NCBI GenBank assembly: GCA_015658775.1
Contig: DQOF01000035.1
Coordinates: 1 to 39,817, forward strand
Length of the DNA stretch: 39,817 nucleotides
Source: Acidimicrobiia bacterium
GTDB taxonomy: Bacteria; Actinomycetota; Acidimicrobiia; Acidimicrobiales; MedAcidi-G1
Reading direction: 5' to 3'
Shown: in pieces, positions 1-39,817 of the stretch
Layout: each line of letters starts with the position of its first letter
Position numbering within the stretch: the stretch's first letter is position 1
The notes under the pieces: model-generated
The model's input: only the letters and a program-made list of their open reading frames with translations
Told to the model about the DNA's origin: nothing
The model's database searches: none
Position numbers and translations under genes: made by a program

Positions 1-83
1 GCCGGTGATCTCATTGTTTGACTATTGTAGCAGTACAGAATACAGAAAAATGTCAGAAAGAAGCCAGATACTTGCCTAAAAGA

Positions 84-108
84 TTGATACAGAAGATGAT
101 TGTATCAA
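84..108. promoter_or_regulatory. Perfect 8-bp inverted repeat TTGATACA-N9-TGTATCAA upstream of the P-II gene (possible operator)
   Basis: Read directly: ttgataca (84-91), gaagatgat (92-100), tgtatcaa (101-108), in an AT-rich stretch before a high-GC gene. Confidence 0.4.
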
Positions 109-115
109 TAGATAG

Positions 116-529
<414 letters not shown>

Positions 530-604
530 GTTGCCGATCTGATCTGTGGATCAGACTTGCGGATCAGCAGGAGACCGGTCGGAGGCGACTACCGTCAACC
601 ACCT

Positions 605-1474
605 ATGGGAGACGACAGCGACGATCCGGCTGGGAACGTCCAGGCTGGGAATGCGGGAGCGCCCGAGGAAACGGTGCGGTTCGAGATCCGGGACGAGGTC
701 GCCTGGATCACGATCGACAACACGGACCGTGGCAACGCGCTGACGCCGGGGATGCGCGACCGGATCGCGGGCCTGCTGGACGGCCTCAACGGGCGGTTCG
801 AAGCCCGGGCGGCCGTCATCACCGCCTCAGGTGACAGGCACTTCTGCACAGGCGCCGACCTGAGTGCCCCCCGGGAGCCGGCCCCCCGACCCGAGGGTGC
901 ACCGCAGCCTGCGGTGGGGGAGGTGCGGCGGATGATGCTCGACGGCCAACTGCGCCTCATGCCGGCCATCCTGGACTGCGAGGTGCCGGTCATCGCAGCG
1001 GTGAACGGCACAGCCGCCGGAATCGGGTGCCACCTGGCCCTCTGCTGCGACCTGGTGATCATGGCCGATCACGCCAGGTTCATCGAGATTTTCGCCCGCC
1101 GCGGACTGGTGCCAGACGGGCTGGGTGCCTGGATACTGCCGCGGCTGGTCGGGCTGCAGAAGGCCAAGGAACTGCTCTTCTTCGCCGAGGACATCCCGGC
1201 CGACGAGGCCCTCCGGCTGGGACTCTGCAACAAGGTGGTGCCGGCCACCGACCTTGTGGACGCGACGTCGGACTGGGCCGGGCGTCTGGCCTCGGGCCCT
1301 ACCCGCAGCCTCATGCTCACCAAGTGGCTGGTCAACCGCTCCCTCGACGTCGACCGCCGGACGATGGCGGACAACGAGGCGTGGGCCGTCGAGTTGAACA
1401 GCGGCACGCTCGATGCGCAGGAGGGGGTGGCGAGTTTCCGTGAACGGCGCCAGCCGTCCTGGCGTGGCTTCTGA
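605..1474 (+). CDS. Enoyl-CoA hydratase/isomerase family protein
   Basis: Crotonase motifs: FCTGADLS, VIAAVNGTAAGIGCHLALCCDLVIMADHARF, VPDGLGAWILPRLVG. Confidence 0.9.
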   Translation: MGDDSDDPAGNVQAGNAGAPEETVRFEIRDEVAWITIDNTDRGNALTPGMRDRIAGLLDGLNGRFEARAAVITASGDRHFCTGADLSAPREPAPRPEGAPQPAVGEVRRMMLDGQLRLMPAILDCEVPVIAAVNGTAAGIGCHLALCCDLVIMADHARFIEIFARRGLVPDGLGAWILPRLVGLQKAKELLFFAEDIPADEALRLGLCNKVVPATDLVDATSDWAGRLASGPTRSLMLTKWLVNRSLDVDRRTMADNEAWAVELNSGTLDAQEGVASFRERRQPSWRGF

Positions 1475-1481
1475 GGCCGGT

Positions 1482-1694
1482 GTGGTGCCGCGATCAATCT
1501 TGGACGAGGCAGGACGGGTGGCCGTCGATGACCATCTCTGGATAGCCGAGACCGCCATACGGCACTGGGTCTCGGACAGGGCCGACGAGAACTGGGACCA
1601 GGGGTCCTGGGGCATGGTCGACTACGCCAGGTCCAAGGGGTGGACTGACGAGGCCGGCACACATCTCAGAGCCCACATCGACCGAGTCGACTGA
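1482..1694 (+). CDS. Small uncharacterised protein (about 70 aa)
   Basis: ORF 1413-1694 with candidate GTG starts at 1482/1485; [70 protein letters not shown]. No family recognised. Confidence 0.5.
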
Positions 1695-1724
1695 GCGGCC
1701 AGCCGGTCGAGACAGGAGGGATCC

Positions 1725-2111
1725 GTGGCCGACCTGACCATCTTCCACAACCCGCATTGACACGCGTCCAAGAACGCCCTGGCGGTCGCCGGGGAACTGG
1801 GCGTGGAGGTCGACATCGTTCTCTACATGAAAGAACCGCCGGACGAGGCACTGCTGGGTCGGATTGCCGGAGGGCTCGAGGGTCCGGTCGAGGACCTGGT
1901 CAGGAAGGACTCGCAGTTCAAGAAGCTGGACCTGGTTGCCGACGACTATGTCGGCAACGCCGACGCAGTGGTCGGGCTGCTGGCACGGCGAAAGGCACTA
2001 CTGCAGCGACCGGTCCTGGTCAGGGGCGACATCAGAGGCGACGGACCGCTGCAGGCATGTGTCGGTCGCCCCAGGGAGAAGCTCTACGAGTTCATGGGAG
2101 GTGGCGGTTGA
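1725..2111 (+). CDS. ArsC/Spx-family (arsenate reductase-like) protein with in-frame UGA at the catalytic Cys position; candidate selenoprotein
   Basis: SD aggaggg at 1714-1720, GTG start 1725. Translation [11 protein letters not shown][UGA][58 protein letters not shown]...[11 protein letters not shown]...YEFMGGGG. The ArsC active site NPxCxxSKxAL is NPH-TGA-HASKNAL, TGA at 1758-1760. The ORF track shows only the part after the TGA (1803-2111). Confidence 0.8.
1758..1794 (+). promoter_or_regulatory. Candidate bacterial SECIS element
   Basis: Hairpin CCCTGGC (1777-1783) GGTC (1784-1787) GCCGGGG (1788-1794), 7 bp with one U-G wobble. Apical GG lies 24-25 nt after the UGA; a GGUC apical loop also occurs in the E. 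coli fdhF SECIS. Confidence 0.6.
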
Positions 2112-2625
2112 GCGTCGATCCCGGATCGGAACGCCCGGACCAACCTGGTGTGGCGGCGACGGCGGACCTCTGCGACACGCACGGTGACCGGGTCACGGTG
2201 CTGGAGGGCGTGTTCGCCTCCTACGGCGGCCGGGCCGTGTTCTGCGGTCCGATCGTGACCCTCTCGGTGTTCGAGGACAACTCGCTGGTGCGTGACGCGC
2301 TCGAAGAGCCGGGCGACGGGCGCGTCCTGGTGGTCGCAGGAGGCGGTTCGACGCGGTGTGCGCTGTTGGGGGGAACCTGGGGCGTCTGGCCGAGGCCAAC
2401 GGCTGGACGGGAGTGTTCGTCGACGGATGCGTTCGCGATGTCGCCGAAGTCCGGGATGCCGCCGCGGGCGTGAGGGCCCGTGGAACCAGCCCCAGGAAGA
2501 GCGTGAAGAAGGGTGCCGGGGAGCGGGGCATTCAGGTGACGGTCGGTGGTGTCGACCTGATGTCGGGCCAGTGGCTCTGGGCCGACCCGGATGGAATCGT
2601 CGTGTCCGACGGGCCCCTCGGTTGA
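2108..2625 (+). pseudogene. RraA-family / demethylmenaquinone methyltransferase-like protein, split by a one-base frameshift
   Basis: Frame 1 (from about 2108 TTG or 2150 GTG): [72 protein letters not shown]; continues in the -1 frame as [83 protein letters not shown]. Switch at G6 tract 2368-2373. Confidence 0.8.
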
Positions 2626-2659
2626 GCAGACCGGAGCCGGGCCCGCGTATCGACGGAAA

Positions 2660-3481
2660 CTATGGAAAGACGGGTGGGCGTCGCTCGCGGAGGGCAGTGA
2701 CGCCCTCGGTGAACTCGGGGCCCGCCATGTGGACATCGAGCAGGCGTCGTGCCTCGTGGACGGATGAGGCGGCGTCGATGTGGAGGTCCGTGTACACCTG
2801 CCGTCGAGTGGCGGCCAGGCTGGAGCGGGCCACGGGCCCGAGGAACTCGTCGATCCATGAGTGGACGTGCGCCATCAGGTCGTCGGCCGGCACCACGGCG
2901 TTGACCAGCCCCATCTCCAGAGCCTCCTCGGCGAGCACCACCCGACTGGTCAGCAGCAGGTCGTTGGCACGGCCGAGACCGATCAGGCGTGGAAGCAGCC
3001 AGGAGAGCCCGTATTCGGCCGCCAGGCCCAGCTTGCCGTGTACGGCCGTGAGCTTGGCTCGGGCGACGGCGAACCGGATGTCGGCGTAGCAGGCCAGCAC
3101 GAGGCCCACCCCTGCCGCCGCCCCGTTCACTGCGGCGATGACGGGCTTGGTGAGACCGAAGTGGTAGGCGAAGTCGGCGTCGAACGCGGGGTTCACGCCG
3201 TATCCGGGAAGGGCGATGTCGTCGGGTGTACCCGGTACGTACCCGCCTGCCGCGATGTGTCCCGACAGCGCGTCCGCGTCGGCGCCCACGCAGAATGCGC
3301 CGCCTTTCGGGTCGCCGGTGACCACGATCACCTTCACAGCCCGGTCGGCCTCGGCCCGCTGCAGGACCCACCGGTACTCGGTGTGCATGCGTCCGGTCCA
3401 GGCGTTGTGCCGGTCGGGTCGTGACAGCGTGATCACGCAGGTCGAGCCGACGAGTTCGGTGCGCACGGTCCTGAGGTCCAT
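2660..3481 (-). CDS. Enoyl-CoA hydratase/isomerase family protein
   Basis: MDLRTVRTELVGSTCVITLSRPDRHNAW...GGAFCVGADADALSG...PVIAAVNGAAAGVGLVLACYADIRFAVARAKL. Start placed at ATG 3481; the ORF-track upstream extension lies over the ADH region. Confidence 0.9.
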   Translation of the reverse strand: MDLRTVRTELVGSTCVITLSRPDRHNAWTGRMHTEYRWVLQRAEADRAVKVIVVTGDPKGGAFCVGADADALSGHIAAGGYVPGTPDDIALPGYGVNPAFDADFAYHFGLTKPVIAAVNGAAAGVGLVLACYADIRFAVARAKLTAVHGKLGLAAEYGLSWLLPRLIGLGRANDLLLTSRVVLAEEALEMGLVNAVVPADDLMAHVHSWIDEFLGPVARSSLAATRRQVYTDLHIDAASSVHEARRLLDVHMAGPEFTEGVTALRERRPPVFP

Positions 3482-3629
3482 TCCGGCGAAGTTAGCGGTC
3501 CGACGGACCCCGCAACGGTCCGAGCGCCGCCTTCTCCTTGCGGCCACCGGTCCGCTACGTTCGACACACCGGAACAGTCCGTCCACATGCCCGTAGGCCA
3601 TCAGGCCGAAACGCCACCAGGGAGATGCA

Positions 3630-4712
3630 ATGCTCGCCGCGATTCTGGAATCCGTGCCCACCGACAGCCTCCTGCTCGCTGACGACGTCACGTTGCGTGA
3701 CATGGCGCCGGGAGACGTGAAGGTGAAGATCGCCCACAGCGGCGTGTGCCACTCCGACCTTTCGGCGATGAACGGCACCATTCCCCAGCCACCGCCATGC
3801 GTGCTCGGCCACGAGGGCTCGGGGGTTGTCACCGATGTGGGCGACGGCGTGACCCACGTGGTGCCCGGCGACCACGTGATCATCGCCTTCGCGCCTCCGT
3901 GCGGCACCTGCGCCTACTGCACCGGTCGCCACCAGCCGAACCTGTGCATCAACGGCCTCGTGGCCATGGGCTCGGCACCACAGTTCCGTCGGGGCGACAC
4001 CATTGTGGGTTCCATGACCGGTTGTGGCACCTTCGCAGAGGAGACGATCGTTCCGAGCATCGCCGCCATAAAGATCGACGACGACGTGCCACTGGACGTT
4101 GCCGCCCTCATCGGCTGCGGGGTGACCACGGGGGTGGGTGCCGCCATCAACACGGCCAAGGTCACCCCGGGTTCGTCCGTACTAGTGATCGGGGCGGGTG
4201 GAGTCGGCGTTGCGGCGATCCAGGGGGCACGAATCGCCGGAGCTGCGGCGATCGTGGCCGTCGACCTTCACGAGGGGAAGTTGGACCGGGCCAAGTCGTT
4301 CGGTGCCACACACGGCGTCCTGCCCGACGACATTCCGGCAGCGTTGGCCGAGATCACGGGTGGTGAGGGCTTCGACTTCACCATCGAGTGCATAGGCATG
4401 TCGACCACCATGCGCCAGGCTTTCGACCTGACCCGACGGGGCGGCACCTGCTGCATAGTCGGAGTGGGCCGCATGGAGGACACGTTCGAGTTGTCGGCGT
4501 TCGAGATGTTCTTCTCCGAGAAGACGCTGATCGGTTCCATGTACGGCGGGGCCGATGTGCGGACCGACTTCAACAGGTTCCTACGCCTCTACAAGGCCGG
4601 CCGACTCGACCTGGACGGCATGATCTCCCGCCGCATCAAGTTGGACGAGGTCAACGATGCACTGGGGGCCCTGGGCGATGCCGACGTGATCCGCCAGATC
4701 ATCGACTTCTGA
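3630..4712 (+). CDS. Zn-dependent MDR alcohol dehydrogenase
   Basis: HSGVCHSDLSAMNG, GHEGSGVV, structural-Zn motif CGTCAYCTGRHQPNLC, Rossmann VLVIGAGGVGVAAIQGARIAGA. Confidence 0.93.
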   Translation: MLAAILESVPTDSLLLADDVTLRDMAPGDVKVKIAHSGVCHSDLSAMNGTIPQPPPCVLGHEGSGVVTDVGDGVTHVVPGDHVIIAFAPPCGTCAYCTGRHQPNLCINGLVAMGSAPQFRRGDTIVGSMTGCGTFAEETIVPSIAAIKIDDDVPLDVAALIGCGVTTGVGAAINTAKVTPGSSVLVIGAGGVGVAAIQGARIAGAAAIVAVDLHEGKLDRAKSFGATHGVLPDDIPAALAEITGGEGFDFTIECIGMSTTMRQAFDLTRRGGTCCIVGVGRMEDTFELSAFEMFFSEKTLIGSMYGGADVRTDFNRFLRLYKAGRLDLDGMISRRIKLDEVNDALGALGDADVIRQIIDF

Positions 4713-4787
4713 TCCTGCCCGCAGGTCCGGGGCCTGAGGATCGACACGCCCACGGCGGCAGGACGGACTCACGAGAGGTGGACGACA

Positions 4788-5246
4788 GTGGGTGACGGCG
4801 GCGGGCTCCGGGCCGACCTGGTCCTGGAGTATCCGTTCACCCGTACGACGGGTCCGGTCATCGGTGCGTTCCTCACCGGCCTGCGGGAGGGCGTCATAAC
4901 CGGGATCAGGCGGTCGGACGGCACGGTCATGGTCCCACCGGTCGAGTACGACCCGGTCACCAGCGAGCCCCTCACCGAGATCGTCGAGGTCGCCGCGTGT
5001 GGCGAGGTGGTCTCGTGGACCTGGGTGGATCCACCCCGCCCACAGTCGCCGTGGGACGAACCCCACGGGCTGGCCCTGATCATGCTGGACGGAACCGACA
5101 CACCGTTGCTGCACGGTGTGCTCGTCGGGTCGGCTGCAGAGCTGTGGACCGGGATGCGGGTCGAGGCTGTGTGGCGTGACGAGAGGGTCGGCCACATCTG
5201 CGACCTGGCGGGGTTCGCCCCCGAGGTCCCGGGAGCGGTGGCATGA
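4788..5246 (+). CDS. DUF35 / OB-fold thiolase-partner protein lacking the zinc-ribbon cysteines
   Basis: GLREGVITGIRRSDGTVMVPPVEYDPVTSEPLTEIVEVAACGEVVSWTWV...GLALIMLDGTDTPLLHGVLVG, typical DUF35 layout next to thiolase-like genes. Confidence 0.75.
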   Translation: MGDGGGLRADLVLEYPFTRTTGPVIGAFLTGLREGVITGIRRSDGTVMVPPVEYDPVTSEPLTEIVEVAACGEVVSWTWVDPPRPQSPWDEPHGLALIMLDGTDTPLLHGVLVGSAAELWTGMRVEAVWRDERVGHICDLAGFAPEVPGAVA

Positions 5247-5854
5247 GCGATCCGGACGTCCCTCCGTCTGCCCTCTCGGGTGACGTGACGTTGCCCGCCG
5301 TGCTCCGGGATGTCGAGCCCGTGCGATCCGTCCGGACACCGATACGCCTCGAGTACAGCGTCACGGCCGGCTCGGCCGCCGAGGCGTACCTACGGGCCTA
5401 TGCCGAGAAGAGGATCGTCGGCCATCGTTCGCCGGTCGATGGAGCCGTGTTCATCCCACCGCGGGGAGTGGATCCACGCTACGGACAGGAGACCGCCGAG
5501 GAGGTCGAGCTGGCCCACACGGGCCACGTCGGCAGCTTCTGCGTCACCCACCTGCCGATCCCGGGCCGCTCCGACCTGGTCCCGCCGTATGTGAGCGCCT
5601 GGATCCACCTGGACGGATCCGCCATCGGCTTCCTAGGCCTGGTCGCCGGTTGTGCCAACGAGGACGTGCGTATCGGCATGCGGGTGCGTGCGGTGTGGAA
5701 GCCGGACGGCGAGCTGGGCCCGACGAGCGAGAGCATCCTCCACTGGGAGCCGACCGGCGAGCCCGACGTGCCGTTCGAGAGGGCCGGCAACAGGGCATGG
5801 CGGGCGGGCGGGCCGGACGGCCGGGATGGGCGGCAGGAGCGCGGCGATGCGTGA
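5243..5854 (+). CDS. Second DUF35 / OB-fold protein
   Basis: KRIVGHRSPVDGAVFIPPRGVDPRYG...VELAHTGHVGSFCVTHLPIPG...VSAWIHLDGSAIGFLGLVAGC...RIGMRVRAVW; starts inside the end of the previous gene. Confidence 0.75.
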   Translation: MSDPDVPPSALSGDVTLPAVLRDVEPVRSVRTPIRLEYSVTAGSAAEAYLRAYAEKRIVGHRSPVDGAVFIPPRGVDPRYGQETAEEVELAHTGHVGSFCVTHLPIPGRSDLVPPYVSAWIHLDGSAIGFLGLVAGCANEDVRIGMRVRAVWKPDGELGPTSESILHWEPTGEPDVPFERAGNRAWRAGGPDGRDGRQERGDA

Positions 5855-6902
5855 CGTGGCCGTCGTCGCCACGGCCCAGCACCAGGTGGCTGCACTCACC
5901 GGGACCACCGAGGTCCAGCTCATGGTGCCGCTCCTCAACGCCGTGAGGGACGCGATCGGCCTTACCCAGGCAGACATCGGCTTCACCTGCTCGGGTAGCA
6001 GCGACTTCCTGGCCGGCCAGGCGTTCTCCTTCGTACACACCCTCGACGCCGTCGGCTCGGTCCCGCCGATCAGTGAGAGCCATGTCGAGATGGACGGCGC
6101 CTTCGCCCTCTACGAGGCCTGGGTGAAGATCCAGACCGGTGCCGCCGACACCGCTCTGGTCTACGGCTACGGAAAGTCGTCGCCGGGGTCGCTGCGCGAC
6201 ATCCTGGCCCTCCAACTCGACCCCTACCACGTTGCGCCCCTCTGGCCGACCGCCGATGCGGTGGCCGCCCTGCAGGCCCGCCTGCTGCTCGAGTCGGGAG
6301 TGTCCGGGGCCGGAGAACTCGCCGAGATCGCGGTCCGGAGCATGCGACACGCCGTCGGCAGTCCCCATGCCGTGCGCTCATCGGCCGACGTGACCGTTGC
6401 CGACGTGCTCGCCGAGGCACCCGTAGCCGATCCGTTGAGGCCGAGCGACATCGCCGCTGAGGCCGACGGCGGGTGCGCAGTGGTCCTCGCAGCCGGTGAC
6501 TTGGCCCGTGGCCTCTGCGAGCGCCCGGCCTGGATCCGTGGCATCGACCACCGCATCGACGCACACGGCCTGGGTGTGCGGGATCTCACGAGGTCGCCAT
6601 CGGCGGCAGCGGCGGCCGTGAGAGCAGGCGCAGGCGACGACCGGCTGGACTTCGCGGAGTTGCACGGCCTCTACACCAGCCAGGAGGCCATCCTGGTGAG
6701 GGAACTCGACCTGGATGACGACCTGCTGGTCAACCCCTCGGGGGGTGCGCTCGCAGGCAACACCACGATGGCTGCCGGGCTCATGCGCATTGCCGAGGCT
6801 GCTGCCAGGATCAGCGCCGGCGAGGGAGACCGGGCTCTTGCCCACGCCACGTCGGGACCGTGCCTCCAGCAGAACCTTGTCTGCGTCCTGGAGGGGGAGT
6901 AG
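5847..6902 (+). CDS. Thiolase-like / lipid-transfer-protein-type family protein
   Basis: MRDVAVVATAQHQVAALTGTTEVQLM..., LVNPSGGALAGNTTMAAGLMRIAEAA matches the thiolase NPxGG region; overlaps the DUF35 gene. Confidence 0.85.
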   Translation: MRDVAVVATAQHQVAALTGTTEVQLMVPLLNAVRDAIGLTQADIGFTCSGSSDFLAGQAFSFVHTLDAVGSVPPISESHVEMDGAFALYEAWVKIQTGAADTALVYGYGKSSPGSLRDILALQLDPYHVAPLWPTADAVAALQARLLLESGVSGAGELAEIAVRSMRHAVGSPHAVRSSADVTVADVLAEAPVADPLRPSDIAAEADGGCAVVLAAGDLARGLCERPAWIRGIDHRIDAHGLGVRDLTRSPSAAAAAVRAGAGDDRLDFAELHGLYTSQEAILVRELDLDDDLLVNPSGGALAGNTTMAAGLMRIAEAAARISAGEGDRALAHATSGPCLQQNLVCVLEGE

Positions 6903-6905
6903 GGC

Positions 6906-8069
6906 ATGTCCGGTGAGCGCATAGCCGTCCTCGGGGTGGGGCAGACGAAGTACCGGTCCACCCGCGGCGACGTGTCGATCGCCGGCCTCGTGCGTGAGGC
7001 CGCCTACCGGGCGCTCGAGGACGCACAGCTCGGGTGGGGTGACATCGACGCGGTGGTGATCGGCAAGGCTCCCGACTTCTTCGAGGGCGTGATGATGCCA
7101 GAGCTCTACCTGGCCGATGCCCTCGGGTGTGTGGGCAAGCCCATGCTGAGGGTCCACACGGCTGGTTCGGTCGGCGGGTCTACGGCGCTGGTCGCTGCGT
7201 CGCTCGTCCAGGCGCGCATCCACCGACGGGTCCTGACCCTCGGGTTCGAGAAGCAGTCCGAGTCCAACGCCACGTGGGCGTTGTCGCTGCCGCAGCCGTT
7301 CTCCGTGTCGGCCAACGCCGGCGCCGGCGGGTACTTCTCGCCGATCATCCGCCAGTACATGACCCGGTCCGGAGCGCCGGACCTGATCGGCTGCATGGTG
7401 GCCTTCAAGGATCGACAGAACGCCCTGCTCAATCCGTACGCCCACCTCCACCAGCACGACCTGACGTTCGAGAAGGTCGTCGAGTCACCGATGCTCTGGG
7501 ACCCCATCAGGTACTCGGAGACCTGCCCCTCCTCGGATGGAGCCTGTGCCATGGTCCTGGGTGACGAGGTGGCCGGCGATGCCGCCACCGGCCCCGTCGC
7601 ATGGGTGCACGGAACCGCCATGCGATCTGAGGCCAACAACTTCCCCGGTCGTGACGAGGTCAACCCCCTAGCCAGCCGGGACTGCGCCGCCGATGTGTTC
7701 CGGCAGGCCGGCATCACCGACCCGCGCACGCAGGTGGACGTGGTCGAGGTCTACGTTCCGTTCTCCTGGTACGAGCCGATGTGGCTCGAGAGCCTGGGGT
7801 TCGCCGAGCCCGACAACGGCTGGCGGATGGTCGAGGACGGATCCACGAGCCTCGACGGAGGTGACCTGCCGGTGAATGCCTCCGGTGGCGTTCTCTCGTC
7901 GAACCCGATCGGAGCGTCGGGCATGATCCGGTTCGCCGAGGCCGCGATGCAGGTCCGGGGCATGGCCGGCGAGCACCAGGTGGACGGGGCCCGCACGGCC
8001 CTCGGCCACGCCTACGGCGGTGGGGCGCAGTACTTCGCCATGTGGGTGGTCGGTTCCGAGAAGCCCTGA
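6906..8069 (+). CDS. Thiolase-like / lipid-transfer-protein-type family protein
   Basis: MSGERIAVLGVGQTKYRSTRGDVSIAGLVREAAYRALEDAQLGWGDIDAVVIGKAPDFFEGVMMPELY...VNASGGVLSSNPIGASGMIRFAEAAMQV...ALGHAYGGGAQYFAMWVV. Confidence 0.9.
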   Translation: MSGERIAVLGVGQTKYRSTRGDVSIAGLVREAAYRALEDAQLGWGDIDAVVIGKAPDFFEGVMMPELYLADALGCVGKPMLRVHTAGSVGGSTALVAASLVQARIHRRVLTLGFEKQSESNATWALSLPQPFSVSANAGAGGYFSPIIRQYMTRSGAPDLIGCMVAFKDRQNALLNPYAHLHQHDLTFEKVVESPMLWDPIRYSETCPSSDGACAMVLGDEVAGDAATGPVAWVHGTAMRSEANNFPGRDEVNPLASRDCAADVFRQAGITDPRTQVDVVEVYVPFSWYEPMWLESLGFAEPDNGWRMVEDGSTSLDGGDLPVNASGGVLSSNPIGASGMIRFAEAAMQVRGMAGEHQVDGARTALGHAYGGGAQYFAMWVVGSEKP

Positions 8070-8188
8070 CATGCAGGAGCGGCTCGCCCCGGCCGTTTGG
8101 TACGGGCTCTGTGGGACGGGTGCCGTGGAGTGGGCGCCGAGCGCCTACGATCCAGGTGCCCACCGTCCAGCCTCGTGGAGGGGAACCG

Positions 8189-8380
8189 ATGAGAATCGTG
8201 GTCGACTACGACCAGTGTGAGAGCAACGCCATCTGCATGCAGATAGCCCCCGACGTCTTCGAGGTGCGCGACGACGACTTCCTCTACGTGCTCGACGAGA
8301 CCCCCGGCGAGGATCGTCGGGCCGCCATGCAGGAGGCGGTCCAACGCTGCCCGAAGCAGGCGATCTCGCTTGAGGGCTGA
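8189..8380 (+). CDS. 3Fe-4S-type ferredoxin
   Basis: MRIVVDYDQCESNAICMQIAPDVFEVRDDDFLYVLDETPGEDRRAAMQEAVQRCPKQAISLEG; C-x5-C ... CP pattern. Confidence 0.9.
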   Translation: MRIVVDYDQCESNAICMQIAPDVFEVRDDDFLYVLDETPGEDRRAAMQEAVQRCPKQAISLEG

Positions 8381-8483
8381 ACCGGGGGCTGAACTCCTCC
8401 CGGTCGACGGCCCCTGCCCGGTACCGACCTGCGCCGGCAGCCGGTAGCGGGTAGCCGGCCCAGTAGCGGATAGCCAGTCGCCG

Positions 8484-9692
8484 ATGGTGCGTGACTCGAT
8501 AACGATCGTCGGAGCGTCGCTGGCGGGTCTGCGTGCCGCCGAGACGCTCCGCAGGGACGGCTTCAGCGGCCGGATCTCGCTGATCGGCGCCGAGGTCCAC
8601 GCTCCCTACGACAGGCCGCCGCTGTCAAAGCAGGTGCTGGCAGGCGCATGGGAGGCCGACAGGACGGTCCTGACCCCCGCCGACCGCCTCGAGCTTCTGG
8701 GCCTCGACATGCGCCTCGGCCGACGCGCTACCGGACTCGACCTGTCGGGTCGCATACTCGAGGTGGATGGCGTCAGCGAGTCCTACGACGGCCTGCTGAT
8801 TGCCACGGGAGCGCGCTGTCGGACCCTCCCGGGAACCGGCCACCTGGCCGGGGTGCACACCCTGCGGACCCTCGACGACAGCCTCGCCATCCTGGAGGCG
8901 ATGCGCGGCGATCCCCGCAGGGTGGTCGTCGTGGGAGCCGGGTTCATCGGTGCCGAGGTGGCCTCGACGGCAATAGGCCACGGGGTGCCGGTCACGATGG
9001 TCGAGGCACTCCCGGTGCCCCTCGGCCGGGTGCTCGGCGACATGGTGGGTTCTGTGATCGCTGAACTGCACCTGGAACACGGCGTCGACCTGCGCTGCGG
9101 GGTGGGTGTGGAGGCAGTGGAGGGTGGAGACCGGGTCGAATCCGTGCGGCTCACCGATGGCACCGTTGTGGAGGCGGACCTGGTGGTGGTGGGAATAGGC
9201 GTCGTGCCGGACACCGGATGGCTGGAGGGCTCCGGCCTCACCCTCGAGGACGGGGTGGTCTGCGACGAGACGTGCCTGGCGGCTCCGAACATCACAGCGG
9301 CAGGTGACGTGGCCCGCTGGCCCAACCCGCGCTACGGCGAGGTCATGCGGGTGGAACACTGGGACAACGCCGTCGAGCAGGGTGCACATGCGGCCCGACG
9401 GCTCCTGCAGTCGGAAGAGGAGGCCGTGCCCTACGCACCCGTGCCATGGTTCTGGAGCGACCAGTACGACCGCAAGATCCAGCTGGCCGGCCGGGCGCGT
9501 CCCGACGACGAGGTGCGGATCGTCTCGGGTTCCCTGGAGGAGCGTCGATTCGCCGCCCTCTACAGCAACGATGGGCGACTCACGGCGGTGTTGGGAATGA
9601 ACCGGCCCCGACACGTGATGCAGTTCAAGGGCCTCCTGGAGCGGGAAGCCTCGCTGGCCGAAGCCATCGAGTTCGCCGAGGGCCTGGGCTGA
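8484..9692 (+). CDS. FAD-dependent ferredoxin reductase (rhodocoxin reductase-like)
   Basis: ITIVGASLAGLRAAETLRRDGFSGRISLIGAEVHAPYDRPPLSKQVL, VVVVGAGFIGAEVASTAIGHG, ITAAGDVARWPNPRYGEVMRVEHWDNAVEQG. Confidence 0.95.
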   Translation: MVRDSITIVGASLAGLRAAETLRRDGFSGRISLIGAEVHAPYDRPPLSKQVLAGAWEADRTVLTPADRLELLGLDMRLGRRATGLDLSGRILEVDGVSESYDGLLIATGARCRTLPGTGHLAGVHTLRTLDDSLAILEAMRGDPRRVVVVGAGFIGAEVASTAIGHGVPVTMVEALPVPLGRVLGDMVGSVIAELHLEHGVDLRCGVGVEAVEGGDRVESVRLTDGTVVEADLVVVGIGVVPDTGWLEGSGLTLEDGVVCDETCLAAPNITAAGDVARWPNPRYGEVMRVEHWDNAVEQGAHAARRLLQSEEEAVPYAPVPWFWSDQYDRKIQLAGRARPDDEVRIVSGSLEERRFAALYSNDGRLTAVLGMNRPRHVMQFKGLLEREASLAEAIEFAEGLG

Positions 9693-10186
9693 CCTGTCGC
9701 GCCGCTGTCGCGTCGGCAGTTCTTGGGGTTGTGTCGGTCGCCTGTGGTGCCGGGTCTCCGGCTGGCGTCGACGTCGAGGCCCTGGAGCGGGCCGTACCGG
9801 CGCTGTTGGTGCCGGAACACCCCGAGATGGTCGTGGACGTGTCGTGTCCGACGATCGAGGTGGATGCTGCGGGGCCTGTCACGTGCAGCGCGACGATCGC
9901 CGGGCTGGTCGTGCCGATCGTCGTGTACGGGCCCGACGAGGACTCTCGCATGAAGGTCGAGTCAGAGGTCGAGCTGGTCATGGCAGCCGAGGTCGCCTCC
10001 TCCTCCGAGACTCGCCTGGACGCCGACCTGGGGATCGACAACGAGGTGGGCTGTGAGCCGGTGCTGAGGGTGGCTCGGGCCGGACAGTCATTCACCTGCA
10101 CGGCCACCGGACCCGATGGGCGGGCACATGTCCTCATCGCTACCCTTCTCGACGGGACCGGTGCCTTTCGACTGGATCCCGGATGA
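9689..10186 (+). CDS. Secreted/lipoprotein-like protein, possibly DUF4333-like
   Basis: Hydrophobic N-terminus AVASAVLGVVSVACGAGSPAG; VSCPTIEVDAAGPVTCSATIAG and GCEPVLRVARAGQSFTCTATGPDGRAHVL repeats. Start codon uncertain. Confidence 0.5.
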   Translation: MTCRAAVASAVLGVVSVACGAGSPAGVDVEALERAVPALLVPEHPEMVVDVSCPTIEVDAAGPVTCSATIAGLVVPIVVYGPDEDSRMKVESEVELVMAAEVASSSETRLDADLGIDNEVGCEPVLRVARAGQSFTCTATGPDGRAHVLIATLLDGTGAFRLDPG

Positions 10187-10210
10187 GGTGGGGTCTCTCG
10201 CCATTCGACC

Positions 10211-10732
10211 GTGACGACCCTTCCCGGATCTGGTGGGATGGGAAGGTTGCAGCAGGGAGATCGGTTGCCTACCGGTGAGGACGAACCAGCGGAGGAAGTG
10301 ATCGTGGCAGCATCGATGTTCTCGAGGTTCAGGCGGTCGAGGGATGCCGCGAACGTGTCGTCCGGGTCGGCGGTCGATGCGGGTCCGGCACCGATTGCCG
10401 ACCTGGGTGACTCCGACTTCTTCGACTCGCTCGACGGGCATGCGACCATCGTCGACTTCTGGGCACCCTGGTGTGGTCCGTGCAGGGCGCTGCATCCCAT
10501 TCTCGAGGAACTAGCACGTGCCCACGGCGGCGACAGGATCCACTTCGCCCGGGTGAACGTAGACGAGAACCCGGGTATCGCAGGGGCTCTCGGGATAATG
10601 AGCATCCCGACGCTGATGCTCTGCGATCTGGGTGGAAACGAGGTCGAGCGTCTTGTGGGGATGCCGGACCGCCGCCGCCTGGACAGGCTGGTCGAACAGG
10701 CCGGGGCCATCGGTTGCAGGCCTGAGGCCTAG
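10211..10732 (+). CDS. Thioredoxin family protein
   Basis: ATIVDFWAPWCGPCRALHPILEELARAHGGDRIHFARVNVDENPGIAGALGIMSIPTLMLCDLGG. True start may be internal. Confidence 0.92.
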   Translation: MTTLPGSGGMGRLQQGDRLPTGEDEPAEEVIVAASMFSRFRRSRDAANVSSGSAVDAGPAPIADLGDSDFFDSLDGHATIVDFWAPWCGPCRALHPILEELARAHGGDRIHFARVNVDENPGIAGALGIMSIPTLMLCDLGGNEVERLVGMPDRRRLDRLVEQAGAIGCRPEA

Positions 10733-10801
10733 TGGTGCCGTACGCCCGGCCGGAGACGAGCATCGAGCGCGGATCGACCTGTCCGAGTCCGGCGGTCAGC
10801 C

Positions 10802-13261
10802 CTAGGCCAGTCGCTCCGTCAGGCGCATGTTCACGTGCCGGCGCTCTCGGTGCTGGGCGACCATGAGGGTTCCCTGGGGGACCGGGTTGGCGTCCAGGAA
10901 CCTGTCGACGTCCGGGTCGACGGACGGGTCCACCAGCGCCCTCACACCCTCGAGCATCCGGGCGATGCTGTTCGACGGGAGCCTGCCGGTCAGGTCGGCC
11001 CAGTCGTCCGTGATGGTCCGCCAGACCAGGCCCCGGTGGTGTCGGTGGTGCAGAGCCTCCCTCAACAGGAACGGGGCGTCCTGGGTCCGGATGCCACCGT
11101 CCAGGATCTCAGCCAGCAGCTGCTCCAACTCTGCCCGTCCGGGGAAGAGCGCCATGGCGCGGAGGTGTCGTTGTTCCTCCTGCGCCGTGGCGGCGCCCAG
11201 GTAGCGCCGACGGCATTCGGCGAAGGTGTCTGCGTCGCCGTGCGTGGCGACGATCGAGACCACGGCAGCGGCTACTGCCGGGTCCTCCGTCCGGGTGTCG
11301 GCCCACCGGGACCGGGCCTCGGCGATCACGATCTCGTCGTCGGCGAGCGTTCCCGCAGCCGAGAGGACCAGGCCGCGTAGTTGACGGGTCCGGTCGTCAT
11401 CGTCGCCCAGGGGGGTCCAGCCCAGGCGGTCCACCTGGCTCTGAAGCAGGCCCAGGGCGTCGGCAGCCGAGGCCTCATGGCGGGTCGGGGCCACCAGGTC
11501 GATGGTGCCGAGCGCTCGGATGCAGGCCTGCCAGACGGCGAGGTCGTGATCGTCGGAGAAGGCCCGGACAGTGTCGAGGAAGTCGGCAGGTGAGGCCTCA
11601 CCGGCCAGGACAAGGGCCCAGTGGTCGTCGATGGCCGATGCCCGTTCTGCAGCCGACAGTGATCCGATCCCGCCGAAGATCGGTGGGCTCGAGCGGTAGA
11701 AGCCCGACGCATCGGCGTTCAGAGTCAGGAGGTCTCCCTCGATCGGCACGGTGACCGGCCCCTCCGGAGGCAGCAGCACCTTGTGCAGGCCGGAACTGGT
11801 GCGAATCCGGACCGGGACGGTCCACCCGGTGCCGTCGTCCACGCCGTCGTACCGGAACGGCCTCTGGACGAGGGTCAGGACGCCATCGTGGACGGCGCCG
11901 GTCACCACCGGGTGGCCACCCCGGAAGATCCAGCCGTGCATGAGGTCACGGACCGGTTCTCCGGAGGCCGCCTCCAGCGCGTCCCAGAGGTCGTCGTTGT
12001 CGGTGTTGCCGTGCAGGTGGTCGGCCAGGTAGCGGCGCACACCGTCCCGGAACGTCGTCTCGCCCAGGTACTGCTCGAGCATGCGCACGACGCCTGCACC
12101 CTTCTCGTAGGTGAGGAGGTCGAACATCCCCTCGGCGTCGGCAGGCGTGACCACCGGATACTCGATGGGGCGTGTCGAGGCCAGGGCATCTACGTCGAGG
12201 GCCGCCGAGCGTGCAGCGCCGAACCCTGTCCAGACGTCCCAGTCCGGCCTGTAGGTCTCCACGGCCTTCATCTCCATGAACGTGGCGAAGGCCTCGTTCA
12301 ACCAGATCCCGTTCCACCAGCGCATGGTCACCAGGTCGCCGAACCAGAGGTGCGCCAGCTCGTGGCTGAGCACGGCAGCCACGCTCTCCAACTCGCGTTG
12401 GGTGGCCTCGGCCGGGTCGACGAGCAGCAGGACCTCGCGGAACGTGATGCAGCCCAGGTTCTCCATTGCGCCGGAGGCGAAGTCGGGCAGGGCGACCAGA
12501 TCGACCTTGCCCCCAGGGATCCCGATGCCGTACCACTGCGTGAACCAGGCAAGGGCATGGGCCGCCACATCGAGGGCGAAGCCGGTCAGGTGCCCCCGCC
12601 CCGGTGGGTGGACGACGCGCACCGGCGTGCCAGCCACGTGGATCGGATCCGTGACCTCGAGGGGGCCGACCACGAACGCCACCAGGTAGGTGGACAGGGG
12701 GATGGTGTCGGCGAAGACCACGCGGTCGGTGTCGTCGTCCAGGGCGGTGCGGGAGGTCTCGGCGCCGTTAGAGACCGCCAGGAGTCCCCGGGGAACGACG
12801 AGCGACACGCCGAACGTGGCCTTCATGTCGGGCTCGTCGAAGCAGGGGAAGGCCCGCCTGGCGTCGGTCGACTCGAACTGGGTGGTCGCAATCGGGTGGC
12901 TGTCGCCGGCCCCGTCGACGATGGTGCTCCTGTAGAAGCCCCGCAGGCGATCGCCCAGCAGGCCCCCGAACGCCAACTCGATCCGTGCATGCCCCGGGGC
13001 GATGGTCCGGTCGGCCCTCAGCATCACCCGCTCCAGGTCCGGATCAAGGTCGACCGTCGGTTCCACCTTGCCGTCGCCGTCCGTGATGGCCGCCGAGCCG
13101 ATGGTCAGGTCGACGGCGTTCAGGGCGATCTCCGACACGCCTTCGATGACATCCACGTCGATCGCCACCGAGCCTGAGAATGTTCCGCGTCCGAGGTCTG
13201 GCCGGATCTCGAGGAGGTAGTGGCGCGGCAGGACGTCGCGGGGGAGTCGATGGTCTGACAT
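10802..13261 (-). CDS. pepN: M1 family metallopeptidase (aminopeptidase N-like)
   Basis: GAMENLG exopeptidase motif and HELAHLWFGDLVTMRWWNGIWLNEAFATFME zinc site. Start at ATG 13261. Confidence 0.95.
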   Translation of the reverse strand: MSDHRLPRDVLPRHYLLEIRPDLGRGTFSGSVAIDVDVIEGVSEIALNAVDLTIGSAAITDGDGKVEPTVDLDPDLERVMLRADRTIAPGHARIELAFGGLLGDRLRGFYRSTIVDGAGDSHPIATTQFESTDARRAFPCFDEPDMKATFGVSLVVPRGLLAVSNGAETSRTALDDDTDRVVFADTIPLSTYLVAFVVGPLEVTDPIHVAGTPVRVVHPPGRGHLTGFALDVAAHALAWFTQWYGIGIPGGKVDLVALPDFASGAMENLGCITFREVLLLVDPAEATQRELESVAAVLSHELAHLWFGDLVTMRWWNGIWLNEAFATFMEMKAVETYRPDWDVWTGFGAARSAALDVDALASTRPIEYPVVTPADAEGMFDLLTYEKGAGVVRMLEQYLGETTFRDGVRRYLADHLHGNTDNDDLWDALEAASGEPVRDLMHGWIFRGGHPVVTGAVHDGVLTLVQRPFRYDGVDDGTGWTVPVRIRTSSGLHKVLLPPEGPVTVPIEGDLLTLNADASGFYRSSPPIFGGIGSLSAAERASAIDDHWALVLAGEASPADFLDTVRAFSDDHDLAVWQACIRALGTIDLVAPTRHEASAADALGLLQSQVDRLGWTPLGDDDDRTRQLRGLVLSAAGTLADDEIVIAEARSRWADTRTEDPAVAAAVVSIVATHGDADTFAECRRRYLGAATAQEEQRHLRAMALFPGRAELEQLLAEILDGGIRTQDAPFLLREALHHRHHRGLVWRTITDDWADLTGRLPSNSIARMLEGVRALVDPSVDPDVDRFLDANPVPQGTLMVAQHRERRHVNMRLTERLA

Positions 13262-13339
13262 GGTCGGCCGAGCGTACCGGTCCCGCTGCCGCCGGATCGC
13301 CGCTCGACCTGCCGGCTGCGGCACACTGATGCTCCGGCC

Positions 13340-14368
13340 ATGGGCAGCAGGCCTGTGGGGACGACCGAGGAGCCTCAGGTGGAACCCACGATCGACGTGG
13401 TGGGAGTCGGCAACGCGATCGTCGACGTGCTGGCGTCGGTCGACGATTCGTTTATCCTCGAGCACGGCCTGACCAAGGGCTCCATGACCCTGATAGACGC
13501 CGAGCGTGCCGCCGTGCTCCACGCTGCGATGCCGCCGGGAATCGTGGCCTCCGGTGGCTCAGCGGCCAACACCATGGTGGGGGTGGCGGCGTTCGGTGGT
13601 CGTGCCGCCTACATCGGCAAGGTCCGTGACGACGACCTGGGAGAGGTGTTCCGGCGTGACCTCCGGGCTGTCGGCGTGGCGTTCGACGTGCCCGGTGCCA
13701 CCGACGGGCCGTCCACGGCGCGGTGTCTCATACAGGTGACGGCTGACGCACAGCGCACCCTGAACACGTTCCTCGGAGTGTCGGCGCACCTGGGGCCCGA
13801 TTCGGTCGACGCCGACCTGGTCGCGTCCGCCGCCCATCTCTACTGCGAGGGCTACCTCTGGGACAGGGATGAGGCCAAGGCGGCGATTCGATATGCCATG
13901 GATGCGGCCCGTCTCGCCCGGCGGACTGTCTCGCTGACGCTCTCCGACAGCTTCTGTGTGGAGCGACACCGCGCTGAGTGGCTGGACCTCCTGACCGACA
14001 GGGTCGACGTGGTCTTCGGCAACGCCCACGAACTCTGCTCGCTCTACGGGGTGGAGACCCTCGACCGGGCGGCCGACGCGGCGTCCGAACAGGTCGACCT
14101 GGCTTTCGTGACCCTCGGTGCACGAGGTTCGCTGGTGGTTGCGGGCTCCGACCGGATCCGGGTGGAGGCCGACGAGCTGCATGCCGTGGTCGACACGACC
14201 GGTGCGGGCGACCTGTACGCATCGGGCGTGCTCTACGGCCTCAGCCAGGGAGCCTCGCTGGCTGAGGCTGCCCGGCTGGGCAGTATCGCCGCCGCCGAGA
14301 TCATCAGCCACATGGGTGCCAGGCCTGAGGCCGACCTGGTCGCGGTGGCGCGCTCCCTGCTGGCCTGA
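13340..14368 (+). CDS. PfkB-family sugar/nucleoside kinase, likely adenosine kinase
   Basis: VVGVGNAIVDVLASVDD, ASGGSAANTMVGVAAFGGRAAYIGKVRDDDLG, DTTGAGDLYASGVLYGL. Start may be 13382. Confidence 0.88.
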   Translation: MGSRPVGTTEEPQVEPTIDVVGVGNAIVDVLASVDDSFILEHGLTKGSMTLIDAERAAVLHAAMPPGIVASGGSAANTMVGVAAFGGRAAYIGKVRDDDLGEVFRRDLRAVGVAFDVPGATDGPSTARCLIQVTADAQRTLNTFLGVSAHLGPDSVDADLVASAAHLYCEGYLWDRDEAKAAIRYAMDAARLARRTVSLTLSDSFCVERHRAEWLDLLTDRVDVVFGNAHELCSLYGVETLDRAADAASEQVDLAFVTLGARGSLVVAGSDRIRVEADELHAVVDTTGAGDLYASGVLYGLSQGASLAEAARLGSIAAAEIISHMGARPEADLVAVARSLLA

Positions 14369-14455
14369 TGGCCTCGGCCGGGCCCCGGATCCCGGACCCG
14401 TGTCCCGGATCCCGGATCAGGCCCGGTGCCCGGTGCCGGTATAGCGTCGGCTCCC

Positions 14456-15313
14456 ATGAGCGACGGATACACCTGCTTCGACACCGATGTCTGCAACGGC
14501 GTGGCCACGGTCACCATGTGCCGCGGCGATCAGCTGAACACGATGACCCCGGCCTTCTGGAACGAGCTTCCGGTGCTGATCCGCGAGCTGGATGCGTCCG
14601 GTGCTGCGCGGGTGGTCGTGTTGGCCTCCACCGGACGGCACTTCAGCGCCGGCATGGACCTGGCCGTCTTCGGTGGCGGGGCCGGGCGCGGGTCGGACGG
14701 AGCCGAGGTGGGGCGCCTGAGGGCCAACCTGCGCTCCAACGTCCTGCACCTCCAGGACACCTTCACCGCCATCGAGAGGGCACGCATGCCGGTTCTGGCC
14801 GCCATCCAGGGCGGCTGCATCGGCGGAGCCGTCGACATGGTCACCGCCTGCGACATGCGGTACGCATCCGAGGACGCCTTCTTCTGCATCCAGGAGATCA
14901 ACATCGGCATGACCGCCGACGTCGGCACCCTTCAGCGGCTTCCCAAGCTGATACCCGAGGGGGTGTGCCGCGAGCTCGCCTACACGGGTCGCCGCATGCC
15001 GGCGTCCGAGGCGAAGGCGGCCGGCCTCGTCAACGAGGTCTTCCCCGACCACGATTCTCTCCTCGCCGGGGTGCAGGCCGTGGCTGCGGAGATCGCCTCG
15101 AAGTCCCCGCTCGCAGTGTGGGGTTCCAAGGAGATGATCACCTACTCCAGGGACCACTCCACCGCCGACTCGCTGGACCACATAGCCACCTGGCAGGCCG
15201 GCATGTTCCAGCCCACCGACATGGTCGAGGCGTTCGAGGCACTGGCCGAGAAGCGCCCAGCCGGTTTCGACGACCTGCTGCCGTTCCGGGGCGGCCTCGG
15301 TGACGGGGTCTGA
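14456..15313 (+). CDS. Enoyl-CoA hydratase/isomerase family protein
   Basis: HFSAGMDLAVFGG, PVLAAIQGGCIGGAVDMVTACDMRYASEDAFFCIQEINIGMTADVGTLQRLPKLIPEG. Confidence 0.93.
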   Translation: MSDGYTCFDTDVCNGVATVTMCRGDQLNTMTPAFWNELPVLIRELDASGAARVVVLASTGRHFSAGMDLAVFGGGAGRGSDGAEVGRLRANLRSNVLHLQDTFTAIERARMPVLAAIQGGCIGGAVDMVTACDMRYASEDAFFCIQEINIGMTADVGTLQRLPKLIPEGVCRELAYTGRRMPASEAKAAGLVNEVFPDHDSLLAGVQAVAAEIASKSPLAVWGSKEMITYSRDHSTADSLDHIATWQAGMFQPTDMVEAFEALAEKRPAGFDDLLPFRGGLGDGV

Positions 15314-15322
15314 TCGCAGCGT

Positions 15323-15922
15323 TCAGGTCTCGGACGGATCGGCGGGCCTGTAGTCGAGCCTCAGGTCGCCCAGGCGTACCAGGGCGCTGCTGATCCAGGT
15401 GCCGAGGCTGCCGAAGTCTTCGTCGAGCGCTGTGCCGTCCTCGAGGGCCTTCTCGTCGAGTTCGTAGCTGCCTGCGTAGGACACCTCCACGGCCCAGTGG
15501 GGGTCGTCCGGCTCGTCGTAGATGGTTTCCACCGTCGGGCCCGACTGCTCCAACGCGTGGTCGCCCAGCTCCGGCGGCTCGTCAGGCAGCGCGGACAGGA
15601 CGATGCCCAGTAGCGGTGCCGACGCCAGTCGCTGGAGCCGCAGCACGACCTCGACGGTGATCTCGGGAGGGTCGGCCAACTGGCCCTCCAGGTACCAGTG
15701 CCGGTAGGCGGTCTGGGACCAGGTCGGCCATTCGAGGGTGAGGTCGCACCGGATCCTCGGCGGGTCCCCCTCGCCCGGCATGGCGTACGAGGTCGCCCAG
15801 TTGAGGTCGCCGAGCAGGATGTCGGCCTGGAACCGCTCCTCCAGGGCCTGGCGTTCCAGCCTGGCCGCCTCGAGGGCCTCGCGGAGCGCGCCGATGGCAT
15901 CGGAGAACACGTGGTCGAGCAT
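15323..15922 (-). CDS. Uncharacterised protein (199 aa)
   Basis: Intact ORF convergent with its neighbour; acidic protein, no family recognised. Confidence 0.6.
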   Translation of the reverse strand: MLDHVFSDAIGALREALEAARLERQALEERFQADILLGDLNWATSYAMPGEGDPPRIRCDLTLEWPTWSQTAYRHWYLEGQLADPPEITVEVVLRLQRLASAPLLGIVLSALPDEPPELGDHALEQSGPTVETIYDEPDDPHWAVEVSYAGSYELDEKALEDGTALDEDFGSLGTWISSALVRLGDLRLDYRPADPSET

Positions 15923-16006
15923 GGGATGGTCAGGCTAGCCACAGGTCCGGCGGGGGTCAGGCGGTTGTGGCAGCCTGCAGGGACGGGTGGGGCAGACTGT
16001 CGTCTC

Positions 16007-17218
16007 ATGCGTGCCGCAGCCACCGACAGGATCCAGCCGAAGGCGGCTCGCCGGATGGCACTCGCCGCCCAGGGATTCGCCGACCCGGCGCCGGTCGGAC
16101 GGGTCGATGTCCGCCACTTCAGGCGCGTTCTGGGCCGCCTCGGACTCCTCCAACTGGACTCGGTCCAGGCCGTCTGCCGGTCGCACTACCTGCCCGTCTA
16201 CAGCCGCCTGGGCGTCTATGACCGGATGCGGCTCGACGACTGGCTCTGGAACTCGGGGGAGATGTTCGAGACCTGGGCCCACGAGGCGTCCATCCTGCCG
16301 GTCGGGCTGGAGCCGCTGCTGCGCTGGCGGAAGCAGCGCGCCGCAGAGGGCCGGACGTGGTCCGGACTCCACGCCATGGGTAGCGGGCAGCCCGACTATG
16401 TAGCCGCCGTCCTGGCCGAGGTCGAACGACGCGGGGCCGTCACGGCAGCGCAGTTGAGTGACCCCCGTCCCAGGTCGGGGGACTGGTGGGACGGTCGCTC
16501 GGATGGCAAGAGGGCTGTGGACTGGCTGTTCCGGATCGGGCGTGTGGGCAGCAGGAGGGTCGGCAACTTCGAGCGTTCCTACGAGCCCTTCGACGCGGTG
16601 GTGCCAGCCGGGATCCGTGCCATGCCGACACCGTCGATCGAGTCGGCCCAGCGGGACCTCCTGGAGATCGCCGGACGCTGTCAGGGAATCGGGACTGCCG
16701 CCGACCTCGCCGACCACTTCCGCATCCGCACCGTCGAGGCGCGTCCCCGTCTGCTCGAACTGGTCGACGAGGGACGCCTGTGTCCCGTGCAGGTGGAGGG
16801 TTGGCACGAGCCGGCGTTCATGCATCCGGGGGTGGCCCGAGCCGGGCGGGTCGATGCCCGTGCGCTCCTGTCGCCGTTCGACCCGGTGGTCTGGCACAGG
16901 CCGCGGGCCGAGCGGCTCTTCGGATTCCGGTACCGGATCGAGATCTACGTGCCCGCCGACAGGCGGCGGTACGGCTACTACGTGCTTCCCTTCCTGCTGG
17001 GCGACGAGCTCGTGGGGCGGGTGGACGTGAAGGCCGATCGGGCGGCGGGCGTCCTGCAGGCCAGGGGGGTGTTCGCCGAGGACGGTGTCGACAGGGCACA
17101 CGTTGCAGTCGAGTTGGCAGTGGAGTTGGAGCGGCTGGCCGTGTTCCTGGGACTGGACGAGGTGGCGGTTGGTCGTCGTGGCAACCTGATGGCTGCCCTG
17201 CGTTCGGCCCGCCGTTGA
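16007..17218 (+). CDS. Winged-helix DNA-binding protein, YcaQ-like (DNA glycosylase AlkZ/YcaQ family)
   Basis: RRMALAAQGFADP...RVLGRLGLLQLDSVQAVCRSHYLPVYSRLGVYDR...WAHEASILPV...LLSPFDPVVWHRPRAERLFGFRYRIEIYVPADRRRYGYYVLPFLLGDELVGRVDVKADR. Confidence 0.88.
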   Translation: MRAAATDRIQPKAARRMALAAQGFADPAPVGRVDVRHFRRVLGRLGLLQLDSVQAVCRSHYLPVYSRLGVYDRMRLDDWLWNSGEMFETWAHEASILPVGLEPLLRWRKQRAAEGRTWSGLHAMGSGQPDYVAAVLAEVERRGAVTAAQLSDPRPRSGDWWDGRSDGKRAVDWLFRIGRVGSRRVGNFERSYEPFDAVVPAGIRAMPTPSIESAQRDLLEIAGRCQGIGTAADLADHFRIRTVEARPRLLELVDEGRLCPVQVEGWHEPAFMHPGVARAGRVDARALLSPFDPVVWHRPRAERLFGFRYRIEIYVPADRRRYGYYVLPFLLGDELVGRVDVKADRAAGVLQARGVFAEDGVDRAHVAVELAVELERLAVFLGLDEVAVGRRGNLMAALRSARR

Positions 17219-17222
17219 GAGG

Positions 17223-18683
17223 TCAGGCCCTGGCCCTGCGCCAGGCGGCGTAGCGGGTCAGGTGCCCGAGGGCGGTGACGGCCCGGTCGGCCGAGGGGTA
17301 GCAGAGCCGTCCCGACCCGCGGACGGCTGCGACCATTGGGTTGTCCGGCCGGACGACGGCCAGTTCCGAGGCAACCATCACCGGCTTGTCGTTTCTGGAC
17401 GAGGCGGCGGTGGTCGCCTCTGCATACCGTTGTTCCTGGCGCTCGTGGTAGTCGACGATGCGTCCGAGGCCGTGGTCGGGGAAGAAGGGCCCACTGCGGG
17501 TGAACGCAGCGGTGTTGCCCTGGATTCCGAGCCCCAGCTGGATGACCGAGTCGACGTCGGGGTGGGCGGCCACCAGGTCTAGGAGTTCCGGGATCGTGTC
17601 GCGGGTCTCTCCGGCTGCCAGGTCGACCGGGTTGTTGCGGCTCCAGCGGGGCGGGAGCATGCCGTCTATGGCCGTGAGCAGGTCGGCTGGCAGCGGGGTC
17701 AGGGTGAGGTCCGGGTGCCTGGTGACGGCGTCGGCGGCGATGACTCCCCACCCCCCGGCGGTGGTCAGCACGATGACCCGGTCACCGGCCGGTAGCGGCT
17801 GGCTGGCGAACGTGGCGGCAGCCTCGAAGGCCGACTCGATGGTGGCGGCCCGCAGCATGCCCGCCTGGCGTGCCATGCCGTCGAAGATGCGGTCGTCGCC
17901 GGCCAGCGAGCCGGTGTGCGACGCTGCCGCTCGCTGTCCACCCGAGGTGGCCCCACCCTTCACCACGACCACCGGCATCCGCCTGCACACCTCGCGCACC
18001 CGTTCGAAGAAGTCGCGGCCGTCGGCGAGGCCCTCGATGTAGCAGAGACCGACCTCGGTCTCAGGATCGTCGGCGAACCATTCGAGGTAGTCGGCCACCC
18101 CGGTTGCGGCCGCATTTCCGGCCGACACGGCCCGGCTTATTCCGACACCTGTCTGCTCCGCGTAGTTCAGGAAGGCCGAGACGAAGTTGCCCGACTGGGA
18201 GGCGACACCTATCCGCCCCCGCGGCGGGTAGGGGGCCACGATCTGCGCGCAGAGGGATGCAGGCGGCGAGACGACCCCCTGGCCGTTGGGGCCTGCCATC
18301 ACGAGGTCCAGCTCGTCCGCCAGCGCCACGAGCCTGCGCTCCGCGTCTGCGCCGTCGGCGCCGGTCTCCGAGTAGCCGCCGGCGGCCACGAACACCGCGC
18401 GCACGCCCTTCGAGGCAGCCTTCCGGATGATCTCCTCGTTGACCGAGGCAGGGGTACAGATCATCAGCAGGTCCGCCTCTCCCGCAGGCACGTCGTCGAC
18501 CGATGCGAGCACGGGGCGGTCCAGGACGGTGCCCGCCTCACGGCCGATGGCGTACACAGGACCCGAGAAGCCGCATGACAGGATGTTGTGGAGGGCGACG
18601 AAGCCGAACTTGGCAGGGTGGCTGGAGACCCCGGTGACTATCACACCCCGCGGCTCGAACAGGGCGGACAGGTCCCGGGCCAT
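17223..18683 (-). CDS. ADP-forming acyl-CoA synthetase, CoA-binding (alpha-type) subunit
   Basis: LFEPRGVIVTGVSSHPAKFGFVALHNIL...GPNGQGVVSPPASLCA...RIGVASQSGNFVSAFLNYAEQTGVGISRAVSAGNAAATGVADYLEWFADDPETEVGLCYIEG. Confidence 0.9.
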   Translation of the reverse strand: MARDLSALFEPRGVIVTGVSSHPAKFGFVALHNILSCGFSGPVYAIGREAGTVLDRPVLASVDDVPAGEADLLMICTPASVNEEIIRKAASKGVRAVFVAAGGYSETGADGADAERRLVALADELDLVMAGPNGQGVVSPPASLCAQIVAPYPPRGRIGVASQSGNFVSAFLNYAEQTGVGISRAVSAGNAAATGVADYLEWFADDPETEVGLCYIEGLADGRDFFERVREVCRRMPVVVVKGGATSGGQRAAASHTGSLAGDDRIFDGMARQAGMLRAATIESAFEAAATFASQPLPAGDRVIVLTTAGGWGVIAADAVTRHPDLTLTPLPADLLTAIDGMLPPRWSRNNPVDLAAGETRDTIPELLDLVAAHPDVDSVIQLGLGIQGNTAAFTRSGPFFPDHGLGRIVDYHERQEQRYAEATTAASSRNDKPVMVASELAVVRPDNPMVAAVRGSGRLCYPSADRAVTALGHLTRYAAWRRARA

Positions 18684-19351
18684 CAGCGGCCCCCGTTCCC
18701 CGGTTGGACGGGTTCCACGAGCTCCACCAGGGCGTCCACCGCCACCGGGCGACCGTTGGCCACGATCAGTGGGTTCAGGTCTATCGAGGCGATCGACGGG
18801 TCTGCGGCCAGCGACCCCAGCGCGCAGAGGGTGTCGGCGAGGGCCTCGCGGTCGATAGCCGGCTCACCCCGGAAGGCCTCGAGCAGCGCCTGGCTTCCGA
18901 GGCTGTCGATCAGGTCGTGTGCGTCTATGCGGTCGATAGGTGCCAGCCTGAAGGCCACGTCGGCGATGGCCTCGGTCAGCACGCCGCCGACGCCCAGCAT
19001 CACGCACGGTCCGAACCGTTCGTCCCGGACGAGTCCGGCAATCAGCTCGCGGTCGCCGCGGACCATTTCTGAGACGAGGACCTCGACAGGACCGTCGTCG
19101 TCGGTCGCCGCTGCGAGCAACTCGGAGGCAGCGGACTCGACGTCGGAGTCGCCGTCCAGTCCCAGCCTGACCAGGCCGCGTTCGGTCTTGTGGGAGATGC
19201 TCCCACCACACAACTTGGCCACCACGGGGTAGCCGAGGCGTGAGGCCTCCCGGGCGGCCGAAGCGGGGTCGGCTGCGACGGCCCACCCAGAAACCGCCAC
19301 GCCGGCGTCGCTGACGAGCAGCCTGGACTGCGCTTCGGAGAGGGTGGGCAT
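18683..19351 (-). CDS. ADP-forming acyl-CoA synthetase, ATP-grasp (beta-type) subunit
   Basis: EASRLGYPVVAKLCGGSISHKTERGLVRLGLDGDSDV...VSEMVRGDRELIAGLVRDERFGPCVMLGVGGVLTEAIADVAFRLAPI; overlaps the alpha gene (TGATG). Confidence 0.92.
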   Translation of the reverse strand: MPTLSEAQSRLLVSDAGVAVSGWAVAADPASAAREASRLGYPVVAKLCGGSISHKTERGLVRLGLDGDSDVESAASELLAAATDDDGPVEVLVSEMVRGDRELIAGLVRDERFGPCVMLGVGGVLTEAIADVAFRLAPIDRIDAHDLIDSLGSQALLEAFRGEPAIDREALADTLCALGSLAADPSIASIDLNPLIVANGRPVAVDALVELVEPVQPGNGGR

Positions 19352-19387
19352 CGGTCGTAGTGCCTAGCACGGCACCGTTGGCGGGGC

Positions 19388-20455
19388 TCAGCCGGAAATC
19401 CCCGCGTAACCGGGCTTGATGACTCCGTTGATGAGTTCCAGGCGCTGGTCGAAGGGAAGGAAGGCGCTCTTCATGGCGTTTATCGTGAGCCACCTGAAGT
19501 CGTCCAGCCCCCAGCCGAAGGCGGTCTGCAGGTCGGACAGTTCGGAGGTCATCGAGACGCCGCTCATGAGGCGGTTGTCGGTGTTGACGGTGACACGGAA
19601 GCCCAGATCGCGGAGCAGGCCGATCGGGTGGTCGGCGATGGTGGCGACCGCACCCGTGTGCACGTTGGACGTCGGGCAGAGTTCGAGTGGGAGTCGCCGG
19701 TCTCGCACGAACGCCGCCAACCGGCCAAGTCGCGTGGAGCCGTCGTCGTCGACCGTGATGTCATCGACTATCCGCACACCGTGTCCGAGTCGCTCGGCGC
19801 CGCAGAACTGCACCGCCTCCCAGATCGAGGCCACCCCGAACGCCTCGCCGGCGTGGATGGTGACATGGAAGTTCTCCCTCTGCAGGTACTGGAATGCCTT
19901 CAGGTGGAGGGTCGGCGGGTAGCCGGACTCGCGGCCCGCTATGTCGAATCCGACGACGCCACGGTCCCTGAACCTGATGGCCGCCTCTGCGACGCCGAGG
20001 GAGTCGGTGTCGGTGCGCATGGCGGTGACAAGGGTCGAGACCGTGAGGGCGGTGTCCGCGGAGCCTTCGACGAAGCCCGCCAGAACGGCCTCAATGACCT
20101 CGTCCAGGGACATGCCGCGTCCGGTGTGGAGGGCGGGAGCGAATCGCACTTCTGCATAGACGCATCCGTCGGCGGCGAGGTCGGTTGCGCATTCGGCGGC
20201 GACCCGGTGGCAGGCGTCGGCGGTCTGCATGACGCCGACCGTGTGGGCGAAGGTCTCCAGGTAGAGCCCGAGGTCCCGCCGGGCTGCGCCGCTCAGGAAC
20301 CAGGTTGACAGATCGTCCACGTCGGTGGTCGGCAGGTCGGTGTAGCCGTGCTGGTCGGCGAGTTCTATGACCGTGCCCGCCCGGAGGCCACCGTCGAGGT
20401 GGTCGTGGAGCACGACCTTGGGGGCCCGGCGGATTGTGTCGAGGTCGATTGCCAT
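19388..20455 (-). CDS. add: Adenosine deaminase
   Basis: [102 protein letters not shown]. Confidence 0.95.
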
Positions 20456-20487
20456 GTCACAGCCTAACTGTGGCGGTGTCGCCCGTA

Positions 20488-21342
20488 TCAGACGAAACCC
20501 CGCAGGGGGAGGTCGGCGCCGCGCTGCAGCCAGTTGTCGGCCGGGTAGTCGGCGGCTGCGTCGATGATGTGCAGGGTGTATGCCAGCCTCGCCCGGTCCG
20601 AGGTGTTGGGAGGGCTCCAGTGGGGGAGCAGGCCCGAGAAGGCGATGAGGGTGCCTGCCTGCACCTCGAGGGGCACCAGTAGATCCATGTCGTACGGCGT
20701 CGGGTCGAAGACGTCAGTGGTCGTCCCTGCGTCTTCAAGCCGGAAACGCGTCCTGGCCGGTCCGGCCTGTCCCCCCGGAATCGCCCACATGCACCCGTTC
20801 TCCACCGTTGCGTCCTGAAGGGCGAACCAGAAGCCCGTGACGGTCTGGGGTTCGGTCCACAGGAAGGCGTGGTCACAGTGGCAGACCACCTCGCCGCCGA
20901 TGTGTGGGGGCTTGAAGATCACCATCGACTGCACGAGGAGCGGGTCGACGAAGCCCAGGTCGGCTGCCAGGGCAGCCATCTGCGGTGTCCGGGAGAAGCG
21001 GTCGAACACCGGGTCGAGGTCGTGCATCGCATGGCCCAGCTTGTTGAGTGCCCGGTCCATGGGAACCAGCAGTCGTCCGTCGTCGTCGAATGCACCCTCC
21101 TCGAAGAAGGCCCGCACCTTGTCGCCCGAGTCCAGGAAGTAGCGGTCCTGGGCATGTGACTTCTGCGTGGTGGAGAAGATGGTGGCGGCCTCGCCGGGGG
21201 AGCGGGCCAGGTCTGCGACCATCTCGCCGACGCGTGCGGTCAGCGCCTCGACCTGCGACGGCTCCACGAAGTCGGGCATCACGAGGTAGCCGTCGTCGCG
21301 CCATCCCGCCTGCTGGTCGGCGGTCAGTGACGGGACGCTCAT
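20488..21342 (-). CDS. Phytanoyl-CoA dioxygenase (PhyH) family Fe(II)/2-oxoglutarate-type oxygenase
   Basis: [23 protein letters not shown]; HxD in [40 protein letters not shown]; distal His in [27 protein letters not shown]. Confidence 0.9.
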
Positions 21343-22595
21343 TCCTGCCCCCGTCTGTAGCGGAGGCCGTTGGCTGCGGGCATCCGGAGTCGGCTGGTCG
21401 CCAGGACCAGCACCAGCAGCGTGACTATGTGTGGCGTCACCGGTGGCAGCTCTCCCATGACCTTGTCGGTCACCGCATACCACCACAGCATGGGGGCCGT
21501 GACTAGCAACAGGATTCCGGCGGTCGACAGGCGGTGCTGCTTCAGCGCACGCAGGGCGGCCACGCCCACGGCCACGCCGGCCAGCAGCAGCAGGGCGTGG
21601 ACGGCGGTTCGGTCCCGCAGTTGGAGGGCGTCGGCGAAGCCGAAGAGCAACGATCCGAGGAACGCACCGACGGGCCGCCAGTTTCCGAAGATCACTGTTG
21701 CCAGGCCAATGAAGCCCCGACCCTGGGTCTGGGCCTCACGGTAGATGCCGGTCTGTTCGATCGCGATGAAGGCCCCGCCGAACCCGGCCATGCCGCCGCT
21801 CACCACCACGGCCGTGTACTTCATCCTGTACACGTTGACGCCGAGGCTGTCGGCTGCGACGGGGTGCTCGCCGCTGGCCCTGACCCTCAGGCCGAACGGC
21901 GTGTACCAGAGTACGAACACCGTCGCCGGCACCAGCAGGAGTGCCAGCAGGGTGGCCCAGGAGATGTTGCTCGTGACGCCGGAGGCCACGGCGAACACGT
22001 CGGAGACGATGAACCACCCCCGGTCGGCCAGCCACCCGAAGATGTCCGGCGTGCTCCATCCGAAGAGGTCGCCACCGGAGAGGAAGGGAATGTCCACGTG
22101 CCCGACGCTCTCGACACGCGGCGACTGGGTGATGCCCCCGCCCGGCCTGTTGGAGAAGAACTCGCGGGAGAGGAACCTGGTGATTCCGGGGGCCAGGATG
22201 TTGATGGCGACACCGGAGACGATGTGGTCGACGCCAAAGCCCACGGTGGCCACGGCATGCAGGAGGCCCCCGGCAGCGCCGCCGGCGATGCCGATGGCGA
22301 TTCCCCACCACGGGCCGAACTCGAGCGCTCCCCATGCCCCGAACCAGGTGCCGAGGACCATCATCCCCTCCAGCCCGATGTTGACGACTCCGGCCCGCTC
22401 GGCCCAGATGCCGCCGAGGCCGGCCAACAGGATGGGTACGGCCCGGCGCAGGGTCGAGGCGGCGGTGCCGGCTGAGACCAGGTCGGTGGTCTCGGGCCGG
22501 GCCAGCTCCTGGGTCAGCGAAAGGACGATGATCACACCGAGGGCCATCAGCATCCACCGCAGGACGCGCGACTCCCTCAGCGGCACGGTGCTCAT
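21339..22595 (-). CDS. BMP/nucleoside-type ABC transporter permease
   Basis: VPILLAGLGGIWAERAGVVNIGLEGMMVLGTWFGAWG, NVYRMKYTAVVVSGGMAGFGGAFIAIEQTGIYREAQTQGRGFIGLATVIFGNWRPVGAFLGSLLFG. Confidence 0.93.
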   Translation of the reverse strand: MSTVPLRESRVLRWMLMALGVIIVLSLTQELARPETTDLVSAGTAASTLRRAVPILLAGLGGIWAERAGVVNIGLEGMMVLGTWFGAWGALEFGPWWGIAIGIAGGAAGGLLHAVATVGFGVDHIVSGVAINILAPGITRFLSREFFSNRPGGGITQSPRVESVGHVDIPFLSGGDLFGWSTPDIFGWLADRGWFIVSDVFAVASGVTSNISWATLLALLLVPATVFVLWYTPFGLRVRASGEHPVAADSLGVNVYRMKYTAVVVSGGMAGFGGAFIAIEQTGIYREAQTQGRGFIGLATVIFGNWRPVGAFLGSLLFGFADALQLRDRTAVHALLLLAGVAVGVAALRALKQHRLSTAGILLLVTAPMLWWYAVTDKVMGELPPVTPHIVTLLVLVLATSRLRMPAANGLRYRRGQE

Positions 22596-23710
22596 GGGGT
22601 GCCTCCAGCGTCGGACCGCGCGGACGCGGTGGCGGCATCACGGGCCTCCTGGGCCCGCCGTACCCGGCTGACCACCTCGTAGGCGACCACCGCCGTGAGG
22701 ACGACGACACCCTGGAGGATCGAGACGATCTCACGTGGGGCGTCACCGCGCACGTCGAGGATGGGAGCGGCGCTGTCCAGCCAACCGAACAGGAGTGCCC
22801 CGACGGCGATTCCGGCGGGATGGTTCCTGCCGATCAGCGCCACGGCGATCCCGGCGAAGCCCAGACCCTTGGTGAACGAGAGGTCGAACTTGAAGTCGTC
22901 GCCCAGGATCTCGGGCATCCCGACAAGGCCGGCCACTGCGCCGGAGAGCAGCATCGCCCTCAGCACGGTCGCCTTCGGATCGACGCCGGACGCTTCTGCG
23001 GCGAACGGGTTGAGGCCCGTTATCCGCAGGTCGTATCCGGCCCGGGTGCGGGTCAGGAACAGGTGGAAGAGGATTCCCACGAGGACGGCGACCAGCAGGA
23101 AGCCCCCCAGTTCCCGCCCGCCCTTGATATCCCGCGTGAACGCCTCAACCAGGCCGTTCAGGTTCGGGAAGCGGCCCGATTCGGGGATCTCGGGGGTCTT
23201 CAGGTTGAGGCTCGTGTCCTCGGGGTCGGACAACCAGGTCCTCATCAGGTAGCCGACCATCGAGAGGGCGATGGCGTTGAGCATGATCGTCGAGATCACC
23301 TCGTGGACGCCCCGGGTGACCTTCAGGTAGCCGGCCAGACCGGAGAACGTTGCCGCGACCGTCATGGCGACGACCAGGATGAGCAGCACGTGGAGCGGAG
23401 CCGGCAGGTTGACTGCAGCCCCGGCCGATGCGGCGAGGAGTGCGCCCAGGATGTACTGGCCCTCGACGCCTATGTTGAACAGGTTCATCCTGAACCCGAC
23501 GGCCACGGCGATGCCGGCCAGGTAGAGGGGCGTGGCCCTGTTGCCGGTCTCCACGAGGGTCTCCAGGCGGGTGCCGAAGGAGAGCAGTTCCGCCCATGCG
23601 GCGATCGGGCTGGTACCGACAGCCAGCAGCACCACCGAGGAGATCAGCACCGAGAAGACGAATGCCGACACCGGGGCGGCCAGTGCCATCAGGATCCGTC
23701 GGGAGGTCAT
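22592..23710 (-). CDS. BMP/nucleoside-type ABC transporter permease
   Basis: ATPLYLAGIAVAVGFRMNLFNIGVEGQYILGALLAA, GVHEVISTIMLNAIALSMVGYLM, TKGLGFAGIAVALIGRNHPAGIAVGALLFGWL. Confidence 0.93.
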   Translation of the reverse strand: MTSRRILMALAAPVSAFVFSVLISSVVLLAVGTSPIAAWAELLSFGTRLETLVETGNRATPLYLAGIAVAVGFRMNLFNIGVEGQYILGALLAASAGAAVNLPAPLHVLLILVVAMTVAATFSGLAGYLKVTRGVHEVISTIMLNAIALSMVGYLMRTWLSDPEDTSLNLKTPEIPESGRFPNLNGLVEAFTRDIKGGRELGGFLLVAVLVGILFHLFLTRTRAGYDLRITGLNPFAAEASGVDPKATVLRAMLLSGAVAGLVGMPEILGDDFKFDLSFTKGLGFAGIAVALIGRNHPAGIAVGALLFGWLDSAAPILDVRGDAPREIVSILQGVVVLTAVVAYEVVSRVRRAQEARDAATASARSDAGGTP

Positions 23711-25284
23711 GGCGACGACTCCGCGCCGGGCGGGTCGTCGGGCGGGCCCGAAGCGGTCGTGTCTGCACCGGGTCGGCCTGCGCCGGTCATGTGGCTGCCG
23801 AGCAGTCGGGGCGTGGTCGTAGCCGGATCCAGGTCTGCGACGATCCGGCCACCCAGCATCACGAGCAGGCGGTCGGCCAGACCGATCAACTCGTGCAGGT
23901 CGGCGGACACCAGCAGCACGGCCAGCCCGTCGGCGCGGGCCCGGCGCAGCCTGTCCCAGACAGCGGCCTGGGCACCGACGTCAATGCCCCGGGTCGGGTG
24001 TGCCGCCACCAGTAGCCGGGGTTCGGCGATCATCTCCCGACCTATCAGGAGCTTCTGCTGGTTTCCACCGGACAGTGCCTGCGCGGTGGTGTTGATCCCG
24101 GGAGTGCGGACATCGAACTGGTCGACGATCTGTTGTGTCACGCCACGTGCGCCGGGTCGGTCGATGAGCGGGCCCCTGGCGAATGGCCGGCTGGTCTGGT
24201 GGCCGAGCATCGCGTTCTCCCACAGCGGGGCGTCCAGCAGGAGGCCCCGCCGGTGTCGGTCCTCGGGCACGTAGCCGATTCCCGCCTCGCGGCGTCGCCT
24301 CACGGGCCAGTCACCGATGCTCTCACCTTCCAGGGTGATGCCGCCCGCAGCCAGGGCCCTCAGCCCGAGCAGCGCCTCGACCAGTTCGACCTGACCGTTG
24401 CCCTCCACTCCGGCAATGCCCAGGATCTCCCCACGGTGGATCGTGAGGTCGATGTCGGTGAGTACCTCGCGGCCGTCGTCGCCGACGACGGACACGCCCG
24501 ACACCGACAGGGTGACGTGGTCGTCGGTCACATGCGGAGCGACGGACGGCGACGGCAGGTCGCTCCCGATCATCAACTCCGCCAACTCCTGTGCCGTGAC
24601 CCCGTCGGCATCGACGGTGGCCACGGTGCGCCCCTGGCGGAGCACGGTGATGGTGTCGGCGATGGTGAGCACCTCTTCGAGCTTGTGGTCGATGAAGATG
24701 ATCGTGTGACCCTGGGCCTTCAGTTCGCGCAGGTTGCGGAAGAGTTCCTCCACCTCCTGGGGTACGAGGACGGCGGTGGGCTCGTCAAGGATGAGCACCC
24801 TGGCTCCCCTGTAGAGGACCTTGATGATCTCCACCCGCTGTCGTTCGCCCACCTCTAGGGTCTCCACGAGGTCGTCCGGGTGGAGGTCCAGGCCGTAGGA
24901 GGCCCCCAGGGCCTTGATGCTGGAGCGGGCCGCTGCCCGGTCGATGGTTCCCCGACGCCTGGGTTCGGCACCCAGGATCACGTTCTCGAGCACAGTCAGG
25001 TTGTCGGCCAGCATGAAGTGCTGGTGGACCATGCCGATTCCCGCTGCGATCGCCTCGGCGGGGGAGGTGAACCGCACGTCGTCGCCGCCGACGGCCATGG
25101 TCCCCTCGTCGGGTGGCAGCATCCCGTAGAGGATCTTCATGAGCGTCGACTTGCCGGCGCCGTTCTCGCCGACCACTGCGTGGATCTCGCCCTCGGCGAC
25201 CCGCAGGTGGACATCGTCGTTTGCCACGACGCCGGGGAAGCGCTTGGTGATGCCGGTCAGCTCTACGGCTGTCGGTTCGCTCAT
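23707..25284 (-). CDS. BMP/nucleoside-type ABC transporter ATP-binding protein (duplicated ATPase)
   Basis: GENGAGKSTLMKILYGMLPPDEG, LEVGERQRVEIIKVLYRGARVLILDEPTAVL, second half GIAGVEGNGQVELVEALLGL, ALSGGNQQKLLIGREMIAEPRLLVAAHPTRGIDVGAQ. Confidence 0.95.
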   Translation of the reverse strand: MSEPTAVELTGITKRFPGVVANDDVHLRVAEGEIHAVVGENGAGKSTLMKILYGMLPPDEGTMAVGGDDVRFTSPAEAIAAGIGMVHQHFMLADNLTVLENVILGAEPRRRGTIDRAAARSSIKALGASYGLDLHPDDLVETLEVGERQRVEIIKVLYRGARVLILDEPTAVLVPQEVEELFRNLRELKAQGHTIIFIDHKLEEVLTIADTITVLRQGRTVATVDADGVTAQELAELMIGSDLPSPSVAPHVTDDHVTLSVSGVSVVGDDGREVLTDIDLTIHRGEILGIAGVEGNGQVELVEALLGLRALAAGGITLEGESIGDWPVRRRREAGIGYVPEDRHRRGLLLDAPLWENAMLGHQTSRPFARGPLIDRPGARGVTQQIVDQFDVRTPGINTTAQALSGGNQQKLLIGREMIAEPRLLVAAHPTRGIDVGAQAAVWDRLRRARADGLAVLLVSADLHELIGLADRLLVMLGGRIVADLDPATTTPRLLGSHMTGAGRPGADTTASGPPDDPPGAESSP

Positions 25285-25329
25285 CGGCTGTGGCCGAGGT
25301 CGAACGGGTACCCGTCGGCAGATGGCAAG

Positions 25330-26088
25330 TCAGTAGAGGATCTTGTCGAAGAACGCCCTGGTGCGCTCCTGGGCCGGGTTGGCGAAGACCTCGTCGGGTG
25401 GGCCGATCTCGACGATCTCGCCCTCGTCGATGAAGACGAGGCGGTCCGCGGCCGCCCTCGCAAATCCCATTTCATGGGTGACGACTACCATCGTCATGCC
25501 TTCGGAGACGAGCTCGAGCATGACGTCCAGGACCTCCTTGACCATCTCGGGGTCGAGGGCCGAGGTGGGTTCGTCGAACAGCATCACCTTCGGCTCCATG
25601 GCCAGCGCCCTCGCGATGGCCACCCGCTGCTGCTGGCCTCCGGATAGTTGGCGCGGGTAGGCGTCGGCCTTCTCAGGGATGCCCACGTGGACGAGTTGGC
25701 GCATCCCCATCTCCCTGGCCTCGCCCCTGCTCCGGTCACGGACCTTGCGCTGCGCCAGCGTGATGTTCTCCATCACCGTGAGGTGGGGGAACAGGTTGAA
25801 CTGCTGGAACACCATGCCGACCTCGGCACGGACGCGGTCTATGTCTGTCCGCGGGTCGGTGACCTCGAAGCCGTCGACCTCGACGGTCCCCTCGGTGGGG
25901 ATCTCGAGAAGGTTGATGCAGCGCAGGATGGTCGACTTGCCGGAGCCACTGGGCCCGACAATGACGACCACCTCGCCCTCGGCGACGTCGAGGTCCACGT
26001 TTCGCACCGCGTGGATCGTCTTGTCGAACGTTTTCGTGAGGCCCCGTATGGAGATCATGTTGGCGCCCGGCCCGGCGTCGCTGGTCAT
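25330..26088 (-). CDS. Polar amino acid ABC transporter ATP-binding protein (GlnQ-like)
   Basis: [98 protein letters not shown]. Confidence 0.96.
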
Positions 26089-26089
26089 G

Positions 26090-26953
26090 TCAGCGCTGCC
26101 CCTTGCGGTCGCGTGTCATGCGCCGTTCGAGCAGGCTCAGCAGCAGTGAGAGGCTGAGTGTCAGGAGCAGGTAGATGAACGAGACGACGAAGTAGCCCTC
26201 GCGGAACTTGAAGGTGCTGGCCGAGAACTGGCGTCCACGCTGGGTGATCTCCAGTACGCCGAGGACCGACAGCAGCGATGTGTCCTTCAGGATCGCTATG
26301 AAGTCGTTGCCGAGGGGCGGGATGATCGCCCGCATGGCCTGGGGCAGGACGACCGAGCTCATGGTCTGGCGCCGGGTCAGGCCCAGCGAGCGTCCGGCTT
26401 CGCTCTGGCCCGGCGGAACCGACTGGATGCCGCCCCTGAAGATCTCGGCCATGTAGGCGCCGTAGATCAGGGCCAGGGTGACGGTGGCACGCATCTGGAA
26501 CGAGAGCTTGAACTCCCAGCCGAACCATGCGTCCAGCCGGCTGTTCAGGGCGTCGGTCACCTCGGGCACGACTATCAGGGCCACGGTGAAGATGAGGGGC
26601 AGGATCGGGATTCCGCGGATGAACTCGACGTAGGTGCGTGCCACGTTTCGAGACACCACGTTCCGGGAGAGCTGGCCCATGCCCGCCACCATGCCGATGA
26701 TGAGGGCGATGGTGAACGCCTGCAGGGTGGAGGTGATGGTGAGGCGCAGGCCCGGCGCGATCCGGGTCCAGGCCAGTTCGTAGTTCTCCTTCGTGAGGAT
26801 CTGCCAGGCCATCCACAGCAGGATCGCCACGATGATGGCTCCCCACCAGGGGAAGGTGTCCCACCACGGACGCTCGTCGGTGACACGCGTCGCCCCGCGC
26901 CGACCACGCTGCACCCGGCGCGGTTCCGTTGCCACCGCCTCGCTTTCCGTCAA
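26090..26953 (-). CDS. Polar amino acid ABC transporter permease
   Basis: [30 protein letters not shown]...[22 protein letters not shown]...[73 protein letters not shown]. Confidence 0.95.
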
Positions 26954-26961
26954 TGTTCCCC

Positions 26962-26989
26962 CGCTACCTGATCGCCGCTACCTGATGGT
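26962..26989. repeat. Two 14-nt tandem units sharing cgctacctgat, upstream of the amino acid permease
   Basis: cgctacctgat at 26962-26972 and 26976-26986, read directly. Confidence 0.6.
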
Positions 26990-27371
26990 GGCGGGTGGAC
27001 CATAACCCACCACGTAGTCCTCGTTAACTATCTCCAGCACCGACGACCGCGTGAACCACAGAAGTTGGGCCATCGGGAACAGGCCGGGGGCAACCGCTGG
27101 CATGACTGTCGACTTGTCGGGAACGGTGAAGATCCAGATCGACATCGTGCTGCGACCGAACGCTCCATAAAACCCCCCGGCCGCGCGCAGGGTGATACCT
27201 CTGAGAGGATCGACCCGTGAAGGAGTTGCAACGGTCAGATTCCCCGTCCAGGTGCACACTGTGGACACCACTGGCGTCAGCACTGCCCTACCTTCAGATC
27301 ATCCCTTGAGTCCCGGGTTCCTGGTTACCATCATCGGCCACAACCACACGCCCGGCTAGGAAGAGAGTCTC

Positions 27372-29342
27372 GTGGAAGACAGGTGGAACCAGGCATCTAC
27401 CAGATGCCTCGAGAGTGCCCTCGACGAGTGCGTGTACGGATCCCGCCTCATCGGCTCCGATCCGGACCTGGTGCTCCATGGAGGCGGTAATACATCGATC
27501 AAGACACCGTTCACCGACGTCACGGGCGACTCTTTCGATGCGCTGTTCGTCAAGGGATCGGGATGGGACCTCGCGACCATCGAACGCCGAGGCTTTGCTC
27601 CGCTGAATCTGTCTCGGCTGCGGGACCTTCTCGCCCTCGACTCGCTGTCGGACACCGACATGATGCGCGAACTCAAGGCCTCGAGCTTCGACCCGGACGC
27701 ACCGGCTCCGTCGGTCGAGAGCCTGTTGCACGCCTACATCCCGCACCAGGCGGTTCAGCACAGCCACGCCGACGCGATCGTCTCGATTACGAATGTCGTC
27801 GATGGTGAGACATGCGTACGCGAGGTCTTCGGAGACTCCGTCGTGGTCATCCCCTACGTGATGCCGGGCTTCGACCTGGCGAAGGCCGTCGCCGTGAGGT
27901 GGCCGGACGAGGCCCATGACCACACGGTCGGCATGGTGCTGCTCAACCACGGACTGTTCACCTTCGGTGAGACGACGGCCGAGGCCTACGCCCGACACCA
28001 CCAACTGATATCGAAGGCCGAACGGTGGCTGGACGAACACGCACCGTTGCCAGCACCGACCAGCGCTGCCCTGCCAAAGGTGGACAGGCTGGTTCTGTCC
28101 GATCTACGCCGGAGGATCTCAGAATCGGCAAACCGTCCGATGGTCCTGTGTCGCCACAGCGATCCGGTCTCGACCCGCTTCGTCCAACGCATCGACCTCG
28201 AGAGCATCGCCACGAGAGGACCACTCACACCCGACCACGTCATCCGCACCAGGCGCGTCCCGATGGTCGGGCGCGACGTCGAATCCTACGGACGTGCATA
28301 CGCCGAGTACTTCGACAAGCACGAACACCGGGGGCGCACAGAGCTCACGATGCTCGACGCGGCACCACGCATCGTCGTCGACGTCGATCTGGGGGTGCTC
28401 ACCGCAGGTCGGACCGTGGGCGAGGCCGACATCGCCTTCGACATCTACGAGCACACGATGCCCGCCCTGGAACGTGCCGAAGACCACCTCGGTGGGTACG
28501 TCGCTCTGGAACCGGAGCACATCTTCGATGTCGAGTACTGGGACCTCGAACAAGCCAAACTGCATCTGGCGGGCCCGCCTCCAGCACTCGCCGGGAACAT
28601 AGCCATAGTCACAGGAGCCGCCTCCGGCATCGGGAGGGCCTGCGCCGCTGAGCTGCTCGCTCGAGGATGTGCCGTCGGCGGGATCGACAAGGACGGTTCA
28701 GTCGAGACCGCCTTCGACAACCCCGCCTGGCTCGGACTCACCGTCGACGTCACCGACCCGACCGCCCAGACAGCCGCCCTCGACGAAGTGGTCGAACGAT
28801 TCGGCGGGCTCGACATCGTCATCATCGCGGCTGGGATCTTCGGGGTCGGCGCTGCGATCAGCCAGCTCGACCCGACCGACTTTCGAGCCGTCCAGGCGGT
28901 GAACCTAGACTCCGTTCTCAGCCTCCTCCACGCAACCCACCCGTTGCTGGCCCGGTCTCCAACCGGAGGCCGGGTCTCGATAATCGGCTCGAAGAACGTC
29001 GCGGCACCGGGTCGAGGCGCCGTTGCCTACTCGGCCTCGAAGGCCGCTCTGGTACAGGTAGCCCGAATCGCAGCGCTGGAATGGGCCGACGACGGTATAC
29101 GAGTCAACACCGTCCACCCCGACGCTGTCTTCGACACGGGACTGTGGAATGACCAGCTCCTCGCTGAGCGAGCACACCTACATGGACTCACCGTCGACGA
29201 GTACAGGACCCGCAACCTGCTCAAGACCGAGATCACTTCAGCCGACGTAGCCAGGCTGGCGGTGGAGCTCTGCACAGACACCTTCGCAAAGACAACCGGC
29301 GCCCAGATCCCGATCGACGGCGGCAACGACCGCGTCGTATAG
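27372..29342 (+). CDS. Bifunctional class II aldolase / short-chain dehydrogenase fusion
   Basis: N-terminal class II aldolase: VLHGGGNTSIKTPFTDVTGDSFDALFVKGSGWDLATIERRGFAPL, HSHADAIV, LLNHGLFTFGETTAEAYARHHQLI. C-terminal SDR: IAIVTGAASGIGRACAAELLARG, YSASKAALVQVARIAALEWADDGIRVNTVHPDAVF. GTG start at 27372. Confidence 0.93.
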   Translation: MEDRWNQASTRCLESALDECVYGSRLIGSDPDLVLHGGGNTSIKTPFTDVTGDSFDALFVKGSGWDLATIERRGFAPLNLSRLRDLLALDSLSDTDMMRELKASSFDPDAPAPSVESLLHAYIPHQAVQHSHADAIVSITNVVDGETCVREVFGDSVVVIPYVMPGFDLAKAVAVRWPDEAHDHTVGMVLLNHGLFTFGETTAEAYARHHQLISKAERWLDEHAPLPAPTSAALPKVDRLVLSDLRRRISESANRPMVLCRHSDPVSTRFVQRIDLESIATRGPLTPDHVIRTRRVPMVGRDVESYGRAYAEYFDKHEHRGRTELTMLDAAPRIVVDVDLGVLTAGRTVGEADIAFDIYEHTMPALERAEDHLGGYVALEPEHIFDVEYWDLEQAKLHLAGPPPALAGNIAIVTGAASGIGRACAAELLARGCAVGGIDKDGSVETAFDNPAWLGLTVDVTDPTAQTAALDEVVERFGGLDIVIIAAGIFGVGAAISQLDPTDFRAVQAVNLDSVLSLLHATHPLLARSPTGGRVSIIGSKNVAAPGRGAVAYSASKAALVQVARIAALEWADDGIRVNTVHPDAVFDTGLWNDQLLAERAHLHGLTVDEYRTRNLLKTEITSADVARLAVELCTDTFAKTTGAQIPIDGGNDRVV

Positions 29343-29352
29343 GCCACAGGCA

Positions 29353-30732
29353 ATGGCAACCGACCCTCTCGCCGCACGCACGGTGACGGCCCTGACAGAA
29401 GGATCCGCATCCATGCCACCAGTCGGTCGAGAGCGATTCATCGCTGACGTCGTGGTCACGTGCGATGAAGCCGATTCCGTCCATGGCCCCGGCGTCGTCG
29501 ACATCGAGGACGGCAGGATCTGCTGGGTCGGGCCCAAGGCTGATGCACCAGAAGCATGCACAACCATGTCGGTGAACGACATCGGTGGTCTGCTGATGCC
29601 GGGACTGGTGAACTCCCACTGTCACACGCCCATGACGCTCGTGCGCGGGGTCGGCGACGGCCTTCCTCTCCAGCGGTGGCTCACCGAGGCCATGTGGCCG
29701 CGGGAGGGTCGCATGACCCCGGAGGACGTCTGGTGGGGCATGACCCTCGGGTCGGCCGAGATGCTGCGGGCCGGGGTCACCACCAGCTGCGAGATGTACC
29801 TCCACGAGGAACCCATCGTCGATGCCGTCGGGGCATCGGGCGCCCGACTGGTGATCACCCCCGGGGTGGTGTCGGCGCTCCACCCGGGCGACTCGGGTGA
29901 CGGCCGAACGGCGGCCATCGTCGACTTCCATGCCCGTCACCACGACCCGAAAGGCCGCATCACGGTGGGCTTGGGGCCCCACTCGGCCTACGACCTGGGG
30001 GTCGAACGGGTCGCAGCGCTGGCCGGGACGGCCCGCCAACTCGACGCCGTGCTGCACATCCACCTGGCCGAGACCACCCAGGAGAGCGCCGGGTTGGTGG
30101 CCGAACACGGGTGCAGCGTCGTGCGCTCCCTTGCCGATCACGGGGTGTTCGAGGGTCGGGTGCTGGCCGCCCACGGCGTCTGGGTCGACGACGACGACAT
30201 CTCGATCCTGGCCGAGTGGGGCGTAGCGATCGCCCACTGCCCGTTGTCCAACATGAAGTTGGGGTCGGGCATCGCCCCGGTCGAAGCCATGCGGCGAGCC
30301 GGGGTGACCGTGGCGTTGGGGACCGACGGACCTGCGTCGAACGACACGCTGAACCTCTGGGAGGAGGTCAAGTTCGCCCCGCTGCTGGCCCGGGTGCATG
30401 CCCTCGACGCCACGGTGCTTCCGCCGGTCGAGACGTTGGCCATGGCCACCCGAATCGGAGCGCTGGCCGTCGGCCTCGACGATGTCGGATGTCTGGCTCC
30501 CGGCTTCGCCGCCGACATGATCAGGATCGACCTCGACCACCATGCGTTTGTTCCGGTCACCGAACCGGCAGACCTGCTCGCCCACCTGGCGTGGGCCGGC
30601 TCGGACCGCCTGGTCAGCGACGTGTGGGTGGCCGGCAACCAGGTGGTGGCCGGAGGCCGGGTGCTCACCGTCGACGAGGAGCGCGCCCGGGCCGAGGTCC
30701 AACAGCGGGCCCAGCGTCTGGCAGCCGGATGA
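29353..30732 (+). CDS. Amidohydrolase, 5'-methylthioadenosine/S-adenosylhomocysteine deaminase-like
   Basis: GLLMPGLVNSHCHTPMTLVRGVGDGLPLQRWLTEAMWPREGRMTPEDVWWGMTLGSAEMLRAGVTTSCEMYLHEEPIVDAV, HIHLAETTQE, VLAAHGVWVDDDDISILAEWGVAIAHCPLSNMKLGSGIAPVEAMRRAGVTVALGTDGPASNDTLNLWEEVKFAPLL. Confidence 0.93.
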   Translation: MATDPLAARTVTALTEGSASMPPVGRERFIADVVVTCDEADSVHGPGVVDIEDGRICWVGPKADAPEACTTMSVNDIGGLLMPGLVNSHCHTPMTLVRGVGDGLPLQRWLTEAMWPREGRMTPEDVWWGMTLGSAEMLRAGVTTSCEMYLHEEPIVDAVGASGARLVITPGVVSALHPGDSGDGRTAAIVDFHARHHDPKGRITVGLGPHSAYDLGVERVAALAGTARQLDAVLHIHLAETTQESAGLVAEHGCSVVRSLADHGVFEGRVLAAHGVWVDDDDISILAEWGVAIAHCPLSNMKLGSGIAPVEAMRRAGVTVALGTDGPASNDTLNLWEEVKFAPLLARVHALDATVLPPVETLAMATRIGALAVGLDDVGCLAPGFAADMIRIDLDHHAFVPVTEPADLLAHLAWAGSDRLVSDVWVAGNQVVAGGRVLTVDEERARAEVQQRAQRLAAG

Positions 30733-31172
30733 CCGCCGACGAGATTGCGGCCCTGCTGGGCATGGTGCTCCTGCCCGGGGAGGGCGGCCGCTGGGTGCAG
30801 ACTCTCCTGGACGACCGGTCCAGCGCCATTCTCTACCTGCTGTCCGACGGGGACTTCTCGGCCATGCACCGTCTCGACGCCGACGAGATCTACCACCACT
30901 ACGCCGGTGATCCGGTCGAGATGTTGTTCCTCGATCCCGATGGGTCGGTGGACCGGCCGGTGCTCGGCTCCGATCTGGAGGCCGGTCAGCGCCCCCAGTT
31001 GGTGGTGCCGGTCGGGGTGTGGCAGGGATCGTCGACGCTGGGGCAGTGGTCGCTGCTGGGCACGACCATGGCACCCCCGTACAGCGACGAGGGGTTCGAG
31101 CTGGGCGAGCGTGACCGCCTGGTCGACGGGTGGCCCGCCGCCGCCGGCCGCATCGAGCAGTTGACCCGCTGA
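30729..31172 (+). CDS. Cupin-type DUF985 family protein
   Basis: MTADEIAALLGMVLLPGEGGRWVQTLLDDRSSAILYLLSDGDFSAMHRLDADEIYHHYAGDPVEMLFLDPDG...LVVPVGVWQGSSTLGQWSLLGTTMAPPYSDEGFELG; ATGA overlap with the upstream deaminase. Confidence 0.85.
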   Translation: MTADEIAALLGMVLLPGEGGRWVQTLLDDRSSAILYLLSDGDFSAMHRLDADEIYHHYAGDPVEMLFLDPDGSVDRPVLGSDLEAGQRPQLVVPVGVWQGSSTLGQWSLLGTTMAPPYSDEGFELGERDRLVDGWPAAAGRIEQLTR

Positions 31173-31180
31173 ACGGGTGG

Positions 31181-31912
31181 TTACCAGGTGGGCCGGGCGA
31201 GCACGCCGCCGTCGACCACCAGGTCGACGCCGGTGATCCACCGGGCCTGGTCGGACACGAGGAAGGCCACCGCGTCGGCCACGTCCTCGGGTGTGCCCAG
31301 ACGGCCGAGGGGAGCGGCGGCCAGCCATCGGTCGACCCCTTCGGGCCACCGCTCGGCCAGCCGGCCGTCGTCGATGAGCCCCGGTGACACCGAGTTGATC
31401 CGGATGCCCGAGGGCCCCAACTCCAGGGCTGCGGCCCGGGTGGCCATCACCAGGCCGGCCTTCGCCGCGGCGTAGTGAGCGTGTCCGGCCGCCGGTTGGT
31501 GCGCCTCGATGGAGGCGATGTTGACCACCGCCCCGCCCTCGTGCATGACGGTGGCGGCCGCAGCGGTGAGCACCTGGGTGGCCCGAAGGTCGACGGTCAG
31601 CACCTCGTCCCAGGCGGCGGCGGTGAGGGCGTTGAACGGTTCGACGGGCTGGATGCCGGCGTTGTTGACCAACAGGTCCAGGCGACCGGTGGCCGCCACG
31701 GTCTCGTCAACCAGGCGTCGAGGCTCCCCGATGGCGGCCAGGTCGGCGATAAGCAGCGGGGTGCCCAACTCGGCGGCCAGCGGCTCGGCCCGTCGTGTGC
31801 TCCGGTGGGCGGCGGCGACGACGCACAGACCGTCGGCGTGCAGGCGTCGGGCGATGGCCGCCCCGATGGCACCGTCGGCGCCGGTGACCAGGGCGACGGG
31901 CGTGCCGTTCAT
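31181..31912 (-). CDS. SDR family oxidoreductase
   Basis: PVALVTGADGAIGAAIARRLHADGLCVV, LVNNAGIQPVEPF, HYAAAKAGLVMATRAAALELGPSGIRINSVSPGLI, WITGVDLVVDGGVLARPTW. Confidence 0.93.
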   Translation of the reverse strand: MNGTPVALVTGADGAIGAAIARRLHADGLCVVAAAHRSTRRAEPLAAELGTPLLIADLAAIGEPRRLVDETVAATGRLDLLVNNAGIQPVEPFNALTAAAWDEVLTVDLRATQVLTAAAATVMHEGGAVVNIASIEAHQPAAGHAHYAAAKAGLVMATRAAALELGPSGIRINSVSPGLIDDGRLAERWPEGVDRWLAAAPLGRLGTPEDVADAVAFLVSDQARWITGVDLVVDGGVLARPTW

Positions 31913-32649
31913 CCTTGCACCCAACGGGCACCGAGGACGGTGGCCGCCCCACCCAGCAGACGGGCGACCGGATCGGCCGCGATGGCCAGCACCTGCCAGA
32001 TCTCGTCCAGGGTCAACTCCACGTCACCCAGGCCGGCCGCCGGGTTCGACACCACGCCGACCGATGCGTACGGCAGGGCCAGCTCGCGGGCCAGCGCTAC
32101 CTCCGGGTAGCCGGTCATGCCCACCAGGTCGCCGCCGAAGCCGGCGTACATCCTGATCTCAGCCGGGGTCTCGAACCGGGGTCCGTTGGCGCACACATAG
32201 GTGCCCCCGTCGACGACGGCCAGGCCCTCCTCGTCGGCCACATGGCGCAGGATGCCCCGCAGGTCGGGGTCGTACGGTTCGGTCATGTCGGTGTGGCGGA
32301 CCTCGTCGTCGAAGAAGGTGTCGGCCCGTCCGCTGGTCTGGTCGACGAACTGGTCGATCAGCACCAGGGTGCCGTTGGCGTAGGAGGGGTTGATGCCACC
32401 GCTCACCGCGGTGGCCAGCACCGCCCGGGCGCCGACGTCGTGGAGTGCCCACAGGTTGGCCCGGTAGTTGATGCGCTGGGGAGGCACCGAGTGGCCGGAG
32501 CCGTGGCGGGGGAGGAACGCCACCGGACAGTTGTTCCATGTTCCGAGGGTGAGCTCGACCGGCCCGTAGGGTGTGTCGAGCACGGGTGTGCGACGATCCG
32601 TCACGCCGGGGAGGTCGTAGAAGCCGCTTCCGGTGATGAGTCCCAACAC
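31909..32649 (-). CDS. 5'-methylthioadenosine / methylthioinosine phosphorylase-like protein
   Basis: GLITGSGFYDLPG, FLPRHGSGHSVPPQRINYRANLWALHDVGARAVLATAVSGGINPSYANGTLVLIDQFVDQTSGRADTFFD, YVCANGPRFETPAEIRMYAGFGGDLVGMTGYPEVALARELALPYASVGVVSNPAAGL. GTG start at 32649. Confidence 0.9.
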   Translation of the reverse strand: MLGLITGSGFYDLPGVTDRRTPVLDTPYGPVELTLGTWNNCPVAFLPRHGSGHSVPPQRINYRANLWALHDVGARAVLATAVSGGINPSYANGTLVLIDQFVDQTSGRADTFFDDEVRHTDMTEPYDPDLRGILRHVADEEGLAVVDGGTYVCANGPRFETPAEIRMYAGFGGDLVGMTGYPEVALARELALPYASVGVVSNPAAGLGDVELTLDEIWQVLAIAADPVARLLGGAATVLGARWVQG

Positions 32650-32668
32650 GACAGCCGAGGGTAGTCAG

Positions 32669-33727
32669 ATGGCGGAAGCAACATCGGACCAGCGACCACA
32701 TACCGTCGATTATCTCGACGGTGTGGTCGTGCTGCTGGACCAGACAGCGCTCCCGGACCAGGAGCGGTACGTCCGGTGCGACACCTGGCAGCGGGTCGCC
32801 TCGGCGATTGCCGACCTGGAGGTGCGGGGTGCTCCGGTGATCGGGGTGACCGCGGCCTTCGGCTTGGCTCTGGCGGCCAAGGCATCCACCGCGGTGACCC
32901 CGGATGGTCTGCGCGCCGAGCTGGGCGAGGTGGCCGCTGCATTGATCGCTACTCGGCCGACGGCGGTGAACCTGGCGTGGGCCGTCGAGGCGGTGATGGC
33001 TGCCGCCGGTGCGACAGCGGACACGGTGGATGAGGTGCAAAAGGCCGTCGAGGCGTGTTCCCGGCGACTCCACGCCGAGGATCTGGCGGTGTGTCGGGCC
33101 ATCGGGGATGCCGGGGCGGCCCTGTTGGAAAGGATGAGCGACGTCATCACCCACTGCAACGCGGGTGCTCTGGCCACTGTTGGGTACGGCACCGCCCTGG
33201 GGGTCGTCCGATCGGCTCACCGGGTGAACCCGAACCTCCACGTGTGGGTCGATGAGACCCGACCGGTGCTGCAAGGGGCCCGGTTGACCGCCTTCGAATT
33301 GGGGCGCGACGGCATCGACTGCACGGTCATCGCAGACGGGGCAGCAGCATCGGTGTTGGCGGCCGGTGGGGTCGGCGCGGCGGTGGTCGGCGCCGACCGG
33401 ATCGCCGCCAACGGCGATGTCGCCAACAAGATCGGCACCTACGGCCTGGCTGTGTCGTGTCGGCACCACGGGGTGCCGTTCTACGTTGCTGCTCCACGGT
33501 CCACGATCGATGTCGACACTCCCGACGGGGCCGCCATCGAGATCGAGCAACGTCCGGCGGCCGAGGTCGCCGAGTACGGGGGCAGGCCCATCACCCCGTT
33601 CGGAGCCCGGGTGTTCAACCCGGCGTTCGACGTGACCCCGGCCGAACTGATCGACGGCATCGTCACCGAGGTCGGGGTGTTGCGGGCGCCGTACGGTCCG
33701 GCCATCGTCGCAGCGATGGCTCGTTGA
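32669..33727 (+). CDS. mtnA: S-methyl-5-thioribose-1-phosphate isomerase
   Basis: VVLLDQTALPDQERYVRCDTWQRVASAIADLEVRGAPVIGVTAAFGLALAAK, ITHCNAGALATVGYGTALGVVRSAH, VWVDETRPVLQGARLTAFELGRDGIDCTVIADGAAASVLAAGGVGAAVVGADRIAANGDVANKIGTYGLAVSCRHHGVPFYVAAPRSTID. Confidence 0.96.
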   Translation: MAEATSDQRPHTVDYLDGVVVLLDQTALPDQERYVRCDTWQRVASAIADLEVRGAPVIGVTAAFGLALAAKASTAVTPDGLRAELGEVAAALIATRPTAVNLAWAVEAVMAAAGATADTVDEVQKAVEACSRRLHAEDLAVCRAIGDAGAALLERMSDVITHCNAGALATVGYGTALGVVRSAHRVNPNLHVWVDETRPVLQGARLTAFELGRDGIDCTVIADGAAASVLAAGGVGAAVVGADRIAANGDVANKIGTYGLAVSCRHHGVPFYVAAPRSTIDVDTPDGAAIEIEQRPAAEVAEYGGRPITPFGARVFNPAFDVTPAELIDGIVTEVGVLRAPYGPAIVAAMAR

Positions 33728-33739
33728 CCGGCGGGAGGA

Positions 33740-35275
33740 TCAGGCTGGTTGGTCGCTGCCCGACAGCATGAGCCGACCGATGTGGGCCCGGTCCAGGTCG
33801 GCGGCATCGGCCACGATGACCAGGCGTCCCCGGTAGATCACCCCGATCCGGTCGGAGAGGCTCAGGATCTCGTCCAACTCCGCGGAGACCAGCAGAACCC
33901 CGACCCCGCGATCCCGCTGCTCGATCAACTGACGGTGGACGAACTCGATACTGCCGACGTCGATACCCCGGGTGGGTTGTGCGGCGACCAGCAGGGGTGC
34001 TCCATGGGAGAACTCGCGGGCGGCGATGACCTTCTGCTTGTTGCCACCTGACAACGATCGGGCGGGTGCGTCGATCGAGGCGGTTCTGATGTCGAACCGT
34101 TCGACCAGATGCCGGGCCTCGTCGTCGATGGCTGCGGGTTGGCGCACACCGCGCCGTGCGAACGGCGGACGGTGGTAGCGGTTCAGCACCAGGTTGTCGG
34201 CGATCGAATGGGCAGCGATCAGACCGTGTTTCTCACGATCCTCGGGCACATGGGCCACCCCCAACTCGGAGATCTCACGGGGTCGGTGGCCGGCCAACTC
34301 GGTGCCATTGACCCGGATGGAGCCGTCCAGCACGTCCCGCAGGCCAGTGATGGCTTCCACCAGCTCACGCTGCCCGTTGCCTTCGACGCCAGCGATGCCG
34401 AAGATCTCTCCGGAGCGGACCTCGAGATCGAGGTCGTCGACAGCCGGCCGACCACGGTCGTCCTGGACGCACAGGCCGTCGATGGACAACACCGGGTCGC
34501 CAGGACGGGCAGCCGACTTCGGGACCCGGAGTACGACGCTGCGGCCGACCATCATCTCGGCAAGGCCCGCCTCGTCGGTCTCGGCCGGATCGGTGGAACC
34601 GACGACACGGCCGTGACGCATCACGGTCACCCGGTCGGCGATGGCCAGCACCTCACGCAGTTTGTGGGTGATGAACACGACGGCGACGCCTTCGGCGGCC
34701 AACCCACGGAGCACGCCGAGCAACTGGTCGGTCTCCTGGGGGGTGAGCACGGCAGTGGGCTCGTCCAGGATCAACACGTCGGCCTGCCGGTAGAGCGAGC
34801 GGAGGATCTCGACGCGCTGCTGGGTGCCCACCGGGAGGTCCTCGAGCACGGCCCGGGGGTCGACATCGAGGCCGTAGCGTTCGGCCAGGCGGGTCACCTC
34901 GGCCGCTGCGGCGTCGAGATCGAGCACACCGAGACCCCGGGTGGGTTCCTGGCCCAACACCACGTTCTCGGCGACGGTGAGAACGGGAACCAACTGGAAA
35001 TGTTGGTGGACCATTCCGATGCGGTGGGCGATGGCGTCACGCGGGCTGTCCATCCGGACGGGCTTGCCGGCGACCCGGATCTCACCCTCGTCGGCGTGGT
35101 AGAGGCCGAATAAGATGTTGACCAAGGTGCTCTTGCCGGCCCCGTTCTCTCCCAGCAGGGCGTGGACCGTGCCGGCCTCGACCTGCAGGTCGACGTCCTC
35201 GTTGGCGGTGATCGACCCGAACCGTTTGGTGACCCCGATGGCCTCAAGCGCGAGCGGCGCCTGCACGGCGGTCAT
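33740..35275 (-). CDS. BMP/nucleoside-type ABC transporter ATP-binding protein (duplicated ATPase)
   Basis: LLGENGAGKSTLVNILFGLYHADEGEIRV, LPVGTQQRVEILRSLYRQADVLILDEPTAVLTPQE, GIAGVEGNGQRELVEAITGL, LSGGNKQKVIAAREFSHGAPLLVAAQPTRGIDVGS. Start at ATG 35275. Confidence 0.95.
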   Translation of the reverse strand: MTAVQAPLALEAIGVTKRFGSITANEDVDLQVEAGTVHALLGENGAGKSTLVNILFGLYHADEGEIRVAGKPVRMDSPRDAIAHRIGMVHQHFQLVPVLTVAENVVLGQEPTRGLGVLDLDAAAAEVTRLAERYGLDVDPRAVLEDLPVGTQQRVEILRSLYRQADVLILDEPTAVLTPQETDQLLGVLRGLAAEGVAVVFITHKLREVLAIADRVTVMRHGRVVGSTDPAETDEAGLAEMMVGRSVVLRVPKSAARPGDPVLSIDGLCVQDDRGRPAVDDLDLEVRSGEIFGIAGVEGNGQRELVEAITGLRDVLDGSIRVNGTELAGHRPREISELGVAHVPEDREKHGLIAAHSIADNLVLNRYHRPPFARRGVRQPAAIDDEARHLVERFDIRTASIDAPARSLSGGNKQKVIAAREFSHGAPLLVAAQPTRGIDVGSIEFVHRQLIEQRDRGVGVLLVSAELDEILSLSDRIGVIYRGRLVIVADAADLDRAHIGRLMLSGSDQPA

Positions 35276-36270
35276 TCGCGGTCGTAGGGCTGACCCAGCG
35301 AGGCCGGGGGTCGGGCCCGGCCGACGAAGCCGGCCAGCACGATGATGGTCACGATGAAGGGCAGCATCCCAACGAACTGCGGGTGGTCGGTGAACCATCC
35401 CCGGAACTGGAACTGGGTCTGGATGGCGTTCGTGTAGCCGAACAGCAGGGCCGCACCCCAGGCTCCGACCGGGTTCCACCGGCCGAAGATCATGACGGCC
35501 AGGGCCACGAACCCCTTGCCGTTGGTCATGCCCCGTTCGAATGAGCCGACGGCTTCGAGGCTGAGGTAGGCGCCGGCCAGGCCGGCGATGGCGCCACCCA
35601 GGATGAGGTTCAGGTACCGCATCCGGACGACGGAGATGCCGACTGTTTCCGCCGCGCTGGGGTGTTCGCCGACGGCTCGTGTGTGCAACCCCCAGGTGGT
35701 GCGGAACAGGGCGTACCAGAGGGCGACGACGAGCAGCAGCGACACATAGGTGATGGGCGGGTTTATGAAGAACACCTTGCCGATGACGGGCAGGTCGGCC
35801 AGTGGCCCGAGCCTAATGATCGGTGTCTTGCCGGGAAGGGAACGCCCCTGGGTGAAGAAGAAGCTGGTGAGGCCGATGGCAGCGATGTTGAGCACCGTGC
35901 CGGCGATGATTTGGTCGCCTTTGAGCGTGACCGACAGTCCAGCCAGGGCAGCCCCCATCAGGGCGCCGACGGTGATGCCGGCGGCCACACCCATGAGCAG
36001 CGACTGGCTGCCGGAAGCGACCATGAAGCCGGCGAAGGCCGACATGAGCATCTGGCCTTCGATGCCGATGTTGACGACACCGGACCGCTCGCTGAGGATG
36101 CCGCACATGGCGCCGAGGACGAGCGGTGTGGAGTGCCGAAGAGTGGCGGCCAGGATCGCAGTGGTGGGATCCAGTCGGAAGTCGCCGGTGAACAACGTGA
36201 AGGCGGTGATGCCGATGATGACCACCAACCACCAGCGGTATCTGACGAGTCGTCCGGCGAGGGTGGTCAT
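35272..36270 (-). CDS. BMP/nucleoside-type ABC transporter permease
   Basis: STPLVLGAMCGILSERSGVVNIGIEGQMLMSAFAGFMV, MRYLNLILGGAIAGLAGAYLSLEAVGSFERGMTNGKGFVALAVMIFGRWNPVGAWGAALLFGYTNAIQ. Confidence 0.94.
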   Translation of the reverse strand: MTTLAGRLVRYRWWLVVIIGITAFTLFTGDFRLDPTTAILAATLRHSTPLVLGAMCGILSERSGVVNIGIEGQMLMSAFAGFMVASGSQSLLMGVAAGITVGALMGAALAGLSVTLKGDQIIAGTVLNIAAIGLTSFFFTQGRSLPGKTPIIRLGPLADLPVIGKVFFINPPITYVSLLLVVALWYALFRTTWGLHTRAVGEHPSAAETVGISVVRMRYLNLILGGAIAGLAGAYLSLEAVGSFERGMTNGKGFVALAVMIFGRWNPVGAWGAALLFGYTNAIQTQFQFRGWFTDHPQFVGMLPFIVTIIVLAGFVGRARPPASLGQPYDRE

Positions 36271-37328
36271 GTCGATCCCCAGGTTGCCCCGACCGAGACG
36301 CCGTCGTCCTGTCGACTCTTGACGAACCAGCGGACGATGATCGGGGTGGCGACGAACAACAGGATCAACGCTTCGATCACGTCCACGATTTCCGGCGCGA
36401 CCCCCGCTTTGAACTGCATGAGGGAAGCGGACGCGTTCATCGCCGCGATCAGGATGGCTGCGGGGATGACGGCGATCGGGTGGGTGCGAGCCAACAGGGC
36501 GATGGTGATGCCGTCGAATCCGAGCCCGGCGTTGACGCCGGGTTCGTAACGTCCCACGACGCCGAGAGTTTCGATGGAACCGCCGATGGCGGCGAGGAAG
36601 CCGCTGATCGTCATGGTCAGGACGATGATGCGCTTCACCGAGATGCCCGCGTAGCCGGCTGCGCTCGGGTTCAGGCCGACCGAACGGATCTCGAATCCGA
36701 ACGTCGTGCGTTGCAGGAGGAACCAGATGGCCAGGGCGAAGGCCACGGCGATGAAGAAGCCGAGTGGCACATGGCCCCAGGTGGGGATCTCGGCGCTGTC
36801 CTCGATGATCGGCGTACGCACCAGGATGTCACCTTCCTTGCGCCACACCTTGGTGGCCAGCCACTCCGCCATGTTGGCGGCCACGAAGTTCAACATGATG
36901 GTGGTGATCACCTCGTGGGCGCCGCGCGTCGCCTTGAGGATTCCGGGGATGGCTCCCCAGGCTGCACCTGCAACGGCACCGAGCAGTAGCGCCAGGGGCA
37001 TGTGGATGATCCACGGGAGTCCGGTGAACCCGTAGCCGACGGCACCGGCGATCAGGGCGCCGAACAGCAACTGGCCCTGGCCGCCGATGTTGAACAGGCC
37101 CGCTTTGAAGGCGAAGGCCACTGCGAGACCCCCCATGATCAGGGGCGTGGCCTTTTCGAGGGTCGTTCCGAACGATTCCCAGCCGAAGAACGACCCCTCG
37201 ATCAGGGCCGAGTAGGCCTCAACCGGGCTTGATCCGGAGGTTGCGATCAGGATGGCCCCGACCACGAGCGCCAGCGTGACGGCGATCAGCGGAATGAGGG
37301 CGGAGCGCAGAACACTCACGGGAATCAA
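36267..37328 (-). CDS. BMP/nucleoside-type ABC transporter permease
   Basis: ATPLIMGGLAVAFAFKAGLFNIGGQGQLLFGALIAG, GAHEVITTIMLNFVAANMAEWLATKVW, GLGFDGITIALLARTHPIAVIPAAILIAAMNASASLMQFKAG. Confidence 0.94.
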   Translation of the reverse strand: MIPVSVLRSALIPLIAVTLALVVGAILIATSGSSPVEAYSALIEGSFFGWESFGTTLEKATPLIMGGLAVAFAFKAGLFNIGGQGQLLFGALIAGAVGYGFTGLPWIIHMPLALLLGAVAGAAWGAIPGILKATRGAHEVITTIMLNFVAANMAEWLATKVWRKEGDILVRTPIIEDSAEIPTWGHVPLGFFIAVAFALAIWFLLQRTTFGFEIRSVGLNPSAAGYAGISVKRIIVLTMTISGFLAAIGGSIETLGVVGRYEPGVNAGLGFDGITIALLARTHPIAVIPAAILIAAMNASASLMQFKAGVAPEIVDVIEALILLFVATPIIVRWFVKSRQDDGVSVGATWGST

Positions 37329-37341
37329 GCAGAAAAGCGAA

Positions 37342-37381
37342 GAAAAGCCGGGGAGGGGCGATGCCCGCTCCCCGGCTTTTC
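37342..37381 (-). terminator. Strong hairpin terminator/attenuator between binding-protein and permease genes
   Basis: Perfect 14-bp stem gaaaagccggggag (37342-37355) / ctccccggcttttc (37368-37381), 12-nt loop; T-rich continuation on the minus strand (ggcttttcttcgcttttct). Confidence 0.85.
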
Positions 37382-37395
37382 CTACGAGTTACCGC

Positions 37396-39817
37396 TTATT
37401 CGTCTCCGAACGAGTAGCCGGTCTCCATCGAGCCGTCGTTGAGGGCGGCTGCGATCTCGTCGATGGTGGCCTTCACGTCATCGGGGATGACGGAGTCGAA
37501 GTCGTGGTACGGAGCCAGGCCCACGGTGCCGTAGTAGTTGCCGCTCGGGAGTTCTCCGGCGGCAGCCATGACGACGAGCGTGGACACGCCCTGCACCAGG
37601 TGCTTCTCGGCGCTGGTGATCAGGCACGGCTTTGCCTCGGGCACCGAGTACCACTGATCGATGTCGACACCGATGCAGAACACCGACTCACCGGCGGTAG
37701 CGGCAGCAGCGACCTCCATGAGGCCGCCGTTTCCGGTGGAGCCACCGGCAGCGAAGATCACGTCGGCTCCCTGGTCCATGGCCTGGCGGGAGGTCGTGGC
37801 GCCCCACTCAGGATCGCCGAAGGCCACCTCGATGGCCCCCGGATGGTAGGTCTTCAGGATCTCGATGTCCGGGTTGATGTACCGTGCACCGCGGTCGAAA
37901 CCGTTGCCGAAGGCCTGCACCGGCGGAACCAGGTTGGTGCCGAGCACCTGACCGACGATGCCGGTCGAGGACATGCTTGCAGCCAGGGCACCGGCAAGGA
38001 AACCGGCGCGGTCCTCGTTGAAGATGAGGCCGGCCACGTTGGACAGGGCCTCGCCCTGCCACATGTCGACACCGATGAAGTTGATGTCCGGGTACTCCGC
38101 GGCGGCGATGCCAGTGGCTTCACCCATCGCGAAACCGACGGTCACGATGATCTCGCAGCCGGCGTCGGCAAAGAGGCCGATGTTGGCGGCGTAGTCCTTC
38201 GAGTTCTGGGTCTCGATGTAACTCACGTCCACACCGATGGCTTCGGCGCCCTCTTGTGCACCCTGCCATGAGGCCTGGTTGAAGGACTTGTCATCGACCA
38301 GACCGACGTCGGTCACGAGACCGATGCAGCGTTCGTCTGCTGCTGCTTCCTCCTCCTCCTCCGTGTACACGCCATCGGTGATGTCGTCGTAGGTGATCGT
38401 GAAGGAGTCGGTGAAGTACCGCTGGGCGAGCGCCGTCATGGTGCCGTCGCCGATCATCGCGATGATGGCGGCGTCGAAGGCCGGCACGAGGTCACTGCCC
38501 TTCGGGAAGATGAAGGCCAGCGGGTCTGCGGCGAGCACCTCGTCGAGAAGGTCGACATCGTCGGGGTTCTCGCCCTTGTAGCCGTTGCCGGCCACATCGT
38601 CCATGATCACGGCGCACACGTCGCCGGTGATCATCGCCTGTACCGCGAAGCCGAACTGTTCGAATGCGATGACACGGCCCTCACCGACGACGCCCACGGC
38701 CACGTCGTAGTTGGTCGTGCCGGTCTGTGAGCCGACGCTGCAGTCCGACGCCTCGAGGTCGGCCTTGGAGGTGATCTCGGTGCTGCCCTTGGAGACCAGG
38801 ATCTTCTGGTCGGTGCTGATGTAACTCACCGAGTAGTCGACGATCTTCGACCGCTCCTCGGTGACGGAGATGCCGTCAGCCGCCAGGTCGAAGTGGCCTT
38901 CCGAGACAGCAATGATCATGCCGTCCCACGCGAACTCCTGGTAGTCGGGCACGCAGTTGATACGGGCGCAGATCTCGTCGATCGCGTCGTAGTCCCAGCC
39001 GCCGGCCTCACCGGTCGTCGCATCGATGTAGTTGAACGGCAGATAGGCGTTCTCGATCGCAATGGTGATCGTGCGGCCACCCAGGTCGGGCATGACCACG
39101 GCACGCTCACCGGGGGTCGTGGGCACGACGATGCCCCCACCCACGATCTTGGCCTTGAGGTCCTCGAGGGTTCCGACGATGTCATCGATGAACCCACCGG
39201 TTGTCGAGTAGCCGACGCCGTCGACGGCCAGGTCGAACGACTGTCCGCCGGCGACGAAGTTTCCTTCGGCGACCGCTTTGATGGTGTTGAACACCGCCAC
39301 GTCGACGCGCTTGAGCATCGAGGTGAGGATGTAGTCGCGTACAGCCTCGTCGGCGGTCAGGTACTGGTCGGCGTCCACGCCGATCGCCCAGACCTTCGAA
39401 CCCGACTCCTCGGAGTACGACTTGGCCGCCTCGAACAGGCCGCCGCCGGAGCCACCGGCGGCGTGGTAGACGATGTCGGCGCCACTCTCGTACATCGACT
39501 GGGCGATCTCACGAGCCCGGTCGGGTGCGTTGAAGCCCGAGAAGTCCGGCGGCTCGCTTATGTACTCCACCAGGACGGTTGCACCGGGGCTGGTGTTCTC
39601 TACACCGGCGACGAAGCCGGCCTCGAACTTGCCGATCAGGTCGATCGACACGCCACCGATGAACCCGACGGTTCCGGTCTGGCTCTTAAGGCCTGCCGCT
39701 GCGCCGACGAGGAAGGAACCCTCGTGCTCGGCGAACCCCAGGGAGGCGACGTTGGGTGCCTCGACCCAGCCGTCGATGATGCCGAAGGCCGTGTCCGGGT
39801 ACTCTGCTGCGACCTCA
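37396..39817 (-). CDS. Multidomain substrate-binding protein: BMP domain, SBP_bac_3 domain, BMP domain; 5' end beyond the window
   Basis: One frame stays open to the window edge (upstream of the listed start: EVAAEYPDTAFGIIDGWVEAPNVASLGFAEHEGSFLVGAAAGLKSQTGTVGFIGGV). BMP1: ADIVYHAAGGSGGGLFEAAKSYSEESGSKVWAIGVDADQY. SBP3: RTITIAIENAYLPFNYIDATTGEAGGWDYDAIDEICARINC...MIIAVSEGHFDLAADGISVTEERSKIVDYSVSY. BMP2: CIGLVTDVGLVDDKSFNQASWQGAQEGAEAIGVDVSYIET...DVIFAAGGSTGNGGLMEVAAAATAGESVFCIGVDIDQ. Confidence 0.9.
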   Translation of the reverse strand, partial: EVAAEYPDTAFGIIDGWVEAPNVASLGFAEHEGSFLVGAAAGLKSQTGTVGFIGGVSIDLIGKFEAGFVAGVENTSPGATVLVEYISEPPDFSGFNAPDRAREIAQSMYESGADIVYHAAGGSGGGLFEAAKSYSEESGSKVWAIGVDADQYLTADEAVRDYILTSMLKRVDVAVFNTIKAVAEGNFVAGGQSFDLAVDGVGYSTTGGFIDDIVGTLEDLKAKIVGGGIVVPTTPGERAVVMPDLGGRTITIAIENAYLPFNYIDATTGEAGGWDYDAIDEICARINCVPDYQEFAWDGMIIAVSEGHFDLAADGISVTEERSKIVDYSVSYISTDQKILVSKGSTEITSKADLEASDCSVGSQTGTTNYDVAVGVVGEGRVIAFEQFGFAVQAMITGDVCAVIMDDVAGNGYKGENPDDVDLLDEVLAADPLAFIFPKGSDLVPAFDAAIIAMIGDGTMTALAQRYFTDSFTITYDDITDGVYTEEEEEAAADERCIGLVTDVGLVDDKSFNQASWQGAQEGAEAIGVDVSYIETQNSKDYAANIGLFADAGCEIIVTVGFAMGEATGIAAAEYPDINFIGVDMWQGEALSNVAGLIFNEDRAGFLAGALAASMSSTGIVGQVLGTNLVPPVQAFGNGFDRGARYINPDIEILKTYHPGAIEVAFGDPEWGATTSRQAMDQGADVIFAAGGSTGNGGLMEVAAAATAGESVFCIGVDIDQWYSVPEAKPCLITSAEKHLVQGVSTLVVMAAAGELPSGNYYGTVGLAPYHDFDSVIPDDVKATIDEIAAALNDGSMETGYSFGDE

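Follow-up and report, generated by a model that had tools for sequence, protein, structure and literature searches.

A substrate-binding lipoprotein combining domains of two families near three ABC importer cores in an Acidimicrobiales genome, and its probable role as a multi-headed receptor

The window, i.e. the whole stretch of 39,817 nucleotides analysed here, is a complete contig (G000:C168) of an Acidimicrobiales MAG of 2.0 Mb in 216 contigs with a completeness of about 90%. On its minus strand, a frame of 806 codons plus stop (37396-39816) runs without interruption up to the window edge, where it is still open; since the window is the entire contig, the frame is truncated by the contig end and not by biology. 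It encodes BMP1, SBP_bac_3 (hereafter SBP3) and BMP2 in that order, with Pfam scores of 210.6 bits for Bmp (cut-off 24.1; two stretches) and 99.6 bits, far over the cut-off, for SBP_bac_3. Although the G+C content here makes long frames cheap, homology to these domains extends along the entire frame, which is therefore not a product of chance. The original prediction had claimed one unbroken minus-strand frame reaching the window edge, with BMP, SBP_bac_3 and BMP domains on a single polypeptide; both claims were borne out, the latter by Pfam and blast, and the three-domain fusion is confirmed as real.

Furthermore, three ABC importer cores are encoded in the window, all on the minus strand and none with an SBP of its own: two of the BMP type (core 1, 33740-37328; core 2, 21339-25284), each with the RbsC-type permeases and double ATPase that partner Bmp/PnrA proteins, and one of the polar-amino-acid type (PAAT core, 25330-26953) (Table 1). 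A tally of the genome gave one SBP_bac_3 domain, that of the window chain, and one PAAT permease, both inside the window, while its Bmp domains are BMP1, BMP2 and one stand-alone copy on contig C30, near BPD_transp_2 permeases there. Between 27372 and 33727, MtnA, the MTA/MTI phosphorylase and the MTA/SAH-deaminase-like amidohydrolase cluster with a bifunctional aldolase/SDR and a cupin, a grouping that points to methylthioadenosine or 5'-deoxynucleoside salvage and is partly conserved in other genera.

Table 1 Domains of the chain, importer cores and neighbouring genes in the window.
Feature	Position	Strand	Remarks
BMP1 domain (PF02608)	39130..39816	-	Pfam, blast; first ~77 residues on contig C135
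Linker BMP1-SBP3	39094..39129	-	about 12 aa, no signal peptide (blast boundaries)
SBP_bac_3 domain (PF00497), amino-acid-binding type	38389..39093	-	Pfam, blast
Linker SBP3-BMP2	38341..38388	-	about 16 aa; at end of constant SBP3 tail ITYDDITDGVY
BMP2 domain (PF02608)	37399..38340	-	Pfam, blast, predicted fold
BMP-type core 1, permease a (BPD_transp_2)	36267..37328	-	
BMP-type core 1, permease b (BPD_transp_2)	35272..36270	-	
BMP-type core 1, double ATPase	33740..35479	-	true start probably downstream of listed frame start
MtnA, 5-methylthioribose-1-phosphate isomerase	32633..33727	+	
MTA/MTI phosphorylase (purine nucleoside phosphorylase family)	31909..32649	-	
Amidohydrolase related to MTA/SAH/5'-deoxyadenosine deaminases	29353..30732	+	
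Polar amino-acid importer permease (GlnP/HisM type)	26090..26953	-	only one found in genome
Polar amino-acid importer ATPase (GlnQ type)	25330..26088	-	
BMP-type core 2, double ATPase	23707..25284	-	
BMP-type core 2, permease a	22592..23710	-	
BMP-type core 2, permease b	21339..22595	-	
Adenosine deaminase family protein	19388..20455	-	

A search of the MAG located the missing start at the edge of contig C135, which encodes a lipoprotein signal (MSKRVQGLLAVLLGSILVFSAC-GS, with a lipobox ending ...SILVFSAC-GS), a spacer of the Thr/Ala/Pro type (TTAAPAATTAAP) and the first half of BMP1. C135 and the window end are identical at 163 of 165 overlapping bases, and both mismatches are silent. Moreover, at least six genomes, both congeners and members of other genera, have YchF in divergent orientation upstream of the BMP1-SBP3 gene, and C135 has it likewise; this shared position supports the join. 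Retrieval of the full ORF, which the original prediction had called for, thereby yielded a chain of about 944 aa. Given the join, the chain has the N-terminal signal and lipobox cysteine of a bacterial lipoprotein, with one lipobox in all; a scan of the whole chain revealed no second lipobox or signal peptide inside it, in keeping with the short, signal-free linkers described at the outset, and Pfam and hydrophobicity analysis detected neither a permease domain nor a strongly hydrophobic segment beyond the signal, the permeases being separate genes. Compared with a congener (G002), 106 of 151 changes in BMP1 and 14 of 20 around the BMP1-SBP3 linker fall at third codon positions, and this bias covers BMP1, linker and SBP3 alike, as expected of one protein under selection.

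Regarding the individual domains, both BMP domains are assigned the type I periplasmic-binding fold of PnrA, BMP2 by a model that is confident over the domain (top Foldseek matches Lbp-guanosine, PnrA and BmpD) and BMP1, as a part-domain, by sequence matches to Lbp/PnrA. For SBP3, the best matches to solved amino-acid SBPs include AncCDT-1, AncQR and ArtJ, and its TEERSKIVDYS aligns with TPERKKKVDFS, keeping the Arg of the TxER motif, the carboxylate-binding residue of amino-acid SBPs. The AlphaFold structure of SBP3, predicted from a shallow alignment, has a pLDDT below 50 for most of the domain. A joint alignment of all three domains placed the BMP2 rows on BMP1 and was left out of the analysis. 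By class only, SBP3 would bind an amino acid and the BMP heads nucleosides or 5'-deoxy/thio-nucleosides, the latter because MtnA, the MTA/MTI phosphorylase, the MTA/SAH-group deaminase and the adenosine deaminase are encoded nearby.

The original prediction had proposed looking for the same architecture in other genomes, and both junctions turn up again in independently assembled genomes: over 15 assemblies of family f1 have BMP1 and SBP3 in a single frame, and the SBP3-BMP2 junction is found again in G007 and G012. Overall, the f1 mosaics draw on six families (Bmp, SBP_bac_3, OpuAC, Peripla_BP_6, SBP_bac_5 and Phosphonate-bd). Eleven ORFs, ten of them in f1, combine two or more SBP families and lie whole, from stop to stop, within a contig; the mixed ORFs examined have a single lipobox near the N-terminus, except G009 C34 and G030, for which the scan gave none. 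Among others, Pfam assigned the combinations Bmp-SBP_bac_3-OpuAC (G031, 1058 aa), Bmp-SBP_bac_3-OpuAC-SBP_bac_3 (G019, truncated by the contig end), OpuAC-SBP_bac_3-SBP_bac_5 (G025, G038), Bmp-Bmp-SBP_bac_5 (G009, G030), SBP_bac_3-OpuAC (G032), Peripla_BP_6-OpuAC-Bmp-Phosphonate-bd (G006, 1471 aa) and Peripla_BP_6-Bmp (G024; in G032 by blast). Among 399 genomes drawn evenly from the phylum, no chain of Bmp and SBP_bac_3 was found outside f1. Mixed fusions as such are not confined to f1, since a different family of the class has a Bmp-Phosphonate-bd lipoprotein (G390, L238:1213-3306, minus strand), which adjoins a core-2 ATPase. Separately, two equal-score Bmp stretches share a 772-aa frame in G009 (C65:7696-9363), likely a recent tandem duplication, and a 1013-aa frame at L196:1108-4146 (minus strand) fuses two ProW-like permease halves beside ProV.

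The SBP3 domains end in a near-constant tail resembling ITYDDIGDGAY, which is followed by BMP2 in the window, G007 and G012, by Peripla_BP_6 in G002, G003, G004 and G006, by two kinds of OpuAC in many genomes, by SBP_bac_5 in G036, G038, G040 and also G025, and by a further Peripla_BP-like module in G021. The SBP3-BMP2 linker of the window is thus an exchange point at which other genomes have other modules. Conversely, BMP2-type domains come after SBP3, Peripla_BP_6, OpuAC, or only signal and spacer. Many MAG contigs end a few dozen residues past the SBP3 tail, as is to be expected if the next module exists in several near-identical copies; two OpuAC modules of G004, for instance, are 99.6% identical over 1029 bp, and two BMP2 copies of G012 are 96% identical over 135 bp. 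At L180:191-2230, two tandem OpuAC modules with 99.6% identical DNA lie upstream of ProV-ProW. In G002, two different SBP genes on two contigs enter the same 99 bases at the start of a Peripla_BP_6 module (L139:1-99, L190:1-99), which may be a shared cassette or an assembly branch. Module exchange by homologous recombination would be the natural reading of these junctions. A wider proposal is tentative, and on balance we lean slightly against it: a cassette system in which recombination exchanges domains from six or more SBP families among polyspecific lipoproteins, and each lipoprotein can serve several ABC importers of unrelated kinds, in cis as well as in trans.

The genomic context links each head to one of the cores. 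Outside the family, BMP1 orthologues lie directly upstream of core-2 orthologues (ATPase) in 17/17 loci examined, a set that leaves out BMP1-like domains belonging to a kinase or a STAND regulator; some of these orthologues are single and some duplicated, and one is joined to Phosphonate-bd. The two loci that break this adjacency, L233 and L237, are kinases bearing a BMP domain. In these frames (L233:124-4020 and L237:74-3214, both plus strand; 1047-1299 aa) a Ser/Thr kinase domain is fused to a C-terminal BMP1-like domain, and they are probably receptor kinases that sense the same kind of ligand. Similarly, regulators of 1247-1301 aa at L050:3121-6861 (plus strand) and L051:5787-9689 (minus strand) combine Trans_reg_C, BTAD and nSTAND1 with a Bmp domain, which would make them STAND-type regulators with a nucleoside-SBP-like sensor. 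An SBP3 orthologue precedes a PAAT core in an outgroup (L248), and BMP2 relatives precede core 1 at L132 and L133 and, more distantly, at L243. Within the family, BMP1 is present in 19 of 23 genomes with core 2 and in none of the 26 without it; the pair is confined to genera g1 and g5 and was not found in g2, g3, g4 and g6, so that this co-occurrence tracks genus limits and offers very few independent contrasts, species of one genus not being independent. In addition, the matching head is often present before the importer in f1 mosaics (SBP5-DppBCDF, Phosphonate-bd-PhnCE, OpuAC-ProVW, BMP2-core 1). Taken with co-inheritance, the outgroup orthology means that the pairing of heads with cores rests on more than counting.

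The pairing is imperfect. In G024 the PAAT core is preceded by an OpuAC module and a strong SBP3 is lacking; G009, G014, G018 and G022 likewise combine a PAAT core with no strong SBP3. Such cases may reflect loss, gaps in the assembly or the use of a different head. Several relatives have a Peripla_BP_6 or OpuAC module or a BMP2 copy appended after SBP3, and it is this module that lies closest to the PAAT core. The gene order YchF - core 1 - deaminase - PAAT core is the same in genera g3 and g6, for which reason a local rearrangement in the window was dropped as an explanation of its gene order; no SBP was found at the corresponding locus in g3 and g6, nor for core 1 in g4, and heads for these cores would therefore have to act in trans. 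The individual domains do have outgroup orthologues that are encoded as stand-alone SBPs at different loci; this accounts for how the fusion arose and does not speak against it. No relative was seen to carry three separate SBP genes at the window locus, the arrangement that the original prediction had set against a fused receptor.

We consider it probable, at roughly two chances in three, that the protein is a multi-headed substrate-binding lipoprotein, whose three heads share one lipid anchor and each deliver to their own importer. Three binding domains that fold independently would be attached to a single N-terminal lipid anchor through a flexible spacer. Core 2 would receive a nucleoside-type ligand captured by BMP1 and core 1 a second one captured by BMP2, while SBP3 would supply the polar amino-acid core with an amino acid; the heads would dock in turn, from within the chain, each on its own translocator. 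The linkers of 12-16 residues are close to the 14 residues that join two tandem domains of GlnPQ from Lactococcus lactis, which bind and close independently (PMC8025302), so that by analogy the heads here likely bind and close independently as well. The protein would belong to the f1 mosaic set, in which binding-domain cassettes may be copied and exchanged between operons, and the benefit could perhaps be that a nutrient-scavenging monoderm cell gains extra binding sites for each lipid anchor, that the heads are co-expressed, or both.

It is improbable, though it deserves first mention among the alternatives, that only the head matching the next importer transports, the others being passengers, stores of ligand or side products of similar modules recombining. 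The near-identical OpuAC and BMP2 copies of G004 and G012 fit such an origin, and extra modules are often far from their own core; however, the three cores of the window have no other SBP and are located together, BMP1 and core 2 are jointly present or absent by genus, and changes in BMP1 and SBP3 fall mostly at third codon positions. Only marginally less plausible is a secreted polyprotein that is translated once, anchored, and then cut in its linkers to release single binding proteins. Fusion would make the expression of three SBPs equal, and the linker between SBP3 and BMP2 is a short, acidic stretch with little conservation, yet no conserved cleavage motif was evident by eye across the variable junctions, and with a single lipid anchor, cutting would in a monoderm free all domains but the N-terminal one unless those freed were otherwise retained.

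Much less likely still is that MAG assembly joined pieces of separate SBP genes via repeated modules. Contigs of many relatives do break right after SBP3, contig ends share overlaps of k-mer length, and the window gene itself spans two contigs with 2 mismatches in their overlap. Nevertheless, both junctions recur across independent assemblies, fusions are found whole within contigs, the order from YchF to the PAAT core agrees with g3 and g6, and the divergent YchF recurs in at least six genomes, so that a chimeric contig was rejected as the main reading on junction recurrence and synteny. Finally, a single receptor binding a conjugate ligand (SAH-like or aminoacyl-nucleoside) across its domains, which the adjoining MTA/purine salvage enzymes might suggest, is very improbable, because every domain is a complete SBP with a core of its own importer class, the domains are combined freely from species to species with several different modules following SBP3, and BMP1 comes and goes together with core 2. 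Thus, of the two possibilities raised in the original prediction, the tethered multi-ligand receptor accords with the findings, with three domains, one anchor and three matching cores without an SBP, and the conjugate receptor is not supported.

ABC importers are usually described as having one receptor, or several, per pump. If the multi-headed reading is true, importers can share and exchange their specificity modules, the apparently orphan importers of these genomes, with no SBP adjoining the pump, find an explanation, and the reading of SBP abundance and substrate range from metagenomes changes; if the cassette reading is true as well, the usual design of one SBP for one importer is uncoupled. 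Moreover, the family provides natural linkers and domain orders for studying the effects of tethering on capture and delivery, the question that GlnPQ poses for a single family.

Although its parts are members of known families, we found no report of the mixed-fold, multi-importer arrangement, nor a description of any free SBP chain of mixed folds, a weak negative given that subscription papers lay mostly outside the scope of the literature covered. The nearest system is GlnPQ, which likewise links Venus-flytrap domains by a short flexible linker; its two domains have different ligands and act independently, as the heads here would. However, in GlnPQ both domains belong to a single family, form part of the permease polypeptide and serve one translocator, whereas the window chain is a free lipoprotein of mixed SBP families without such a permease fusion and matches several translocators. 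The BMP/PnrA nucleoside-binding lipoproteins (Treponema TmpC/PnrA, pneumococcal PnrA, C. thermocellum Lbp), to which BMP1 and BMP2 belong by Pfam and BMP2 also by predicted fold, are single-domain proteins, unlike the window chain. Tandem BMP-BMP lipoproteins in other families of the class (frames of about 700-840 aa) also place two domains on one anchor and adjoin core 2, but duplicate the same domain and mix no folds. A relation between SBP and translocator that is not one to one is known from HisJ/ArgT, where several SBPs share the importer HisQMP. Likewise, DppA1-A5 share DppBCDF (PMC4206461). In both cases several proteins serve one pump, whereas in the window one protein appears to serve several.
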